Positions 1 through 64,000 of a stretch of 64,000 bases of DNA are shown piece after piece; position 1 is the stretch's first letter, and each line of letters begins with the position of its first letter. Made by a program: the position numbers and the translations under genes. The notes under the pieces were generated by a model. The model was given only the letters and a program-made list of their open reading frames with translations, searched no databases and had not been told where the DNA came from. The stretch comes from an uncultured Bacteroidales bacterium (GTDB taxonomy: Bacteria > Bacteroidota > Bacteroidia > Bacteroidales > UBA932), in assembly GCA_944326315.1 (NCBI GenBank), contig CALVDP010000001.1, positions 36,903 to 100,902 of the forward strand. Reading direction: 5' to 3'.

Positions 1-3000
1 TCCTTACCTCAGCGCCAGCCTTGCGGAAAGCCTTGGCAGTGTCATAGTCGCAGTTGGTTCCCGGGAATACCGGAATATAGACGACAGGAGTCTCCACCGG
101 AGTTCCTTTGTAGCGTATGGCCTCTCTTGCCTTCGGAGTCTTCCTGTCATGCAGGCCTTCAGGCACAAGTGCCTTGTGGGACGGCTCGCACGTATCCGGA
201 TATATCCTGGCAAACTTTGCCCCGTTGGCATACATGAGTTCGAAAATGGACATCTTGCAGCCGTTGACAGACAGATTCCCGTCTTCGCCCGATGTCACAT
301 CGCCGAGATAAATTGCCTGCGGGTAGTCCAGTTCCTTCTCCGACTCCACGAGAATGGAGCCGTAGCTGTAATTGAAGAGTTCCTTCTCGTCCACATTCAC
401 GTCCACTCCGAACGCGTTGCCGAATGACATCTTGCAGATTGCCTCTGCAAGGCCTCCGAACCCGAGGGCATAGGCAGATACTATGTTGCCTGAGGCAATC
501 TGATTCTCCACAAACCTGAAATTGGCCTTGAGCTGGTCCGTATCCGGCATATAGTCTGGAAGCGGCGTATGCTTTATCAGATAAAGGCGGTTGCCTTCCC
601 ATTTCAGTTCCGGAGAGATCACACGTCCGGCATTGACCGTCGTGATACCGAATGCCATCAGCATAGGCGGCACATTGATGTGCTCGAATGTTCCGCTCAT
701 GGAATCTTTTCCTCCGATGGAAGGCAGGCCCATGTCCACCTGCATCTTCAGGGCGCCGAGCAATGCGCTGAGCGGCTTTCCCCATGACCTGGCGTCATGC
801 ATCCTCTCGAAATATTCCTGGTAGGAGAATCTCATTCTGTCGTATGACGCTCCTGCAGCCACCACCTTGGCGCAGGCCTCCACCACAGAATATGCCGCTC
901 CGTGATACGGGCTCCATTCTGATATGAACGGATTGTAGCCGAAAGCCATTATGCTGGCTGTGTCCGTATAGCCGTCTGTCGGAAGCTTCTGCACAGATAC
1001 CTGGGTCTCGGTGGTCTGGAGACATCCTCCGAACGGCATAAGCACGGTCGAACGTCCTATGGTCGAGTCAAACATCTCTATCAGGCCTTTCTGGGAAGTG
1101 ACATTCGGGTCCTGGAGATTGTTGAATATCTTTTCCTTCAGGTTCTTGCCCGGTATTTCACGGACAAACGGATTCCTGTCCTCCACCGGAGCGATCTCGG
1201 CCTTGGCGTAGTGCCTTGCACCCGCACTGTCTATGAATGAGCGGGAAAGATCGACCATAAGCCTGCCCTTGTTATACATGCGCATACGCCTGGTATCGGT
1301 AACATCAGCCACATGGGTCACTTCCACATTCTCGCTCCGGCAGTAAGATTCGAATTCATCCCTGTCACCGGCATCTATCACCACGGCCATCCTCTCCTGG
1401 GATTCGCTTATGGCAAGCTCCGTGGTGTTGAGCCCGCTGTACTTTACGGGCACCCTGTCGAGATATATGTCGAGGCCGTCTGTCAGCTCGCCTATGGCGA
1501 CACTGACTCCACCGGCGCCGAAATCGTTTGATTTCTTGATGAGACGGGTCACCTCCGGACGGCGGAACAGCCTCTGCAGCTTGCGTTCTTCAGGTGCGTT
1601 GCCTTTCTGCACTTCGCTGCCGCAGGTCTCAAGCGAGGCCTCGGTGTGCTCCTTGGAAGAGCCAGTAGCCCCTCCTATGCCGTCGCGTCCTGTCCTGCCT
1701 CCAAGCAGAAGCACTATGTCCCCCGGGACCGGTGACTCCCTGCGGACATTCTCTGCCTTGACAGCACCTGCCACTGCGCCGACCTCAAGTCTCTTGGCGA
1801 CATATCCGTCATGATAGATCTCACGCACATGTGTTGTGGCAAGTCCTATCTGGTTGCCGTAGCTTGAATAACCGTGGGCCGCCTTGCGGCTTATGACCTT
1901 CTGCGGAAGCTTCCCCGGTATAGTCTCGGAAACAGGCTGCCATATATTGCCGGCGCCGGTCACACGCATGGCCTGGTATACATAGCTTCTGCCTGAAAGA
2001 GGGTCCCTGATGGCACCGCCGAGACATGTGGCCGCACCCCCGAACGGCTCTATTTCCGTCGGATGGTTGTGGGTCTCGTTCTTGAACTGCAGCAGCCATT
2101 TCTCGATCTTGCCGTCCACATCCACATCCACGTAAATGCTGCAGGCGTTGTTCTCTTCACTCACCTCCATGTCGTCAAGAAGGCCCTGCTTTCTGAGATA
2201 TTTGGCACCGATCGTGGCGAGATCCATAAGATTCAGCCCCCTGTCCTCTCTCCCGAGCTCCTTCCTCAGCCTGAGATAAAGGGACCATGTGCCGTCTATC
2301 TCTGTCTTGATGAAGGATTCATCCACCTTGACATCTTCAAGCTCGGTTGTGAAGGTAGTGTGCCGGCAATGGTCGCTCCAATATGTATCGAGTATCCTCA
2401 GCTCCGTCTCATACGGGTCGCGGCCTTCCTCCCTGAAGTATTTCACGACCTCCATCAGATCATCCGCGTTCATTGCAAGTCCCATCTTCCTGCAATACGG
2501 ATCAAGGTCTGCTTCCTGCATGGCAGTGAAACCTTCAAGTACCTGTACAGGAATGACAGGAGCCTGCTCGGTGTCGCTCAGCCTGGAGAGGTCCTTCTCC
2601 CTTGATTCCACAGCGTTGATATAATAATGCCTGATTTTCGCCAGTGTCTCCTCGTCCGTATCCGGATCAAGGATAATCAGTCTGGAACTCTTGATCCTGA
2701 CATCCGCATCAGGCTCGATCAGCTTCACGCATTCAACGGCAGAAGCCGCCCTCTGGTCAAACTGCCCGGGGAGGTATTCCACCGCAATATATCTGACGCC
2801 GGACAAGTCACAGCTGTCCGTAACATTGTCGGTGACGATCTCACCGAATACGCTGTACCTGCTCTTTTCCAGCAGCTCCGGCGTGAAGCCGAACAGGTCA
2901 TAGACATTCAGCAGTCTGAGGCCGGGCAGAGACAGCCTCAGGTTCTCGTTGAGTTCATTCAGAAGGCTTCTTGCCTCCACCTGGAATTCAGGATATTTTT

Positions 3001-3028
3001 CTACAAAGATACGATAGTTGTTGCTCAT
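1..3028 (-). CDS. purL: Phosphoribosylformylglycinamidine synthase (FGAM synthase), C-terminus cut by window edge
   Basis: This is the large single-chain PurL of purine synthesis. It converts FGAR, glutamine and ATP to FGAM in the cytoplasm. I translated one unbroken minus-strand frame from the ATG at 3026-3028 to base 1, about 1009 residues with no stop. Visible landmarks are 'TYWSDHCRHTTF' in the linker/first catalytic part, 'FKNETHNHPTEIEPFGGAATC' in the AIR-synthase-like domain, 'KKSNDFGAGGVSVAIGEL' and 'GLPSIGGKDSMSGTF'. The last visible stretch, 'VYIPVFPGTNCDYDTA', is the start of the class I glutamine amidotransferase domain, so the Cys nucleophile lies outside the window. The full protein should be roughly 1230 residues. 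purE lies 229 bp upstream on the same strand, so both serve the same pathway. The family assignment is very secure; only the missing C-terminus is unseen. Confidence 0.97.
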   Translation of the reverse strand, partial: MSNNYRIFVEKYPEFQVEARSLLNELNENLRLSLPGLRLLNVYDLFGFTPELLEKSRYSVFGEIVTDNVTDSCDLSGVRYIAVEYLPGQFDQRAASAVECVKLIEPDADVRIKSSRLIILDPDTDEETLAKIRHYYINAVESREKDLSRLSDTEQAPVIPVQVLEGFTAMQEADLDPYCRKMGLAMNADDLMEVVKYFREEGRDPYETELRILDTYWSDHCRHTTFTTELEDVKVDESFIKTEIDGTWSLYLRLRKELGREDRGLNLMDLATIGAKYLRKQGLLDDMEVSEENNACSIYVDVDVDGKIEKWLLQFKNETHNHPTEIEPFGGAATCLGGAIRDPLSGRSYVYQAMRVTGAGNIWQPVSETIPGKLPQKVISRKAAHGYSSYGNQIGLATTHVREIYHDGYVAKRLEVGAVAGAVKAENVRRESPVPGDIVLLLGGRTGRDGIGGATGSSKEHTEASLETCGSEVQKGNAPEERKLQRLFRRPEVTRLIKKSNDFGAGGVSVAIGELTDGLDIYLDRVPVKYSGLNTTELAISESQERMAVVIDAGDRDEFESYCRSENVEVTHVADVTDTRRMRMYNKGRLMVDLSRSFIDSAGARHYAKAEIAPVEDRNPFVREIPGKNLKEKIFNNLQDPNVTSQKGLIEMFDSTIGRSTVLMPFGGCLQTTETQVSVQKLPTDGYTDTASIMAFGYNPFISEWSPYHGAAYSVVEACAKVVAAGASYDRMRFSYQEYFERMHDARSWGKPLSALLGALKMQVDMGLPSIGGKDSMSGTFEHINVPPMLMAFGITTVNAGRVISPELKWEGNRLYLIKHTPLPDYMPDTDQLKANFRFVENQIASGNIVSAYALGFGGLAEAICKMSFGNAFGVDVNVDEKELFNYSYGSILVESEKELDYPQAIYLGDVTSGEDGNLSVNGCKMSIFELMYANGAKFARIYPDTCEPSHKALVPEGLHDRKTPKAREAIRYKGTPVETPVVYIPVFPGTNCDYDTAKAFRKAGAEVR

Positions 3029-3072
3029 GATTATTGACGTGAGTCAGGACTGTCCGTCCCTATTTTCCTAAA

Positions 3073-3122
3073 TTTTCCGTTCCGCAAGGATTTCCCGTCT
3101 CCGCAAGGATTTTCCGTCCCCG
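3073..3122. repeat. Short tandem repeat in the purE-purL gap (18-19 bp unit)
   Basis: Two adjacent units (3073-3090 and 3091-3109) share the core CCGCAAGGATTT, and a third partial unit (3110-3122) repeats TTTTCCGTCCCCG. The purE-purL gap holds no credible gene. The array could be a small transcription or processing signal, or simple slippage expansion; the sequence does not decide between them. Confidence 0.5.
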
Positions 3123-3257
3123 AAAAGCCCGGCCTGACATGCGATACTCGAATCCGCCGGTATGCCGGAGCCGGGTATCCATAAATCCAAGAAGGTGGCG
3201 TGAGCCGGCACATACCCCGCATCACCCCACCTGTATGTATTCCTGACCGGACATCGG

Positions 3258-3725
3258 CTATATTGTTGCGTCGAGAACCTTCCGAGTCTGCGCCTGCCTG
3301 AAATCCAGCAGCTTCCTGTGCAGCCCCTCGTCAGTCAGGGCGAGTATCTCCACGGCAAGCAGTCCTGCATTCTTCGCCCCGTTTATGGCCATGGTGGCTA
3401 CAGGAATGCCTGACGGCATCTGCACTATTGACAGCAGGGAGTCCATGCCTCCGAGAGCCTTGGTCTGGATAGGCACCCCGATCACCGGCACCGTAGTCAT
3501 ACCTGCAACGACTCCGGCCACATGAGCCGCACCGCCGGCACCGGCAATGATGGCACCGATACCGCGCTCCCTTGCAGATTTCGCATATTCGCACATGAGG
3601 TCCGGTGTCCTGTGCGCGCTGATGACCTTCTTTTCATACTCGACGCCGAAGTCTTCGAGTACCTGGATCGCAGCAGACATGATGTCATAGTCGCTTGTCG
3701 ATCCCATAATGACAGCTACCTTCAT
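3258..3725 (-). CDS. purE: N5-carboxyaminoimidazole ribonucleotide mutase
   Basis: Class I PurE, about 155 residues, moves the carboxyl group of N5-CAIR to give CAIR in purine synthesis. The start is taken at ATG 3723-3725 ([14 protein letters not shown]), because this is where the family normally begins; an upstream in-frame ATG adds 11 residues with no family resemblance. Signature segments are 'GSTSD' at the N-terminus, 'SAHRTPD', the glycine-rich '[20 protein letters not shown]' and '[19 protein letters not shown]'. The final residues 'RKVLDATI' are an ordinary terminus. purL follows downstream after 229 bp. A TAcaTTTG promoter-like element lies 48 bp upstream of the start. Confidence 0.96.
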
Positions 3726-3772
3726 ATTCAAGATTTTATGATATTCCAATCCGGGCAAACCTTTTTCCCGCG

Positions 3773-3780
3773 CAAATGTA
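3773..3780 (-). promoter_or_regulatory. Candidate -7 element of the purE promoter
   Basis: Read on the minus strand this is TACATTTG, a match to the Bacteroidetes primary-sigma -7 consensus TAnnTTTG, 48 bp upstream of the purE start. No clear TTTG -33 box is found at the expected 19-21 bp, so the call rests on one element. Confidence 0.35.
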
Positions 3781-3837
3781 GGAAAAATTTCTCTCCCATC
3801 CTATGATTTCCAGCGCTGCTGACATCACGAAAGGACT

Positions 3838-4081
3838 TTATCTGCTCTCCGGCTTTCCGACAGACAAGCTCTTTATGCCGGTCACATGATAGACGCTCTT
3901 GTATGTCCTTGCAAAACCTTCCCCGGATTTGCCCATATCAGTCACTTCAAGTTCGGCGTGAACTTACCTGATCCGCATGCGACAAGCAGCAAGGCAAGCG
4001 ATGACGCCGCCACTATCCTTCCGGCAAAAGAAAACAGATAGAAGCCGAGAGTTCGCTTTCCACTCTTAAATTGAAGCAAAG
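3838..4081 (-). pseudogene. Probable frameshifted small lipoprotein gene
   Basis: Between purE and cysS the minus strand holds two adjacent reading frames that look like halves of one small lipoprotein. The first half reads through a hydrophobic stretch ending in the lipobox 'LALLLVACGSG' (Cys codon near 3977) and then stops at 3942-3944. In another frame, directly after, is 'AELEVTDMGKSGEGFARTYKS' continuing with 'VYHVTGIKSLSVGKPESR' and a stop at 3838-3840. A single indel just after the lipobox would join them into a short secreted lipoprotein. No in-frame ATG was found upstream of the signal peptide, so the start may also be lost, or a rare start is used. I do not recognise the family. A sequencing or assembly error at the indel is the main alternative to a real pseudogene. 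Confidence 0.4.
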
Positions 4082-4106
4082 TTACCGGATTTTCCGAGGT
4101 TATGAC

Positions 4107-4114
4107 TATCTTTG
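4107..4114 (+). promoter_or_regulatory. Candidate -7 element of the cysS promoter
   Basis: TATCTTTG fits the Bacteroidetes -7 consensus TAnnTTTG and lies 35 bp before the cysS ATG. A good TTTG -33 box at the usual spacing is not evident. Confidence 0.4.
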
Positions 4115-4149
4115 TGAGATAAACTGCATTAAACGCATTTTATTCTGAT

Positions 4150-5679
4150 ATGAGAGATCTATACATCACCAACACTCTTTCGAAGAAGAAGGAACTTTTC
4201 GTACCGGTACATCCGGGCTTCGTGGGCATCTATGTATGCGGGCCTACCGTATATGGAGACGCTCACCTCGGGCATGCACGGCCGGGAATAACATACGACG
4301 TACTTGTACGGCTGTTCAGGCATCTCGGCTACAAGGTCCGCTATGTCAGAAACATCACTGACGTAGGACACCTGGAGCACGATGCGGACGAAGGCGAGGA
4401 CAAGATAGCCAAGAAGGCAAGACTGGAGCAGGTAGAGCCTATGGAAGTGGCGCAGACATATACCATACGCTACCACAAGGCCATGGAAATGCTGAATGTC
4501 GCTCCACCGTCAATTGAACCGAGAGCATCCGGACATATCATCGAGCAGATCGCCCTTGTCAAAAAGATCCTCGACGCCGGCTTCGCATACGAAAGCAACG
4601 GCTCCGTCTATTTCGATGTCAGAAAATATAATGAAGCACATCATTACGGCATACTGTCAGGAAGAAACCTTGAGGACGTAGTGAGCGGAACACGAGAGCT
4701 TGACAGCCAGGACGACAAGCATGCCACATTTGACTTCGCACTCTGGAAAAAAGCCTCTCCGGAACACATAATGCGCTGGCCGTCACCATGGAGCGACGGT
4801 TTCCCGGGATGGCATCTGGAATGCTCCGCCATGAGCGAGAAATATCTGGGAAGGGAATTCGACATCCACGGCGGCGGGCTTGACCTCCTGTTCCCCCATC
4901 ATGAATGCGAACTGGCGCAGAACGTGGCCTCAAGAGGCTGTGCAGGGGTAAAATACTGGATGCACAACAACATGATCACCATCAACGGCAAGAAGATGGG
5001 CAAATCATACGGGAACTTCATCACCCTGCAGGAAATGTTCGAAGGCACACATCCGATACTGACCCAGGCGTATTCCCCGATGACCGTGAGATTCTTCATA
5101 TTGCAGGCACATTACCGCAGTACCCTCGACTTCAGCAATGAAGCGCTGCAGGCGGCGGAGAAGGGACTCGGAAGAATCTTGCAGGCCGGAGCGGACCTGA
5201 AAGGAATGGCTGCCGCGGCAGGGATAGCTGCCGGCAAGGAAGGGAATCCCGGGACAAGGACTGCCCCCGACAGCTTCAACGCCGGTTCGGAAGAAATAAA
5301 CTCCATCTGCAGCAAGGTCTACGATGCACTCTGCGATGACCTCAACACACCTGTTGCCCTTGCCCACATATTCGACGCAGTAAGAATAATCAACTCCGCC
5401 AAGGACAGGAAGACAACCTTGGGTGCTGATGACCTTGGAGTGCTGTGCGGACTTTTCGAAGATGTAGTGTACGGTGTCCTCGGACTCAGGGATGACAAGG
5501 AAAGCGGAAGCAAGGCTGAAGAGACAATATCCGGGCTTGTAGGCATGGTGCTGGAGCAGCGCAAGGCTGCCAAAGCCGCCAGGGACTGGGCCACAAGCGA
5601 CAGGATCCGTGATGACCTCAACGCACTCGGCATCAGGATCAAGGATACGAAAGACGGTACCGAATGGTCTCTTGAATAA
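4150..5679 (+). CDS. cysS: Cysteinyl-tRNA synthetase
   Basis: Class I aminoacyl-tRNA synthetase of 509 residues that charges tRNA-Cys in the cytoplasm. The N-terminal Rossmann fold shows '[19 protein letters not shown]', containing the first zinc-ligand Cys (C30) and the HIGH variant HLGH (39-42). Further zinc-site candidates are in 'WHLECSAMS' and 'FPHHECE'. The KMSKS loop is KMGKS at 282-286. The C-terminal DALR-type helical domain carries a short Ala/Gly-rich stretch ('[14 protein letters not shown]') that makes it slightly longer than typical 460-490 residue enzymes. The start at 4150 gives the standard N-terminus '[11 protein letters not shown]'. An exonuclease III gene follows after 97 bp. 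Confidence 0.97.
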
Positions 5680-5776
5680 GCCGGCACAGAGACCGCAGGG
5701 ACACACAATACAAGCGTCAGGTATCGGGACAAGGCCGGACGCGGCAGATACGGAAACGAAACGTGAAAGAGAAATT

Positions 5777-6532
5777 ATGAAATTCATATCATGGAATGTC
5801 AACGGCCTGCGCGCCTGCTCCGGGAAAGGCTTCCAGGACACATTCAGGACATTGGATGCGGACTTTTTCGCCTTGCAGGAGACCAAGATGCAGGAAGGCC
5901 AGCTTGACATGGAATTCGACGGATACAGGTCATATTGGAATTATGCCGACAAGAAAGGATATTCCGGGACGGCTGTGTTCACACGGCTGGAACCCGAGAA
6001 TGTCACTTATGGGATAGGGATAGATGAGCACGACCACGAAGGGAGGGTGATCACATTGGAAATGAAGGATTTCCACTTCGTGAACGTCTATGTTCCGAAC
6101 TCACAGGACGGACTGGCAAGGCTGGATTACAGAATGAAATGGGAGGACGATTTCAGGAACTACCTTCTGGGACTGGATGCCGTCAAGCCTGTGATAGTGT
6201 GCGGTGACTTGAATGTAGCTCACAAGGAAATAGACCTGAAAAATCCGAAGACGAACAGAAGGAACGCAGGTTTCACTGACGAGGAAAGGGAAAAATTCTC
6301 CATACTTCTGGACAGCGGTTTCACGGACACGTTCAGGTATTTCTACCCGGACATGAAGGACATATATTCCTGGTGGTCCTACAGGTTCAAGGCAAGAGAG
6401 AAGAACGCAGGCTGGCGTATTGACTATTTCGTCACCTCAAGAAGGCTTGACCCGATGCTGGCAGGAGCTTCCATACACACGGAAATATTCGGCTCAGACC
6501 ATTGTCCGGTAGAACTTGACATCAATATCTGA
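5777..6532 (+). CDS. xth: Exodeoxyribonuclease III (AP endonuclease)
   Basis: ExoIII/XthA family protein of 251 residues. It cleaves at abasic sites and removes 3'-blocking groups in base-excision repair. The start is the ATG at 5777 because the family begins 'MKFISWNVNGLRA'; the frame is open upstream, but the extra residues do not resemble the family. Conserved metal and catalytic segments are 'WNVNGLRA', 'LQETKMQ' (Glu35, metal ligand), 'VYVPNSQDG', 'CGDLNVAH' (Asp/Asn pair) and the C-terminal 'GSDHCPVELD' (catalytic Asp-His). Length and motif order are normal. It is convergent with ribF, with about 50 bp between the two stops. Confidence 0.96.
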   Translation: MKFISWNVNGLRACSGKGFQDTFRTLDADFFALQETKMQEGQLDMEFDGYRSYWNYADKKGYSGTAVFTRLEPENVTYGIGIDEHDHEGRVITLEMKDFHFVNVYVPNSQDGLARLDYRMKWEDDFRNYLLGLDAVKPVIVCGDLNVAHKEIDLKNPKTNRRNAGFTDEEREKFSILLDSGFTDTFRYFYPDMKDIYSWWSYRFKAREKNAGWRIDYFVTSRRLDPMLAGASIHTEIFGSDHCPVELDINI

Positions 6533-6581
6533 TATGATCACCTGGCTTGAAAGACTCTGAGGGTGGTGAATGAAGTTGACT

Positions 6582-7478
6582 TCAGCCAAGTTCATCCAGC
6601 ACCCTCTTGCAATAGAACCTGTCACGGGCAAGTTGTGCCTTGAGCTGCGTGAATGAAGAGAAACGTATCTCATCCCTGATTTTCCTGAGGAAGGTCACCC
6701 TGATATCCAGTCCATAGATATCTTCATCAAAATCAAATATATTCGTCTCTATGGTCACGGCATTGCCCTCTCTGACGGTAGGGCGTGTCCCGATGTTGCA
6801 CATGCCGTAATAATCCTGGCCAAGCGTGTTGACCATGACAAGATAGACTCCGTTGGCAGGCACAAGCTTCAACGGCTCGTACAGCTGCATGTTCGCCGTA
6901 GGGAAGCCGAGTATCCTTGATCCTATCTGCTCTCCGGAAACCACCACGCCATACAGCGAGTAATTGTAGCCGAGCATTCCTGCCGCTACCTTGACATTGC
7001 CGGCTCCTATTTCCTTGCGGATTCTGGTGGAACTTATGCCTGAGCCGGCTGCAGATGTCACCTCATCCGTCATGATCACGTCCAGACCCAGGTCCATGGC
7101 TATCTTCCTGACACTTCCGGCATCCCTGGCATCACTTCCCATACGGTTGTCATAGCCGAGAACAATAGCCTTGGCGCCATATCTGTCTATAAGGTATTCT
7201 TTCAGATAATCGGATGTGGTCAAAGCACCGAACTCCCTGGTGAACCTTATCACCTCGACCCTGCCGACACCAAGATCCTTAAGCATGGCTTCCTTCTCAC
7301 GGAGAGAAGAAAGAAGGCGGAAAGTCCGGGCCTCCTGTTGCAAGACAGTACGGGGATGAGGCCAGAATGTCACCACCATGCTCTCATCCCCCCTGTCTGC
7401 GGCAGCTTCGACAAGCCGCCCTATCACAAGACGGTGCCCGATATGGACACCGTCAAAAAATCCTGTCGCTATGACCAT
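6582..7478 (-). CDS. ribF: Bifunctional riboflavin kinase / FMN adenylyltransferase
   Basis: RibF of 298 residues makes FMN from riboflavin and then FAD. The N-terminal nucleotidyltransferase domain begins 'MVIATGFFDGVHIGHRLVIG' with the HxGH-like nucleotide-binding signature and later 'SSTRIRKEI'. The C-terminal riboflavin kinase domain has 'GSRILGFPTANMQL' and 'GMCNIGTRPTV'. It starts at the first residues of the FAD-synthetase fold, so slightly shorter at the N-terminus than many relatives. It is the last gene of the long minus-strand run, only 13 bp after the synthase/phosphorylase gene, so it is probably co-transcribed with the glycogen genes although functionally unrelated. Confidence 0.96.
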   Translation of the reverse strand: MVIATGFFDGVHIGHRLVIGRLVEAAADRGDESMVVTFWPHPRTVLQQEARTFRLLSSLREKEAMLKDLGVGRVEVIRFTREFGALTTSDYLKEYLIDRYGAKAIVLGYDNRMGSDARDAGSVRKIAMDLGLDVIMTDEVTSAAGSGISSTRIRKEIGAGNVKVAAGMLGYNYSLYGVVVSGEQIGSRILGFPTANMQLYEPLKLVPANGVYLVMVNTLGQDYYGMCNIGTRPTVREGNAVTIETNIFDFDEDIYGLDIRVTFLRKIRDEIRFSSFTQLKAQLARDRFYCKRVLDELG

Positions 7479-7491
7479 TATGAAGAATAGT

Positions 7492-10400
7492 CTACAGCCA
7501 TCTTACAAGCTCGAAATCCTGCCTGTGAGGAAGCAGCTCATTCTTCGCATAGATCCTGGCAGCCACCTGGTACAGCCCTGCACTTTCAGGAGTGATCTCG
7601 GCCTGATAAGTAGCCACACCGTCATTGACCTCCACCGGCTTGAATTCCGCGATGGAACTGATATGGAGCTTTCCCTTCGAATCGGATGTGGCGAACAGCA
7701 GTTCTACCCCGATCTCCTCCGGCTTGAGGTCACCTATGTTGAGCACTACCTCTGACTTGAACTCCATACCGAGAGATACGTCGGTATTGGAGCTGTCCGG
7801 CTTGACGATTGATACGAGATTCACATTCTGCCATTCCCTGCGGAGATGTCTCTTCCAGTCGGCTATCTGCCTTGCCACCGCATAGTCATTGGCCAGAAGC
7901 GATTCGTACCTCTTGGACTGAGGCTCGTAATACTGGTTGATATAGTCAGTGAGCATCCTGTTGGTGGTGAAATTGCATGCCACCTGGGCTATTGTATTCT
8001 TGATATATTCAAGCCAGTCAGAAGAGCGTCCAGTCGACCTGCTTATATTATAATAGGTAGGTGCGATATCGTTCTCTATTATCGAGTATATCGTGGCGGC
8101 ATCAAGTTCGTCCTGATAGTTCTGGTCCTGATAGGTCCTTTCCATCGGGAGAGCCCAGCCTGCACCAGGCTTGTAGCCTTCCACCCACCATCCGTCGAGG
8201 ACAGAGAAATGCATGACACCGTTCATGGCAGCCTTTTCACCGGATGTACCGGAAGCCTCAAGCGGCCTTGTAGGATTGTTCATCCACACATCCACGCCCT
8301 GTACGAGATACTTTGCAAGCGTGATGTCATAGTCCGGCACGAACACGATCTTGCCGATGAACTGCTCCATCTTGGAAATGTCTACAATGCTCTTGATCAG
8401 GTCCTGTCCTGCCTTGTCGGCCGGATGCGCCTTGCCTGCGAAAATGAACTGGACAGGCCTTTCCGGATTGTTCACGATCTCGTTCAGTCTGTCAAGGTCA
8501 CGGAAAAGCAGATGCGCCCTCTTGTATGTGGCGAACCTCCTGGCAAAACCTATCGTGAGGACGTCGTCCCTGAGAGTCTCCTTGATAGTCACGATCTGGC
8601 GTGGAGAATAGTGGTTGGACACAGAAGTGTTCGAAAGCCTCTCCTTGATCTCGGCTATAAGTTTCTTCCTGAGCTGGGTGCGGACATTCCATATATCTGC
8701 ATCGGACACCTTGTAGATACCCTCGAAGCATGACTTGTCATAATGGTGTGTCTTAAACTCCTCTCCGAAGACCTTGGCGTGGATCTCTTTCCACTCCGGT
8801 GCGGTCCATGTAGGATAATGCACACCGTTGGTCACATAGCTCACATGAAGCTCCTCCGGAAGATATCCCGGCCACATGCTTGAGAATATGTCACGGCTCA
8901 CCTTACCGTGAAGCCATGACACACCGTTCACCTCCTGCGAGATGTTGGCGGCAAGGAAGCTCATGGAGAATTTCTCGTTCACGTCATTGCCATTGATCTT
9001 GCCGAGACCCATCATGGTCTCCCAGTCAATCTTGAGACGCTGAGGATAGTGGCCGATGTACTTTCTCAACAGTCCCTCATCGAAGGCATCATGCCCTGCA
9101 GGGACAGGTGTATGTGTAGTGAACAGTGAAGAGGCCCTGACAAGCTCAAGTGCCTCAGGATAATCAAGATTGTCGTTCTGGATGAACTCACGGAGCCTCT
9201 CCAGTCCGGTGAAGGCGGCATGTCCCTCATTGCAGTGGTATACCTGGGCATTGATGCCGAGCTTTCTCAGCGCCCGTATGCCTCCGACACCGAGCAGCAG
9301 CTCCTGTTTGAGCCTGTTCTCCCAGTCACCGCCATACAGGTGGTGGGTCACGGACCTGTCCTCAGGAAGATTCTCCTCATAGTCGGTATCCATCAGGTAA
9401 AGTTCAGTCCTTCCTACATCCACCCTCCAGAGTCTTGCATTGAGATTCCTTCCAGGGAATGCGACACTTACCGTCATCCAGTTGCCTTCGGCGTCACGTA
9501 CAGGCGTGGCCGGGATCTTCATGAAATCCTGCGCATCATATTTGGACACCTGGTCGCCCTGCGCGGAAAGCACCTGTGTGAAATACCCGTACCTGTAGAG
9601 CAGTCCGACAGCCACAAGATTCACGTTCATGTCGCTTGTCTCCTTGAGATAGTCACCGGCAAGGATACCCAGACCGCCGGAATATATCTTGAGGGATGTG
9701 TCAAGACCGTATTCCATGCAGAAATAAGCAATGGACGGGTCCTTCCTCTCGGCCTTCATAGCCATATACGCATTGAACTCGTTCATCACGAGATTCAGCT
9801 CGCCCATGAATTCCGTATTCTTCTCCAGGTCACGGAATCTCTTGAGGCTTACCTTGTCCAGCATGGCGATAGGATTCTCTCCAGTCTCCTCCCATGCCTT
9901 CGGGTCCACCTTCCTGAAAAGATTCTTGGCAGACTCGTTCCAACACCACCAGAGATTCCTGGACAGTGTCTCCAAATCCTTAAGACCGTCCGGAAGATGC
10001 CTTGAGACCAGGACGCTGCTCCATGACGGCTTGTTTACATCTATTTTCTTGTACTGCATAGGTTTGTCACTCTTGTAAATAGGGAATGCTCCCTTGTTCT
10101 TTATAACTTTGTCAAGTGCTTGCGAATAAGCTTGCTTGTAATAAATGATATTGTTCTCCCACAATGCAATCTCGGACACATCTTTCGCATTGTCCATATA
10201 CCTCTTGCGGTCATCCCTGGTGAGTCCTGCGATTTCCTTCACCCTGTCGACGACACCGTCCACGACCTGCGGGTAATTGGAATCATTCCTCTCCAGGACA
10301 GTTATTCCCGGGTGATCCTTCTGATAATGGCTCTTGACCCAAAGCCCGAATCCGGCAAGGGTCGTCGTGAGCGTAGGCACCTTGAAGGCAACGCTTTCCA

Positions 10401-11727
10401 GAGGCGTATAGCCCCATGGCTCATAATATGAAGGGAAAAGTGCCAGGTCAAGGCCGACAATAAGGTCGTAATAAGTCATGTTGAACACCCCGTCATTGCC
10501 GTTGAGATAAGACGGGATAAAGTATACTTTCACCTTGTCGCCTATGGCATTGTTGAAATTCAGTTCATCCAGCCTTCTGGAGATAGTGTCGTACTCCCGG
10601 TTCATCAGATAGTGGGAAGTCCTTGTGACATAAGTGGATTCCTTCCCGTTCAGCTTGGCCACCAGGTCCCTGTCGGGTCCGTTGTGTCCGGAAGGGATCA
10701 TGATGAACGCCTGGATGCTCTTTCCCTTGAAGTCAGACTTGTTCAGCTTGTCAAGGGCGTCTATGAACACGTCTATGCCCTTGTTCTTGTACTCGTAGCG
10801 GCCGCCTATGCCGATGAATATCGAGTTCTCCGGAACAGCCTCCCCCGACATGGCAGTAGCGACCTGTACAAGCTTGTCCCTTGCCGCAGAGCGTACCATC
10901 GGATAATCCTCCTCAGAAGGAGTGAAACTATTCTCGAAGCCGTTCGGTGTCACGATGTCCACCTTCCTCCCGAGGAACTGACGGCACTCGTTCGCGGTAA
11001 TGTCACTGACTGTAGTAAAAATGTCCGCATTCTGTGCGGAACACTTCTCAAGGGAATGCCGCGCTATCACATTGTATTCCCTCGCCTTCTCGTCTGCATT
11101 GTACATTGACATGGAGTCGTACAGCGGGAGATTGTTGCCCGCAATGCACCTGCCGATGACAGTGGCGTGCGTCGTGAACACAGTGGCCACCGGTATGCCG
11201 CACTGCTTGATATAAAGCAGTCCCGCCCCGGTAAGCCATTCGTGGAACTGGGCCACGACCTTGATCGAAGGTGAAAGATTGAACTTGTAGAAACTCTCGA
11301 TGACCTTTCCGGCTGCATAGCCGAAAAGCGCGGATTCAACATAATCCCAGTTCCCTGTCAGCGAATCCACCCCGAACCTTAGCCAGTATTCTGTGAGTAT
11401 CTCTGATTTTTTAGTAAGGAATTGTTTGAAATCCACGAGGATAGCTATCGGAGAGCCCGGAATGTTCCATTTCCCGATCCTGACCCTGAGGCCTTCAGAC
11501 TCGGCCTTGGCTTTCCAGTCCTTGTAAAGTCCCTGATCTTCAATGAAATCAGGATTGCTGGCTGTATCCATCCAGACATCTGGACCGATCAGGATATGGT
11601 GCCTCTTTAATTCCGTTTTAAGGTAGAGGGATTTGGTGGCAATCACCGTGTATATTCCCCCTACCTTATTGCAGACCTCCCAGCTTACCTCAAATAGATA
11701 GTCTGGTCTGATCAATTCGTTGTCCAT
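7492..11727 (-). CDS. Fused glycogen synthase-type glycosyltransferase and alpha-glucan phosphorylase
   Basis: A 1411-residue two-enzyme fusion. Residues 1 to about 545 are a glycosyltransferase related to eukaryotic-type (GT3-like) glycogen synthase: 'LFEVSWEVCNKVGGIYTVIAT' at the N-terminus, 'QFHEWLTGAGLLYIK' and 'SYYEPWGYTPLESVAFKVPT' near its end. From about residue 557 a GT35 alpha-glucan phosphorylase begins: 'NLWWCWNESAKNLFRKVDP', 'YFCMEYGLDTSLKIYSGGLG', 'YHCNEGHAAF' and 'EASGTSGEKAAMNGV', in which Lys1165 is the expected pyridoxal-phosphate lysine. A final segment of about 110 residues is beta-rich. The enzyme therefore pairs a chain-extending and a chain-phosphorolysing domain. This architecture is known in Bacteroidetes annotation. 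GH57 is 6 bp upstream and ribF 13 bp downstream. The donor nucleotide (UDP- or ADP-glucose) is not shown by the sequence. Confidence 0.93.
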   Translation of the reverse strand: MDNELIRPDYLFEVSWEVCNKVGGIYTVIATKSLYLKTELKRHHILIGPDVWMDTASNPDFIEDQGLYKDWKAKAESEGLRVRIGKWNIPGSPIAILVDFKQFLTKKSEILTEYWLRFGVDSLTGNWDYVESALFGYAAGKVIESFYKFNLSPSIKVVAQFHEWLTGAGLLYIKQCGIPVATVFTTHATVIGRCIAGNNLPLYDSMSMYNADEKAREYNVIARHSLEKCSAQNADIFTTVSDITANECRQFLGRKVDIVTPNGFENSFTPSEEDYPMVRSAARDKLVQVATAMSGEAVPENSIFIGIGGRYEYKNKGIDVFIDALDKLNKSDFKGKSIQAFIMIPSGHNGPDRDLVAKLNGKESTYVTRTSHYLMNREYDTISRRLDELNFNNAIGDKVKVYFIPSYLNGNDGVFNMTYYDLIVGLDLALFPSYYEPWGYTPLESVAFKVPTLTTTLAGFGLWVKSHYQKDHPGITVLERNDSNYPQVVDGVVDRVKEIAGLTRDDRKRYMDNAKDVSEIALWENNIIYYKQAYSQALDKVIKNKGAFPIYKSDKPMQYKKIDVNKPSWSSVLVSRHLPDGLKDLETLSRNLWWCWNESAKNLFRKVDPKAWEETGENPIAMLDKVSLKRFRDLEKNTEFMGELNLVMNEFNAYMAMKAERKDPSIAYFCMEYGLDTSLKIYSGGLGILAGDYLKETSDMNVNLVAVGLLYRYGYFTQVLSAQGDQVSKYDAQDFMKIPATPVRDAEGNWMTVSVAFPGRNLNARLWRVDVGRTELYLMDTDYEENLPEDRSVTHHLYGGDWENRLKQELLLGVGGIRALRKLGINAQVYHCNEGHAAFTGLERLREFIQNDNLDYPEALELVRASSLFTTHTPVPAGHDAFDEGLLRKYIGHYPQRLKIDWETMMGLGKINGNDVNEKFSMSFLAANISQEVNGVSWLHGKVSRDIFSSMWPGYLPEELHVSYVTNGVHYPTWTAPEWKEIHAKVFGEEFKTHHYDKSCFEGIYKVSDADIWNVRTQLRKKLIAEIKERLSNTSVSNHYSPRQIVTIKETLRDDVLTIGFARRFATYKRAHLLFRDLDRLNEIVNNPERPVQFIFAGKAHPADKAGQDLIKSIVDISKMEQFIGKIVFVPDYDITLAKYLVQGVDVWMNNPTRPLEASGTSGEKAAMNGVMHFSVLDGWWVEGYKPGAGWALPMERTYQDQNYQDELDAATIYSIIENDIAPTYYNISRSTGRSSDWLEYIKNTIAQVACNFTTNRMLTDYINQYYEPQSKRYESLLANDYAVARQIADWKRHLRREWQNVNLVSIVKPDSSNTDVSLGMEFKSEVVLNIGDLKPEEIGVELLFATSDSKGKLHISSIAEFKPVEVNDGVATYQAEITPESAGLYQVAARIYAKNELLPHRQDFELVRWL

Positions 11728-11733
11728 TTGACT

Positions 11734-13104
11734 TTATTTCTTTGTTTTCACCGTTTTTCTGGCAGCCTGTTTTTTCTCTCCAGCTTCCGGTGCAGTCTTT
11801 TTCACGGACTTCCTGGCCGTTACCTTCCTGACTGTCTTCTTTTCCGCAGTCTCAGTCTTGGCCTTGGCTGGTGCTGCCTTTTTTTCAGCTGCAAAGTTAA
11901 CATCTGAAACGGAAATTGCATCATCTACCCTCAAAATAAAATCGCTCAGGACATTCATATAATTTATAAATGCCTCATACGGAGTATCATACGGGTTGAA
12001 ATATTTATGAACCGCACCATCCGAGAAGAACTTCGTGCACATATAATAGAAGTGGTCGCTCTCCTGCAGATGTCCGAAATCAGACCAAAGCTGGTCATTC
12101 TCATCGATGAGGGCTATCTTTTCGGAAACACTGTAAAGCTTCTGGAAAGCGTCGCTCTGGAGTTCGTTTCCAAGCCATGCGGTGATATCCCTCTCTTCGT
12201 CTGCCCATGATATCGGATCAGGAACGTCAAGCTGGGCTACAGCCTTGTGCTTCTTGCCGGCCTGCTCAGGTGTGACGAACTCGAACTCACCGTCCTTGAT
12301 CACCACATCCGGGAAATACCTCATGAAATCGAAGATTCCGCTCTGGGCCTTCTGATGCTCGCCGAATGTCTCGTAATCCATGAAAAGATTGACAATCTCG
12401 TCGTTCTGGGCGGAAGCCTTGATCCAACCGAGGAACTTGTCTCCTGTCAGAGGCCAGTCCTGCCAGTTCTTGTCAGAGAACCTGAAGGCAATGTCATCGC
12501 TCAAGGTATAGTTCCTGAGAAGCAGCTTCAGCTTCGGGGCGAGAGCACCCGAATACACGTAGTTGGGGCTCTTCCAGCCGAGGACATGCTTGGCGCCTTC
12601 GGTAAGCATAGTCTTGAAGCCCATATCATATACCTCGGAGCCTATCTCATCGGAATATACAAGCTCCGTATTGCGGAAAGACTTTGGCGTGACGCCGAAA
12701 TAATGCTCGATGGCAGCCTTGTGCTTCTCCACCTGACGTCTGAATTCAGAAGGTGAAGCCACGGAAGCCAGAGAGTGATAATAAGTCTCGGCAAGGAATT
12801 CCACACAACCTGTCCCGGCAAGCTTGCGGAAGCTGTCTATCACCTCGGGAGCATATCTGTCGAACTGCTCGATTACAGAACCGGAAATGGAAAACGCCAC
12901 CTTGAACTGTCCCTTGTGTGCCCTGATAAGATCGAGCAGAAGTTCATTTGCAGGAAGGTAGCACCGCTGGGCCACCCTTCTCAATATTGTCCTGTTCGCG
13001 AAGTCATCATAATAATGAGAATCTTTCCCGATGTCGAAGAACCTATATAATCTCAATCTGTTGGGCTGGTGTACCTGGAAGTACAGGCAAATACTTTTTT
13101 TCAT
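11734..13104 (-). CDS. GH57 family glycoside hydrolase (alpha-amylase type) with Lys/Ala-rich tail
   Basis: A 456-residue glycoside hydrolase family 57 protein acting on alpha-glucan. The N-terminus 'MKKSICLYFQVHQPNRLRLY' contains the family's conserved HQP. The predicted catalytic pair is Glu147 in 'NTELVYSDEIG' and Asp243 in 'FMDYETFGEH'. There is no signal peptide, so it should act on intracellular glycogen. Residues 405-456 form a separate low-complexity tail with 16 Lys and 3 Arg in 52 residues plus many Ala, Thr and Pro, resembling histone H1-like tails. The catalytic domain alone is of normal length for the family, so the tail is an addition. The gene lies between the GT4-type glycosyltransferase and the synthase/phosphorylase. 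Exact activity (endo-amylase, 4-alpha-glucanotransferase or branching) is not certain. Confidence 0.92.
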   Translation of the reverse strand: MKKSICLYFQVHQPNRLRLYRFFDIGKDSHYYDDFANRTILRRVAQRCYLPANELLLDLIRAHKGQFKVAFSISGSVIEQFDRYAPEVIDSFRKLAGTGCVEFLAETYYHSLASVASPSEFRRQVEKHKAAIEHYFGVTPKSFRNTELVYSDEIGSEVYDMGFKTMLTEGAKHVLGWKSPNYVYSGALAPKLKLLLRNYTLSDDIAFRFSDKNWQDWPLTGDKFLGWIKASAQNDEIVNLFMDYETFGEHQKAQSGIFDFMRYFPDVVIKDGEFEFVTPEQAGKKHKAVAQLDVPDPISWADEERDITAWLGNELQSDAFQKLYSVSEKIALIDENDQLWSDFGHLQESDHFYYMCTKFFSDGAVHKYFNPYDTPYEAFINYMNVLSDFILRVDDAISVSDVNFAAEKKAAPAKAKTETAEKKTVRKVTARKSVKKTAPEAGEKKQAARKTVKTKK

Positions 13105-13127
13105 CGTATTAAAAATTTAAGTTCAGA

Positions 13128-14420
13128 CTATTTTCCTATTACTGATTCGTATACCTTCTTGATCTTGTATGCGGCATTGTTCCATTTGAGCGCATCCACC
13201 TCGTCGCGTCCGCAGCGGGCCGCCATGTCCGACATTGCCGGATAGTTAAGCAGGCCGTACATCGCATCCGCCATGGCGTCCACATCCCAGAAATCCACCT
13301 TGATAGCGTATTTCAGGACTTCGGCCACACCTGACTGTTTGGAAATGATGGAAGGCACATTGGTCTGCATGGCCTCAAGCGGCGATATTCCGAACGGCTC
13401 CGATACCGAAGGCATCACATACACGTCCGACAGGGCGAACATCTTCTGCACGTCAGCCCCGCGGAGGAAGCCGGTAAAGTGGAACCTGTCGGAAATGCCG
13501 AGTCTGGCGACGTGACGAATGCATCTGTTCATCATGTCTCCGCTGCCTGCCATGACAAATCTCACATGGCTGCATCTCTTGAGGACCTTGGCTGCCGCCT
13601 CTATGAAATACTCAGGACCTTTCTGGAAGGTAATACGTCCAAGGAAGGTGACTACCTTGTCCTTGACCCCCCTTTCGACCACGATGTTCTCGCGTCCGCT
13701 GAAATCGACGGCATTGTGCACCGCCACCACCTTGTCAGGGGATATGCCGTACTTGTTGATGACTATGTTCCTGGTGAGTTCGCTCACGGCAATCACCTTG
13801 TCGGCGGCCTCCATTCCCTTTCTCTCCAGGTCATACACCCTTGTATCTATCTTGTCATCGCTGCTCCTGTCGAACGAAGTGGCATGCACATGCACTACGA
13901 GAGGCTTGCCCGTAAGCTGCTTGGCCGCTATGCCGGCAAGATAGGTAAGCCAGTCATGCGCATGAATCACGTCGAATTCATCGGCATGCTGGAGAGCAAT
14001 GGTCGCACCTACCATGGCATATCTTGCGACCTCCTCCATCAGGTTCTCGCCGTACTTGCCGGAAAACTTGTATTTCTGCCCGTACTGCACCCTGAAGCTC
14101 TTGATCTGCCTCTTGCGCTCCTCTTCCACCATCTTGGTGAAATCCTGCGGGTCGACATAAGGTACCATATTCGACCCGATATGTATGAACTTCACCTTGC
14201 CGAGGAATTCATCGACAGATGTGGATACCGTATCAACAGGGACATCGCTCGCATTAATGATCTTCACGGCGCTCTGGTCTTCATCCCCGGAAGCCGACGG
14301 CATCACGAAAAGCACCTCGACTCCGTTTGCCGCAAGACCCTTGGTCATACCATAGCAAGCTGTACCCAATCCTCCTGCGATATGAGGAGGAAATTCCCAA
14401 CCGAACATCAGAACTTTCAT
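13128..14420 (-). CDS. Glycosyltransferase (GT4/GT5 type), glycogen synthase-like
   Basis: A 430-residue GT-B glycosyltransferase. The N-terminus 'MKVLMFGWEFPPHIAGGLG' is the nucleotide-sugar transferase opening seen in starch synthase-type and GT4 enzymes. 'VIHAHDWLTYLAGIAA' follows, then 'VTFLGRITFQKGPEYFIEAA' at the start of the C-terminal Rossmann domain, and the donor-site E-x7-E in 'SEPFGISPLEAMQTN'. Its start overlaps the stop of the upstream debranching enzyme gene by 4 bp (ATGA), so translational coupling is likely. The place in the glycogen cluster makes a role in alpha-glucan chain elongation or priming likely. The donor and product cannot be read from the sequence, and a generic GT4 role cannot be excluded. 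Confidence 0.88.
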   Translation of the reverse strand: MKVLMFGWEFPPHIAGGLGTACYGMTKGLAANGVEVLFVMPSASGDEDQSAVKIINASDVPVDTVSTSVDEFLGKVKFIHIGSNMVPYVDPQDFTKMVEEERKRQIKSFRVQYGQKYKFSGKYGENLMEEVARYAMVGATIALQHADEFDVIHAHDWLTYLAGIAAKQLTGKPLVVHVHATSFDRSSDDKIDTRVYDLERKGMEAADKVIAVSELTRNIVINKYGISPDKVVAVHNAVDFSGRENIVVERGVKDKVVTFLGRITFQKGPEYFIEAAAKVLKRCSHVRFVMAGSGDMMNRCIRHVARLGISDRFHFTGFLRGADVQKMFALSDVYVMPSVSEPFGISPLEAMQTNVPSIISKQSGVAEVLKYAIKVDFWDVDAMADAMYGLLNYPAMSDMAARCGRDEVDALKWNNAAYKIKKVYESVIGK

Positions 14421-16381
14421 ATCCTGTCCTCCTTCCTGTATTTTTTCATCAGATAATCAACCCTAAGCAATGCTGCAGTGCTGCATGCAGACGCAATCGC
14501 GCCATGTGCCTCGTGAGGTGGATCCCCGTCATAAAGCTCGGAGAATGCCCCTACGCCATGCTTGTTGATATCCGCATAGAAACCTTCGGTCAGATATTCG
14601 GCCTTCTTGTAGAAATTGTGTCCCATCATCTCGAAACAGATGCTGACATACGGGGCAAGCAGTTCAGGGAATGCGCAGCCCTGGTGATAAGCAAGGTCCC
14701 TGTCTCTCTGCGAGCCTTCATATACTCCCCTGTACATCACATTCCTCGGAGACAATGTCCTGATGCCCCTGCGTGTGACAAGTTCGTTGTTCACGGTAAG
14801 CACGACATCGGACTTGACCATGTCCTCCACCGGAGAATAGTCGAGAGAGATGGCATACAGCTGGTTCGGACGGACATCCATGTTCTGTCCGGAATTGTCC
14901 ACATAGTCGGCAAGATACCCTGCTTCGTAGTTCCAGAATATTTTCTGGAAATTGTCTTCGACAAGAGTGCGTACAGGAGCCCATTTCTCAATGAACTGGT
15001 TCTTCCTGGCACCGTATTTCTTCTCCATATCGAGGGCGAAACATATCGCATTGTACCAGAAGGCGTTGGTCTCGACCTGATAGCCGGCCCTCTCGGTGAC
15101 AGGATGTCCGTCCACATAGGCGTTCATCCATGAGAGCGCCACACCGTCCATCTGGGCCCAGAGCAGGCCGTTAGGATGCATGGCGACTTCATTCCTGTGC
15201 CCCGGAGCATAGCTCTCGATTATGCCTTTCAGAGTCTTCCCGTATTTCTTCCACACCCTCTTGGCGGCACCGGATTCACCCTTTTCGTCTTCAAGGTAAT
15301 GGATATACTGCTGTATGGTGTCTGTCAGGCGGAGAGGGGCCTCGACCTGGGTCGTCCTGTGGAACAGTCTGTCCTGCTCGTCGGCGATAAGGTTGTCAAG
15401 GATCTCCTCGAACTCGTCACAGTCTCCGTTGGCATAAAGCGTAAGTCCAGGAAGAGAGATGATGGACTCTCTCAGAAGCCCGGTCTCCAGCCATGAGAAA
15501 CCGGCATTGATACGCTTGTGCCCGTTCCTCGAACATTTGAGCATGTCGGCATTCCTGACCAGAAGGTCATGATAGTCATGTATGTCGCCCAGACGCCTGA
15601 TGGCATCGGTGAATTTGCGTTTCAATGTCTTGGGATCATCCTCGGCTACGGAAGCGGAGAACACAATGCTGTCTCCCGGCTTCATGGATACCGTGAAGAA
15701 TCCCGGCACGAAAAGGTCCTCCCTGCAGTTGAAGCCGCGGCGCATCTCGTCCGAATAAGTTATACCGTTGTACCAGTAAGGAAGAGACTTGAACTGGGCC
15801 TTGGAGCTGATCTGCATGTTCAGATCCGGAAAATCCTCGTAAAGGTTGAAGGACACACCGTTGCGTATCTCCTTATAGTCCGTCCTGGCCACAGGATTCT
15901 GGCTGGTGAGACTGTGCACGCTCCTGAATGCCAGGAATGGCTTGAGCATGAGGGTAGCTTTCTCCGGAGCCGAAATGAGATGATACTTGACGAGCACCTG
16001 GTCAGAGTCCGGAGCCATGACTATGGTCTTGCTGAAAAGGATGTCCCCTACCTTGTAGACAATCTCCGGAGCAGGATCCGCATCGAAGTCGATAATGTAC
16101 TTGTGACCTCTCGGTTCATAGACATCGCCATAGCAGTGGATGCCCAGGTTGAATTGCTTGCCGCCTATCACAAGACTCTCGTCAAGAGACGAAAGCAGGA
16201 TGAAATTCCCTCCTCCCAACTTATCTATAGGAACGGCAAGAAGTCCATGGTAACGCCTTGTATTGCAAGTCACTATGGAAGTGTTGCAATAGGCTCCTGT
16301 CTTGTTCGCCACAATGATTTCCCTCTTGAGCGAATACTCCAGGTTTACCAATTCTGACTTGTTGAATTTCAAAAAAGCCAT
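14417..16381 (-). CDS. Glycogen debranching enzyme (amylo-alpha-1,6-glucosidase family)
   Basis: A 654-residue protein with the two-part GDE architecture. The N-terminal beta domain includes 'LKREIIVANKTGAYCNTSIV' and 'NTRRYHGLLAVPID'. The C-terminal (alpha/alpha)6 barrel domain includes 'LTLYANGDCDEFEEIL', 'GLLWAQMDGVALSWMNAYVDG', 'QVETNAFWYNAICFAL' and 'AYHQGCAFPELLAPY'. It removes alpha-1,6 branch stubs of glycogen (GH133-like) in the cytoplasm; no signal peptide is present. It is separated by 28 bp from glgB upstream and overlaps the glycosyltransferase gene downstream by 4 bp, so synthesis and breakdown enzymes are expressed together. Acidic residues for catalysis are expected in the C-terminal domain, but I do not assign them individually. 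Confidence 0.93.
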   Translation of the reverse strand: MAFLKFNKSELVNLEYSLKREIIVANKTGAYCNTSIVTCNTRRYHGLLAVPIDKLGGGNFILLSSLDESLVIGGKQFNLGIHCYGDVYEPRGHKYIIDFDADPAPEIVYKVGDILFSKTIVMAPDSDQVLVKYHLISAPEKATLMLKPFLAFRSVHSLTSQNPVARTDYKEIRNGVSFNLYEDFPDLNMQISSKAQFKSLPYWYNGITYSDEMRRGFNCREDLFVPGFFTVSMKPGDSIVFSASVAEDDPKTLKRKFTDAIRRLGDIHDYHDLLVRNADMLKCSRNGHKRINAGFSWLETGLLRESIISLPGLTLYANGDCDEFEEILDNLIADEQDRLFHRTTQVEAPLRLTDTIQQYIHYLEDEKGESGAAKRVWKKYGKTLKGIIESYAPGHRNEVAMHPNGLLWAQMDGVALSWMNAYVDGHPVTERAGYQVETNAFWYNAICFALDMEKKYGARKNQFIEKWAPVRTLVEDNFQKIFWNYEAGYLADYVDNSGQNMDVRPNQLYAISLDYSPVEDMVKSDVVLTVNNELVTRRGIRTLSPRNVMYRGVYEGSQRDRDLAYHQGCAFPELLAPYVSICFEMMGHNFYKKAEYLTEGFYADINKHGVGAFSELYDGDPPHEAHGAIASACSTAALLRVDYLMKKYRKEDRI

Positions 16382-16409
16382 AATTTAATATATTATAGGT
16401 TAATAATTT

Positions 16410-18440
16410 TCAGTCTATTTTCCTTAGGACCACAGCACAGCGGCTCGGAAGGTAGAGATACAGCGTATGGTCGTATTTCTGATTCCCGTTCGGTGATTTT
16501 TCATCCAAAGAGATATGTTCCTCCCCGGTCTTTATCCTTGAGAATCCGTCAAATTCCGCTTCATCACTGTCCAGCGCCACCCTGTATTTCCCCGGAGGGG
16601 CTGAAAACCCATAGTCTGAAAAGGATAGGCAAGGATTGAAATTGAAGGCAAAGATACAATTTATTCTTTTGAATACTAATATTTTTTTCTCCTCATCCTG
16701 GACAAGCAGCTCAGGACGGTCCTCAAGTATACCCTCTGACTTTCCGAGCCTTATCATCGCATTGTCGAAATTCAGGAGATACCTGTACCTGAGATAGTCA
16801 GGCTCTGAAAGCGACCACTGGCGCCGCGCGTACTTGTACGACCATCCGTTTCCCTCCCTCGGGAAATCTATCCATTCCGGATGCCCGAATTCATTGCCCA
16901 TGAAATTGAGGTAGCCGTCTCCGGCGGTAGCCATGGTCACCAGCCTTATCATCTTGTGCAGGGCAATACCCCTGTCCACTATGTCTGACTTGGAATCCTT
17001 GTTCATGGAGAAGTACATCTCCTTGTCCATCAGGCGGAAAATTATGGTCTTGTCACCCACCATGGCCTGGTCGTGGCATTCCGCATAGCTGATTGTCTTC
17101 TCGTCAGACCTCTTGTTGGTAAGCTGCCACCACATCTCGCCCATGCTCCACTTGTCGTCCGGAAGCTCCTTGATCCATTTAATCCAATGATCGGCCACAC
17201 CCATGCTCATGCGGAAGTCAAAGCCTATACCTCCGGCCTCGAAAGGTGCAGCGAGCCCCGCCATTCCGCTCACGTCCTCCGCAATGGTGAATGCATCGGG
17301 ATTCAGCTCATGCACAAGCATATTGGCAAGTGCAAGATAGGTCACTGCGGATTCATCTACCCCGCCGTTGAAATAATTGTCATACCCCACGAAATCCTTC
17401 CCGAGCCCATGGTCCCAGTAAAGCATGCTGGTGACCCCGTCGAAACGGAATCCGTCTATGTGGTATTCCTCCATCCAGTATTTGCAGTTCGACAGCAGGA
17501 AATGCTGGGTCTCGTGTCTTCCGTAGTCAAAACACCTTGAGCCCCACGCAGGATGGCGGCCTCTCGGACCGGAGTAGAAATACATGTCGTCCTTGCCGTC
17601 GAAATTCCCCAGGCCCTCAAGCTCGTTGTCCACGGAATGCGAATGAACGATATCCATCACCACTGCTATGCCGGCTCCATGCGCCTCATCGACCAGCCGC
17701 TTGAATTCCTCCGGAGTGCCGAAACGGGAACTCAAAGCATAGAAATTTGACACCTGATATCCGAAGGACCCGTAATACGGATGCTCCTGCAAGGCCATGA
17801 TCTGAATAGTGTCGTATCCGTCCTTGACGATTCTCGGGAGAACATTCCGGCGGAATTCGTCGAACGTGGACACCTTGCCCTCCTCGGAACTCATGCCGAT
17901 ATGGCATTCATAAATGAACGGATGCTCCCGCTTCCCCGGTCTGCCGTGCTTCCACCTGTAAGGCTTGTCCGGATCCCACACCTGGGCCACGAACAGCTTG
18001 GTCTCCGGATCCTGCACAGCCCTTGTGGTATATGCCGGAAGCCTTTCTCCACCGCCTCCGGGCCACTCCACATACAATTTGTAACAAGTGCCGTCGGAAA
18101 TGAACATCGAGCCGACACGGATCTCCCAGTTCCCGGAGCCCACGGGCTTGAGCGCATAGGCTTCCGTCCTTTTCCAGTTGTTAAACTCGCCTATAAGATA
18201 AATCTTGGTGGCGTTGGGAGCCCACTCCCGGAAGATCCAGTCACCCTCCGCAGTCCGGTGCATACCATAATACAGATGGTTGTTCAGTCCCTTTGACAGG
18301 GATCCGTCCGTCTCTATGTCGGCCCTCGCTTCGAGTATGCGCCGGTGACGGGCATCGATGGCATCCTTGTACGGGGCAAGCCACTTGTCCGTCTCGTAAA
18401 TCATAGGCATGCCGCCTGCATTCTTCTCGTTTTCCTTCAT
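16410..18440 (-). CDS. glgB: 1,4-alpha-glucan branching enzyme, eukaryote-like GH13 type
   Basis: A 676-residue branching enzyme that forms alpha-1,6 branches in glycogen. An N-terminal CBM48-like domain shows 'DWIFREWAPNATKIYLIGEFN'. The GH13 barrel follows with region I 'DIVHSHSVDN', region II 'GFRFDGVTSM' (nucleophile Asp334), region III 'TIAEDVSG' and region IV 'AECHDQAMVG'. 'DYFNGGVDESAVTYLALAN' and 'FMGNEFGHPEWIDFPREGN' resemble the eukaryotic/GH13_8 subfamily more than the E. coli-type enzyme. The start may instead be one of two Met codons 10-12 residues further in (MPMIYETDKW). xseB ends 36 bp upstream on the same strand. Identification is secure; subfamily is judged by eye. Confidence 0.95.
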   Translation of the reverse strand: MKENEKNAGGMPMIYETDKWLAPYKDAIDARHRRILEARADIETDGSLSKGLNNHLYYGMHRTAEGDWIFREWAPNATKIYLIGEFNNWKRTEAYALKPVGSGNWEIRVGSMFISDGTCYKLYVEWPGGGGERLPAYTTRAVQDPETKLFVAQVWDPDKPYRWKHGRPGKREHPFIYECHIGMSSEEGKVSTFDEFRRNVLPRIVKDGYDTIQIMALQEHPYYGSFGYQVSNFYALSSRFGTPEEFKRLVDEAHGAGIAVVMDIVHSHSVDNELEGLGNFDGKDDMYFYSGPRGRHPAWGSRCFDYGRHETQHFLLSNCKYWMEEYHIDGFRFDGVTSMLYWDHGLGKDFVGYDNYFNGGVDESAVTYLALANMLVHELNPDAFTIAEDVSGMAGLAAPFEAGGIGFDFRMSMGVADHWIKWIKELPDDKWSMGEMWWQLTNKRSDEKTISYAECHDQAMVGDKTIIFRLMDKEMYFSMNKDSKSDIVDRGIALHKMIRLVTMATAGDGYLNFMGNEFGHPEWIDFPREGNGWSYKYARRQWSLSEPDYLRYRYLLNFDNAMIRLGKSEGILEDRPELLVQDEEKKILVFKRINCIFAFNFNPCLSFSDYGFSAPPGKYRVALDSDEAEFDGFSRIKTGEEHISLDEKSPNGNQKYDHTLYLYLPSRCAVVLRKID

Positions 18441-18476
18441 AAAGTCCAGGTATTTTATACAGGTATTCTATATCAT

Positions 18477-18692
18477 TCAGTTTGTCTCTATGGAATCCAC
18501 TTTAGAGCGTGCCGTCCTCAGATACTTCCTGCATTCGGCTATCAGCGTATCAGCTTTCCTGATATAGCTGTCTATGTCGTCGATGCCGGTCTCGGGGTCT
18601 TCCACCCGGGCCGCTATCTTCTCAAGCTCCGCCACAGCACCGGCATAGTCGAAACCGGTTCCGTCATCTGCTGTCTTTTTCTTTCCTGCCAT
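18477..18692 (-). CDS. xseB: Exodeoxyribonuclease VII small subunit
   Basis: A 71-residue protein matching XseB in size and pattern: 'DYAGAVAELEKIAARVEDPE' with the conserved L..I...LE arrangement, then helical 'SYIRKADTLIAECRKYLRTA'. It partners the XseA large subunit, whose gene ends 57 bp upstream. The start codon lies only 14 bp downstream of a copy of the dispersed structured repeat described separately. Being short, it is recognised by the motif plus the xseA neighbour. Confidence 0.93.
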   Translation of the reverse strand: MAGKKKTADDGTGFDYAGAVAELEKIAARVEDPETGIDDIDSYIRKADTLIAECRKYLRTARSKVDSIETN

Positions 18693-18706
18693 AATATCAC
18701 AATATA

Positions 18707-18756
18707 ACGATTTCTTCGAAATCTCTTTTCCTTTTGCGTGTCACCCCTCTTAATTT
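18707..18756 (-). repeat. Dispersed structured repeat, copy A (short form)
   Basis: On the minus strand this segment reads TTAAGAGGGGTGACACG, then CAAAAGGAAAAGAGATTTCG and AAGAAATCGT. It matches the left half of copies B and C2 almost base for base. It contains the small hairpin GATTTC-GAA-GAAATC (18709-18723) but lacks the large 14-15 bp inverted repeat found in B and C2. The TAA at its beginning is the xseA stop codon, and its other end is 14 bp before the xseB start. Confidence 0.8.
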
Positions 18757-19898
18757 CTTCCTTTATATCCGGGAGAACTTGCATCGGACAACCTCACGTC
18801 CCTGACCTCGCAATCCACCGTACCGTCGGCGAACATCATGGACACCATCTCCCCGCGGACCCTGCCCGCAGCCCTCTTGAACGGCACCCCTGAAGCATCC
18901 AGAGCCAGGACATAGCCCCGCTGCAGTATGTTCCTCGGATCTGAAGTCCTTATCCTCGTCTCCAGAAGCTGAAGGGCATTCTCCATCCTGGCTATCTTGT
19001 TCTGGAAGGCAAGCTTGAGCCTTGAGGCGTACGACAGCAGTCGGGCATCCTCATCCACATAATAGCCTATGAGTTCATCGGCAAGGGCAGTCGGCGTCTT
19101 CAGATAATGGTACGCCACCATATCACATACATGATAGTCCTGGTCATGGCCCACCGCCGTGAACACCGGCACCGGGCAACGGGCTATGGCAGCCGCCAGA
19201 TCATAGTCGTCATAGCACGCAAGGTCCAGCTTGGCGCCTCCCCCGCGCATTATGAGCACAAGGTCATACGGCTCCGGAGAGGCGGCCACATCCTCCAGGG
19301 CGCCGATTATGGAGGCCGGGGCGGAACTTCCCTGCATGGTGGCAGGAAACAATCCCGGGCTGAACACGAAGCCGTATTCATTTCCCGACAGGTGCATGGT
19401 AAAGTCCCTGTATCCCGCAGCATCCGGGGCGGAAATCACAGCGAGGCGATACGGGAGCACAGGGAGGGCAAGGGCCTTCTGCATATCCATGAGCCCTTCC
19501 TCCTGAAGCCTGGCTATAGTCCGCCTCCTCAACTGTTCACGTTCCCCGAGAGTGAAGTCCGGATCAATGTCATCGATGACAAGCGAAAGCCCGTACAGCT
19601 GGCTGAAATTCACCGAGACGCGGACAAGCACCTTCATGCCTTCGGCCAGGTCCGAGCCAGTCACGGATTTGAAAAATGGAGCCAAAAACCTGAATTTCGA
19701 GCTCCATATCACAGCCTGCGCCTTCGCGACAAGCCCTTCTTCCGAACTTTGCGAGAGTTCCATATAGCAATGACCCGCAGGACGGACCTTAAGGGCACTT
19801 ATCTCCGCCTTCAGCCACACCTTGTCGGGAAAGATGCTCTCGATCCCGGCCTTGAGTCTGGTCTGCAATCCGTAAAGGTCTATGTAATTCTCTTCCAT
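18750..19898 (-). CDS. xseA: Exodeoxyribonuclease VII large subunit
   Basis: A 382-residue XseA, the catalytic and DNA-binding subunit of exonuclease VII, which degrades single-stranded DNA. The start is placed at the ATG 19896-19898 (MEENYIDLYGLQTRLKAGIE), because upstream residues in the open frame do not look like XseA. An N-terminal OB fold includes 'VWLKAEISALKVRPAGHCYM'. The catalytic domain includes 'LALPVLPYRLAVISAPDAAGYRD', shown here by 'ISAPDAAGYRDF', then 'LVLIMRGGGAKLDLACYDDY' and 'VFTAVGHDQDYHVCDMVAY'. The protein is about 60-70 residues shorter at the C-terminus than E. coli XseA, lacking part of the coiled-coil region. Its TAA stop is the first part of repeat copy A. Confidence 0.94.
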   Translation of the reverse strand: MEENYIDLYGLQTRLKAGIESIFPDKVWLKAEISALKVRPAGHCYMELSQSSEEGLVAKAQAVIWSSKFRFLAPFFKSVTGSDLAEGMKVLVRVSVNFSQLYGLSLVIDDIDPDFTLGEREQLRRRTIARLQEEGLMDMQKALALPVLPYRLAVISAPDAAGYRDFTMHLSGNEYGFVFSPGLFPATMQGSSAPASIIGALEDVAASPEPYDLVLIMRGGGAKLDLACYDDYDLAAAIARCPVPVFTAVGHDQDYHVCDMVAYHYLKTPTALADELIGYYVDEDARLLSYASRLKLAFQNKIARMENALQLLETRIRTSDPRNILQRGYVLALDASGVPFKRAAGRVRGEMVSMMFADGTVDCEVRDVRLSDASSPGYKGRN

Positions 19899-19917
19899 AT
19901 CAGATGCTATATCCTTA

Positions 19918-19925
19918 CAAAAATA
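19918..19925 (-). promoter_or_regulatory. Candidate -7 element of the xseA promoter
   Basis: On the minus strand this is TATTTTTG, fitting TAnnTTTG, 20 bp before the xseA start. A TTTG occurs upstream, but at 16 bp rather than 19-21 bp, so the promoter call is tentative. If real it could drive the whole run from xseA to ribF. Confidence 0.35.
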
Positions 19926-20069
19926 AGAAAAATTTGCCGGACAAACATGCACCCGCACATTGTTTTTTAGGCATTTCGACATCCTTAGCGTATTTCCAGG
20001 CCACATACCTGGAAGCGGTACAAAATTCTTTCTGATTTTTTACAGAATATATCATAAAAATAATAATTT

Positions 20070-20100
20070 TTTGTTATCTTACGCAGATAAATTATCTTTG
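20070..20100 (+). promoter_or_regulatory. Promoter of engB: TTTG-N19-TATCTTTG
   Basis: TTTG (20070-20073), 19 bp, then TATCTTTG (20093-20100) is a full match to the Bacteroidetes housekeeping promoter consensus. It lies 52 bp upstream of engB and probably drives engB-prs-small protein-der. Confidence 0.7.
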
Positions 20101-20152
20101 CGCCCGTTAAAGGACAGCCCTGGAGGCTGTGTGATGGCAGAAACGGATTGAC

Positions 20153-20758
20153 ATGAAAATTACAGAAGCCCTATTCGCTGGAAGCAGCACCAGAATTTCC
20201 GAAAGGCCCCGTCAGGCTTTTCCGGAATTCGCCTTTATCGGACGGTCCAATGTCGGGAAGTCTTCCCTCATAAACATGCTGTGCAACAACAGCAGGCTGG
20301 CAAAGACATCCTCTACTCCGGGCAAGACCCAGCACGTAAACCATTTTCTGATCAACAGGTCCTGGTATCTTGTGGATCTTCCAGGATACGGATATGCCAA
20401 AATGTCCAAAAACGGGAGACAGAAACTTGCCCAGATCATAAGGAACTACATAAACCTTTCACCGGATCTGGTGCTCCTTTTCGTACTCATAGATTCGAGG
20501 CATGACATCGGCCAGATAGACATGGACTTCCTGAAAGAGCTCGGAGAGAACAATATCCCGTTCGCAATCATCTTCACCAAGGGAGACAAGAACGGCACTA
20601 ACGTCCTTAACGCCCAGATAGAAAAGGACAAGCAGCAGATCCTTGAATTCTGGGAGGAACTTCCGCCCACATTCGTGAGCTCGTCAGTCAGCGGGATGGG
20701 AAAGGAAGAGATACTCAATTACATAGAGACCATACTGAAGCAGATCAGCAACAACTAA
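20153..20758 (+). CDS. engB: Ribosome biogenesis GTPase YsxC/EngB
   Basis: A 201-residue TRAFAC-class GTPase needed for large ribosomal subunit assembly. G1 is 'GRSNVGKSSLIN', G2 lies around 'TSSTPGKTQHVNHF', G3 is 'VDLPGYGYA', G4 is 'FTKGDKNG' (TKxD) and G5 is 'VSSSVSGMG'. Length and order are standard. The gene is preceded by a well-matched promoter. It opens a plus-strand cluster: prs begins 12-30 bp downstream depending on its start. Confidence 0.96.
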   Translation: MKITEALFAGSSTRISERPRQAFPEFAFIGRSNVGKSSLINMLCNNSRLAKTSSTPGKTQHVNHFLINRSWYLVDLPGYGYAKMSKNGRQKLAQIIRNYINLSPDLVLLFVLIDSRHDIGQIDMDFLKELGENNIPFAIIFTKGDKNGTNVLNAQIEKDKQQILEFWEELPPTFVSSSVSGMGKEEILNYIETILKQISNN

Positions 20759-20770
20759 AACCATATCGAG

Positions 20771-21721
20771 ATGCACAACGAACATAAAATGAAACTATTT
20801 GCGTGCAGGAGTTCCAGGCCCCTTGCAGAAAAGATTGCCAAGTCCCTCGGTATCGAGCTCGGGCAGTCTGATGTCTTGACTTTCAGCGACGGGGAATTCC
20901 AGCCGTCATTCAACGAGAGCGTCCGTGGCGCTACCGTCTTCATCGTGCAGTCGACCTTTCCTCCTGTGGAGAACCTTTTCGAGCTTCTTCTCATGATCGA
21001 TGCGGCCAAGAGGGCGTCCGCCCACTGCGTCATAGCCGTGATGCCGTATTTCGGATGGGCAAGACAGGACAGGAAAGACAAGCCGCGTGTCTCGATAGGA
21101 GCCAAGCTGGTGGCCAACGTCCTCCATGCTGCAGGTTGCGACCGTGTGATGACATGCGATCTCCACGCAGACCAGATACAGGGTTTCTTCGATTTCCCTG
21201 TAGACCATATATATGCCAGCTCCATATTCCTGCCGTACCTGAGGGAAAAGCAGATCGAGGACCTGGCCATAGCCGCCCCTGACATGGGAGGCGCCAAAAG
21301 GGCGAATGCCTATGCACGCTACCTCCAGTGCCCGGTCATCATCTGCCACAAATCCCGCGAAAGGGCCAATGTGGTAGGGTCCATTACAGCCATCGGTGAC
21401 GTAGCCGGGAAAAATGTCATCATCGTGGATGACATGATCGACACCGCGGGAACCCTTACAAAGGCCGCCAATGTCCTGAAGGAAATGGGGGCGAAGAGCG
21501 TGCGCGCATGTGCCACACACGCAGTGTTCTCAGGCAACGCCTATGAGAGGATAGCGAACTCGGCTCTCGAAGAGGTGATCGTTACGGATACAATACCTCT
21601 TTCATCGGATCCGGAAAAGGACAAGAGCAAGATCACAGTGCACTCGGTCGCCGACATCTTCGCCAACATCATATCGAAGGTGTACAATGACGAGCCGATC
21701 AGCCCTGACTTCATTTTCTGA
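20771..21721 (+). CDS. prs: Ribose-phosphate pyrophosphokinase (PRPP synthase)
   Basis: A 316-residue PRPP synthase that makes PRPP from ribose 5-phosphate and ATP for purine, pyrimidine, histidine and NAD synthesis. The tandem phosphoribosyltransferase folds show 'CRSSRPLAEKIAKSLGIELGQ', of which 'SSRPLAEKIAKSLG' is the usual opening. 'SDGEFQPSFNESVRGATVFI' and 'PYFGWARQDRKDKPR' (active-site loop) follow, then 'CDLHADQIQGFFD' and the PRPP-binding 'VIIVDDMIDTAGTLTKAA'. The start could be the Met at 20789 (MKLFACRSS), six residues in. The first Met is kept because the spacing to engB allows either. It supplies PRPP for the nucleotide genes elsewhere in this window. Confidence 0.95.
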   Translation: MHNEHKMKLFACRSSRPLAEKIAKSLGIELGQSDVLTFSDGEFQPSFNESVRGATVFIVQSTFPPVENLFELLLMIDAAKRASAHCVIAVMPYFGWARQDRKDKPRVSIGAKLVANVLHAAGCDRVMTCDLHADQIQGFFDFPVDHIYASSIFLPYLREKQIEDLAIAAPDMGGAKRANAYARYLQCPVIICHKSRERANVVGSITAIGDVAGKNVIIVDDMIDTAGTLTKAANVLKEMGAKSVRACATHAVFSGNAYERIANSALEEVIVTDTIPLSSDPEKDKSKITVHSVADIFANIISKVYNDEPISPDFIF

Positions 21722-21726
21722 CATAT

Positions 21727-21999
21727 ATGGAAATATTCTTGGCAGCACTCATATTCGTCGGGCTAAGCGTTTTCGGACTCTGTTTCAACATCATTTTCAG
21801 GAAAAACGGCAAATTCCCGGAGACGGAAATAAGCAGGAACAAGGAAATGCGCAAGCTCGGCATAAAGTGCGCGAAGGAAGACGAACTCAGGCTCTGGGGG
21901 AAGAAAAACGGGAAGGAGAACCCGTCATGCAACGACCTCGGCTGCCAGGACTGCGCAGGATGCGAGATCGTCTTCAGAAAAAAAGACAAGACAAACTGA
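21727..21999 (+). CDS. Small single-pass membrane protein with C-terminal cysteine cluster, function unknown
   Basis: A 90-residue protein. Residues 2-23 ('[22 protein letters not shown]') form one transmembrane helix, followed by a basic segment and a polar region. The C-terminal part contains [12 protein letters not shown], four Cys in twelve residues, which could bind a metal or cluster; another Cys occurs at about residue 48. Similar short membrane proteins with a Cys-rich end are seen in other Bacteroidetes, but I know of no assigned function. It sits 5 bp after prs and 16 bp before der, so it is almost certainly translated as part of this cluster. Orientation by positive-inside reasoning places the Cys-rich part in the cytoplasm. 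Confidence 0.75.
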
Positions 22000-22015
22000 C
22001 TTTAAGGGGAAAGAT

Positions 22016-23326
22016 ATGAGCCTTGTAGCGATTGTAGGAAGACCTAATGTAGGCAAATCAACACTTTTCAACAGACTCGTAGGAATGCGCCAGGCCATCG
22101 TCGACGAAACGGCCGGCGTGACCCGTGACAGGCACTACGGGCAGTGCGAATGGTGCGGGACTACATTCTCCGTCGTCGACACCGGAGGCTATACGACAAA
22201 CTCCGACGATGTCTTCGAAGAGGAAATAAGGAAGCAGGTGATAATGGCCATAGAAGAGGCTGACCTGATACTTTTCATGACGGAAGCCGGCACAGGCATC
22301 ACAGACTACGATGCAGAGATCGCCGATATCCTCAGACGGTCCGGCAAGCCAGTGCTCCTCACTGTGAACAAGGTGGATACAGGGGCAAAAATGTATGATT
22401 CGTACCAGTTCTATTCTCTGGGGCTGGGCGACGTATGGAGCATATCCGCTGCCAACGGGGGAGGGACAGGAGACCTGCTTGACGAAATCGTGAAGATGCT
22501 CCCGGAAAGCAGGGACAAGGAAGACGACGGACATCCGGAGCTGCCGCACTTCACAATTGTAGGACGCCCAAACGTAGGCAAATCATCACTCACCAATGCC
22601 CTGCTCGGCACGGAAAGGAACATCGTGACTCCGGTAGCCGGCACGACAAGGGATTCCATATCATCGTACTACAACAAATTCGGGCACGAATTCATGCTGG
22701 TCGACACTGCCGGGATGAGGAAAAAGACCAAGGTGCACGAAGACCTGGAATTCTACTCGGTCATGAGGTCCATAAGGGCCATAGAACATTCTGATGTCTG
22801 CATCCTGATGGTGGACGCCCAGACAGGGATCGAAGCGCAGGACATGAATATATTCAACCTCATAGTCAGGAATCTGAAAGGTTGCGTCATCGTCGTGAAC
22901 AAATGGGACATGATAGAGAAGGACAGCAGCACGATGAAGCAGTACGAGACGGCGCTGAGGTCACGGCTCGCCCCATTCAACGACGTGCCGATAATATTCA
23001 CCTCCGTAATAAAGAAACAGAGGATAATGGATGTGCTGGACGCCGCCGCCCACGTGTACGAAAACTTCACGAAAAAGATACAGACCTCAAAGCTGAACGA
23101 GGAAATGCTGCCTGTGATAGAAGATTATCCGCCTCCTGCATGGAAAGGCAAGTACGTGAAGATAAAGTATGCCACACAGCTCCCGACGAAGAATCCGAAA
23201 TTCGCATTCTTCTGCAACCTTCCGCAGTATGTGAAGGAACCGTACAAGCGTTTCATCGAGAACAAGCTAAGGGAGAAATTCGACTTCACAGGCTGCCCGA
23301 TGCAGATTTTCTTCAGAAAAAAATAG
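22016..23326 (+). CDS. der: Ribosome-associated double GTPase Der/EngA
   Basis: A 436-residue protein with two consecutive GTPase domains plus a KH-like C-terminal domain; it acts in 50S ribosome assembly. Domain 1 has '[12 protein letters not shown]', 'DTGGY' and 'NKVD'. Domain 2 has '[14 protein letters not shown]', 'DTAGMRKK' and 'NKWD'. The C-terminal KH-like part holds '[20 protein letters not shown]'. Length and domain order are normal. It closes the engB-prs-small protein-der cluster and is followed by a strong hairpin terminator. Confidence 0.97.
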
Positions 23327-23351
23327 CCGGGAAACAGTCATAATGGAATCA

Positions 23352-23385
23352 AGAAAGGACGGCCATCATCTGACCGTCCTTTTCC
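23352..23385. terminator. Bidirectional hairpin terminator between der and the DUF4783 gene
   Basis: Stem AAAGGACGG (23354-23362) pairs with CCGTCCTTT (23374-23382), followed by a short T run on the plus strand and a matching run on the minus strand. It lies between two convergent genes, where a two-way terminator is expected. Confidence 0.7.
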
Positions 23386-23453
23386 TGAACTATAACCCTA
23401 TTATTAACAACTAAACTAACCGGTTTTCAAATTAAGCAAATCCTGTGCCACAA

Positions 23454-23858
23454 CTATTCCACCCGCTCGATCTTCAATTGCTGTATCTCATACGAACTGT
23501 TCCTGCAGCTGACGAATATCGTCACCACGAAACGCTCTCCTCCCGCATTCAGTATGCCCAGCGCATATTTCAAATTTGACTTGCCTGCCTGATGGGTAAT
23601 GCTGAACGCGCTTGGATTGTATGCATTGAAGAAAGACTTCATGATCTGCCTGGCCTGGCTTCTGCTGGAATCATTCACCTTGGAAATTATGACGACTTCA
23701 AGGTTGTCGGCGAACCATGCCGAGAGCTTGTCCGCATCCCCGAGTCTTATATACTTGGCAATCGGCGTGAACGCGTCAAAATCCTGCGCCGGAAGAGCGG
23801 CACAGAACCCCAGCAGTACAGCAGGTGCAAACGCCATTATCTTAAGCAGATTCTTCAT
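23454..23858 (-). CDS. DUF4783 family exported protein
   Basis: About 134 residues from the preferred start ATG 23856-23858 (MKNLLKIMAFAPAVLLGFC); eight more residues are possible from an upstream Met. An N-terminal signal peptide ends near 'AALPAQDF'. The rest resembles the DUF4783 family of Bacteroidetes: 'YIRLGDADKLSAWFADNLEV', 'SRSQARQIMKSFFNAYNPS', 'FVVTIFVSCRNSSYEIQQLK'. The small alpha+beta domain is reminiscent of NTF2-like folds, but that is an inference. Function is unknown. It is divergent from rlmH and convergent with der. Confidence 0.8.
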   Translation of the reverse strand: MKNLLKIMAFAPAVLLGFCAALPAQDFDAFTPIAKYIRLGDADKLSAWFADNLEVVIISKVNDSSRSQARQIMKSFFNAYNPSAFSITHQAGKSNLKYALGILNAGGERFVVTIFVSCRNSSYEIQQLKIERVE

Positions 23859-23884
23859 GAAACGGAAAATATCGGGCTGCATTT

Positions 23885-23916
23885 ATTGCAAATTCCGAGC
23901 CACGTAAGTATATTTG
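23885..23916 (+). promoter_or_regulatory. Promoter of rlmH: ATTG-N20-TATATTTG
   Basis: ATTG at 23885-23888, 20 bp, then TATATTTG at 23909-23916, close to the Bacteroidetes consensus TTTG-N19/21-TAnnTTTG. It is 25 bp upstream of the rlmH start. Confidence 0.55.
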
Positions 23917-23941
23917 TGCAGACAGGCTAACAGGGAAAATC

Positions 23942-24415
23942 ATGAAAATCAGACTGGTGGTGATAGGAAAGACCAATATACGGTGGGTAGAGGACGGGCT
24001 CAGGATCTACGCGGGACGTCTCGGGCATTACGTCAACTTCTCCATCACAGAACTTCCGGACATCAGGAACCAGGCTTCCCTGAGCCGGGACCAGATAAAG
24101 GAGCGTGAAGGTGAGATGCTTCTGAAGAACATATCGGCAGGTGACCACGTGGTACTGCTGGACGAGAATGGCAGCGAATATCCGTCATCCGGCTTCGCGG
24201 CAAGGCTGGAAGACCGCATGAGCCATTTCCCGGGAGATATCGTGTTCGTCATAGGCGGGGCATACGGATTTTCCGCAGCCGTATATTCCAGGAGCAACGA
24301 AAAACTGTCGCTCTCCAGAATGACATTCTCCCACCAGATGGTCAGAGTGATATTCGCGGAGCAGCTCTACCGCGCCTTCACCATAATCAGGGGCGAACCG
24401 TATCACCACGAATGA
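23942..24415 (+). CDS. rlmH: 23S rRNA (pseudouridine1915-N3)-methyltransferase
   Basis: A 157-residue SPOUT methyltransferase of the RlmH family, which methylates pseudouridine 1915 in helix 69 of 23S rRNA. It begins 'MKIRLVVIGKT'. The SAM-binding knot is seen in 'VVLLDENGSEYPSSGFA', 'IVFVIGGAYGFS' and the C-terminal 'FSHQMVRVIFAEQLYRAFTI' with the final 'GEPYHHE'. Length is exactly that of the family. The histidine kinase gene starts 35 bp downstream and may be read from the same promoter. Confidence 0.97.
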   Translation: MKIRLVVIGKTNIRWVEDGLRIYAGRLGHYVNFSITELPDIRNQASLSRDQIKEREGEMLLKNISAGDHVVLLDENGSEYPSSGFAARLEDRMSHFPGDIVFVIGGAYGFSAAVYSRSNEKLSLSRMTFSHQMVRVIFAEQLYRAFTIIRGEPYHHE

Positions 24416-24450
24416 CAAGCTGACCGTGACGCCTGACTAACATAAGGAAG

Positions 24451-27400
24451 ATGAACTGGATAATAAACAGAATTGACTATAAGGAAAACAGCTGGAAGAT
24501 ATTCCTGTCCCTGGCCGTCCTGCTGTTCCTCCTGTCACTCACACTGAGGATTACATCGGAGAGCGCGGAGAAGGCTGCGTCCGACCTCGGGGAAAAGATA
24601 GAGAAACGGCTCGGCATGCTTGAAAAATATGCCGACGAGGCTCTTGCGGAAGACCACAGCAGATGGATGGATCTCAGGAAGCTGCCGCAGGACATGGTCA
24701 TATACCGCTATGTATATGACACCCTCCAGTCATGGAGCAACCAGTTTCCCGTAAGCAATGACGACATAAGCACGAGGGTGGCATTCGAGAGGCTGTCGAA
24801 CCTCAGGGTCGGCATCATATCCCCCCTGGCAGGAATTTCCGAGGGTACGAGCTACATGAATCTCGGGCCCAAATGGTACATAATGAAAATGAAGTCGGAC
24901 TACCACGCGTGCCGGGTAGTCTACGGACTTGAAATCCAGAACACGCTGCTGGCAGACAGGCAGAATTCGGAATCAGGGGTGAACCCTGCGCTGAAGCTTC
25001 CCAAGAAATATGTTGTCACGCCGCTGAGCCACACCGGAGGAGTCCCTGTCATTGTGGAAGGGCAGCCGATGCTCAAGGTCATCTCGGAGACTGCCAGGGA
25101 CATTCCGTTCCCGGCCAATATGATCCTGCGATGGATTGCCCTCATTTTCTTCGTGATATCAGTGATCACCTATCTGTGGAGACATCCTTCGGTCAGGATA
25201 TTCCCTATAATAATATTCATTCTTGCGGCAGCATCCGCGATAGCCTACAGCTGGGGACTGCAGATGAGGAATGTGATGTCCATGTTCTCTCCGGGCATCT
25301 ATGCGGACGGCTCGGTCCTCTTCTCCTTCGGGGCACTCATCATACTCAACTGTTTCGTATTCTGCTACCTCCTGTGCATATACCTGTGCAGGAGACCGTT
25401 TGTCCGGAAGATGCTCGCCTCAGGCAAACCTCACAGCAGGATAATGTACACTTCGCTGATAATCGCCACATTCATTGCAGCGGCAGTATATGTCCATGTC
25501 ACGCTGGTAAGCCTTATCCTGAACTCGAACATCACGCTTGAACTGTACCAGTGGTTCACCCTGTCGGTATACACCGTGATAGTATATGTGTCATATATAG
25601 GCATCTTCTTCGCCATGCTGCTCCTTCTCCACCTTCTCAAGCCCGTTTTCGCGGAAAAAGAAGGCGGACGCAAGTACAGTATATTTTCCAAAAGGGTGTT
25701 CTTCGCATTCTCCGTACTGTGCGCGCTGTACCTCACGGTGACCATCGGTGTGCTCGGCTTCAGGAAAGAGGAGGACAGGATGGCGGTACTCACCAACAGG
25801 CTTGCGGTAGACAGGGACCTTGCACTTGAAATACAGATGAGGTCGATAGAAGACGGCATAGCATCGGACCCCATGGTGACGACACTCGCGGAACTGCCGA
25901 GAAGCGATATGATCATTCTCAACCGTCTCACAGAGAACTACCTGTACAGGATATCCCAGGACTATTCAGTCACCGCCACCCTGTGCATGGACAATGAAAG
26001 CCATAATTTCGGCACACAACGGCATGAGGAGCCTTGTCTCGACTATTTCGGAAGGAAATTCATGTCAGGCACGCCGATTTCTCCGGAATCCAGGTTCAGG
26101 TTTGTCTATGACGAATTCGGCAACTCGATGTACATAGGCTCGTTCATCTATTACTCGGTGTCCACCGGAGTCGTGCACATGTTCCTGGAAATAGAGAAGA
26201 AAGATTTCCGTGAGGAAAACGGATACATGAACATATTCGGAAGGACATCGAGACCGGACCATGTGAACATGCCGCCGTTCTTCTCTTACGCCAAATTCAT
26301 GTCAGGCAAGCTTGTCAGCTGCAGGGGCAACTATCCTTACCCTGCGATTCTCACACCCGACATCAAGGAAATGGTGGAAAACGGGAGCAGGCATTTCAGG
26401 CTGGACGGCTACATACACTTCATAAACAAGGTGTCTGATGACGAGATCATTTTCACGTCAAGGCATACGAGAGGCTGGCTCACCTATCTTGTGAACTTTT
26501 CATATCTGGTGATCCTCACGTACGGGATATTGTATGTGCTGTCCCTGAAATTTCACAGAGGCGGGACATCTTCCGTCCGGAACTATTACCGTTCCCGTAT
26601 CAATTTCGTACTGTCGCTGTCGCTGTTCCTGACCCTGATAGTAATGACATCGGCCAGCGTCGCCTTCGTGTACAAGAGGAACGAGACCAACATGTACAAC
26701 CTGATGTCCGGCAAAATCAACACCATCCAGGGACTGATGGAAGCCCGGACCAGGCATGCCGCTGACTGGCATGACCTGAACTCTCCGGACATAGCTGCGG
26801 CAATGGAGGATATCAGCACCACCACCAAGTCCGACATCACGCTCTACACACCGGGAGGAAAGGTGTTCCGATCCACGGCCCCTGAAGTCTTCGAGAAAAT
26901 GATCCTGGGCTCAAGGATGAACCAGGAAGCCTACTACAACATCAAATTCAGGAACCAGAGATTCTGTATATGCCGGGAAAACATAGACGGCTACCGCTTC
27001 TACTCGCTGTATGCCCCGCTGTTCAACGAGCAGGGCAAAATGGTGGCAATACTGAATTCACCGTACACCGACCAGAGCTATGTGTTCAGGCATGAGGCAT
27101 TCCTGTACAGTGCCATCATCATCAACATCTTCATCATACTGCTTATCGCCACGATAGTGCTGAGCACGACCATTGTGAACGCCATCTTCAAGCCTATCAC
27201 CGAGATCGGGGAAAAGATGTCGTCCACAGACCTCAAGGAACTGAAACCGATAGAGTATGACAGGGATGACGAAATCTCCACCCTGGTGACCGCGTACAAC
27301 GAGATGGTAACAGACCTTGCGGAAAGTACAAGGAAGCTGGCGCAGGCGGAAAGAGACAAGGCGTGGAGCGAGATGGCACGGCAGGTGGCACATGAAATCA

Positions 27401-28068
27401 AGAATCCGCTCACTCCGATCAAGCTTGAGATACAAAGGCTTATACGTCTGAAACAGAGGCATGACCCGAGCTGGGACGAGAAGTTCGACAAGGTGTCGGC
27501 CGTAGTGCTCGAACATATCGACATACTGACCGAGACCGCCAATGAATTCTCGACTTTCGCAAAGCTTTACAGTGAGGAGCCGGTACGCCTTGACCTGGAT
27601 GCCACGCTTAGGGACCAGCTGCTGATTTTCGACAACAGGGAGAACATAAACATAGCATACCTCGGCATGCCTGACGCCTATGTCATCGCGCCGAAGCCAC
27701 AGCTTATAAGGGTATTCGTAAACCTGCTCACAAACGCCATTCAGGCCATAGAAATACAGCAGAAGCAGAACGAGGAAGAAGGCAGGCCGATAAAGAAGGG
27801 TGAAATACTCATCTGTCTAAGGAACAGCACCATAGACGGGTATTACGACATCGTGTTCGAGGACAACGGACCAGGAGTGAGCGAAGAGAACCAGAGCAGG
27901 CTGTTCACCCCGAACTTCACCACCAAGAGCGCAGGGACAGGACTCGGCCTGGCCATCTGCCGCAATATCGTGGAGAAGTGCAACGGAGAGATTACCTACA
28001 GGAAGTCATACAACCTCTACGGGGCATGCTTCACCGTCAGGCTTCCCAAGGAATCCAGGACGCAGTAG
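24451..28068 (+). CDS. Very large NtrY-like sensor histidine kinase
   Basis: A 1205-residue membrane histidine kinase. About ten hydrophobic segments are visible: one near residues 16-34, six between roughly 225 and 435, and further ones near 677-698, 717-738 and 882-908. A large first extracytoplasmic region follows the first segment, and others lie between 435-677 and 738-882. A HAMP domain follows the last helix. The HisKA site is 'QVAHEIKNPLTPIKLE' with His981, and the 'NPLTPI' form is typical of NtrY-type kinases. The ATPase domain has the N box 'NLLTNAIQAI', 'DNGPGVSEE' and 'GTGLGLAICRN'. It faces an NtrC-like response regulator gene with only 15 bp between the two stops, so the two are likely partners although transcribed separately. 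The input signal is unknown. Confidence 0.93.
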   Translation: MNWIINRIDYKENSWKIFLSLAVLLFLLSLTLRITSESAEKAASDLGEKIEKRLGMLEKYADEALAEDHSRWMDLRKLPQDMVIYRYVYDTLQSWSNQFPVSNDDISTRVAFERLSNLRVGIISPLAGISEGTSYMNLGPKWYIMKMKSDYHACRVVYGLEIQNTLLADRQNSESGVNPALKLPKKYVVTPLSHTGGVPVIVEGQPMLKVISETARDIPFPANMILRWIALIFFVISVITYLWRHPSVRIFPIIIFILAAASAIAYSWGLQMRNVMSMFSPGIYADGSVLFSFGALIILNCFVFCYLLCIYLCRRPFVRKMLASGKPHSRIMYTSLIIATFIAAAVYVHVTLVSLILNSNITLELYQWFTLSVYTVIVYVSYIGIFFAMLLLLHLLKPVFAEKEGGRKYSIFSKRVFFAFSVLCALYLTVTIGVLGFRKEEDRMAVLTNRLAVDRDLALEIQMRSIEDGIASDPMVTTLAELPRSDMIILNRLTENYLYRISQDYSVTATLCMDNESHNFGTQRHEEPCLDYFGRKFMSGTPISPESRFRFVYDEFGNSMYIGSFIYYSVSTGVVHMFLEIEKKDFREENGYMNIFGRTSRPDHVNMPPFFSYAKFMSGKLVSCRGNYPYPAILTPDIKEMVENGSRHFRLDGYIHFINKVSDDEIIFTSRHTRGWLTYLVNFSYLVILTYGILYVLSLKFHRGGTSSVRNYYRSRINFVLSLSLFLTLIVMTSASVAFVYKRNETNMYNLMSGKINTIQGLMEARTRHAADWHDLNSPDIAAAMEDISTTTKSDITLYTPGGKVFRSTAPEVFEKMILGSRMNQEAYYNIKFRNQRFCICRENIDGYRFYSLYAPLFNEQGKMVAILNSPYTDQSYVFRHEAFLYSAIIINIFIILLIATIVLSTTIVNAIFKPITEIGEKMSSTDLKELKPIEYDRDDEISTLVTAYNEMVTDLAESTRKLAQAERDKAWSEMARQVAHEIKNPLTPIKLEIQRLIRLKQRHDPSWDEKFDKVSAVVLEHIDILTETANEFSTFAKLYSEEPVRLDLDATLRDQLLIFDNRENINIAYLGMPDAYVIAPKPQLIRVFVNLLTNAIQAIEIQQKQNEEEGRPIKKGEILICLRNSTIDGYYDIVFEDNGPGVSEENQSRLFTPNFTTKSAGTGLGLAICRNIVEKCNGEITYRKSYNLYGACFTVRLPKESRTQ

Positions 28069-28083
28069 CGTCACGGCGCCATG

Positions 28084-29232
28084 TCAATAGACATAGTCCC
28101 TGACGTCCTGGGCAGTAATCCTTTCTCCTGACAGAATGAGGAGTCTCTCCACCACATTCCTCAGCTCGCGGATGTTTCCTGACCATGACTTGTCCACCAG
28201 GAGCTGGAGTGCGTCCGGATCGATCTTGCGTTTCTGCATCCCGGTCTCGTCACATATCTGGTTGATGAAATAATCCACCAGCAGAGGTATGTCAGACTTT
28301 CTTTCGTCAAGTGACGGAACATTTATGACAATCACGCTCAGACGGTGGTAAAGGTCCTCGCGGAAATTGCCTTTTTCGATCTCCGCCCTGAGATTCTTGT
28401 TCGTCGCGGCCAGCACACGCACGTCCACAGTGATGTCCTTGTCGCTTCCCACCCTTGAAAGTTTCTTCTCCTGGAGCACCCGGAGTACCTTGGCCTGGGC
28501 CGCAAGACTCATGTCGCCTATCTCGTCCAGGAAGAGCGTACCCCCGTCAGCCTGCTCAAACTTGCCCTTGTGCTGCTTGATGGCAGAGGTGAAGGCCCCC
28601 TTCTCGTGCCCGAACAGCTCGCTTTCGATAAGTTCGGAAGGGATGGCGGCGCAGTTGACCTCGATATACGGCATCGACGAGCGGTTGCTCTTCTGGTGCA
28701 GGCTTCTGGCCACAAGTTCCTTTCCCGTACCGTTGGCACCTATTATAAGTACCCTCGCATCAGTAGGGGCCACCTTGTCGATGATGGAACGTATATGCTG
28801 TATCGGCTCAGATTCCCCTATCATCTGCTGCCCGTAAACCTTTTTCTTAAGGATTTTCGTCTCCTTGACAAGTGAGACCTTGTCAGTGGCATTCTTGATG
28901 GTGATGAATATCCTGTTCAGGTCAAGCGGCTTCTGAATGAAGTCAAAAGCCCCTTTCTTGATGCATTCCACCGCCGTGTCGATGTCCCCGTGGCCTGAAA
29001 TCATCACCACTGCGGAATCAATGCCGGCATCATTAAGACGAGACAACACCTCTATGCCGTCCATGTTGGGCATCTTGATGTCGCAGAAGATCACACTGTA
29101 TTTCTCCTTCTCGGCCATTTCGCAGCCTGATGCGCCGTCTTCTGCCACATCCACTTCATATCCTTCGTCCATAAGTATCTCCTTCAGAGAATTCCTGATG
29201 GCACGTTCGTCGTCGATAACAAGAATTTTCAT
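28084..29232 (-). CDS. Sigma-54 type (NtrC-like) response regulator lacking a Fis/HTH DNA-binding domain
   Basis: 382 residues from the ATG at 29230-29232 (MKILVIDDERAIRNSLKEIL), the natural start of a receiver domain; upstream residues in the frame are not conserved. The receiver has acidic DD at 7-8, phosphoacceptor Asp51 in 'FCDIKMPN' and Lys101 in 'IQKP'. The AAA+ domain has Walker A 'GANGTGKE' (165-172), the sigma-54 contact loop as GAFTSA (212-217) instead of GAFTGA, Walker B 'LFLDEIGD', and the arginine-containing 'REDLYHRLSV'. The protein ends at 'ITAQDVRDYVY', right after the AAA+ lid, so the C-terminal Fis-type helix-turn-helix of NtrC is absent. It may act without specific DNA binding, or through a partner. 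Likely cognate kinase: the convergent NtrY-like gene. Confidence 0.92.
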   Translation of the reverse strand: MKILVIDDERAIRNSLKEILMDEGYEVDVAEDGASGCEMAEKEKYSVIFCDIKMPNMDGIEVLSRLNDAGIDSAVVMISGHGDIDTAVECIKKGAFDFIQKPLDLNRIFITIKNATDKVSLVKETKILKKKVYGQQMIGESEPIQHIRSIIDKVAPTDARVLIIGANGTGKELVARSLHQKSNRSSMPYIEVNCAAIPSELIESELFGHEKGAFTSAIKQHKGKFEQADGGTLFLDEIGDMSLAAQAKVLRVLQEKKLSRVGSDKDITVDVRVLAATNKNLRAEIEKGNFREDLYHRLSVIVINVPSLDERKSDIPLLVDYFINQICDETGMQKRKIDPDALQLLVDKSWSGNIRELRNVVERLLILSGERITAQDVRDYVY

Positions 29233-29344
29233 ATTGTGTAGTATTCCATTTAATTCCAATGTTCCCCTCCGGCCGGTATGCCGTAAAGGCAGGACACGGC
29301 AGATACAAATATCGGACTTTTTCTGCCACTTCCGAAATTTTTTG

Positions 29345-29352
29345 TAATTTTG
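29345..29352 (+). promoter_or_regulatory. Candidate -7 element of the cmk promoter
   Basis: TAATTTTG matches TAnnTTTG and is 42 bp before the cmk ATG. A weak TCTG stands 19 bp upstream in place of TTTG. Confidence 0.45.
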
Positions 29353-29394
29353 CCCAGTTGAACGTGTACGGCACAAAGCTTACCTGAACCGACA

Positions 29395-30096
29395 ATGCAC
29401 ATACCGGACATCATCATAGCAATAGACGGATATTCGTCCACAGGCAAGAGCTCTTTCGCCAAGCTTATCGCGAAGGAATTCGGCTTCATGTACCTGGATT
29501 CCGGGGCATTATACAGAGGCGTGACCCTGTATGCCATAGAACATTCCATGATAGGCGACGACAATGTGGCCGACGAGGCGGCGCTGGAGCAGGCTCTTCC
29601 CGGGATCGACCTCCATTTCGTGCAGGAAGACGGAGAATGCAGGACATACATGGGAGACAGGTGCATAGAGAAGGTGATCAGAAGCCTGGCAGTATCCAGA
29701 AAGGTCAGCCCGATATCAGCCCTGGCACCGGTCAGGGAGTACGTGGACAGGAAGCTCAGGGAACTGGGAAGCAGGAAAAGGGTAGTGATAGACGGCCGCG
29801 ATATCGGCTCCACCGTCTTCCCCGATGCCGAGCTCAAGATCTTCATGACGGCGGATCCGGAAGTAAGGGCCATGAGGAGGCTGAAGGAAATGCAGGCCAA
29901 GGGAGAAGACGTGAAATTCGAGGATGTACTCGAAAATGTCAGGGAAAGGGACTACATAGACTCCCACAGGAAAGTGTCGCCGCTCACAAGGGCGGAGGAT
30001 GCAATCGTCCTGGACAACTCACGCATGACGATGGATGACCAGATGGAATGGATCAGGAGACTGGTTGCCGAAAAGTTCAGCAATGACTTGGTTTGA
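29395..30096 (+). CDS. cmk: Cytidylate kinase
   Basis: A 233-residue nucleoside monophosphate kinase that phosphorylates CMP and dCMP. The P-loop is 'IAIDGYSSTGKSSFAKLIAKE'-like (visible as GYSSTGKSS). It is followed by 'YLDSGALYRGVTLYAI', 'VVIDGRDIGSTVFPDAELKI' and the lid/CMP segment 'RDYIDSHRKVSPLTRAEDAI'. Length fits bacterial Cmk. The ispH gene begins 21 bp downstream, an arrangement common in Bacteroidetes. Confidence 0.96.
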   Translation: MHIPDIIIAIDGYSSTGKSSFAKLIAKEFGFMYLDSGALYRGVTLYAIEHSMIGDDNVADEAALEQALPGIDLHFVQEDGECRTYMGDRCIEKVIRSLAVSRKVSPISALAPVREYVDRKLRELGSRKRVVIDGRDIGSTVFPDAELKIFMTADPEVRAMRRLKEMQAKGEDVKFEDVLENVRERDYIDSHRKVSPLTRAEDAIVLDNSRMTMDDQMEWIRRLVAEKFSNDLV

Positions 30097-30117
30097 TCTG
30101 ATAGTTATCGGTAGACT

Positions 30118-31062
30118 ATGAAACTGACTGTTGACATTGACGCGAATTCAGGATTCTGTGCCGGAGTCACAAGGGCGATCAGAAAGGCGGAGGAACAGCT
30201 TGACGGGCCGGAAGGCAGGCTGTATTCGTTGGGCTCTATCGTACACAATGACGCGGAGCTGTCAAGGCTCGAAGCCAAAGGCCTTGTAACCATAGACAAG
30301 GAAGACCTTGAAGATATGCAGGATGCCCATGGGGAGACCCTGCTGATAAGGGCACACGGCGAGCCGCCGTCCACATACGCCAAAGCCAGGCAGGTACATT
30401 TCAATATAATAGACTGCACATGTCCGGTTGTGCTCAAGCTCCAGGAAAGCATACGTGAGGCATACTCCGGAATAAAGGACGGAAGCATTGACGGACAGAT
30501 CATAATTTTCGGGAAAATAGGACATGCTGAAGTGCTGGGTCTTGTAGGGCAGGCGGAAGGCAATGCCATAGTGGTAGAGAACCTCAGGATGCTGGAAGAT
30601 GCCATAGCAGACGGCCGGGTAGACCTGAAAAAGCACATAGAGATATTCTCCCAAACCACCAAGAACCCGGCGGAGTATGCCGCCATCTGTTCCCGTCTTG
30701 AAGAACTGATGGCGAAAGCCAACGAACTGCCGATGCAGCGTTTTTCCGGCAGGGGGCTACTTACGGTACACAATACCATCTGCTCACAGGTGGCGACACG
30801 GCATGCCAAGCTTTCGAAATTCGCCATAGCACATGATATCCTGATTTTCGTATCCGGGAAGGCAAGTTCGAACGGAAAGGTTCTGTGCGACAGGTGCAAG
30901 TCCCTCAACATACGCACATACCATATAGAAACACCTGACGAACTGCGCAAGGAATGGTTCAGGGAAGATGACAAGGTAGGGGTATGCGGAGCTGCCTCGA
31001 CACCGAAATGGCTTCTGGAAGACATAGCGAACAGAATCCTCGCATTCAACTCGGAAGAGTGA
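30118..31062 (+). CDS. ispH: 4-hydroxy-3-methylbut-2-enyl diphosphate reductase
   Basis: A 314-residue iron-sulfur enzyme that performs the last step of the non-mevalonate isoprenoid pathway, giving IPP and DMAPP. The three cluster-binding cysteines expected for IspH are visible: Cys14 in 'SGFCAGVTRAI', Cys102 in 'DCTCPVV' and Cys222 in 'NTICSQVATRH'. Substrate-site segments 'IRAHGEPP' and 'FGKIGHAEVLGLVGQ' are present. The C-terminal 'KVGVCGAASTPKWLLEDI' matches the usual 'GITAGASTP' region, with a changed local sequence. The gene follows cmk closely. Confidence 0.96.
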   Translation: MKLTVDIDANSGFCAGVTRAIRKAEEQLDGPEGRLYSLGSIVHNDAELSRLEAKGLVTIDKEDLEDMQDAHGETLLIRAHGEPPSTYAKARQVHFNIIDCTCPVVLKLQESIREAYSGIKDGSIDGQIIIFGKIGHAEVLGLVGQAEGNAIVVENLRMLEDAIADGRVDLKKHIEIFSQTTKNPAEYAAICSRLEELMAKANELPMQRFSGRGLLTVHNTICSQVATRHAKLSKFAIAHDILIFVSGKASSNGKVLCDRCKSLNIRTYHIETPDELRKEWFREDDKVGVCGAASTPKWLLEDIANRILAFNSEE

Positions 31063-31118
31063 CCGGAGAATGGTCAGGAATGGTCAGGACAGCCCAGGAC
31101 AGGCCCAGGACATAAAAA

Positions 31119-31150
31119 TTTGGCGGAAACAATCCATTTTTATATTTTTG
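31119..31150 (+). promoter_or_regulatory. Promoter of efp: TTTG-N20-TATTTTTG
   Basis: TTTG at 31119-31122, 20 bp, then TATTTTTG at 31143-31150: a full match to the Bacteroidetes consensus, 41 bp upstream of the efp start. It gives efp its own promoter downstream of ispH. Confidence 0.7.
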
Positions 31151-31191
31151 CAGCCGCAATTCCGGAATAATCCATTAAAAGTAAAACATAT

Positions 31192-31758
31192 ATGGCAACA
31201 ACAGCTGATTTCAAGAACGGCCTTTACATCAATTACAACGGGAAACCATGCTCAATCGTATGGTTCCAGCATGTCAAACCGGGGAAAGGTCCTGCTTTCG
31301 TAAAGACGAAACTCCGCAATCTGGAGAACGGACGTATCCTTGAGAACACTTTCACAGCAGGTGCCAAGATCGAGACTATAAACGTGGAAAGGCGTCCATA
31401 CCAGTTCCTCTACAAGGACGAAGACGGATATAACTTCATGCATGAAGAGACATTCGAGCAGATTCACCTTGACAGCAACCTGGTAGAGAATGCCGACCTC
31501 ATGAAGGAAGGACAGCATGTAGAGATGATGTTCCTTGCCGACGAGGAAAGGTGTCTGACATGCGAGCTTCCGACTTATGTAGAGCTTGAAGTGACCTACA
31601 CCGAGCCTGCAGTAAAGGGTGATACAGCCTCCACAAGTGCCATGAAGGAAGCTACCCTCGAAACCGGAGCCACAATCATGGTGCCTCTCTTCATCAACCA
31701 GGGAGAGAAGATACGGGTGAACACTACTGACCGTTCATACGGAGAACGCGTGAAATAA
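31192..31758 (+). CDS. efp: Translation elongation factor P
   Basis: A 188-residue EF-P that relieves ribosome stalling at polyproline stretches. The KOW-like N-terminal domain carries the tip loop 'HVKPGKGPAF', with Lys32 at the position that is post-translationally modified in many bacteria. The two OB domains follow, including 'YLYKDEDGYNFMHEETFEQI'-like sequence (seen as 'YKDEDGYNFMHEETFEQIHL') and the terminal 'EKIRVNTTDRSYGERVK'. Length is standard. It is followed by a strong bidirectional terminator. Confidence 0.97.
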   Translation: MATTADFKNGLYINYNGKPCSIVWFQHVKPGKGPAFVKTKLRNLENGRILENTFTAGAKIETINVERRPYQFLYKDEDGYNFMHEETFEQIHLDSNLVENADLMKEGQHVEMMFLADEERCLTCELPTYVELEVTYTEPAVKGDTASTSAMKEATLETGATIMVPLFINQGEKIRVNTTDRSYGERVK

Positions 31759-31794
31759 GGAGACGGGATATTCCGAAAGGATTTCCCATATCTG

Positions 31795-31838
31795 CGGAAA
31801 ACGGGCGGACCGAAATATTTCAGTCCGCCCGTTTTCCG
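31795..31838. terminator. Strong bidirectional terminator between efp and lptB
   Basis: A perfect 16 bp stem (31795-31810 with 31823-31838; core AACGGGCGGAC/GTCCGCCCGTT) and a 12-nt loop. The ends of the stem give A- and T-rich runs on both strands, as expected between two convergent genes. Confidence 0.85.
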
Positions 31839-31866
31839 TATAGTCCCGCCGGCTCTCCGGACAGGC

Positions 31867-32607
31867 TTATTTCACCGCTGCGGAACGCTTGAGCACAAAT
31901 GTAGAACCGAGATATTTCGTCCTGACTTCCTCGTCGGCAGCCAGCTCCTCAGGTGTGCCGCTCTGCAGAATGTTGCCTTCATAGAGCAGATATGCCCTGT
32001 CGATGATGGCCAGTGTCTCCCCGACGTTATGGTCGGTGATGATGACACCTATATTCTTGTATTTCAGCTTGGCTATGATGTGCTGTATATCCTCGACTGC
32101 AATAGGGTCCACACCGGCGAACGGTTCGTCAAGCAGGATGAACTTGGGGTCTATGGCCAGCGCACGGGCTATTTCGCAGCGGCGTCTCTCTCCACCGGAA
32201 AGCTGTATGCCGAGACTCTTGCGCACCTTGTGCAGATTGAATTCGTCTATCAGGGACTCCAGACGTTCCTTCCGCTCCTCCTTGGTAAAGGATGACATCT
32301 CCATGACCGAAAGGATATTGTTCTCCACCGACATCCTTCTGAATACGGATGCCTCCTGGGCAAGATAGCCGACACCTTTCTGGGCACGCTTATACATCGG
32401 CAGCCCGGTAATATCCTCATCGTCAAGATAAATCTTGCCCGCATTCGGGACAATCAGGCCGGTGATCATATAAAAGCTCGTGGTCTTGCCCGCACCGTTG
32501 GGTCCGAGGAAGCCGACAATCTCCCCTTGTTCCACTTCCATCGACACGCCCTTGACGACAGTCCTGACGCCATATTTCTTGACAAGATTCTCGCAACGTA
32601 GTTTCAT
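31867..32607 (-). CDS. lptB: LPS export ABC transporter ATP-binding protein
   Basis: A 246-residue ABC ATPase of the LptB family, which powers lipopolysaccharide transport from the inner membrane through LptFGC. Walker A is '[17 protein letters not shown]', the Q-loop region '[18 protein letters not shown]' is characteristic of LptB, the signature is '[15 protein letters not shown]', Walker B is '[13 protein letters not shown]', and the H-loop is 'IITDHNV'. The first residues '[13 protein letters not shown]' are a normal start. No other lpt gene is next to it in the window; dnaX lies 25 bp upstream on the same strand. Confidence 0.95.
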
Positions 32608-32632
32608 AAAACACCCTGTTTAACGATATTTC

Positions 32633-34489
32633 TCATTTGAGGTCAAGTCCGAAATCAGAGACCAGGCTGCGGACTTCATCATTTCTGGACATAAGGTCGT
32701 TCAGTTTCTCGCTGGGCATGTAGTTCACCTGCGGACGTTCCTCGTCGGGAGCGATGTCCACCCTGAGCTTTATGTCAGACGCCCCTGTGATCTGCTTGAA
32801 CTTGCCCTCCAGCTCATGGAGAAGCTTGGTCTCGACCCATTCCTTCTGGGCCTTGTTCAGCACCTTGAATGTCACCCACCTTGTGCCGTTCTCTTCGGAC
32901 ACCTCAATGCTTGCGGAACTGAGAGTGCTGCTCAGTCTCGGCTTGGAGGCATACAATGCCGCAAGTTCAGGCCATTTCGCCTTGAGTTCTTCGTCCGTGA
33001 CATGTTCTGTCCCAGATGATTTCACCTCTTGCACATCATCGTGCCGTTCCTGCCCTATAATGGAATTCAAAGACAATGCAGGGGACTTCCCTGTCCTTAC
33101 GCGTCTCGGCTTCGGCGGGGTGAGGTTCCCGGCATCATCCGGTGCCGCAGACTGTTCCGTTACGGCCGGACGGCTTTCCTCCCTGGAAACTGCACTGTTG
33201 TCCGGAGCTTGTGGCGTGGGAGCAGAATGAGTGCGTGGCGCATCCTGCGCCTGCTCCCTTGAAGAGGCTGCCGACGACACTGTGGAAGACACTGCAGAAG
33301 ACTGGATAGGAGGCTGGACAGGAGGCTGGACAGAAGACTGAACAGAAGGCTGTGCTGCAGCCTGGACCCCGCCAAGCACCGGCTGGCCCGAAAGCCTTGA
33401 CATCAGTGTGCTCAGCTTCATCAATGTCAGCTCTATGAGAAACCGCGGATTGATGCTCGACCGATATGCAGACTCGCACTGTACCGTAATATTCATGGCT
33501 TCATAGATGAACGGAAGCGGGCAGCGGGCCGACTGCTCCCGATAACGCAGTTTGAGCGATTCCGGCAGATCCAGCAGAGCCTCAAGCCCGGATGTCCTGC
33601 TCACAAGAAGATCCCTGAAATGGGAACTCAGTGCGGAAACGAAATGCAGCGCATTGAATCCCTTGGACAGGATCTCGTCGAACTTCAGGAATGCAGACTT
33701 GTAGTCTCCGGCAAGGAAAGCATCGGTAAGCGAGAAAGAGTATTCATAATCGAGGACATTCAGATTCTTGATGACCTCGGCATACTTCACTTCCCTGCCG
33801 CAGAATGCGACTGTCTGGTCAAAGATGGTAAGCGCATCCCGCATCGCCCCGTCGGCCTTCATGGCTATCACATGGAGTGATTCGTCATCTATGGATATGC
33901 CTTCTTTCCCTGCAATGGCCTTCAGGTTGCCGACGATGCCATCGACAGTGATCCTGTTGAAATCGTATGTCTGGCAGCGTGACAGTATGGTAGGAAGTAT
34001 CTTGTGCTTCTCCGTGGTGGCAAGTATGAAGATGGCGTATGCAGGAGGCTCCTCCAGCGTCTTGAGGAACGCATTGAATGCAGCAGAACTGAGCATGTGC
34101 ACCTCGTCTATGATATAGACGCTGTACTTTCCCGTCTGCGGAGGAATGCGTACCTGGTCTATGAGAGCCTTGATGTCATCTACACCGTTGTTGGATGCGG
34201 CATCAAGCTCGTGAATGCAGTAGGACCTGCCTTCGGCAAAAGACAGACAAGATTCGCATTTGCCGCACGGTTCCATGTCAGGACCGGGATCGGCGCAGTT
34301 GATGGTCTTGGCGAAAATCCTTGCCGTACTTGTCTTGCCGACTCCGCGCGGACCGCAGAACAGATAGGCATGAGCCAACTGGCCCCTCTTGATGGAGTTC
34401 TTAAGGGTCCTTGCTATATTTTCCTGTCCGACAAGCGATTCAAAGCTGTCGGGACGGTATTTTCTGGCTGACACTACATATTCTGACAT
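32633..34489 (-). CDS. dnaX: DNA polymerase III subunit gamma/tau
   Basis: 618 residues from ATG 34487-34489 (MSEYVVSARKYRPDSFESLVG), the family's normal opening; 19 more residues are open upstream but not conserved. It is the clamp-loader ATPase of the replisome. The AAA+ module has Walker A 'FCGPRGVGKTSTARIF', the zinc-binding 'CGKCESC', 'IIDEVHMLSSAAFNAFLKTL' and sensor 'TTEKHKILPTILSRCQTYDF'. A low-complexity linker around residues 375-470 is rich in Gln, Pro, Ser and Ala with near-repeats of 'PVQPPIQSS' type. The C-terminal tau-like domain follows. I saw no frameshift signal for a gamma form and do not claim one. Confidence 0.95.
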   Translation of the reverse strand: MSEYVVSARKYRPDSFESLVGQENIARTLKNSIKRGQLAHAYLFCGPRGVGKTSTARIFAKTINCADPGPDMEPCGKCESCLSFAEGRSYCIHELDAASNNGVDDIKALIDQVRIPPQTGKYSVYIIDEVHMLSSAAFNAFLKTLEEPPAYAIFILATTEKHKILPTILSRCQTYDFNRITVDGIVGNLKAIAGKEGISIDDESLHVIAMKADGAMRDALTIFDQTVAFCGREVKYAEVIKNLNVLDYEYSFSLTDAFLAGDYKSAFLKFDEILSKGFNALHFVSALSSHFRDLLVSRTSGLEALLDLPESLKLRYREQSARCPLPFIYEAMNITVQCESAYRSSINPRFLIELTLMKLSTLMSRLSGQPVLGGVQAAAQPSVQSSVQPPVQPPIQSSAVSSTVSSAASSREQAQDAPRTHSAPTPQAPDNSAVSREESRPAVTEQSAAPDDAGNLTPPKPRRVRTGKSPALSLNSIIGQERHDDVQEVKSSGTEHVTDEELKAKWPELAALYASKPRLSSTLSSASIEVSEENGTRWVTFKVLNKAQKEWVETKLLHELEGKFKQITGASDIKLRVDIAPDEERPQVNYMPSEKLNDLMSRNDEVRSLVSDFGLDLK

Positions 34490-34547
34490 ATACTGCGCTT
34501 CATGAAGACAAGAATCCCTTATTCTGTCGGGATTCACGTGTATCATA

Positions 34548-34555
34548 CAAAAGTA
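34548..34555 (-). promoter_or_regulatory. Candidate -7 element of the dnaX promoter
   Basis: On the minus strand this is TACTTTTG (TAnnTTTG), 58 bp upstream of the chosen dnaX start. A consensus -33 box is not clear. Confidence 0.35.
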
Positions 34556-34636
34556 AGTATTATTTTGTAAATTTACGGCGTGAAAAACGAAAATGGGGCG
34601 AAATTTTTGTATCGGCCCACATTGAAATATTCAATA

Positions 34637-35482
34637 ATGATGAGAAAAATACTTTTATTGGCCGCGGCAGTCATCATCCCTGTGATGATGTCCGCACAGG
34701 TACAGATCGATACCAAGAAAGTGAAAATAGAGGATTTCACCGAGAAGACAACAAAAGTCGTGATGACGGGGAATTTTTTCTTCGACCAGTCCTTCAAGGA
34801 TGAAATAATGAGCCGATGGAGGATATCTCCTTTCGAATTCTGCTCACTCGAAGAGTTCCAGTCACTGAAAACGGATGACAGCTATTATTTCCTGATGGTC
34901 GTAAAAGGACAGTACCGCAAAGAATCCAGGCCGGGCCTGAGCATGCTTTCCGTAATGAAAGGCGGTCCGGACGCAGAGAAAGGCATCAGCAAGATGCTCG
35001 ATGTGGTGACAGTGCCGCTGATGTCCGCGGAAGATCCGTCCGGCAGGGAGTTCATATTCATGCCTGCAATACTCGACATCATACAGGATCATATACTAAG
35101 GTCCATGGAGACTGACGTAGCCGGCTATTCCGGACTTTCGGGATACAACGAGAACATCATGGAGGCGGAAAACAAGGATATAATCATGGCGGAAGATGAC
35201 CTTTCATCAGGACTCACCCCTGATGTGATGAAGGAATTCGAATCCAAGGGCATCATCGTCACCGACACGGACACCGCTGACGAGATGATGCTTGACAATA
35301 CGCCAAACGCACTTGTGAGCTTCACCGTCTATCCGTCAGACCGGGCGGCAGGGTCATACTGCTACAAGATGCTGATAGACGCCCAGACCCACAAGCTTTA
35401 CTATTACAGACGACACAAGATTTCCAGGCACAACGGTCCGGGCTTCCTCATTGAGGACCTTGACAGGATAGCCGACAGATAA
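34637..35482 (+). CDS. Exported protein of unknown function
   Basis: About 281 residues from the ATG at 34637 (or the next codon, 34640); the frame is open further upstream, but this start places the signal peptide 'MMRKILLLAAAVIIPVMMSAQ' at the N-terminus. The mature part shows no motif I recognise; visible segments are 'MTGNFFFDQSFKDEIMSRW', 'LMVVKGQYRKESRPG', and the Tyr-rich 'MLIDAQTHKLYYYRRHKIS' at the C-terminus. There is no lipobox and no second membrane helix, so a periplasmic location is likely. It is 16 bp upstream of an M16 peptidase gene, suggesting a shared transcript. Function unknown. Confidence 0.8.
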   Translation: MMRKILLLAAAVIIPVMMSAQVQIDTKKVKIEDFTEKTTKVVMTGNFFFDQSFKDEIMSRWRISPFEFCSLEEFQSLKTDDSYYFLMVVKGQYRKESRPGLSMLSVMKGGPDAEKGISKMLDVVTVPLMSAEDPSGREFIFMPAILDIIQDHILRSMETDVAGYSGLSGYNENIMEAENKDIIMAEDDLSSGLTPDVMKEFESKGIIVTDTDTADEMMLDNTPNALVSFTVYPSDRAAGSYCYKMLIDAQTHKLYYYRRHKISRHNGPGFLIEDLDRIADR

Positions 35483-35498
35483 GGATTGCTGCACTCAG

Positions 35499-36749
35499 AT
35501 GATATACGGAAAGACTGGCTGCGGACTGAGATACGCAGTGAAGAAAAGCGGCTCTGCAGTGGCCTATTGCGCCCTGAGCATCAAATGCGGTACAAGGGAT
35601 GAGGAAGGGTACAGCCCAGGAATCGCCCATTTCACCGAACATACCATATTCAAGGGTACGGCGCGGAAAAGCGCCTCGGTGATAAACGGATACCTGGACA
35701 GACTCGGAGGCGAGCTCAATGCATACACTACAAAAGAAGAAATAGTGCTGCATGCCACTGTCCTGAAAGAAGACCTGCCCAAGGCGTCCGACCTGCTCTT
35801 CGAGCTGGCGACATCCCCCATATTCCCGGAAACGGAGATAAGCGTAGAAAAAGGAGTTGTGGCCGACGAAATCAATTCCTACAAGGATTCCCCGGCCGAA
35901 GACATCTATGACAAGTTCGAAGAAATGCTCTTCGCCGGACATCCATTGTCCTCACCCATACTGGGTACCGTGGCTTCAGTCAGGAAGATCACGAGAGAAG
36001 AATTGCTGAAGTTCGTCAGGGAGAAATTCATACCCGGACGTATGGCATTCAGCATAGTCGCCGGCATGGATGAGGAGAAAATGGAGAAATTCGTGGGGAA
36101 ACTCGCAGCCAAATGGTTCGGAACAGGTCCCGTGGAAGATGACGGCAAGGCCTGCACTGCGGAAGAGATCCGTACTGACGCATGCCGCCTGTCCCCTGCA
36201 AGGTTCGACAAGACGGTGAACAAACGGAATCACCAGGCCAACTGCATCCTGGGGAATGTCGGCCCCTCATTATATGAAAAGGAGAGAATAGCCGCCATTG
36301 TCATGAGCAACATCCTCGGAGGCCCGGCGAACAACTCCATACTGAACTACAAGCTCAGGGAGAAAAACGGCTGGGTCTATGGCGTGGAATGCACATACAC
36401 TCAATATTCTGACTGCGGCATTGTAGCCATTTGTCTCGGATGCGACAAGGACAACCTGGACAAATGTCTGGAAGTGACAGCCAGGGAGATAAGCAAGCTC
36501 CAGGACGGACTTCTCTCTGCAACGAAGCTTGCGGCGGCCAAAAAACAGTTCCTGGGCCAGATGGCCATCAGCTCAGACAACGGGGAGACCCAGTGCCTGG
36601 CGATGGGAAAGAGCCTGCTGGCATACGGATCCGTGTTGTCGGACGAATCCACAAGGGAAAGGATCGGGGCTGTCACGGCAGAAGACATAAGGGAAGCCGC
36701 AAGAAAAATATTCGACCGCGAACACCTGAGCAAGCTCGTGTTCCTGTAG
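35499..36749 (+). CDS. M16 family zinc metallopeptidase (processing-peptidase type)
   Basis: A 416-residue single-unit M16 peptidase. The inverted zinc motif HxxEH is 'HFTEHTIFKGT' (His44, Glu47, His48). The third ligand Glu is expected in 'VVADEINSYKDSPAED'. The C-terminal inactive half shows 'RNHQANCILGNVGPSLYEKE' and 'SNILGGPANNSILNYKLREKNGWVY', here seen as 'GGPANNSILNYKLREKNGWVY'-like sequence with the substrate-binding Arg/Tyr region. No signal peptide is evident, so it is probably cytoplasmic. It lies between the secreted unknown (16 bp) and an O-methyltransferase (52 bp). Substrate unknown. Confidence 0.93.
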   Translation: MIYGKTGCGLRYAVKKSGSAVAYCALSIKCGTRDEEGYSPGIAHFTEHTIFKGTARKSASVINGYLDRLGGELNAYTTKEEIVLHATVLKEDLPKASDLLFELATSPIFPETEISVEKGVVADEINSYKDSPAEDIYDKFEEMLFAGHPLSSPILGTVASVRKITREELLKFVREKFIPGRMAFSIVAGMDEEKMEKFVGKLAAKWFGTGPVEDDGKACTAEEIRTDACRLSPARFDKTVNKRNHQANCILGNVGPSLYEKERIAAIVMSNILGGPANNSILNYKLREKNGWVYGVECTYTQYSDCGIVAICLGCDKDNLDKCLEVTAREISKLQDGLLSATKLAAAKKQFLGQMAISSDNGETQCLAMGKSLLAYGSVLSDESTRERIGAVTAEDIREAARKIFDREHLSKLVFL

Positions 36750-36801
36750 AATACACGCTCACGAATCAAGGCCGGCATGACAGCCGGAGAGGAATCGGAC
36801 T

Positions 36802-37479
36802 ATGGACAATCTTTACAAATACTTGACTGAACATTCCACGCCACAGACAGAAGCTCTGGAATGGATTGAAAGACAGACGCATATCAGGACCAACCATGCG
36901 CGGATGCTGACCGGGCCTGTCCAGGGCAGGTTCATCAAGATGCTTGCAGCAGCCCTCGCCCCGAAACGGATTCTGGAAATAGGGACCTTCACAGGATATT
37001 CGGCCGTATGCCTTGCCATGGCATTGCCGGAAGACGGACATCTCGATACTCTTGAGATAAATGACGAACTGGAAGACCTCATTCTCGAAGGCTTTGCCAG
37101 AGCCGGAGTCTCAGATAAAGCCAACCTCATGATCGGAGATGCCAGGGAGACACTGGCTGTCCTGCGGAAAGAGATTCTCGAAGAAGGGACAAGACCTGCG
37201 TACGACATGGCATACATCGATGCCAACAAGAGGGAATATCCTGACTATTACAGGCTTGTATTCGACATTGTGAAGCCCGGAGGTTACATTCTGGCTGACA
37301 ACGTGCTCTGGGACGGCAAGGTGTACCAAAGCCCTGTGCCGCAGGACAGACAGACACTCGGAATAGCTGAGTTCAATGACATGGCGGCACAGGACCCGCG
37401 CGTGGAATCTGTCATCATCCCTGTCAGGGACGGGCTGAATTTAATCAGGAAAATACCCGGAATACCTTTCGAAAAATGA
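36802..37479 (+). CDS. SAM-dependent O-methyltransferase (class I, COMT-like)
   Basis: A 225-residue methyltransferase of the family that includes caffeoyl-CoA O-methyltransferase relatives in bacteria. SAM motif I is 'RILEIGTFTGYSAVCLAMAL', motif II is 'HLDTLEINDELEDL', and metal/catalytic positions are 'DMAYIDANKREYPDYYRL' and 'GGYILADNVLWDGKV'. Length is standard. Small catechol-type substrates are typical of the family, but the actual substrate here is unknown. It is the last gene of the plus-strand trio and is convergent with murA. Confidence 0.93.
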   Translation: MDNLYKYLTEHSTPQTEALEWIERQTHIRTNHARMLTGPVQGRFIKMLAAALAPKRILEIGTFTGYSAVCLAMALPEDGHLDTLEINDELEDLILEGFARAGVSDKANLMIGDARETLAVLRKEILEEGTRPAYDMAYIDANKREYPDYYRLVFDIVKPGGYILADNVLWDGKVYQSPVPQDRQTLGIAEFNDMAAQDPRVESVIIPVRDGLNLIRKIPGIPFEK

Positions 37480-37483
37480 AATA

Positions 37484-37502
37484 AGGGCTGAAAGAGCCTT
37501 TC
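37484..37502 (+). terminator. Weak hairpin after the O-methyltransferase gene
   Basis: AAGGGCT, a GAAAG loop, then AGCCTTT gives a short stem with one mismatch just after the stop codon. It could be the terminator between this gene and the convergent murA, but the stem is weak. Confidence 0.3.
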
Positions 37503-37537
37503 GGGAAGTGAAAAGACAGCCGGATTATTGAAAATCG

Positions 37538-38851
37538 TCAGCCGCGGGAAATGTGGGCACCAAGGGCATTCAGACGCAGGTCAATGTCCTCGTAGCCGCG
37601 GTCTATCTGCTCTATGTTGCCGATGACACTCGTCCCCTTGGCGGACATGGCCGCTATCAGCAGGGCGATTCCTGCGCGGATATCAGGAGACAGCATATTG
37701 TTGGCCCTGAGCTGGAACTTGTGGTCATGCCCTATGACCACAGCCCTGTGCGGGTCGCACAACAGAATCTGTGCACCCATGTCAATAAGATGGTCCACGA
37801 AGAAAAGACGGCTCTCGAACATCTTCTGATGTATGAGCACGCTTCCCCTGCACTGCGTAGCCACCACGAGCATCACGCTCAGGAGGTCAGGGGTAAGTCC
37901 CGGCCACGGTGCGTCGGCAATGGTCATTATAGAACCATCGAGGAACGATTCTATCACATAACTTTCCTGTTCCGGCACGAAAATATCATCCCCGCGCTGC
38001 TCCAGATTCACACCGAGCCTGCGGAAAGACTCCGGTATGATGCCAAGATTCTCATAGGACACATCCCTGATGGTGATAGCACTCCTGTTCATGGCAGCCA
38101 TGCCGATGAAGCTGCCCACCTCTATCATGTCGGGGAGTATGGTGTGCTCTGTCCCTCCGAGGGCATCCACGCCTGTGATGGTCAGAAGATTGGAGCCGAT
38201 GCCGTCGATCTTCGCCCCCATGCGCACAAGCATCCTGCTCAGCTGCTGGATATATGGCTCGCATGCAGCGTTGTAGATCACGGTCCTACCCTCTGACAGC
38301 ACTGATGCCATCAGTATGTTCGCGGTACCTGTGACAGAAGCCTCGTCAAGAAGCATGTATGAGCCTTTCAGTCTCGTCCCTGCAGGAATATGAAGATAAT
38401 AGGCCTTCTTCTGCTGGTCATAATGGAGCGAAGCCCCGAGGCTTGTCATGCCGGCAATATGGGTATCTACCCTGCGGCGGCCGATCTTGTCACCGCCAGG
38501 CTTCGGGAAATACGCATGTCCCAGCCTTGCGAGCAACGGGCCTGATATCATCACGGACCCTCTCAGCGCGGCACATTTGCGTACAAATTCGGTGCTTTCC
38601 ACATAAGAGGCGTCTATATCGTCTGCCTGGAAGGAATATTTCCCCTTGTCAAGACGTTTCACCTTCACCCCCATACCCTCCAGCAGAAGTATAAGATTCC
38701 GTACATCCAGGATTTCCGGTATATTGGAGATGATGACTTCCTCCCGTGTCAGAAGGACAGCACATATCACTTCAAGCGCCTCATTCTTGGCACCCTGCGG
38801 CCGTATCGTTCCCGATAGCTTGTAGCCGCCCTCTATTACGAACGAGCTCAT
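37538..38851 (-). CDS. murA: UDP-N-acetylglucosamine 1-carboxyvinyltransferase, Asp-type active site
   Basis: 437 residues from ATG 38849-38851 (MSSFVIEGGYKLSGTIRPQG); the open frame continues upstream without family resemblance. It catalyses the first committed step of peptidoglycan synthesis, adding enolpyruvate from PEP to UDP-GlcNAc. Landmarks are 'GAKNEALEVICAVLLT', 'RKCAALRGSVMISGPLLARLG' and the active-site loop 'KPGGDKIGRRRVDTH'. The usual catalytic Cys (C115 in E. coli) is replaced by Asp121. Other Asp-type MurA enzymes are fosfomycin-insensitive. It is the last gene of the DUF308-dnaG-metG-murB-murA run, 117 bp after murB. Confidence 0.96.
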   Translation of the reverse strand: MSSFVIEGGYKLSGTIRPQGAKNEALEVICAVLLTREEVIISNIPEILDVRNLILLLEGMGVKVKRLDKGKYSFQADDIDASYVESTEFVRKCAALRGSVMISGPLLARLGHAYFPKPGGDKIGRRRVDTHIAGMTSLGASLHYDQQKKAYYLHIPAGTRLKGSYMLLDEASVTGTANILMASVLSEGRTVIYNAACEPYIQQLSRMLVRMGAKIDGIGSNLLTITGVDALGGTEHTILPDMIEVGSFIGMAAMNRSAITIRDVSYENLGIIPESFRRLGVNLEQRGDDIFVPEQESYVIESFLDGSIMTIADAPWPGLTPDLLSVMLVVATQCRGSVLIHQKMFESRLFFVDHLIDMGAQILLCDPHRAVVIGHDHKFQLRANNMLSPDIRAGIALLIAAMSAKGTSVIGNIEQIDRGYEDIDLRLNALGAHISRG

Positions 38852-38968
38852 TTTCAGACCAACGGCAGTCCGACTTGTTGTTTTACTGCTGGCCGGGATC
38901 CTGTCGGACCTTGTTGCGGACTTTTCCTGAATACGGACAAATCCAGGTCCCAGCACATGTAACAGGCC

Positions 38969-40027
38969 TCAGATATGCTCCACCTCCGGAATAAGCGTTA
39001 TCCCGAAAATATCCAGGACAGAGGCCGTTATCTTTTTTTCAAGGGCAATGATCTCTTCCGGACGGGCTTTCCCGGTAAGATTCACAAGGACAAGCGGCTG
39101 CTTCGCGTAAACTCCGGCATTTCCGGCACTGTATCCCTTCCATCCGCACTGCTCTATAAGCCATGCGGCCGGTATCTTGACAAATCCTGATCCGGCATCA
39201 TAATGAGGCACGACATATTCCGGCCCGTATTTGGAGCGGGCATAATTCTCCACCCTTCCGAAGGATGACCTCGGCACGACCGGATTCTTGAAAAAGCTTC
39301 CCGCATTGCCGGTCTCCGACGGATCAGGCAGCTTGGAATTCCTTATATCAAGGATTACTGACCTTACAAGACCTGGAGAAAGCGTTGTCTCCGGCATCTC
39401 CTGCATCCGCTTGTCCACAGCGGCACGCACATGTCCGTAATCCAGGACCGGACCGGCATCCGGAGACAGCTCCAGTATGACGGATGTGACGACATAACGT
39501 CCCTTGGCAGACTGCTTGAAAACAGAATCCCTGTATCCGTAATGACAATCATCCTTCCTTATTGTCTTCAATGAACATGTCACCGCATCGAAACAGCATA
39601 CTCCGGAGACAATATCCTTGAATTCCACTCCGTAAGCCCCAATGTTCTGGACAGCGGCAGCGCCTGTCTCCCCCGGTATTCCAGACAGATTTTCGGTTCC
39701 CCACAGTCCATGTCCGGCACACCATCCGCAGACATCATCCCATGCAGTGCCAGCCCCGACCTCTATGCGGACCTTCCCGTCTTTCCCGGGAAGCTCCCTG
39801 ACAAACCTGATATCAGAATGGAAGACAGTCCCCGGAAAATCTCCGGTGAAGAGAAGGTTGCTGCCTCTCCCTATATGGAGGAAAGGTTTCGGCAGGGAGA
39901 ACTGCCTCCCTGCCGAAAAAAAGCCGGCGAGTTCCTCCGCACTTCCGTAGCTGACGAAGCACGCGCAGGATACATCCATGCCGAATGTATTGTGCTGCAA
40001 AAGACTGCAGTTGTACCTTATATCCAT
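38969..40027 (-). CDS. murB: UDP-N-acetylenolpyruvoylglucosamine reductase
   Basis: A 352-residue FAD-dependent MurB, E. coli (type I) form by length, that reduces the enolpyruvyl group made by MurA. The FAD-binding domain shows 'HIGRGSNLLFTGDFPGTVF' and 'ENLSGIPGETGAAAVQNIGAYG', visible as 'GIPGETGAAAVQNIGAYG'. The catalytic Tyr/Arg region is 'CHYGYRDSVFKQS', and the proton-donor Ser region is 'NAGSFFKNPVV'. The start at 40025-40027 lies 1 bp from the metG stop, indicating translational coupling. Confidence 0.95.
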   Translation of the reverse strand: MDIRYNCSLLQHNTFGMDVSCACFVSYGSAEELAGFFSAGRQFSLPKPFLHIGRGSNLLFTGDFPGTVFHSDIRFVRELPGKDGKVRIEVGAGTAWDDVCGWCAGHGLWGTENLSGIPGETGAAAVQNIGAYGVEFKDIVSGVCCFDAVTCSLKTIRKDDCHYGYRDSVFKQSAKGRYVVTSVILELSPDAGPVLDYGHVRAAVDKRMQEMPETTLSPGLVRSVILDIRNSKLPDPSETGNAGSFFKNPVVPRSSFGRVENYARSKYGPEYVVPHYDAGSGFVKIPAAWLIEQCGWKGYSAGNAGVYAKQPLVLVNLTGKARPEEIIALEKKITASVLDIFGITLIPEVEHI

Positions 40028-40028
40028 G

Positions 40029-42212
40029 TCAACCTATTTCAGAGCCGTTGCAGAGTGTCTCTTCAGGAGTGATGAAACGCATCTTGCCGTCAGGCTGCCT
40101 TGCCATAAGTATCATGCCTTTGGACTCTATGCCGCGTATCTTGCGTGGCTGGAGATTGGCGAGGATGCATATCTGCTTTCCGAGCATCTGCTCCGGAGTA
40201 TAATATTCGGCTATGCCGGACACTATCGTACGTCTGTCGATACCTGTATCTATGGTAAGCTTAAGAAGTTTGTCGGTCTTAGGTACACGTTCCGCCTCAA
40301 GCACGGTAGCGGTCCTGATGTCCATCTTGCCGAACTCATCGAAAGTACACTCAGGCTTCTGCGGTGACACCGGTGCCTGGGCTGCCGCAGCAGCTTCCCT
40401 TGCAGCTTTCTTCTCCTCAAGTCTGTGCACCTGATTCTCCACGACACTGTCCTCGATCTTGCTGAACAGCAGGACAGCTTCACCGAGCTGATGTCCTTCA
40501 GGAAGTATGTCCTGGCGGCCGAGATCCTGCCATGAAAGCACAGGCAGTCCGTCCCCGCAGGATGCGGAAGAAGCGCCGTACGGCTCTGTATGGAGCGCAG
40601 CAGCCTCCCCGTCCTTGAAAAGGTTCTCTCCGGTGCATCCAGGATCCCCTGCCCTGTGGTCCACACCTGCATTTATGCCGACATTCAGGATATTCCTCAG
40701 CTTCCCTGCCGAGAATGGCAGGAACGGCTCGAATACTATCGCAAGGTCTGCGCATATCTGCAATGACACGTTCAGAATGGATGCTGCCCTGTCCATATCT
40801 GTCTTGGCCACCTTCCACGGTTCGGTATCCGTCAGATACTTGTTCCCGATACGGGCAATGTTCATGGCATCTTTCAGAGCCTCACGGAACTTGTAGTTCT
40901 CTATGTTCTCCTCCACGGATTTTTTCAGTGCAGGAATCTGGCCGAGAGTTTCGGCATCGATCGGTTCAGGCTTCGGATTGCCCGGGACCCTGCCTCCGAA
41001 ATATTTGTGGGTCAGGACTACGGCCCGGTTCACGAAATTGCCGAATATGGCCACAAGTTCATTGTTGTTGCGGGCCTGGAAATCCTTCCACGTATAGTCA
41101 TTGTCCTTGGTCTCGGGGGCATTGGCGCAGAGCACATACCTGAGCACATCCTCCTGTCCCGGAAATTCCTCAAGATACTCGTTGAGCCACACCGCCCAGT
41201 CGTGGGATGTGGATATCTTGTCACCCTCGAGGTTGAGAAACTCGTTGGCTGGCACATTGTCAGGAAGGATATATTGGCCGTAGGCCTTCAGCATGGAAGG
41301 GAAGACGATGCAGTGGAAAACGATATTGTCTTTCCCGATAAAGTGCACCAGCTTGGTGTCCTGTGACTTCCACCATTTCTCCCAGCTTTCCGGCAGAAGC
41401 TCCATCGTATTGGAAATATAGCCGATAGGCGCATCGAACCATACATAGAGCACCTTGCCGTCAGCGCCTTCCACAGGCACAGGCACGCCCCAGTCAAGGT
41501 CACGGCTCACGGCACGCGGCTGCAGCCCTGCATCAAGCCATGACTTGCACTGGCCGTAGACGTTGGTTTTCCATTCCTTGTGATTTTCGAGAATCCACTC
41601 CCTTAGCCACGGCTCGTAGCGGTCCAGCGGCAGATACCAGTGTTTTGTACTCTTCTTCACGAGCTTGCCTCCGCTCAATGCAGATCTCGGGTTTATCAGC
41701 TCGTCAGGACTGAGCGTGCTGCCGCATTTCTCGCACTGGTCCCCGTATGCTCCTTCATTGCCGCATTTCGGGCATGTGCCCACTATATACCTGTCTGCAA
41801 GGAAAGTCTTCGCCTCCTCGTCGTAATACTGCTCGCTCTCCTTCTCGATGAACTTGCCTTCATCATAGAGTTTCCTGAAGAATTCCGAGGCATTCCTGTG
41901 ATGCACCGCAGAAGTGGTGCGGGAATAGATGTCGAAATTGATTCCGAAACCGGCAAATGACTTCCTGATGATACCGTGATATTTGTCCACGACATCCTGA
42001 GGCGTACAGCCCTGCTTCTTTGCCTTGATGGTGATAGGCACGCCGTGCTCGTCGGAGCCGCAGATGAAAAGCACATCCTCCCCTTTCATCCTGAGATATC
42101 TGACATATATGTCGGCCGGGACATACACACCGGCAAGATGTCCTATATGTACCGGTCCGTTGGCGTACGGAAGCGCACATGTGACCAAAGTCCTCTTGTA
42201 ATTTACACTCAT
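40029..42212 (-). CDS. metG: Methionyl-tRNA synthetase with C-terminal tRNA-binding domain and an internal insertion
   Basis: 727 residues from ATG 42210-42212 ([20 protein letters not shown]). The HIGH motif is 'GPVHIGHL', the zinc knuckle is '[18 protein letters not shown]', and the KMSKS equivalent is '[12 protein letters not shown]'. A C-terminal Trbp111/EMAP-type OB domain ('[20 protein letters not shown]') ends the protein. Between the anticodon-binding helices, around residues 511-556, there is an extra Gly/Ala/Cys-containing stretch of roughly 45 residues ('[19 protein letters not shown]' and following) not expected in relatives. It resumes with '[20 protein letters not shown]'. The start is 31 bp downstream of repeat copy B. 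murB follows 1 bp after the stop. Confidence 0.95.
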
Positions 42213-42243
42213 AATAAGGATCCCCGTTATAATATCATAAAAC

Positions 42244-42388
42244 AACGTCAGTTCGACAAATTATTCTGTTCAATATCCGAGATTCCGTCGAACTGACGTT
42301 ACGACTTCTTCGAAATCTCTTTTCCATTTTCGTGTCACCCCTCTTAAATTCTTAAATTCATTCCATTCATTTCATCGAATTCACGTTA
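42244..42388 (-). repeat. Dispersed structured repeat, copy B (full length)
   Basis: About 145 bp between dnaG and metG, read on the minus strand. In order it has an AT-rich left part ('TTAACGTGAATTCGATGAAA'), the conserved TTAAGAGGGGTGACACG core, a small hairpin GATTTC-GAA-GAAGTC, and a large inverted repeat AACGTCAGTTCGAC / GTCGAACTGACGTT (42287-42300 and 42244-42257 on the plus strand). The large stem is 14 bp perfect, with a loop of about 29 nt. Its right end is 31 bp before the metG start, and it points in the metG direction. Confidence 0.85.
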
Positions 42389-42416
42389 AAACAATTCAGG
42401 CAAACGGACCCTGCCG

Positions 42417-44402
42417 CTACACTCTGCCGAGCTTGTTGTTTATAAGTGCCCTGGCCTTGTTCAGCGCATTCATCCTGCCCAGGATTTGAACCTGCTCGTC
42501 AGGATCAGGGGAAGACGCGAGACTCAGGGAAAGCTCCCTGGTCATCTTGTCCAGCCGTCGGCCCTGATAGGCAAGCAAGGATCTGGGTACAAAGATAATC
42601 AATTGTGTGGCAACAGATGTCAATGCCCTCCTATAATTGTCTACCGTAAGTATATATTTGTCCACAAGTATGTCGGTGGTCACGGCAGCCACATCCGGAT
42701 CCTGGCTGTTCATGAGCCTGGACTGTATCTGGGTCTGCGCAAGTCCCTGGTCATACAGCCCGAAATACAGGTCATAGATCTTCCTGTATGCGGTATTGGA
42801 GAATTCCACGGCATCCTGTGAAAGCCAGTTGTCTATGAATTCCGCCACCGTATCCGGCCTGTCGTCAGGGATATAATATTCAGAATCCCTGTCGAACTCA
42901 AGCGGGGTCTGTCCGTTCTCAAGTATAAATCCCAACAGCTCCTTCTCACACGGTGCGAGAAAAGGGTCTTCGAGGGATACAGGCTCTGTCTGGACAGCCG
43001 GCTCGGACACCGTCACATGGCTGTCCGGCACATCATTGGCTGCCTCCAGCCCCGCCGTTTCCCTGCGGCGCCGGATCTCTTCCTGCCTCCGTTCCTCCAG
43101 AAGCATGTCCTCGCGCGTCCGCCTTATCCTCTCGAACAGTATCCGCGTCGATATGTTGAACCTTTCGCTGCAGGTATCAACGTACACCGACCGTTTCACC
43201 GGATCAGGAATCATGGCCACCGTATCCGCTATGTCGTTGATCAGTTCCGCCTTTTTTAGAGGGTCGTCACCGGCCTCGTCTAGAAGGATATCGGACTTGA
43301 AGCCTATAAAGTCCTGCTCATGGCTTTTCAGGAAGGCCTCCACCTCTTCCAGGGTATGCTTCCGGGAAAAGGAATCCGGGTCATCACCGTCCGGGAGAAG
43401 CACCACCTTCACGTTGAGTCCTTCCTTGAGGACAAGGTTGATACCTCTGAGGGCCGCCTTGATGCCGGCACTGTCACCGTCATATATTATGGTCACGTTC
43501 TGTGAATACTTCCTGATGAGCCTGATCTGCTCGACAGTAAGGGATGTTCCGCTCGAAGCCACCACATTGCGGATTCCGAGCTGATGCATGGATATCACAT
43601 CCAGATAACCCTCTACAAGGATGCACCTGTCCCGGCGCACGATCTCGTTTCTCGCAAACCATATCCCGTAGAGGGAGCGGCTCTTGACATAAATCTCAGT
43701 CTCGGGAGAATTCACATATTTGGCGACTGTCTTGTCAGACCTCAGAGTCCTGCCTCCGAAGGCTATTATCCTGCCCGACGGAGAATGGATCGGGAACATC
43801 ACCCTGTCATAGAAACGGTCCGCCACCTTGCCGTCATCGCGTCTGTAGCATAATCCGGTATCAATCAGGAATTCCTCCTTGTAACCGGCCTTGCGTGCCT
43901 CGTCGTAAAGCGCAGTGCGTGCCGCCGGAGCCCATCCCAGCCCGAATTTCTCTATCGTGGCATCTTCCAGCCCTCTCGTCCTGAAATACGCGTATCCTAC
44001 CCGCCCTGTCTCCGACATAAGACTGTCCCTGAAGAACTTCCCGGCAAACTCGGAGACAAGGTACAGGCTTTCGCTGCGCTGGCGGCTGGCTATCTCTTCC
44101 GCAGTCTCCTCTTTCTCGACTACTTCGATATGGTATTTCCTGGCAAGGAACTTCAGGGCCTCGACATAGGTCAGCCCCTCATGCTCCATCACGAAGCCTA
44201 CGGCAGTTCCCGACTTGCCGCAGCCGAAACATTTGAATATCCCCTTGGCGGGAGAGACATAGAATGAAGGAGTCTTCTCGTTGTGGAACGGGCAGCATGC
44301 AATGAAATTGGCTCCCCGCCTCTTGAGAGAGACGAAGTCACCCACGACATCCTCGATCCGGGCGGAATCCAATATTTTGTCTACTGTCTCCCGAGGGATC
44401 AT
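42417..44402 (-). CDS. dnaG: DNA primase
   Basis: A 661-residue bacterial primase that makes RNA primers at the replication fork. The N-terminal zinc-binding domain shows 'CCPFHNEKTPSFYVSPAKGIF' followed by 'CFGCGKSG', with ligands around Cys37, His40, Cys58 and Cys61. The catalytic core includes 'RVMFPIHSPSGRIIAFGGRTL' and a TOPRIM segment 'CILVEGYLDVISMHQLG' and 'IYDGDSAGIKAALRG'. The C-terminal helicase-interaction part is variable, as usual. Length is normal. It follows the DUF308 gene after 3 bp and precedes metG across repeat copy B. Confidence 0.97.
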   Translation of the reverse strand: MIPRETVDKILDSARIEDVVGDFVSLKRRGANFIACCPFHNEKTPSFYVSPAKGIFKCFGCGKSGTAVGFVMEHEGLTYVEALKFLARKYHIEVVEKEETAEEIASRQRSESLYLVSEFAGKFFRDSLMSETGRVGYAYFRTRGLEDATIEKFGLGWAPAARTALYDEARKAGYKEEFLIDTGLCYRRDDGKVADRFYDRVMFPIHSPSGRIIAFGGRTLRSDKTVAKYVNSPETEIYVKSRSLYGIWFARNEIVRRDRCILVEGYLDVISMHQLGIRNVVASSGTSLTVEQIRLIRKYSQNVTIIYDGDSAGIKAALRGINLVLKEGLNVKVVLLPDGDDPDSFSRKHTLEEVEAFLKSHEQDFIGFKSDILLDEAGDDPLKKAELINDIADTVAMIPDPVKRSVYVDTCSERFNISTRILFERIRRTREDMLLEERRQEEIRRRRETAGLEAANDVPDSHVTVSEPAVQTEPVSLEDPFLAPCEKELLGFILENGQTPLEFDRDSEYYIPDDRPDTVAEFIDNWLSQDAVEFSNTAYRKIYDLYFGLYDQGLAQTQIQSRLMNSQDPDVAAVTTDILVDKYILTVDNYRRALTSVATQLIIFVPRSLLAYQGRRLDKMTRELSLSLASSPDPDEQVQILGRMNALNKARALINNKLGRV

Positions 44403-44405
44403 CCG

Positions 44406-45044
44406 TTACTCCTTATCCTGTCCTGCCTTCTCGAATTCCGCATCCTTGGCGTCTGAGAAATCCATGTCAGGACCGCCCTTCTTCCCTGATGACGGGAACC
44501 GGATGTCGTACTCGTGTATCGCCCTGGTCATCTTCCATGAAGCGAACAGTTCGGAAAGTCCGTATATGAGAATGGCGATGCCGGCAATAAGCGTCATTGT
44601 AGAGGCCGCATCAAAAGGCCTGAAAAGGAGCAGGACCCCGCCACCTGCACAGATCACGGGAAGCAGGAATGACCAGGCCGTGACACTTACAAAGGAGGCT
44701 GCGCTGATCATGGCGGCAATCTGGAAGATACCGAAGACCAGAAGGGCTACTCCTATCACAATGATGACGAAACTTGCCACTGCCTCCGGGAACACGAAGA
44801 GCAGGACTCCGATCACCAGGTCGACTACAGTGTTGAACACAAGCAGGCCGAGCCCGCCGTTACGTCTGTTGACTATGCCATAGACCAGGGACACGAGCCC
44901 GGATGCAATCATGACCGAGGCAAGCACCTTGACCAGGAAAATAAGGGAAGTCCCCGGCTTGATCACGAGGATGCAGCCGATCAGTATGGCCAGGGCTGCC
45001 CTTGCCCAGCCGCTGAACTTATTTCTGAAACCGAATGTTATCAT
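44406..45044 (-). CDS. DUF308/HdeD-family membrane protein
   Basis: About 212 residues from ATG 45042-45044 (MITFGFRNKFSGWARAALAI); 14 further residues are possible upstream. Six hydrophobic helices in three pairs are visible, e.g. 'AALAILIGCILVIKPGTSLI', 'FVIIVIGVALLVFGIFQIAA' and 'MTLIAGIAILIYGLSELFAS'. This internal repetition and the 'P-G-T' turns fit the DUF308/HdeD family, first named from an E. coli acid-resistance island protein. The C-terminal tail is charged and cytoplasmic. Molecular function is not established. It is the first gene of the minus-strand run leading into dnaG. Confidence 0.82.
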   Translation of the reverse strand: MITFGFRNKFSGWARAALAILIGCILVIKPGTSLIFLVKVLASVMIASGLVSLVYGIVNRRNGGLGLLVFNTVVDLVIGVLLFVFPEAVASFVIIVIGVALLVFGIFQIAAMISAASFVSVTAWSFLLPVICAGGGVLLLFRPFDAASTMTLIAGIAILIYGLSELFASWKMTRAIHEYDIRFPSSGKKGGPDMDFSDAKDAEFEKAGQDKE

Positions 45045-45227
45045 GACAAATGAAATATGTGCCGGAGCCGCATGCGGCCCGTGCATGGAAACTTAAAAAA
45101 CAGTGCCGCCCTCCAGGGCAACAAGTGCAAAAATAGAAATAATTTTGTTAATTTCGCGCCGTCCCAGCCGAACATTTGCACACGGTGCATGCAGGCTGGC
45201 AGCTGAGTCGGTCATAAAACATTTCAC

Positions 45228-46895
45228 ATGAAGTCAGATATAGAAATAGCAAGAAGCGTCAGGATGAAGAAAATCACCGATGTCGCCGCAGGCATCGGCA
45301 TTCCGGAAGATGAAATCGAGCAGTACGGGCACTACATGGCCAAGATACCTGTAGAGCTCATCGATGAAGAGAAGGTAAGGAAGAGCAACCTGATTCTTGT
45401 GACAGCCATCACTGCCACAAAGGCCGGCATCGGCAAGACAACAGCGTCGATAGGACTTGCTCTCGGGATGCAGAAAATCGGAAAAAAGGCCGTGGTGGCA
45501 CTCAGGGAACCGTCCCTGGGGCCATGTTTCGGCATGAAGGGAGGCGCTGCCGGAGGGGGCTACGCGCAGGTGCTTCCCATGGAGAAGATCAACCTGCACT
45601 TTACCGGGGACTTCCATGCAGTGACATCCACGCACAACATGATAACCGCATTGCTGGACAACTGGCTGTACCAGCACCAGGCCGAAGGGGCCGCACTGAA
45701 GGAGATCGTATGGAAAAGGGTGCTTGACGTGAACGACAGGTCTCTGCGCAGCATTGTCACAGGGCTTGGGCCGAGGACAAACGGTATTGTGCAGGAGTCA
45801 GGTTTCGATATCACCCCGGCTTCCGAGATCATGGCCATACTCTGCCTGTCAAAGGACCTGGAAGATGTCAAGAGGAGGATAGGGAACATCACGCTCGGAT
45901 ACCGCTTCGACGGCAGCCCGTTCACGGTGAACGACCTGGGTGTGGCAGGGGCGATGGCTGCGCTGATGGCGGATGCCATCAAGCCGAACCTCGTCCAGAC
46001 CACGGAGGGGTCTGCAGCCATCGTCCACGGAGGGCCGTTCGCCAACATCGCACACGGATGCAATTCCATACTTGCCACCAAGGAAGCGATGACATTCGCC
46101 GACTATGTCATCACGGAGGCGGGATTCGGCGCAGACCTCGGTGCGGAGAAATTCCTGAACATCAAATGCCGCAAAAGCGGGCTCTGCCCGAAACTCACCC
46201 TCATTGTGGCTACACTGCAGGGTCTGAAAATGCACGGCAATGTACCTCTCGAAAAGATAAAGGAGCCGAATGCAGAAGGTGTAAGGAGGGGATTCGCAAA
46301 TCTTGACAGGCACATAAGCAATCTGAAGGCCTTCGGCCAGACCGTAATGGTGTGCTTCAACAAATTCGCGTCCGACACTGAAGATGAAATCAGGATAGTA
46401 GAGGAACACTGCAGGGAAAAAGGCGTATACTTCGCCATCAACGACGCTTATGCCCACGGAGGCGAAGGAGCGGTGGATCTTGCCGCTAAAGTGACGGAAA
46501 TCATAGAGAAAGACCCTTCCGGCCCGCTCCGGTTCACATACCCCGACGAGGCAGGGACGGCAGAGAAGATCACGGCCGTGGCCGAAAAGATCTACGGGGC
46601 CGGCTCGGTCACTTTCAGTGCCGCAAGCCGCAAACAGATAGCGCGGATAGAACAGCTCGGACTCTCGGGCTTCCCCGTATGCATAGCCAAGACCCAGTAT
46701 TCCTTCTCGCAGGACCCGAAAAGATACGGCGCACCGTCCGGATTCAACTTCGAGATCAAGGATATAATCATCAATACCGGAGCTGAAATGATAGTGGCCA
46801 TAGCTGGTGATATCATCAGGATGCCCGGACTTCCGAAAGAGCCTCAGGCCCTCCACATCGACATAGTTGGCGGCCAGATAGACGGACTGAGCTGA
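45228..46895 (+). CDS. fhs: Formate-tetrahydrofolate ligase
   Basis: A 555-residue ATP-dependent enzyme that joins formate to tetrahydrofolate, giving 10-formyl-THF for one-carbon metabolism and purines. The N-terminus '[20 protein letters not shown]' and the P-loop region '[19 protein letters not shown]' are typical. Other landmarks are '[21 protein letters not shown]', shown here by '[18 protein letters not shown]', then '[20 protein letters not shown]' and '[15 protein letters not shown]'. The length is that of the family. A single TAatTTCG near 45149 may be a degenerate -7 element. A PHP phosphoesterase gene follows after about 10-58 bp, depending on its start. Confidence 0.97.
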
Positions 46896-46953
46896 CATCC
46901 CTGCGTTGAAGGCTCCGTACGCAATGCAGACCATGAAATATGATAAAGGGAAT

Positions 46954-47775
46954 ATGACAAACCTGTATGACAACCACAACCACAGCCAGTTCTCCTTCGA
47001 CGGGAAACTGGCTTCAGTAGAAAGTTCCGCACGGGCAGCCGCGGCAGCCGGTCTGCGCGGCATCTGCTTCACAGACCACTGCGACTTTTTCGTTCCCGCA
47101 ATGAAGGCCGCCTACGAGCATCTTGTCCCGGAACAGTTCGACATACAGGCACAGCAGGCCGAAATCAGTCGTGTACAGGAACTCCTTCCCGGTATATCGG
47201 TCCTGAAAGGCATCGAGATAGGGCTTCAGGAAAGATGCAGGGAGCAGATCAGAAGCCTGCTTGCCGCAAACGACTTCGACCAGGTGACAGCTTCTGTACA
47301 CTATCTTGACGACACTGACCCTTTCTGGGGAGGGTACTACAAGGGGAAAGACTGGAAAACCGCCTACGGGCATTATCTGGAAACCATATACATTGAGATG
47401 ACCTGGCTTGCCGACTTCGATGTCATGGGACATTTCGACTATGTGGCGAGATATGCCCTCTACCCTCAGTGCAGCATATTCTACAAAGACTTCCCGGATA
47501 TCTTTGACAGTATCCTGAAATATCTCGCAGAGAACGGAAAGGCATTGGAAATCAACACAAAGACATATCAGGACTACCACGGGCGCACACCTGTCCTGGA
47601 CAGGGACATCCTCCTCCGGTTCAAGGAACTTGGAGGAGAGGCCATAAGTCTCGGCTCCGATTCCCACAATCCGGAGAGAGTCGGTGACAAATTCCGCGAA
47701 TATGCGGAGTTCGCCCGCTCATGCGGCTTCACACGCCTGGCCCATTTCGAGCACAGGAAACTGATACTGGAATAA
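46954..47775 (+). CDS. PHP-domain phosphoesterase, histidinol-phosphatase (HisJ) type
   Basis: About 273 residues from ATG 46954 (MTNLYDNHNHSQFSFDG), chosen because the metal-binding motif of PHP proteins normally lies near the N-terminus; other Met codons upstream begin at 46906. PHP metal-binding motifs are 'DNHNHSQFSFDG', 'CFTDHCDFF', 'EIGLQER' and the C-terminal 'SLGSDSHNPERVGD'. HisJ-type enzymes dephosphorylate histidinol phosphate in histidine synthesis, and this is the closest named function. No other his gene is nearby, so a different phosphate ester could be the substrate. It is convergent with recQ. Confidence 0.85.
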   Translation: MTNLYDNHNHSQFSFDGKLASVESSARAAAAAGLRGICFTDHCDFFVPAMKAAYEHLVPEQFDIQAQQAEISRVQELLPGISVLKGIEIGLQERCREQIRSLLAANDFDQVTASVHYLDDTDPFWGGYYKGKDWKTAYGHYLETIYIEMTWLADFDVMGHFDYVARYALYPQCSIFYKDFPDIFDSILKYLAENGKALEINTKTYQDYHGRTPVLDRDILLRFKELGGEAISLGSDSHNPERVGDKFREYAEFARSCGFTRLAHFEHRKLILE

Positions 47776-47817
47776 CGATACTGACACCCGGACGGCCCGC
47801 CAGCATGCCGGAAGATG

Positions 47818-50028
47818 TCAGTTCGCCACTTCGCACATGAATTTCAGTCTGACAAGACGGACTTCGGTCTCGTCATAGTCCGGGCACAGTTCGGCCAGTG
47901 CATCCTCGACAGAATCGGACTTCGCTTCATCCTTGAACCAGTCATATATCTCGTCCACCACATCGTCATCCACATTCTGGCGTATGTAATAGTCAAGGTC
48001 GAGTTTGGTCCCGGAGGCCACGATAGTCTCTATCTCGCCTATAAGCTCGTCCATCTCAAGCCCCTTGGCACCGGCAATGTCCTCCAGAGGGAGTTTTCTG
48101 TCTATACCCTGGATAATAAAGACCTTGTTGGCCGTAGAGGAGTTCACCACAGACTTCACGACGAAATCATCAGGACGCTCTATCTCGTTCTCATCGACAT
48201 ACTTTGCAATAAGTTCCAGGAATTCCCTGCCGAATTTCCTGGCCTTGCCTTCTCCTACTCCCTGGCAATTCTTCAGTTCATCGACCGTGACCGGGTATGT
48301 AATGGACATGTCCTCAAGGGCAGGATCGCCGAAAATGATCCACGGCTGGAGATGCAGCTTCCTGGACATGTCGGCTCTCAGGTCCTTGAGCATGGCCAGC
48401 AGCACCTGGTCACCGCCTCCGCCGCCGGCCTTGGCGCCGGCTCCAGGAACATCTTCGTCATCATCCACGCCTTCCACGAAATGCCGTTCTTCAGTCAGCA
48501 TGACAGGATAAGGCGAGGCATTGAACTCCTTTCCCTTCTCCGTGACATATATCAGTCCGTATGATTCTATATCCTTTTCCAGGAAATGCAGCACGATGCC
48601 CTGATGTATGATATCGCACCAGAACCTGAACGAATGGTCCTTGCCCGCCCCGAAAAATTCAAGCTTGTCATGCTCGTATGACTTGATAAGGGCGTTTGAC
48701 TCCCCTGCCAGGATGTTCGCAAGATGTTCCAGCTTGAAATGTTCTGGCATGGATTCCACAAGCTCGATGATAAGCGACATCTCCTCCTGTCCGTCAAACT
48801 GCTTCTTGGGATTCAGGCAGTTGTCGCATGCTCCGCAATTGTCCTGCGGATAGTCCTCACCGAAATAATTAAGGAGAAGCTTCCTGCGGCACTGGTTCGA
48901 CTCGGCATAGGCGACAGTCTCAAGCAGGAGCTGCTTGCCGATCTCCTGTTCCGACACAGGCTTGCCCTGCATGAATTTCTCCAGCTTCTGTATATCCTTG
49001 TAGCTGTAGTACACTATGCACTTGCCTTCCCCACCGTCCCGGCCGGCCCTTCCTGTCTCCTGGTAATATCCCTCAAGACTCTTGGGTATGTCATAATGGA
49101 TGACGAAACGTACGTCCGGCTTGTCGATGCCCATACCGAAAGCTATGGTGGCGACAATGACATCTATCTCCTCCATCAGGAATTTGTCCTGATTCTCCGC
49201 ACGGGTCTTCGCATCCAGTCCTGCATGATACGGCAATGCCTTGATACCGTTGATATTGAGAAGCTCGGCCAGCTCTTCCACTTTCTTCCGGCTCAGACAA
49301 TAGATGATGCCCGACTTCCCCGGATTCTGCCTGATAAACCGGATGATATCCTTCTTGGGATCCGACTTGTCCCGCACTTCGTAATAAAGGTTCGGTCTGT
49401 TGAAGGAAGACTTGAAGACAGCAGCGTTCTGTATCCCGAGATTTTTCAGAATGTCGCTCTGCACTTTCGGTGTGGCTGTGGCCGTAAGGGCAATGACAGG
49501 GGCCTTGCATATTCCGTCTATTATCTCCCTTATCCTCCTGTATTCCGGCCGGAAGTCATGTCCCCACTCAGAAATACAATGAGCCTCGTCCACGGCATAG
49601 AATGAGATCCTGATCTCCTTGAGGATATCTATATTCTCCTGCTTGCCCAGCGATTCCGGAGCCACATACAGCAGCTTGGTCACACCTGACAGCAGGTCCT
49701 CTCTCACTTCATTGATCTGTGTCTTGGACAGGGACGAGTTCAGGAAATGAGCGATCCCGTCATCACCTGCGACAAAGCCCCTTATGGCGTCCACCTGGTT
49801 TTTCATCAGGGCGATAAGAGGCGAAATGACTATGGCCGTTCCCTCCATCACAAGGGCCGGGAGCTGGTAGCACAGGGACTTGCCGCCACCGGTAGGCATG
49901 AGAACAAAGGCATCCTTGCCGGACACAAGATGAGATATTATCTTCTCCTGGTCTCCCTTGAATGAATCAAAGCCGAAGAATTCCTTTAGCTTGGAATGCA
50001 GTGTCTTAGAATCGATAGGCATAGGCAT
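47818..50028 (-). CDS. recQ: ATP-dependent DNA helicase RecQ
   Basis: A 736-residue SF2 helicase for recombination and fork repair. Motif I is 'MPTGGGKSLCYQLPAL' (Lys50), motif II is the DEAH in 'AVDEAHCISEWGHDFRPEYR', motif IV/V is 'GIIYCLSRKKVEELAELL' and 'ATIAFGMGIDKPDVRFVIHY', and motif VI is 'YYQETGRAGRDG'. The RQC part has the zinc-binding Cys set in 'CRRKLLLNYFGEDYPQDNCG' and 'ACDNCLNPK'. An HRDC domain follows ('KNCQGVGEGKARKFGREFLE'). An extra C-terminal helical segment makes it longer than E. coli RecQ (about 610), as is common in Bacteroidetes. The true start may be Met1 or Met3. Confidence 0.96.
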   Translation of the reverse strand: MPMPIDSKTLHSKLKEFFGFDSFKGDQEKIISHLVSGKDAFVLMPTGGGKSLCYQLPALVMEGTAIVISPLIALMKNQVDAIRGFVAGDDGIAHFLNSSLSKTQINEVREDLLSGVTKLLYVAPESLGKQENIDILKEIRISFYAVDEAHCISEWGHDFRPEYRRIREIIDGICKAPVIALTATATPKVQSDILKNLGIQNAAVFKSSFNRPNLYYEVRDKSDPKKDIIRFIRQNPGKSGIIYCLSRKKVEELAELLNINGIKALPYHAGLDAKTRAENQDKFLMEEIDVIVATIAFGMGIDKPDVRFVIHYDIPKSLEGYYQETGRAGRDGGEGKCIVYYSYKDIQKLEKFMQGKPVSEQEIGKQLLLETVAYAESNQCRRKLLLNYFGEDYPQDNCGACDNCLNPKKQFDGQEEMSLIIELVESMPEHFKLEHLANILAGESNALIKSYEHDKLEFFGAGKDHSFRFWCDIIHQGIVLHFLEKDIESYGLIYVTEKGKEFNASPYPVMLTEERHFVEGVDDDEDVPGAGAKAGGGGGDQVLLAMLKDLRADMSRKLHLQPWIIFGDPALEDMSITYPVTVDELKNCQGVGEGKARKFGREFLELIAKYVDENEIERPDDFVVKSVVNSSTANKVFIIQGIDRKLPLEDIAGAKGLEMDELIGEIETIVASGTKLDLDYYIRQNVDDDVVDEIYDWFKDEAKSDSVEDALAELCPDYDETEVRLVRLKFMCEVAN

Positions 50029-50221
50029 ATAAAAAAGAAGGATATTTCTAACTAAAGTTATTGCTTTTTTTCACAACAGCAAAATATTTTTCACAATCTT
50101 CACAATCAGCACAATCAGACCGGAGACACGGCGGACAAAATATACGGACGGCCACAGAAAACCTTGGCAAATAAGGAAACTGTTCCTATGTTTGCATAAA
50201 CTACAGCTATAAATTTGGTTT

Positions 50222-50338
50222 ACCCTCTTTAAGAGGGTGATACGAAAATGGAAAAGAGATTTCGAAGAAACCTCAACGTCAGTTCGGCGGAATCTCTGAT
50301 ACAGAGTACAATAATTCGTCAAAATGACATTAAAATTA
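50222..50338 (+). repeat. Dispersed structured repeat, copy C1 (degenerate)
   Basis: Located in the 528 bp gap between recQ and the esterase. It has the conserved order: a GAGGGTGATACG core (C2 has GAGGGGTGACACG), GGAAAAGAGATTTCGAAGAA, then AACGTCAGTTCGGCGGAATC. The right arm of the large stem is decayed (CGTCAAAATGACATT), so the hairpin is weakened. A small local inverted repeat ACCCTCTT/AAGAGGGT stands at 50222-50238. Left of it, 50029-50221 is AT-rich and holds nothing I recognise. Confidence 0.75.
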
Positions 50339-50537
50339 ACGTGAATTCGATGAAATGAATGAAATGAATTTCAGAGAATTACCTCTATAGAGGACGAAGT
50401 CCGGCGTAAGTTCTCCCCTACGCAGGGGAGAATTTAAGAGGGGTGACACGAAAAAGGAAAGGGATTTCGAAGAAATCGTAACGTCAGTTCGACGGAATCT
50501 CTGATATTGAACAGAATAATTCGTCGAACTGACGTTA
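50335..50537 (+). repeat. Dispersed structured repeat, copy C2 (full length with an internal extra block)
   Basis: It begins with the same AT-rich left part as copy B (50336-50371). It then has about 60 extra bases (50372-50432) that are absent from B, then TTTAAGAGGGGTGACACG, the small hairpin GATTTC-GAA-GAAATC (50463-50477), and a perfect 15 bp inverted repeat AACGTCAGTTCGACG/CGTCGAACTGACGTT (50480-50494 and 50522-50536) with a 27-nt loop. The right end is 19 bp before the esterase start, in the same direction. Confidence 0.85.
50372..50432 (+). other. Extra block inside repeat copy C2 with two palindromes
   Basis: This block separates the left and right parts of copy C2 and has no counterpart in copy B. 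It contains the perfect palindrome CCTCTATAGAGG (50382-50393) and the hairpin TTCTCCCC-TACGCA-GGGGAGAA (50411-50432). It may be an insertion into the repeat, or B may have lost it. Confidence 0.55.
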
Positions 50538-50556
50538 AAATTAAACAGGATATAAA

Positions 50557-51378
50557 ATGAAACGCTTCTGTCTACTCTTGCTGGCCTGTGCCATATGCGG
50601 CATTGTATCAGCCGTTCCGCGGGAATATGTTACCTGCACTGACATACCATACAAGGAATCCGCCGACGATTATGTGACCGAAAGATGCAGGCTGGACATC
50701 TGTTATCCCTCCGATACCTCGGGATGTCCAGTCGTCGTATGGTTTCACGGCGGAGGCCTGACGTCGGGCAGCAAGTCATTTCCGTGGAAACTGAAAGAAA
50801 AGGGAATTGTACTCGTAGCCGTCAACTACAGGCTCCTTCCCAGGGTGGAGATACAGGAATGTATCGATGACGCCGCTGCCGCTGTAGCATGGGTATACGG
50901 CAACATACACAAATACGCCGGAGACCGGAAAAAGATATTCGTTGCAGGGCACTCGGCAGGAGGTTACCTTACGGCTATGATAGGATTGGACAAAAGCCGG
51001 CTTGCCCGATATGGCCTTGATGCCGATGAAATAGCCGGGCTGATACCTTTCAGCGGACAGATGATCAGCCATTTCGCATACAGGCAGATGAACGGGATAG
51101 GCAATCTCCAGCCTACGATAGATGAATACGCGCCATTGTACCATATCCGCAATGATGCACCTCCTCTCGTGCTCATCACGGGCGACAGGGACATCGAGCT
51201 TTTCGGAAGATACGAGGAGAACGCCTACATGTGGAGGATGATGAAGCTGGCCGGACATACGGAAACCTATCTGTACGAAATCGACGGGCATGGACACGGG
51301 GCAATGGCGGAACCGGCATATCATATCATGGAACATCACATGAGAAGAATTCTGGGAGAGCCGTCCGACCCGGAATGA
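50557..51378 (+). CDS. Secreted alpha/beta-hydrolase esterase
   Basis: A 273-residue serine esterase of the hormone-sensitive-lipase/BD-FAE-like type. A signal peptide spans about residues 1-19 ('MKRFCLLLLACAICGIVSA'). The oxyanion motif is 'WFHGGGLTSGS' (64-67). The nucleophile is Ser133 in 'GHSAGGYL'. The acid is likely Asp210 or Asp212 in 'ITGDRDIEL', and the base is His245 or His247 in 'DGHGHGAM'. Periplasmic or outer-surface hydrolysis of an ester, for example acetyl groups on polysaccharide, is plausible, but the substrate is unknown. Its start codon lies 19 bp downstream of repeat copy C2. The gene is not linked to polysaccharide utilisation genes in this window. Confidence 0.9.
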   Translation: MKRFCLLLLACAICGIVSAVPREYVTCTDIPYKESADDYVTERCRLDICYPSDTSGCPVVVWFHGGGLTSGSKSFPWKLKEKGIVLVAVNYRLLPRVEIQECIDDAAAAVAWVYGNIHKYAGDRKKIFVAGHSAGGYLTAMIGLDKSRLARYGLDADEIAGLIPFSGQMISHFAYRQMNGIGNLQPTIDEYAPLYHIRNDAPPLVLITGDRDIELFGRYEENAYMWRMMKLAGHTETYLYEIDGHGHGAMAEPAYHIMEHHMRRILGEPSDPE

Positions 51379-51548
51379 TTTTTTAACGATTTTTCATGAT
51401 TTTGAATAAAACAAAACGTAATCTGAAATAATTTTACGATATTTGCACGATGTGCCGATGCGGAATTGTATCCGGACAGAAGATATGGCGGAGGCACGGG
51501 AATTCCCGGAGACGGGGCATGGACAGACAATACAAAATCAAGATCTAT

Positions 51549-52331
51549 ATGAAGACATTGAAAATCCTTAGCGCAGCTGCAGTCGTTGCAGCAATGGCAG
51601 CAAGCTGCACCAGCTCTCCAAAGAGCATCACCGTGGAAAAAGACGGCGAGACTACTACCATTTCACTTCCTGACGCAGCTCTTACCGATTCGGTAAGCTA
51701 CCTTGTAGGTGTGAATTTCGGGTATTTCATCAAGGCCAACAACTTCGGCGAGGACCTCAACTATGCCAAGATCAAGAAGGGCATGATGGACTTCATCAAG
51801 GCTGAGGGCAACATGAACAGCCCGGAATTCAACTCACAGCTTGAGATAAGCCCTGACGAGATGAACCAGCTCTTCAACAAGTTCATCTCAGCCCGCAGGG
51901 ATTTCGAGGCTGAAAGCAACAAGGCCGCCAGCGAGGCATTCCTGAAGGAAAATGCACAGAAGGACGGCATCATCACGACCGAAAGCGGCCTGCAGTACCA
52001 GATCATCGAGGCTGGAAACGAAATGAAACCGGGAGAGAAGGACACCGTATATGTACACTACACCGGCACACTGATCGACGGCACGGAGTTCGATGCGTCA
52101 GATCCTGAGAAAGATCCGGTCCGCATGCAGATGAACCGTGTGATCAAAGGATGGACAGAAGGCCTCCAGCTCATCGGTGAAGGCGGCAGGATCAAGCTGT
52201 TCATACCTGCAGACCTCGGCTACGGCATGCGCGGCGCAGGCACTATCAAGCCAAACTCAGCACTCATCTTCGATGTCGAGCTCGTAAAGGTGGGCAAAGC
52301 TCCTGAAGAGAAAGCTGACAACAAGAAATAA
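51549..52331 (+). CDS. FKBP-type peptidyl-prolyl isomerase lipoprotein
   Basis: 260 residues from ATG 51549; the open frame extends upstream, but only this start gives a signal peptide: 'MKTLKILSAAAVVAAMAASC' with lipobox Cys20, so the protein is a lipoprotein. An N-terminal dimerisation-like helical domain ('SYLVGVNFGYFIKANNFGED' and 'DEMNQLFNKFISARRDFEAE') precedes a C-terminal FKBP domain: 'GEKDTVYVHYTGTLIDGTEF', 'VIKGWTEGLQLIGEGGRIKLF' and 'YGMRGAGTIKPNSALIFDVEL', seen in pieces. This is the FkpA/Mip-like architecture for folding proteins in the periplasm. The DUF3127 gene follows after 25 bp. Confidence 0.94.
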   Translation: MKTLKILSAAAVVAAMAASCTSSPKSITVEKDGETTTISLPDAALTDSVSYLVGVNFGYFIKANNFGEDLNYAKIKKGMMDFIKAEGNMNSPEFNSQLEISPDEMNQLFNKFISARRDFEAESNKAASEAFLKENAQKDGIITTESGLQYQIIEAGNEMKPGEKDTVYVHYTGTLIDGTEFDASDPEKDPVRMQMNRVIKGWTEGLQLIGEGGRIKLFIPADLGYGMRGAGTIKPNSALIFDVELVKVGKAPEEKADNKK

Positions 52332-52356
52332 TCATACTACAAAATCTGACTGAACT

Positions 52357-52797
52357 ATGGCTTTGGAAATCGAAGGCAAGATTATCCGCAAGCTCGGAGT
52401 ACAGAGCGGGACATCTGCAAGGGGAGAATGGTCCAAACAGGAATTCATCATCGAATACCAGGAGGGTAGCTATCCTTCCCAGGCTTGCTTCAGTGTATGG
52501 GGTGCCGACAAGGTCAAGGAACTGGAGAAATACCAGATCAACGACAAGGTGAAGGTATCCTTCAACATCAACAGCCGTGAATACAACAACAGATGGTATA
52601 CCGACCTCCGGGCATGGAAAATAGAGGTGGAATCTCCGGTACAGGAGAACTACACCACGGGCTTCGCCCCTACAGGCGCTGAAGGCAGCGGCAACAACTA
52701 TTCTCCGAATCCTGCAGAGGCTGCAAGTACCGGACACGGATTTGTCGGCGAAGGCAGCAACGACAACGGGCAGGTCGAAGACGATTTGCCTTTCTGA
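52357..52797 (+). CDS. DUF3127 OB-fold-like protein with an SSB-like acidic C-terminal tip
   Basis: A 146-residue protein of the DUF3127 family. Residues 1-95 contain the conserved domain ('MALEIEGKIIRKLG', 'ARGEWSKQEFIIEYQEG', 'VKVSFNINSREYNNRWYTDL'), which looks like a small beta-barrel/OB fold. A flexible Gly/Asn/Ser-rich linker follows, and the protein ends in VEDDLPF. The order OB-like domain, disordered linker, DDxPF tip is the layout of single-stranded DNA-binding protein, whose C-terminal tip recruits repair and replication proteins. A DNA- or RNA-binding role is therefore my inference; the family has no confirmed function I know of. A strong terminator follows. Confidence 0.85.
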   Translation: MALEIEGKIIRKLGVQSGTSARGEWSKQEFIIEYQEGSYPSQACFSVWGADKVKELEKYQINDKVKVSFNINSREYNNRWYTDLRAWKIEVESPVQENYTTGFAPTGAEGSGNNYSPNPAEAASTGHGFVGEGSNDNGQVEDDLPF

Positions 52798-52853
52798 TCC
52801 GGCCGGAACCGGCGCCCTGCACATCCGCAGGGACATTGGAAAGAATACACACC

Positions 52854-52899
52854 TTTAAGGGGCTGCATCAAAACACTCATTTTGATACAGCCCCTTAAA
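52854..52899. terminator. Strong bidirectional terminator between the DUF3127 gene and miaA
   Basis: TTTAAGGGGCTG and ATCAAAA pair with TTTTGAT and CAGCCCCTTAAA around a 6-nt loop, interrupted by one unpaired base pair position. It is about 20 bp of stem between two convergent genes. Confidence 0.85.
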
Positions 52900-52916
52900 C
52901 GTCTTTCTGCGAAAGG

Positions 52917-53786
52917 CTACAGTCCTGCCGCATCAATCCAGCGTATGCTGCCGTCCCTCCTCCAATATGACATCTGGCGCTTGGCATAATGCCTTGTGTT
53001 GCGCTGTATGAGACGTACCGCTTCGTCCATGGATATCTCACCGTCCAGACAGCTGAAAATTTCCTTGTATCCCACAGTCTGCAAAGCCGGAAGATTCCTG
53101 TAGGCTGACAATGACTTCACCTCATCCACAAGTCCGTGATCAAGCATGTCAAGCACGCGGGCATCTATCCTCCTGTAAAGCTCCTCCCTGTCCCTGTACA
53201 GTCCCACTTTCTCTATTGTGAATGACCTGTTGCCCGATGGTGATGTCTTGTAAGAGGAGAACGGACGTCCTGTAGCCAGGCAGACCTCAAGAGCACGGAG
53301 GACGCGCTGTCCGTTGGCTATGTCTATTGAAGCATAGGATGCCGGGTCAAGACGTTTCAGGTCAAGGCGCAAGGATTCCACACCTTCCTCCACAAGCCTG
53401 CGGTTCAACGACTCGCGCAGTTCCATATCCACCGGAGGAAAATCATCAAGTCCCCGGCAGAACGCATCTATGTAGAATCCCGAACCGCCTGCCATCACCA
53501 GCGTCTCGTGACCCTGGTTGAAAAGGGATTCCACAAGCCCGAGAGCCTCCACCTCATACCTGCCGGCAGAATACAGGTCCCAGACATGGTGCGAGTGTAT
53601 GAAATAATGCCTCACCGCCGCAAGCTGCTCTTCCGTAGGGACCGCCGTTCCGACAGACATCTCCATGTATATCTGCCTGGAATCGCAAGAAATTACGGGA
53701 GACCCGTATTTCAGAGCCTCCCGTATGCTGTAGTCAGTCTTCCCGACAGCCGTCGGGCCTAATATCACTATAAGTCTGCGTGCCAT
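52917..53786 (-). CDS. miaA: tRNA dimethylallyltransferase
   Basis: A 289-residue MiaA that adds the dimethylallyl group to A37 of tRNAs reading UNN codons. The P-loop is 'VILGPTAVGKTDYSI', followed by 'VISCDSRQIYMEMSVGTAVP', the tRNA/DMAPP region 'VMAGGSGFYIDAFCRGLDDF' and the C-terminal 'LIQRNTRHYAKRQMSYWRRD'. The length is slightly short compared with about 300-315 residues. It is upstream neighbour to a pRiA4b-type gene on the same strand (20 bp). Confidence 0.96.
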   Translation of the reverse strand: MARRLIVILGPTAVGKTDYSIREALKYGSPVISCDSRQIYMEMSVGTAVPTEEQLAAVRHYFIHSHHVWDLYSAGRYEVEALGLVESLFNQGHETLVMAGGSGFYIDAFCRGLDDFPPVDMELRESLNRRLVEEGVESLRLDLKRLDPASYASIDIANGQRVLRALEVCLATGRPFSSYKTSPSGNRSFTIEKVGLYRDREELYRRIDARVLDMLDHGLVDEVKSLSAYRNLPALQTVGYKEIFSCLDGEISMDEAVRLIQRNTRHYAKRQMSYWRRDGSIRWIDAAGL

Positions 53787-53806
53787 GTTCCAAGGTACGG
53801 TACGGA

Positions 53807-54367
53807 TCAGTCTTCGCTTTCGTCGAAGATCTCCTTGCCGTCCTCGTCGTCATCGACATCGATATCATCATCCTCGTCATCATCATCCGGATCATCGTCA
53901 TCGAAGCTGTCACTCCCGGATCCGGCAAGAGGCTTCTTCTTGTCGTCAGGCAAATCCTCGTATGCCACGTACCCGTTCTCGAAATCGGAAGGATTTGGGC
54001 CTTTGGATTCCACCAGCAGAGGATAAACAACATCCTGGCGCGGCTCCCCTTCGCCCTCATAAGTCACAATCACGCTCTTGACATTGGTCGTATCATAGAA
54101 ATACACGAAAGAGACGACTCCGGCCTTGAGGGTCTGTTCCAGTGTCACCGAATCTATCGTGCCTGCCCCCAGGTCGAAAATCCCGTATCTGGCGACAACG
54201 GCCCCGGCCTCATCCAGCCCTTTGAACATGACCATCTGGTCCTGAGGGAAGTCCATGTCCGCCCGCATCTGCTTGTGAAATGAATAAAGGGTCGTATTGG
54301 CCTTGACTTCATAGATCCTTGCAAAGCCTTTTATACCCGGAAGAGAAACCCTGTATCTGAGTACCAT
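53807..54367 (-). CDS. Plasmid pRiA4b ORF-3-like (IS1096 passenger type) protein with polyacidic tail
   Basis: About 186 residues from ATG 54365-54367 (MVLRYRVSLPGIKGFARIYE); an alternative start at 54385 adds 6 residues. The body resembles the pRiA4b ORF-3/IS1096 passenger family common in Bacteroidetes: 'LYSFHKQMRADMDFPQDQMV', 'GIFDLGAGTIDSVTLEQTL', 'SFVYFYDTTNVKSVIVTYE'. From about residue 148 the chain is almost wholly Asp/Glu, a run containing 'DDDDPDDDDEDDD'. The family name reflects early finds on mobile DNA; in this window there is no transposase, so it looks like a resident housekeeping gene. Function unknown. It is followed by miaA on the same strand. Confidence 0.78.
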   Translation of the reverse strand: MVLRYRVSLPGIKGFARIYEVKANTTLYSFHKQMRADMDFPQDQMVMFKGLDEAGAVVARYGIFDLGAGTIDSVTLEQTLKAGVVSFVYFYDTTNVKSVIVTYEGEGEPRQDVVYPLLVESKGPNPSDFENGYVAYEDLPDDKKKPLAGSGSDSFDDDDPDDDDEDDDIDVDDDEDGKEIFDESED

Positions 54368-54417
54368 AAATCCTAAAAATTTCATCGGAGTCCAAAGGTA
54401 CAAAATATTTCCATGAC

Positions 54418-54449
54418 GTTGCAAAATAATATAAAAAACACTATTTTTG
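54418..54449 (+). promoter_or_regulatory. Promoter of the IMPACT-family gene: GTTG-N20-TATTTTTG
   Basis: GTTG at 54418-54421, 20 bp, then TATTTTTG at 54442-54449. The -7 is a full match and the -33 a one-base variant of the Bacteroidetes consensus. It is only 10 bp from the chosen start codon, so the 5' leader would be very short. Confidence 0.5.
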
Positions 54450-54459
54450 AAATTGCGTT

Positions 54460-55080
54460 ATGGATGCCACAACACCCAAAAAAGATACTTTCAGAAGCAT
54501 TGCAGGCCCATCCAGAGGGCTTTTCAAGGACAATGGAAGCAGATTCATTGCCCACGCATATCCCGTTTCCACGGAAGATGAAGCGAAAGCCATAATCGCA
54601 TCTCTCAAGAAAGAATATCACGATGCCCGCCACCATTGCTATGCCTACCGTCTCGGATACAGGGGAGACATATACAGGGCCAATGATGATGGGGAGCCTT
54701 CGTCCTCGGCAGGAAGGCCCATCCTCGGGCAGATAGATTCCGCCGGGCTCAGCGACGTGCTTGTGGTCGTGGTCAGATATTTCGGAGGCATCAAGCTCGG
54801 CATCCCCGGCCTCATAAGGGCTTACAAAACCTCCACGGCAGATGCCATCGCCAACGCCGAGATCGTGGAGAAGACCGCGACCCTGCATTACAGGCTGCGA
54901 TTCGGCTATCTGGAAATGAACAATGTCATGAAAATAATGAAAGACCTTTCTCTTCCTACAGGGAAGCAGGATTTCGGCATGGAATGCTCGCTTGAGACAA
55001 ATGTCAGGCTGTCACTTGTGGATACGTTCACCGAACTGATCGGCAAGAGCGGAGGATGTATTGCCGAGAAGATAGGATGA
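54460..55080 (+). CDS. IMPACT/YigZ family protein
   Basis: A 206-residue UPF0029/IMPACT-type protein. The N-terminal domain shows 'SRFIAHAYPVSTEDEAKAII', 'DARHHCYAYRLG', 'NDDGEPSSSAGRPILGQIDS' and 'LVVVVRYFGGIKLGIPGLIR', all typical of YigZ. A smaller C-terminal DUF1949-like domain follows ('HYRLRFGYLEMNNVMKIMKD'). Family members are linked to translation control or peptide handling, without a firm biochemical role. Length is normal. It is divergent from the pRiA4b-like gene and precedes pyrB. Confidence 0.92.
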   Translation: MDATTPKKDTFRSIAGPSRGLFKDNGSRFIAHAYPVSTEDEAKAIIASLKKEYHDARHHCYAYRLGYRGDIYRANDDGEPSSSAGRPILGQIDSAGLSDVLVVVVRYFGGIKLGIPGLIRAYKTSTADAIANAEIVEKTATLHYRLRFGYLEMNNVMKIMKDLSLPTGKQDFGMECSLETNVRLSLVDTFTELIGKSGGCIAEKIG

Positions 55081-55143
55081 CGGGAAAGGCAAAGCCAACG
55101 GAATGTTCAAATGGTTTAATATTCTTACCTATCAATATTGAAA

Positions 55144-56049
55144 ATGAGTAAAAGTCTTATTTCAATCCAGGATTTCAGCAAGGAAGAAATTCTGCATGTG
55201 CTTGAAACAGCGAAAGAATTTGAAAAGAACCGGACGCAGGACATCCTTGCCGGGAAAGTCATCGCCTGCATCTTCTTCGAGCCTTCAACCAGGACGCGGC
55301 TGAGTTTTGAGACAGCTGTCAACCGGCTTGGTGCCAAGGTCATAGGCTTCTCGGATGCATCCAACACAAGCGTCAGCAAGGGAGAGACCCTGAAAGACAC
55401 GATCAAGATGGTGTCCAACTATGTGGACCTGATCATAATGAGGCATCCGCTGGAAGGAAGTTCAAGATATGCATCCGAAGTCTCGTCTGTCCCTGTCATC
55501 AATGCGGGAGACGGTGCGAACCAGCACCCTTCCCAGACCTTGCTGGACCTGTACTCCATCATGCAGACGCAAGGCAGGCTCGACCATCTGAAGATCAACA
55601 TGGTGGGAGACCTCAAATACGGCAGGACCACGCATTCACTCCTCCAGGCCATGTCACATTTCAGCCCGGAATTCGTGTTCACAGCCCCGGAGGAACTGAA
55701 AATGCCTGTGGAGTACAAGGACTTCCTGAAGAAGAAAGGTATCAGGTACACAGAGACGACATCTCTCGAAGACCATCTGAATGACTGCGACATCCTTTAT
55801 ATGACCCGTGTCCAGCAGGAGAGGTTCACGGACCCGATGGAATACGAAAGAGTCAAGGATGTATACCGGCTTGAGGCGTCCATGCTCGGCAATGTCAAGG
55901 AAAACATGAAGATCCTGCATCCGCTGCCGAGAGTCAGCGAGATTGACCAGGATGTGGATGACACTCCGTACGCCTATTATTTCAAGCAGGCGGAAAATGG
56001 TCTCTATGTCAGGATGGCAATCATTTCATACCTTATGGGCTACAGATAG
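55144..56049 (+). CDS. pyrB: Aspartate carbamoyltransferase catalytic chain
   Basis: About 301 residues from 55144 ([20 protein letters not shown]); an ATG two codons earlier (55138) is equally possible. It makes carbamoyl-aspartate in pyrimidine synthesis. The carbamoyl-phosphate site is '[15 protein letters not shown]', and the 80s-loop equivalent is '[14 protein letters not shown]'. Other landmarks are '[15 protein letters not shown]', '[19 protein letters not shown]' and '[17 protein letters not shown]'. The regulatory chain gene pyrI is 61 bp downstream, so the classic catalytic-regulatory ATCase is expected. Confidence 0.97.
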
Positions 56050-56110
56050 GGACATGTCTGCAGGAGACAAGACAACTTATGGCGGATTAAATCGGAAATC
56101 GGAAATCACA

Positions 56111-56569
56111 ATGGAAAACATCAATAAAGAACTGAAAGTAAGCGCATTGGAGAACGGTACAGTATTGGACCACATTCCTGCGGAAAACGTGTACAAGGCT
56201 CTGGACATCCTGGGACTCAAAGGGATAAGCAACCAGATAACAATAGGCATAAACCTGAACAGCAAGCTGTTCGGGAAAAAGGGAATCATCAAGATCGCCG
56301 ACAGATTCTTCGAGGATGACGAGCTCAACAGGCTGGCATTGATCGCACCTCATGCCACGGTGAACATCATAAGGAACTTCCAGGTAGTGGAGAAAAAGAA
56401 ACTTGTGATGCCGGAAAGGATAGAAGGGCTCGCCAAGTGCATGAACCCCAAATGCATTACGAACCACCAGCCTGTCAAGACCAAATTCACCGTCATCGGC
56501 GAAGGAGACAAGATATCCCTCCTGTGCCATTACTGCGAAAAGATATCGGATATCAAAAGCGTATTCTAA
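56111..56569 (+). CDS. pyrI: Aspartate carbamoyltransferase regulatory chain
   Basis: 152 residues from ATG 56111 (MENINKELKVSALENGTVLD); the frame is open upstream into the pyrB end, but those residues are not PyrI-like. The N-terminal allosteric nucleotide-binding domain includes 'NGTVLDHIPAENVYKALDIL'. The C-terminal zinc domain has Cys pairs in 'KCMNPKCITNHQ' and 'LCHYCEKI'. It confers CTP/ATP control on PyrB. It lies between pyrB and serC. Confidence 0.96.
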   Translation: MENINKELKVSALENGTVLDHIPAENVYKALDILGLKGISNQITIGINLNSKLFGKKGIIKIADRFFEDDELNRLALIAPHATVNIIRNFQVVEKKKLVMPERIEGLAKCMNPKCITNHQPVKTKFTVIGEGDKISLLCHYCEKISDIKSVF

Positions 56570-56618
56570 GTTCAGGAAATTTTATTAAATTCAACCATAT
56601 TTTTAATATCACAAGGTT

Positions 56619-57692
56619 ATGAAAAAAGTTCACAACTTCTTCGCCGGCCCATGCGTACTTCCGCAGCAGGCCGTCGACAATGCCATCGAGGCACTGAAAG
56701 ATTTCAAAGGTACAGGAATCCCTGTCATCAGCATATCGCACAGGTCGAAGGAATGGGTGCAGGTTATGGATGACTGCCGTGCGCTGTGGAAAGAACTTTT
56801 GAACATACCTGACACACATGAAGTCCTGTTCATGGGAGGAGGGGCCAGCCTGCAGTTCCTGTGTGTAGCCATGAATTTCCTTGAGAAGAAAGCCGGATAC
56901 CTTGAGACGGGAGTTTGGGCCAAGAAGGCGCTGAAAGAGGCCAAAGGCATAGGCGAGGCGTATGCTGTGGCATCATCCGCAGACACGACATTCAACTATA
57001 TACCGAAAGGCTACACCATACCAGAGGATCTCGACTATTTCCACATCACCACCAACAACACCATCTACGGCACCGAGATCAAGGAAGACATAGACAGCCC
57101 TGTTCCGCTCATAGCTGACATGTCGTCAGACATCATGAGCCGGCCGCGCGACATCAGCAAATACGCCCTGGTCTACGGAGGTGCCCAGAAGAATGTCGGT
57201 CCGGCAGGAGTGGCATTCGCCATCATCAGAAAGGATGCGCTCGGAAAGGTGAGCCGCTATATCCCTACGATGCTGGACTACCGGACACACATAGACGGAG
57301 GCTCGATGTTCAACACCCCTCCGGTATTCCCTATCTATGTAATGTACGAGACCCTCAAATGGCTGAAAGGCATCGGAGGAGTGGAAGCCATACACAAGAT
57401 CAACAGACAGAAAGCAGACATGCTGTATGCAGAGATTGACAGGAATCCGCTGTTTGTCGGGACCGCCGCCAGGGAAGACCGCTCGGACATGAACGTATGC
57501 TTCGTGATGGCACCGGGATATGAGACTCTTCAGGACGAATTCCTCGAGTTCGCCAAGGGCCAGGGGATGCTCGGCATCAAGGGACACCGCTCAGTCGGCG
57601 GCTTCAGGGCATCAATCTACAACGCCTGCCCTGTAGAGAGTGTACAGGCACTCGTGAAATGCATGCAGGAATTCGAATCAATGAAAAAGTGA
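56619..57692 (+). CDS. serC: Phosphoserine aminotransferase
   Basis: A 357-residue PLP enzyme converting 3-phosphohydroxypyruvate and glutamate to phosphoserine. It begins '[20 protein letters not shown]', has the phosphate-binding '[18 protein letters not shown]', '[20 protein letters not shown]' and the PLP lysine Lys191 in '[12 protein letters not shown]'. The C-terminal '[20 protein letters not shown]' is typical. Length is standard. serA follows after 7 bp; the two form an operon with DUF1015. Confidence 0.97.
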
Positions 57693-57699
57693 CAAAGCC

Positions 57700-58623
57700 A
57701 TGACAGTACTGATAGCCACAGAAAAGCCGTTCGCCGCAGCTGCCGTGAACGGAATGAAGGAAATCGCGCAGAAAGCCGGACATGAAGTAAGACTCCTGGA
57801 GAAATACACCTCGCCTGAAAAGCTTGTCAAGGCGGTGGAGGACGTGGATGCCCTCATTGTAAGGTCCGACAAGGTCACTCCGGAAGTCATAGATGCCGCC
57901 AGGAACCTCAAGATCGTAGTCAGGGCAGGAGCAGGATATGACAACATCTGCCTGGAAGCCTGCACTGCACGCGGCATAGTAGTGATGAATACTCCGGGAC
58001 AGAATTCAAATGCGGTGGCTGAGCTTGCCATTGCGATGATGATATTCATGTCCAGGAACAAGTTCACCCCGGGCACGGGAAGTGAAATACAGGGGAAGAA
58101 GCTCGGCATCCAGGCCTATGGCAATGTAGGCAGGCTTGTGGCCGGAAAAGCAAAGTGCCTCGGCATGGAAGTAATGGCGTTCGACCCTTATGTCAGCGCA
58201 GACAAGATGAAAGAGGATGGAGTGACGCCGGCAGAATCTCTTGAACAGATGTACAGGGAATGCAATTTCATATCCCTTCATATCCCTGCCACACCGGAGA
58301 CCAGGAAATCCATAGGCTACGACCTCATTACGCTGATGCCGGCAGGAGGCTGCCTCCTGAATACCGCCCGCAAGGAAATCATCAACGAGGCGGAGCTTGA
58401 GAAAGCCCTCACAGACAGGCCGGACCTCAAATACATCACGGACATAGCTGCTGACAGCCAGGCGGAACTGGACGAGAAATTCGGCAAGAGAGTGTTCGCG
58501 ACACCGAAGAAGATGGGAGCCGAGACAGCCGAAGCCAACATCAATGCCGGTCTTGCCGCCGCCTCCCAGATCGTGGACTTCTTCGCCACCGGCAATACCC
58601 GTTTCCAGGTCAACAAGAAATAG
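57700..58623 (+). CDS. serA: D-3-phosphoglycerate dehydrogenase, short Bacteroidetes type
   Basis: A 307-residue dehydrogenase without the C-terminal ACT domain, catalysing the first step of serine synthesis. It has 'VRAGAGYDNICLEACTARGI', 'NTPGQNSNAVAELAIAMMIF', the NAD-binding 'KLGIQAYGNVGRLVAGKAK' (AYGNVG in place of GLGNIG) and the catalytic Arg in 'NTARKEIINEAELE'. Where other SerA proteins have the catalytic His in TPHxGAST, this protein has TPKKMGAETAEA with Lys270. I recall the same TPKKMGA form from Bacteroides SerA, so it is probably a lineage feature and not a defect. serC is 7 bp upstream and the DUF1015 gene 8 bp downstream. Confidence 0.94.
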   Translation: MTVLIATEKPFAAAAVNGMKEIAQKAGHEVRLLEKYTSPEKLVKAVEDVDALIVRSDKVTPEVIDAARNLKIVVRAGAGYDNICLEACTARGIVVMNTPGQNSNAVAELAIAMMIFMSRNKFTPGTGSEIQGKKLGIQAYGNVGRLVAGKAKCLGMEVMAFDPYVSADKMKEDGVTPAESLEQMYRECNFISLHIPATPETRKSIGYDLITLMPAGGCLLNTARKEIINEAELEKALTDRPDLKYITDIAADSQAELDEKFGKRVFATPKKMGAETAEANINAGLAAASQIVDFFATGNTRFQVNKK

Positions 58624-58631
58624 GCATTTCC

Positions 58632-59870
58632 ATGGTACGCATAAAACCTTTCGCGGCGATAAGGCCGCCCAAAGAATTAGTGGAAGAAGTGGCTTCCAGA
58701 CCATACGACGTACTGAATTCCGCAGAAGCCAAGGCTGAAGCTTCCGAGAAATCCCTGCTGCACATCACCAGGCCGGAGATTGATTTCGAGCCGATGGTGG
58801 ACGAACATAGCGAGGATGCCTACGGCAAGGCCGTGGAGAACTTCAGGGACTGGCAGGAAAAGGGCTGGCTCGTTCAGGACAACAAGCCATGCTACTACAT
58901 CTATGCCCAGACAATGAACGGCAAGACCCAGTACGGCCTTGTACTCTGCGCCCACACCGACGATTATTCGGAAGGAAGGATCAAGAAGCACGAGCTTACA
59001 AGAAAGGACAAGGAAGATGACAGGATGATACATGTGCGGATCCAGAATGCCAATATAGAGCCTGTTTTCTTCTCATATCCGGACAACAGCGAAATAGACG
59101 CAATTGTCGCCCGCTACACGGCCGGAAAGCCGGAGTACGACTTCACTGCCGAAGACGGCTTCGGACACAGGTTCTGGGTAATCGACGATGACAGCACCAT
59201 TGACAGGATCACGGAGATATTCAGGGACATCCCGGCTTTCTACGTGGCAGACGGACACCACAGGACAGCTGCAGCCGCACGTGTCGGAGCCGAGAAGAAG
59301 GCGGGAAATCCGGAGCATACCGGAGAGGAGGAGTACAACTACTTCATGGCCGTGGCCTTCCCAGAAAGCCAGCTGACAATCATCGACTACAACCGCGTGG
59401 TCAAGGACTTGAACGGACTGAGTCCGGATGAGTTCCTGAAGGCTCTTGAAAAGGACTTCACCGTCACTGAGAAAGGCAAGGACATATACAAGCCTGATCA
59501 TCTGCACAATTTCTCCATGTACCTTGGCGGGAAATGGTATTCCCTGGAGGCAAAGGAGGGAAGGTATGACGACACCGACCCGATAGGGGTGCTTGACGTG
59601 ACCATACTCTCCAGCCTTGTCCTGGACAAGCTCCTCGGCATCAAGGACCTGAGGACGGACAAGAGGATTGATTTCGTCGGAGGCATCAGAGGGCTTGGAG
59701 AGCTGGCCGCAAGGGTGGACAGCGGTGAAATGGCCGTGGCCTTCGCCCTTTACCCTGTCTCTATGAAGCAGCTCGTGGACATCGCGGATTCAGGCAATAT
59801 CATGCCGCCGAAGACGACCTGGTTCGAGCCAAAGCTGCGAAGCGGCCTGGCCATACACAAGTTGGACTAA
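58632..59870 (+). CDS. DUF1015 family protein in the serine operon, with a DGHHR motif
   Basis: A 412-residue cytoplasmic protein of the DUF1015 family. The N-terminus 'MVRIKPFAAIRPPKELVEEV' and 'SRPYDVLNSAEAKAEAS' are characteristic. In the middle is 'FYVADGHHRTAAAARVGAEK', with DGHHR at 207-211. A DGxHR motif of this kind is the hallmark of ParB/sulfiredoxin-fold enzymes, among them archaeal SerK and staphylococcal SbnI, which phosphorylate free serine. The gene starts 8 bp after serA, so it shares a transcript with the enzymes that make phosphoserine. No phosphoserine phosphatase gene is in the window. A role in phosphoserine/serine interconversion is my inference; the family is officially uncharacterised as far as I know. 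A terminator follows. Confidence 0.9.
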   Translation: MVRIKPFAAIRPPKELVEEVASRPYDVLNSAEAKAEASEKSLLHITRPEIDFEPMVDEHSEDAYGKAVENFRDWQEKGWLVQDNKPCYYIYAQTMNGKTQYGLVLCAHTDDYSEGRIKKHELTRKDKEDDRMIHVRIQNANIEPVFFSYPDNSEIDAIVARYTAGKPEYDFTAEDGFGHRFWVIDDDSTIDRITEIFRDIPAFYVADGHHRTAAAARVGAEKKAGNPEHTGEEEYNYFMAVAFPESQLTIIDYNRVVKDLNGLSPDEFLKALEKDFTVTEKGKDIYKPDHLHNFSMYLGGKWYSLEAKEGRYDDTDPIGVLDVTILSSLVLDKLLGIKDLRTDKRIDFVGGIRGLGELAARVDSGEMAVAFALYPVSMKQLVDIADSGNIMPPKTTWFEPKLRSGLAIHKLD

Positions 59871-59917
59871 AAGAGAAGGCAGGTCAGGAAAGGATATAAG
59901 ATCCTTACCTACACAAG

Positions 59918-59954
59918 AAGAGGGCGGGTCAAAAGTCAGACTCGCCCTCTTTTT
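59918..59954 (+). terminator. Terminator of the serC-serA-DUF1015 operon
   Basis: AAGAGGGCG pairs with CGCCCTCTT around a 13-16 nt loop, ending in a run of T (CTTTTTG). It has the form of a rho-independent terminator, 48 bp after the DUF1015 stop. An additional small stem AAGGAT/ATCCTT lies just before it at 59890-59906. Confidence 0.75.
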
Positions 59955-60010
59955 GTTCGTACTCCTGATGGAGTCCTGTTCCAAATATTCAATTCGAGGC
60001 TGGGTCAAAA

Positions 60011-60137
60011 GTCCCGAAGGGACCGCGACTGGGAGTCGCACAATCCCCCTAATAGGGGGTGCAGGGGGTCAGGATGGGTCCAGTCTTTCGAAGAAAGACG
60101 TTTGAGGGTGACCAAAAGTCACTTTTGAGTCACCCTC
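60011..60137. other. Chain of hairpins in the gap between DUF1015 and the permease gene
   Basis: Five inverted repeats follow each other: GTCCC-GAA-GGGAC (60011-60023), GCGACT-GGG-AGTCGC (60025-60039), CCCCCT-AAT-AGGGGG (60045-60059), GTCTTTC-GAA-GAAAGAC (60083-60099), and a large one with GAGGGTGAC/GTCACCCTC arms (60104-60112 and 60129-60137) that contains AAAAGT/ACTTTT. Two have the same GAA triloop, and the fourth shares TTTCGAAGAAA with the dispersed repeat. The last may serve as terminator for the minus-strand permease gene, which ends 18 bp further on. Confidence 0.7.
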
Positions 60138-60154
60138 TGCACCCTCTTTCCGTT

Positions 60155-61450
60155 TCAGTCCACAGGAATCTTCTTATTCACATTCTTGTAGCCTGTGGAT
60201 CCATAATAAAGCAGGTATCCCAGACAGAGAATCACAAGCCAGAATGAAGCCCTGCAACCTACAAGGTCGGCAAAAAGCCCCTGTATGGCAGGAACAATAC
60301 CGCCGCCGCACACCATCATCATGAAGAAACCGGTGGCAGTAGACGTGTACTTGCCGAGTCCCTCAACTGAAAGATTGTATATGTTTCCCCACATCACTGA
60401 TGTGAAAAGTCCGGTCATCACCAGGAATATGACATTGACAGGGATATTGCCCAGGCTGTAGCGTCCGATCTCAATATTGATCTTCTCCGGAGTGAAAATG
60501 GTGATAAGCATGAATATTATCGCCATCATCGAGGAGAACTGAAGCATGTCACGGGCAGAAAACTTGGATCCGAGCGTACCGCCGACAAGACGGCCGATGA
60601 ACATGCAGAACCAGTATATGGCCACGATCACACCTGCAGACCGGGGATCGACACCTACCTCATGGATAAGATAGATATTCGACATGTTGGCTATGCTCAC
60701 CTCCACGCCGGTATACAGGAATACGGCTACCGCACCGAGCACGAAATGACGGAAGGAGAAGCAGCTGTACTGCCCGTCACGGCCCACGAGCTGCTGGAAC
60801 GCTTCCTTGGTATCACCCACCTTCTCCGGCTCCGGTATGTCAACGAACAATATCGCAAGTATCGACAATGCGAATATCGCCACAAGGACAATGAACATCG
60901 GATTGACATCGGCTATCTCGAACTGAGGCAAGCCGTTGATGAACTCCCTGGTCCCAGCGGAGCGCCCCATAAGGAAACCGACAACGAAAGGCACGATAGT
61001 CGCCGCAATGGAATTGAGGGAACCTCCCCACTGTATAAGCTGGTTGCCCTTCTTTCCGCCGCCGCCGATGGAATTAAGCAGCGGATTGACCACCGTATTG
61101 AGCATACACATGGAGAAACCGGCTACGAATGCACCCAGGAAATACATCCACAAGCCCCTGGAAATCTGTCCGGAGAAAAACATAAGTCCAATCCCCAGAA
61201 TGCCTACAGTGACTGCCACAAGAAGAGAGAACTTGTAGCCGTATTTCTTCAGCATCAGTCCGGCAGGAAGCCCCATGAAGGCATAGGCAATGAAATTCGC
61301 GAAATTTCCAAGCTGTGCCACACCGACAGAGACACCGTACTGAGACTTCACTATCACCCCAAGAGGATTCTGCAGGCCGGTGACAAACGCAATCATGAAG
61401 AAAAGCACGTAGGCCACTATGATTGCCGGCAGATATTTCCTTATCTTCAT
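60155..61450 (-). CDS. FucP/GluP-like sugar:proton symporter (MFS), second copy
   Basis: A 431-residue major facilitator with 12 hydrophobic helices, beginning 'MKIRKYLPAIIVAYVLFFMI'. Family landmarks of the L-fucose/glucose-galactose permeases are 'FVTGLQNPLGVIVKSQYGVS', 'AYAFMGLPAGLMLKKYGYK', 'FSMCMLNTVVNPLLNSIGGG' and 'WGNIYNLSVEGLGKYTSTA'. It carries a sugar across the inner membrane. It lies 12 bp downstream of the ROK kinase gene and is clearly similar to the other permease at 62455-63750, indicating a past duplication. The actual sugar (glucose, galactose, fucose or an amino sugar) is not shown by the sequence. Confidence 0.92.
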   Translation of the reverse strand: MKIRKYLPAIIVAYVLFFMIAFVTGLQNPLGVIVKSQYGVSVGVAQLGNFANFIAYAFMGLPAGLMLKKYGYKFSLLVAVTVGILGIGLMFFSGQISRGLWMYFLGAFVAGFSMCMLNTVVNPLLNSIGGGGKKGNQLIQWGGSLNSIAATIVPFVVGFLMGRSAGTREFINGLPQFEIADVNPMFIVLVAIFALSILAILFVDIPEPEKVGDTKEAFQQLVGRDGQYSCFSFRHFVLGAVAVFLYTGVEVSIANMSNIYLIHEVGVDPRSAGVIVAIYWFCMFIGRLVGGTLGSKFSARDMLQFSSMMAIIFMLITIFTPEKINIEIGRYSLGNIPVNVIFLVMTGLFTSVMWGNIYNLSVEGLGKYTSTATGFFMMMVCGGGIVPAIQGLFADLVGCRASFWLVILCLGYLLYYGSTGYKNVNKKIPVD

Positions 61451-61462
61451 AACGAAGCCCTC

Positions 61463-62440
61463 CTATAATTCCCATGCAAGGGCGGAAGCTCCAAGTATGG
61501 CAGCATCGGATTCCTTGAGTTGTGAGAAGACTATCTTGATCTTATCCTTCCACAACGGAAGAAGATTGGCATTCATGGAATCCACTATCGATGTATAAAG
61601 GAATTCCTTGGCACGTGCCAGACCACCGAACAGCACTATAGCCTCAGGCGCGCTGAACGCCACGAAGTCGGCGAAAGACTGCCCCAGCATCTTGCCTGTG
61701 AACTCGAATATCTTGAGTGCGAGCTTGTCTCCCTCTTTCGCAGCCTCATAGACATCCTTGGAAGATATGTTGTCCAGGCTTCTGAGAACTGAAGGTTCGT
61801 CACTCAAGGTCAGCCACTCGCGGGCAGTCCTTGCCACGCCCGTAGCCGAACAATAAGTCTCCAGACATCCTGTCTTGCCGCAGTTGCATAAACGGCCGTT
61901 GTTCCTCACGGCACATGTGTGCCCCAGCTCGCCTGCAAATCCGTCATGGCCGTAGACCACCTCACCGTTTATCACGATACCGCTTCCCACACCGGTCCCG
62001 AGAGTGATCATGATGAAATTCTTCATGCCTCGCGCGGCTCCGTATGTCATTTCCCCCACGGCAGCCGCATTCGCGTCATTGGTCAGAGCCACCTTGAGGC
62101 CTCCCATCCTGGCCGTAAGAAGATCGGCAAACGGAATAGACTTCGTACCTCCCCACGAAAGATTTACCGCATTCTCGATATTGCCGGTATAGTAGTTGGC
62201 ATTCGGAGCGCCTATGCCGATACCGCGTATCTTACCCTCAGAGCCTGATTCCTTTATGATCTTGTCAAGGGCGTCAGCTACATCCTCGACAAAATCGTTG
62301 ACATCCGTATGGGTATCGGTACGTATCACGGTCTGGGAGAGCACCTGCCCTCTCATGTCCACAATGCCCATCTTGGTTGTCTGGCCACCGATGTCTATGC
62401 CGACCACGTATGGCTTGTCAATAATATCTGTATTCATCAT
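61463..62440 (-). CDS. ROK family sugar kinase (glucokinase-like)
   Basis: A 325-residue ROK protein. It has the N-terminal phosphate motif 'VGIDIGGQTTKMGIVDM', the sugar-site segment 'TNDANAAAVGEMTYG', 'MITLGTGVGSGIVINGEVV', and the zinc-binding 'CNCGKTGCLETYCSATGVA'. There is no N-terminal helix-turn-helix, so it is a kinase and not a NagC/Mlc-type repressor. It probably phosphorylates the sugar brought in by the two flanking permeases (12 and 14 bp away), making a compact uptake-and-trapping operon. Substrate is likely a hexose or hexosamine. Confidence 0.92.
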   Translation of the reverse strand: MMNTDIIDKPYVVGIDIGGQTTKMGIVDMRGQVLSQTVIRTDTHTDVNDFVEDVADALDKIIKESGSEGKIRGIGIGAPNANYYTGNIENAVNLSWGGTKSIPFADLLTARMGGLKVALTNDANAAAVGEMTYGAARGMKNFIMITLGTGVGSGIVINGEVVYGHDGFAGELGHTCAVRNNGRLCNCGKTGCLETYCSATGVARTAREWLTLSDEPSVLRSLDNISSKDVYEAAKEGDKLALKIFEFTGKMLGQSFADFVAFSAPEAIVLFGGLARAKEFLYTSIVDSMNANLLPLWKDKIKIVFSQLKESDAAILGASALAWEL

Positions 62441-62454
62441 GTATCTTGTTTATA

Positions 62455-63750
62455 TTAAGCCTTCTTTACTTTCGAACCGAGAACTGCATACCAGAGGATA
62501 TACAAGATGGCTATCACTACCACCCAGTAGCTTACCATATAGTCACCTGCCGCATCGGCAATGGCATTCTGCAGAAGCGGGAGTATGCCTCCGCCGACAA
62601 CCATCATCATGAACGCACCGGAGGCAAGGGCAGTGGCAGAGCCGAGCCCCTCAACGGCAAGATTGAAAATAGTACCCCACATGACAGAGGTACAGAGTCC
62701 GCAAAGTACGAGAAGCAATGCGGAAAGCGGCACCTGCACCATACCAAAGCCGGAACCGGTAAACACCGGCATGGATGTAGCCACCGTAGCAGGAACGAAC
62801 ATCGCAGCCAGAACAAGAGCGGCAGCCACGGCAGACACACAGCCAAGCTGCATGCGGCTTGATACCGCACCGCTTATGAGACTCGACACGAAACGGCCGA
62901 TAAGCATAAGGAACCAGTATGTACCGGCAACGAAGCCGGCAATAGTGGCGGCAGTCTTAGGATCAAGTCCTGCCTCGCTTTCAGCATCAGAAAGGTAGAA
63001 ATTGAGGGTACCCGGTATCCCCACTTCGACACCCACATAGAGGAATATGGCGATGACTCCGTACACGAAATGACGGTATTTCCACGGGCTTTCCACATGT
63101 CCGCCCTGCGATGCCGACTGAGGGTTCTCGATAGGTATGAACGCCAGAATCAGGAATGTCAGGAAGAATACGCCCATTGCAATATACATCACAGGATTGA
63201 CATCGGTGATGACAGTGTTCTTGGTCACGGCCCCGATAAGAGCGCCCACGAACATAGGAGTGATCGTACCCATCAACGAATTGAACGTACCTCCTATCTG
63301 GACAAGCTGGTTGCCTTTCTTTCCGCCGCCGCCGAGAAGGTTGAGCATAGGATTGACCACCGTATTGAGTATACATACGGAGAATCCGGCTACAAAGGCG
63401 CCGAGCAGATATATGAACCAGTTGGCAGGAAGGCCGGCCATAGTGGAGCCGACACCGATAATTCCGGAAAGGAACTGGATGAATACGCCGAGGAAACCGA
63501 CTGCTATGGCCAGGAGGGCAGTCTTCTTATACCCGATCCGGGTGAGGAGCTTGCCTGCAGGGATTCCCATGAACAGATATGCAAGGAAGTTCATCATGTT
63601 ACCCATCATACCGAGGGCGTTGGAGCCGTCAATACCAGGCTGTTGCTTCCAGATTACACCGATAGGAGCCGCAAGATTCGTGACAAACGAGATCATTCCA
63701 AAGAGAAAAATCATGGTAATGATTGCGACCAGATTTCCTTTTTTATTCAT
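62455..63750 (-). CDS. FucP/GluP-like sugar:proton symporter (MFS), first copy
   Basis: A 431-residue 12-helix permease, first gene of the sugar operon, beginning 'MNKKGNLVAIITMIFLFGMI'. Matching segments to the second copy include 'FSVCILNTVVNPMLNLLGGG', 'GKKGNQLVQIGGTFNSLMG' and 'WGTIFNLAVEGLGSATALAS'. The family is the FucP/GluP group of inner-membrane sugar symporters. The central region between helices 6 and 7 differs from the other copy, so the two permeases may have different substrate preference. A good promoter lies 86-116 bp upstream. Confidence 0.92.
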   Translation of the reverse strand: MNKKGNLVAIITMIFLFGMISFVTNLAAPIGVIWKQQPGIDGSNALGMMGNMMNFLAYLFMGIPAGKLLTRIGYKKTALLAIAVGFLGVFIQFLSGIIGVGSTMAGLPANWFIYLLGAFVAGFSVCILNTVVNPMLNLLGGGGKKGNQLVQIGGTFNSLMGTITPMFVGALIGAVTKNTVITDVNPVMYIAMGVFFLTFLILAFIPIENPQSASQGGHVESPWKYRHFVYGVIAIFLYVGVEVGIPGTLNFYLSDAESEAGLDPKTAATIAGFVAGTYWFLMLIGRFVSSLISGAVSSRMQLGCVSAVAAALVLAAMFVPATVATSMPVFTGSGFGMVQVPLSALLLVLCGLCTSVMWGTIFNLAVEGLGSATALASGAFMMMVVGGGILPLLQNAIADAAGDYMVSYWVVVIAILYILWYAVLGSKVKKA

Positions 63751-63835
63751 TGTTACTAAGTTTTAATATTTTAATTATGAACTATTTCAGCATCATTTCG
63801 GACCGGCTGGGAATATACACGACCCGAAAATCGTC

Positions 63836-63866
63836 GAAAGTTACAAAAAAATCAGTATAAACCAAA
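63836..63866 (-). promoter_or_regulatory. Promoter of the permease-ROK-permease operon: TTTG-N19-TAACTTTC
   Basis: On the minus strand, TTTG (63866-63863), 19 bp, then TAACTTTC (63843-63836). The -33 box and spacing match the Bacteroidetes consensus, and the -7 has one change (final C). It lies about 86 bp upstream of the first permease start. Confidence 0.6.
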
Positions 63867-63875
63867 AAGGAATAA

Positions 63876-63903
63876 GAGTTTGACCCGAAGAGTTTGACCC
63901 GAA
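63876..63903. repeat. Two tandem 14 bp repeats upstream of the sugar operon promoter
   Basis: GAGTTTGACCCGAA occurs twice head to tail (63876-63889, 63890-63903), and its GACCCGAA part recurs at 63821-63828 on the other side of the promoter. The pair sits 10-37 bp upstream of the -33 box, a usual place for an activator site; the third copy is downstream of the -7. The remaining 63904-64000 is AT-rich with nothing I recognise. Confidence 0.55.
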
Positions 63904-64000
63904 AGGATTTTTCATCTGATATGCAAATTACGGGATTGGCATTATTGAAAGAGAAAAATTTCTATCGGAAAAAGAAAATATTTTTTCAGAAAGATAAAAA

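Follow-up and report, generated by a model that had tools for sequence, protein, structure and literature searches.

Several MITEs of bacteria have been named, among them RUP, NEMIS, ERIC and Nezha, and as summarized in PMC3733652 they share with the repeat studied here a short, gene-free sequence with repeated ends, a position adjoining coding sequences and the capacity to form hairpins. Our repeat differs from the MITEs outlined there in its 4- to 7-bp target duplication, which lies between two T^A steps of variable spacing, and in that a parent insertion sequence (IS) was not found (PMC3733652). The CGTC-tagged REPs covered by the same source come close as well, being abundant, with a palindrome preceded by CGTC and no known transposase; however, their stems of 8 to 9 bp and loops of 4 to 5 nucleotides stand against a stem of at least 15 bp and a loop of about 20 nucleotides or more here, and our repeat has two different ends and target duplications (PMC3733652). 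Within the Bacteroidales, BrickBuilt and other MITEs of Porphyromonas gingivalis are likewise intergenic and vary in duplication length between copies, with variable duplications given for three of the four copies examined of a P. gingivalis MITE (PMC4596501). Unlike our repeat, they are described as having IS5-like ends (e.g., GAGACCTTTGCA) that resemble those of resident ISs, internal 23-nucleotide tandem repeats and 19 copies (PMC4596501).

In the literature on inverted repeats and transposable elements of Cryptobacteroides and on Bacteroidales MITEs with target site duplications, we found no description of the family reported here, which is apparently new to the literature. Cardinium also belongs to the Bacteroidota. 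Its MITECca01 is comparable in being a lineage-specific MITE of ~240 bp, but its source is a resident IS982 element (PMC9769881), and for our repeat we found no parent. Of the described elements considered here, MITECca01 and the P. gingivalis MITEs are the closest in kind, and both are unlike our repeat in ends and parentage. The window, i.e., the whole stretch of DNA that was analyzed, comprises 64,000 nucleotides from an uncultured Bacteroidales bacterium. We propose, with a probability of about 0.8 that refers mainly to the transposable-element part of the reading, that the repeat represents a family of non-autonomous, MITE-like DNA transposons with an orientation bias caused by purging.

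Copies in the window and anatomy of the element

The core of the repeat, TTAAGAGGGGTGACACG, is present without mismatches in three copies in the window (A, B and C2; Table 1), and shuffles yielded 0.13 core matches at up to 3 mismatches. That these copies share a core and a small hairpin (P1), as stated in the initial annotation, was thus borne out, and the 14- to 15-bp inverted repeat and loop common to B and C2 are indeed present in the sequence, as are the two G-U wobbles that make up the pairing differences between B and C2. The copy ends given at that time were approximately right, differing by 1 to 3 bases from the borders, which are fixed for copies B and C2 by their target duplications; likewise, the gaps to the starts of xseB, metG and the hydrolase gene amounted to 13, 31 and 20 bp, against 14, 31 and 19 bp. 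Pfam matches (PF02609, PF09334, and PF20434 plus Abhydrolase_3, respectively) backed the names of these three unrelated genes, the "esterase" being an alpha/beta hydrolase.

Table 1. Coordinates of repeat copies, their parts and their target duplications in the window
Feature	Position	Strand	Remarks
Copy A, short truncated form that stops at P1 (..GAAATCGTT)	18706..18753	-	Between xseA stop and xseB start; without left end
Core in copy A	18737..18753	-	Exact
Copy B target duplication, right-end side	42239..42243		AAAAC on + strand
Copy B, 144-bp element	42244..42387	-	Right end toward metG; internal CTCCCC..GGGGAG part absent
Core in copy B	42331..42347	-	Exact
Copy B target duplication, left-end side	42388..42392		AAAAC on + strand; reads GTTTT on B's own strand
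Copy C1, older decayed copy	about 50228-50331	+	C2 inserted directly at C1 right flank
Copy C2 target duplication, left	50332..50337		AAAATT
Copy C2, full-length 199-bp element	50338..50536	+	Right end toward alpha/beta hydrolase gene
C2 left end with imperfect subterminal hairpin (TTCGATGAAAT..ATTTCAGAGAA)	50338..50378	+	
Core in copy C2	50434..50450	+	Exact
C2 hairpin P1, GATTTC-GAA-GAAATC	50463..50477	+	
C2 right-end hairpin P2 (AACGTCAGTTCGACG..CGTCGAACTGACGTT)	50480..50536	+	
Copy C2 target duplication, right	50537..50542		AAAATT

On the basis of the lined-up copies, the borders of the element are fixed, with left end AACGTGAATTCGATGAAATGAATGG and right end AATAATTCGTCGAACTGACGTT. Both ends begin with AACG, share the pattern AACG-N4/5-TTCGA and carry a hairpin; the terminal inverted repeats are therefore present but imperfect (AACGTGAATTCGATGAA versus AACGTCAGTTCGACGAA), and the subterminal arms of the left end match better (TTTCATCGAA) in copies other than C2. 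The copies measured span ~77 to 471 bp between their ends, too short for a transposase gene. In the own genome, 35 of the 54 complete copies measure exactly 199 bp and the remaining ones 77 to 89, 144, 165 to 190, 208, 233 to 238, 311 to 319 or 471 bp, and a second subfamily (subfamily B), found in other congeners, is mostly 231 to 237 bp long. In the short form, only AACG-N5-TTCGA is common to the two ends. Some short copies stop at the small hairpin (..GAAATCGTT) and lack the long right-end hairpin, so that P1 serves as an alternative right end; TA-bounded duplications are present at two short copies (C7:46059 and C13:6283), and no target duplication was found at a third (C11:28520) or at three further copies scored as short. 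The interior of the element is modular: at C7:55027-55345, C10:29623-30093 and C33:20095-20332 of the own genome, different palindromic repeat blocks (GTCTTTCGAAGAAAGAC.., GGGTGACCAAAAGTCAC..) take the place of the CTCCCC..GGGGAG part, as though other intergenic repeats had been captured or had recombined with the element.

Target duplications and the T^A rule

An exact target duplication of 4 to 7 bp flanks 46 of the 54 complete copies in the own genome (4 bp in 15, 5 bp in 22, 6 bp in 7 and 7 bp in 2 copies). Duplications were also seen at 46 of 56 complete copies in a congener, G372, and at 17 of 33 copies of subfamily B, the other 16 being without a duplication of at least 4 bp; with shuffled flank pairings, duplications of at least 4 bp arose in ~9% of the cases in each of these three sets. 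In the own genome, the duplication is preceded by T in 46/46 copies, begins with A in 45/46, ends with T in 38/46 and is followed by A in 44/46. The outer bases behave similarly in G372 (preceding T in 45/46, following A in 41/46) and subfamily B (17/17 and 14/17). Since T and A border the duplications on both sides, the empty target reads TA-N2..5-TA, as though each target strand had been opened at a T^A step, the distance between the two steps being flexible. One enzyme dimer of fixed geometry would not usually leave duplications of varying length; like the subfamily B copies without a duplication, this counts against our reading.

The samples from congeners are defined as follows. For G372, 67 copies were examined; the pattern had given 105 matches, but these include cases of the hairpin in reverse reading. 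Of subfamily B, which gave 88 pattern matches, we examined 58 copies; as exact arm patterns were used to find them, their arms are bound to be invariant, and some of the copies in G251, G162 and G205 may represent one ancestral insertion.

Empty sites in close relatives had been proposed as a check, and we relied on three element-less loci among 46 alignments that cross a junction: for a G372 copy, one in G349 (identity of 82.6% over 808 bp), and for an own copy, those in G201 (79% over 781 bp) and G162 (73% over 758 bp). Although the flanks align across the site, these loci are not base-exact, since the spacers have diverged. Together with the target duplications and the patchy copy number described below, the element-less loci back the MITE-like reading that had been put forward as one of two options. 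Tandem elements were observed at window positions 50228-50542 and, elsewhere in the own genome, at C13:6046-6328, C2:2728-2971 and C10:46563-46859; in such sites, the T^A target for the next insertion is provided by the existing right end, CGTT, followed by A.

Copy number and distribution

That the repeat is dispersed held for the genome as a whole (2.42 Mb), in which we found 62 core matches at up to 2 mismatches, 50 of them exact, and none with the reversed control; the ends gave 255 matches at up to 1 mismatch, again with 0 in the control. Among the matches listed, four copies are identical to C2 over a 199-base query, shifted leftward by two bases relative to the element, and another five are so over 198 bases. 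In view of these many near-identical copies, movement of the family was probably recent. Several of the 103 contigs of the assembly (C21, C23, C29, C33, C35 and C92) begin or end inside an element; the copy number is therefore probably underestimated, and a repeated parent element could be missing.

Combining the end with the subterminal arm, we detected the family in 26 of 400 sampled congeners (own genome included), each of which has 1 to 174 matches, against 0 in the control. This is a lower bound, because a related element in G029 escapes the pattern; the other 374 congeners are without the family as judged by it. At the level of the order, the search with a covariance model that had been suggested was carried out for the right end and matched 2 of 393 genomes, the own genome and one congener, i.e., 1 of 206 genera, under strict filters and with few candidates scored per genome, so that weak relatives may be lost. 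A weak match in G057, of the same order, lies inside an apparent coding sequence and was dismissed, as it looks like chance.

Of the 14 exact matches to the left end in GTDB r220, one is in Candidatus Cryptobacteroides intestinipullorum and the others belong to uncultured Bacteroidales MAGs, which makes Candidatus Cryptobacteroides the most likely host genus of the family. Viral contigs contained 0 matches to two exact end patterns, and plasmids none. In a locus of Ca. Cryptobacteroides intestinipullorum (L107), a left end occurs at a place matching C10:46563 of the own genome (80.6% identity over 432 bp); read by eye, it seems to run into coding sequence.

Search for a mobilizing enzyme

The search covered four families, PF01609 (DDE_Tnp_1), PF01797 (Y1_Tnp), PF00078 (RVT_1) and PF00665 (rve), in eight element-bearing genomes. 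Neither the own genome nor G259 yielded a profile match for any of the four, and one or two of them were present in G372 and others. At PF01609 and PF01797 loci, no element ends were recognized save for one weak partial match in L159; for PF00078 and PF00665 loci, the sole end check was a pair scan of the DNA examined, which found no end pair 0.5 to 8 kb apart with a duplication. Reading a solo-end locus (L126) by eye, we recognized no transposase-like open reading frame. Because the own genome and G259 carry the element yet lack matches to all four families, we considered a mover of an undescribed or non-standard kind, which would cut the strands separately at 5'-T^A-3' and have no fixed ruler, the next TA setting the 4- to 7-bp duplication; we regard this as rather unlikely.

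Two other modes of movement fared worse. Hairpin ends, and weak Y1/RAYT-like genes (280 to 302 amino acids) in G253, G372 and G349, would suit a REP/REPIN-type element that is moved as single-stranded DNA by a Y1 (RAYT) transposase. The clear target duplications, however, largely refute this. To our knowledge, the Y1/RAYT mechanism does not make target duplications. Moreover, there was no Y1 match in the own genome and four other element-bearing genomes, a robust replication-strand bias was not found (see below), and the RAYT loci carry palindromes other than the ends of our element, apart from the partial match in L159, leaving this reading highly improbable. These loci (L159, L160 and L161) each show a RAYT-like gene amid arrays of ~40-bp palindromes whose sequence, read by eye, differs between genomes (e.g., GGACTAAC..GTTAGTCC; CTATCTGC..GCAGATAG), and resemble REP arrays that are specific to each species and surround a RAYT gene. 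Least probable of all, in our view, is a retrotransposed structured RNA of the SINE type: it would give target duplications of variable length, and the structured sequence and sense bias would fit, but RVT_1 was found once in G253 and in none of the own genome, G372, G349, G259, G201, G076 and G162, and in copies with duplications both ends are precise, with no tail, so that this idea is already weakened.

Position and orientation relative to genes

With genes called by a codon-usage script, the right end was found to face a start in 39 of 66 own copies, 43 of 64 in G372 and 43 of 53 in subfamily B. The initial annotation had all copies ending just before a start codon and reading toward the gene. 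The first claim holds for those 39 own copies but not for all, as the other 27 face a stop. The claim on direction holds in an altered form: of the ends that face a start at a distance of up to 30 bp, 14, 24 and 27 are right ends (own genome, G372 and subfamily B, respectively) and 1, 0 and 0 are left ends, a ratio of 65 to 1. In the own genome, what most often lies within 30 bp of a copy is a stop codon next to the left end (23 cases, against 14 starts at the right end), which speaks against a 5' leader as the general function. The own count of positions comprises 68 copies; four of these are right-end hairpins (length 57) that lack a proper left end and have no gene within 30 bp.

Placement before starts was then compared with a simulation in which copies were put randomly, and in random orientation, among TA-N2..5-TA sites of their own spacer; ends within 35 bp were scored for 97 of 143 complete copies, namely those with a duplication of at least 4 bp and a called gene on both sides. 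The simulation predicts 35.5 copies with an end near a start and 31 were seen; hence, there is no attraction to starts. We therefore rejected conserved placement before starts, since target-site density alone accounts for the closeness. Orientation near starts is strongly non-random, in contrast, with 17.8 right and 17.7 left ends expected and 31 and 0 seen, respectively; near stops, 20.5 of each were expected, and 35 left and 8 right ends were seen.

When the count is limited to copies that have both ends (in the own genome, those of more than 70 bp), same-strand spacers hold 60 sense and 12 antisense copies (P = 8e-9). Of the 27 copies in divergent spacers, 19 have their right end nearer (19:8, P = 0.05), and of the 25 in convergent spacers, 16 have their left end nearer (16:9, P = 0.23). 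The convergent sets are mixed (left end nearer in 11 of 14 own copies, 3 of 9 in G372 and 2 of 2 in subfamily B), and an orientation effect is possible in the own genome. Because the bias is strong where an antisense copy would be read into the downstream gene and, albeit with mixed counts, short of significance where it would not, we favor, with somewhat better than even confidence, purging of antisense insertions as its cause over insertion that is itself oriented by transcription, e.g., by open or RNA-paired DNA, in which case sense copies would be made rather than selected. The latter concerns the bias step only and is unlikely, in our estimation. It would account for the 65-to-1 asymmetry near starts, for a sense bias that persists at lagging-side genes (own 6:2, G372 11:4) and for the 11:3 lean toward the left end nearer the stop in own convergent spacers; against it, convergent spacers, which are transcribed from both sides, show no significant preference when pooled, and closeness to starts is no greater than target density predicts.

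A replication-strand bias as the cause was largely rejected. Raw GC skew correlated with orientation (39:9), but most of this signal vanished upon correction for gene strand, with third-position skew giving 34:30 in the own genome and 40:27 in G372 (P = 0.14); G372 contigs with strong corrected skew retain a residual trend (22:9, P = 0.03).

Hairpins and RNA structure

For the sense RNA of C2, the folding energy is -70.8 kcal/mol (z = -6.8 versus shuffles, with the query shifted as above), and the antisense RNA is almost as unusual (-59.9 kcal/mol, z = -6.3). For covariation, 119 of 382 distinct right-end modules, selected for a P1-like motif together with an exact P1 stem of 6 bp or longer, were reduced to 31 representatives and then to 29, L006 being dropped as an artifact with an extra tail and L137 at 1045 because its P1 is of wholly different sequence that still pairs. 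In these 29 diverse modules, 93.9% of cells pair, a rate that is favored for P1 since the rows were preselected for its stem. Changes on both sides occur in 7 of 27 pairs (13 cells, against 4.3 in shuffles), and two of five covariation measures were weak compared with shuffles (double-change pairs, 10/500; further pair types, 54/500). One relative carries a small hairpin of quite different yet pairing sequence. Distinct changes that keep G-U pairing on the sense strand number 19, against 11 that would do so on the antisense strand alone, a difference short of significance (P = 0.20; 34:13 in cells, which are not independent). Selection for RNA structure, as first suggested, is thus no more than a possibility, since paired changes exist but the difference between G-U and A-C changes is not significant. 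In palindromes, covariation could also arise through their repair or because the ends are recognized as DNA.

These data bear on the alternative, again for the bias step only, that a sense RNA with the right-end hairpin before the start regulates or stabilizes the downstream mRNA as a leader, possibly a domesticated MITE. The sense fold of C2, the seven doubly changed pairs and the 27 right ends of subfamily B near starts would be expected of such an RNA. Its antisense counterpart, however, folds nearly as well, the strand asymmetry in G-U pairs is not significant and copies are not in excess near starts. By pattern, 374 of 400 congeners do without the family, 27 of 66 own copies face a stop, and the window copies precede unrelated genes. 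Additionally, Rfam gave 0 matches in the window at gathering scores and 0 in four element-bearing loci at E values up to 1. Taken as a function of the family, a leader RNA is therefore quite improbable, and we attribute the apparent leader placement mostly to the target rule combined with the orientation bias.

As for what might drive purging, the 8 nucleotides after P1 contain exactly five T in 51 of 59 own copies, mostly three to five in G372 and four or five in subfamily B, and P1 itself contributes only -3.4 kcal/mol in the main family; an antisense terminator is thus a weak candidate for the reason.

Proposed mechanism and significance

We envisage that an enzyme supplied in trans would bind the element ends and cut each target strand at 5'-T^A-3', after which gap filling would make the duplication. 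Insertion itself would be roughly neutral with respect to orientation. Antisense insertions in leaders and operon spacers would then be purged, as their antisense reading would interfere with the downstream gene, possibly by termination.

The repeat thus appears to be an abundant and apparently recent mobile family in a genus of which more than 400 species have been sampled. Its target rule, with two T^A steps at flexible spacing, is unusual. Finally, a leader-like placement that seems to arise from site density and an orientation effect may serve as a warning for RNA motif discovery.
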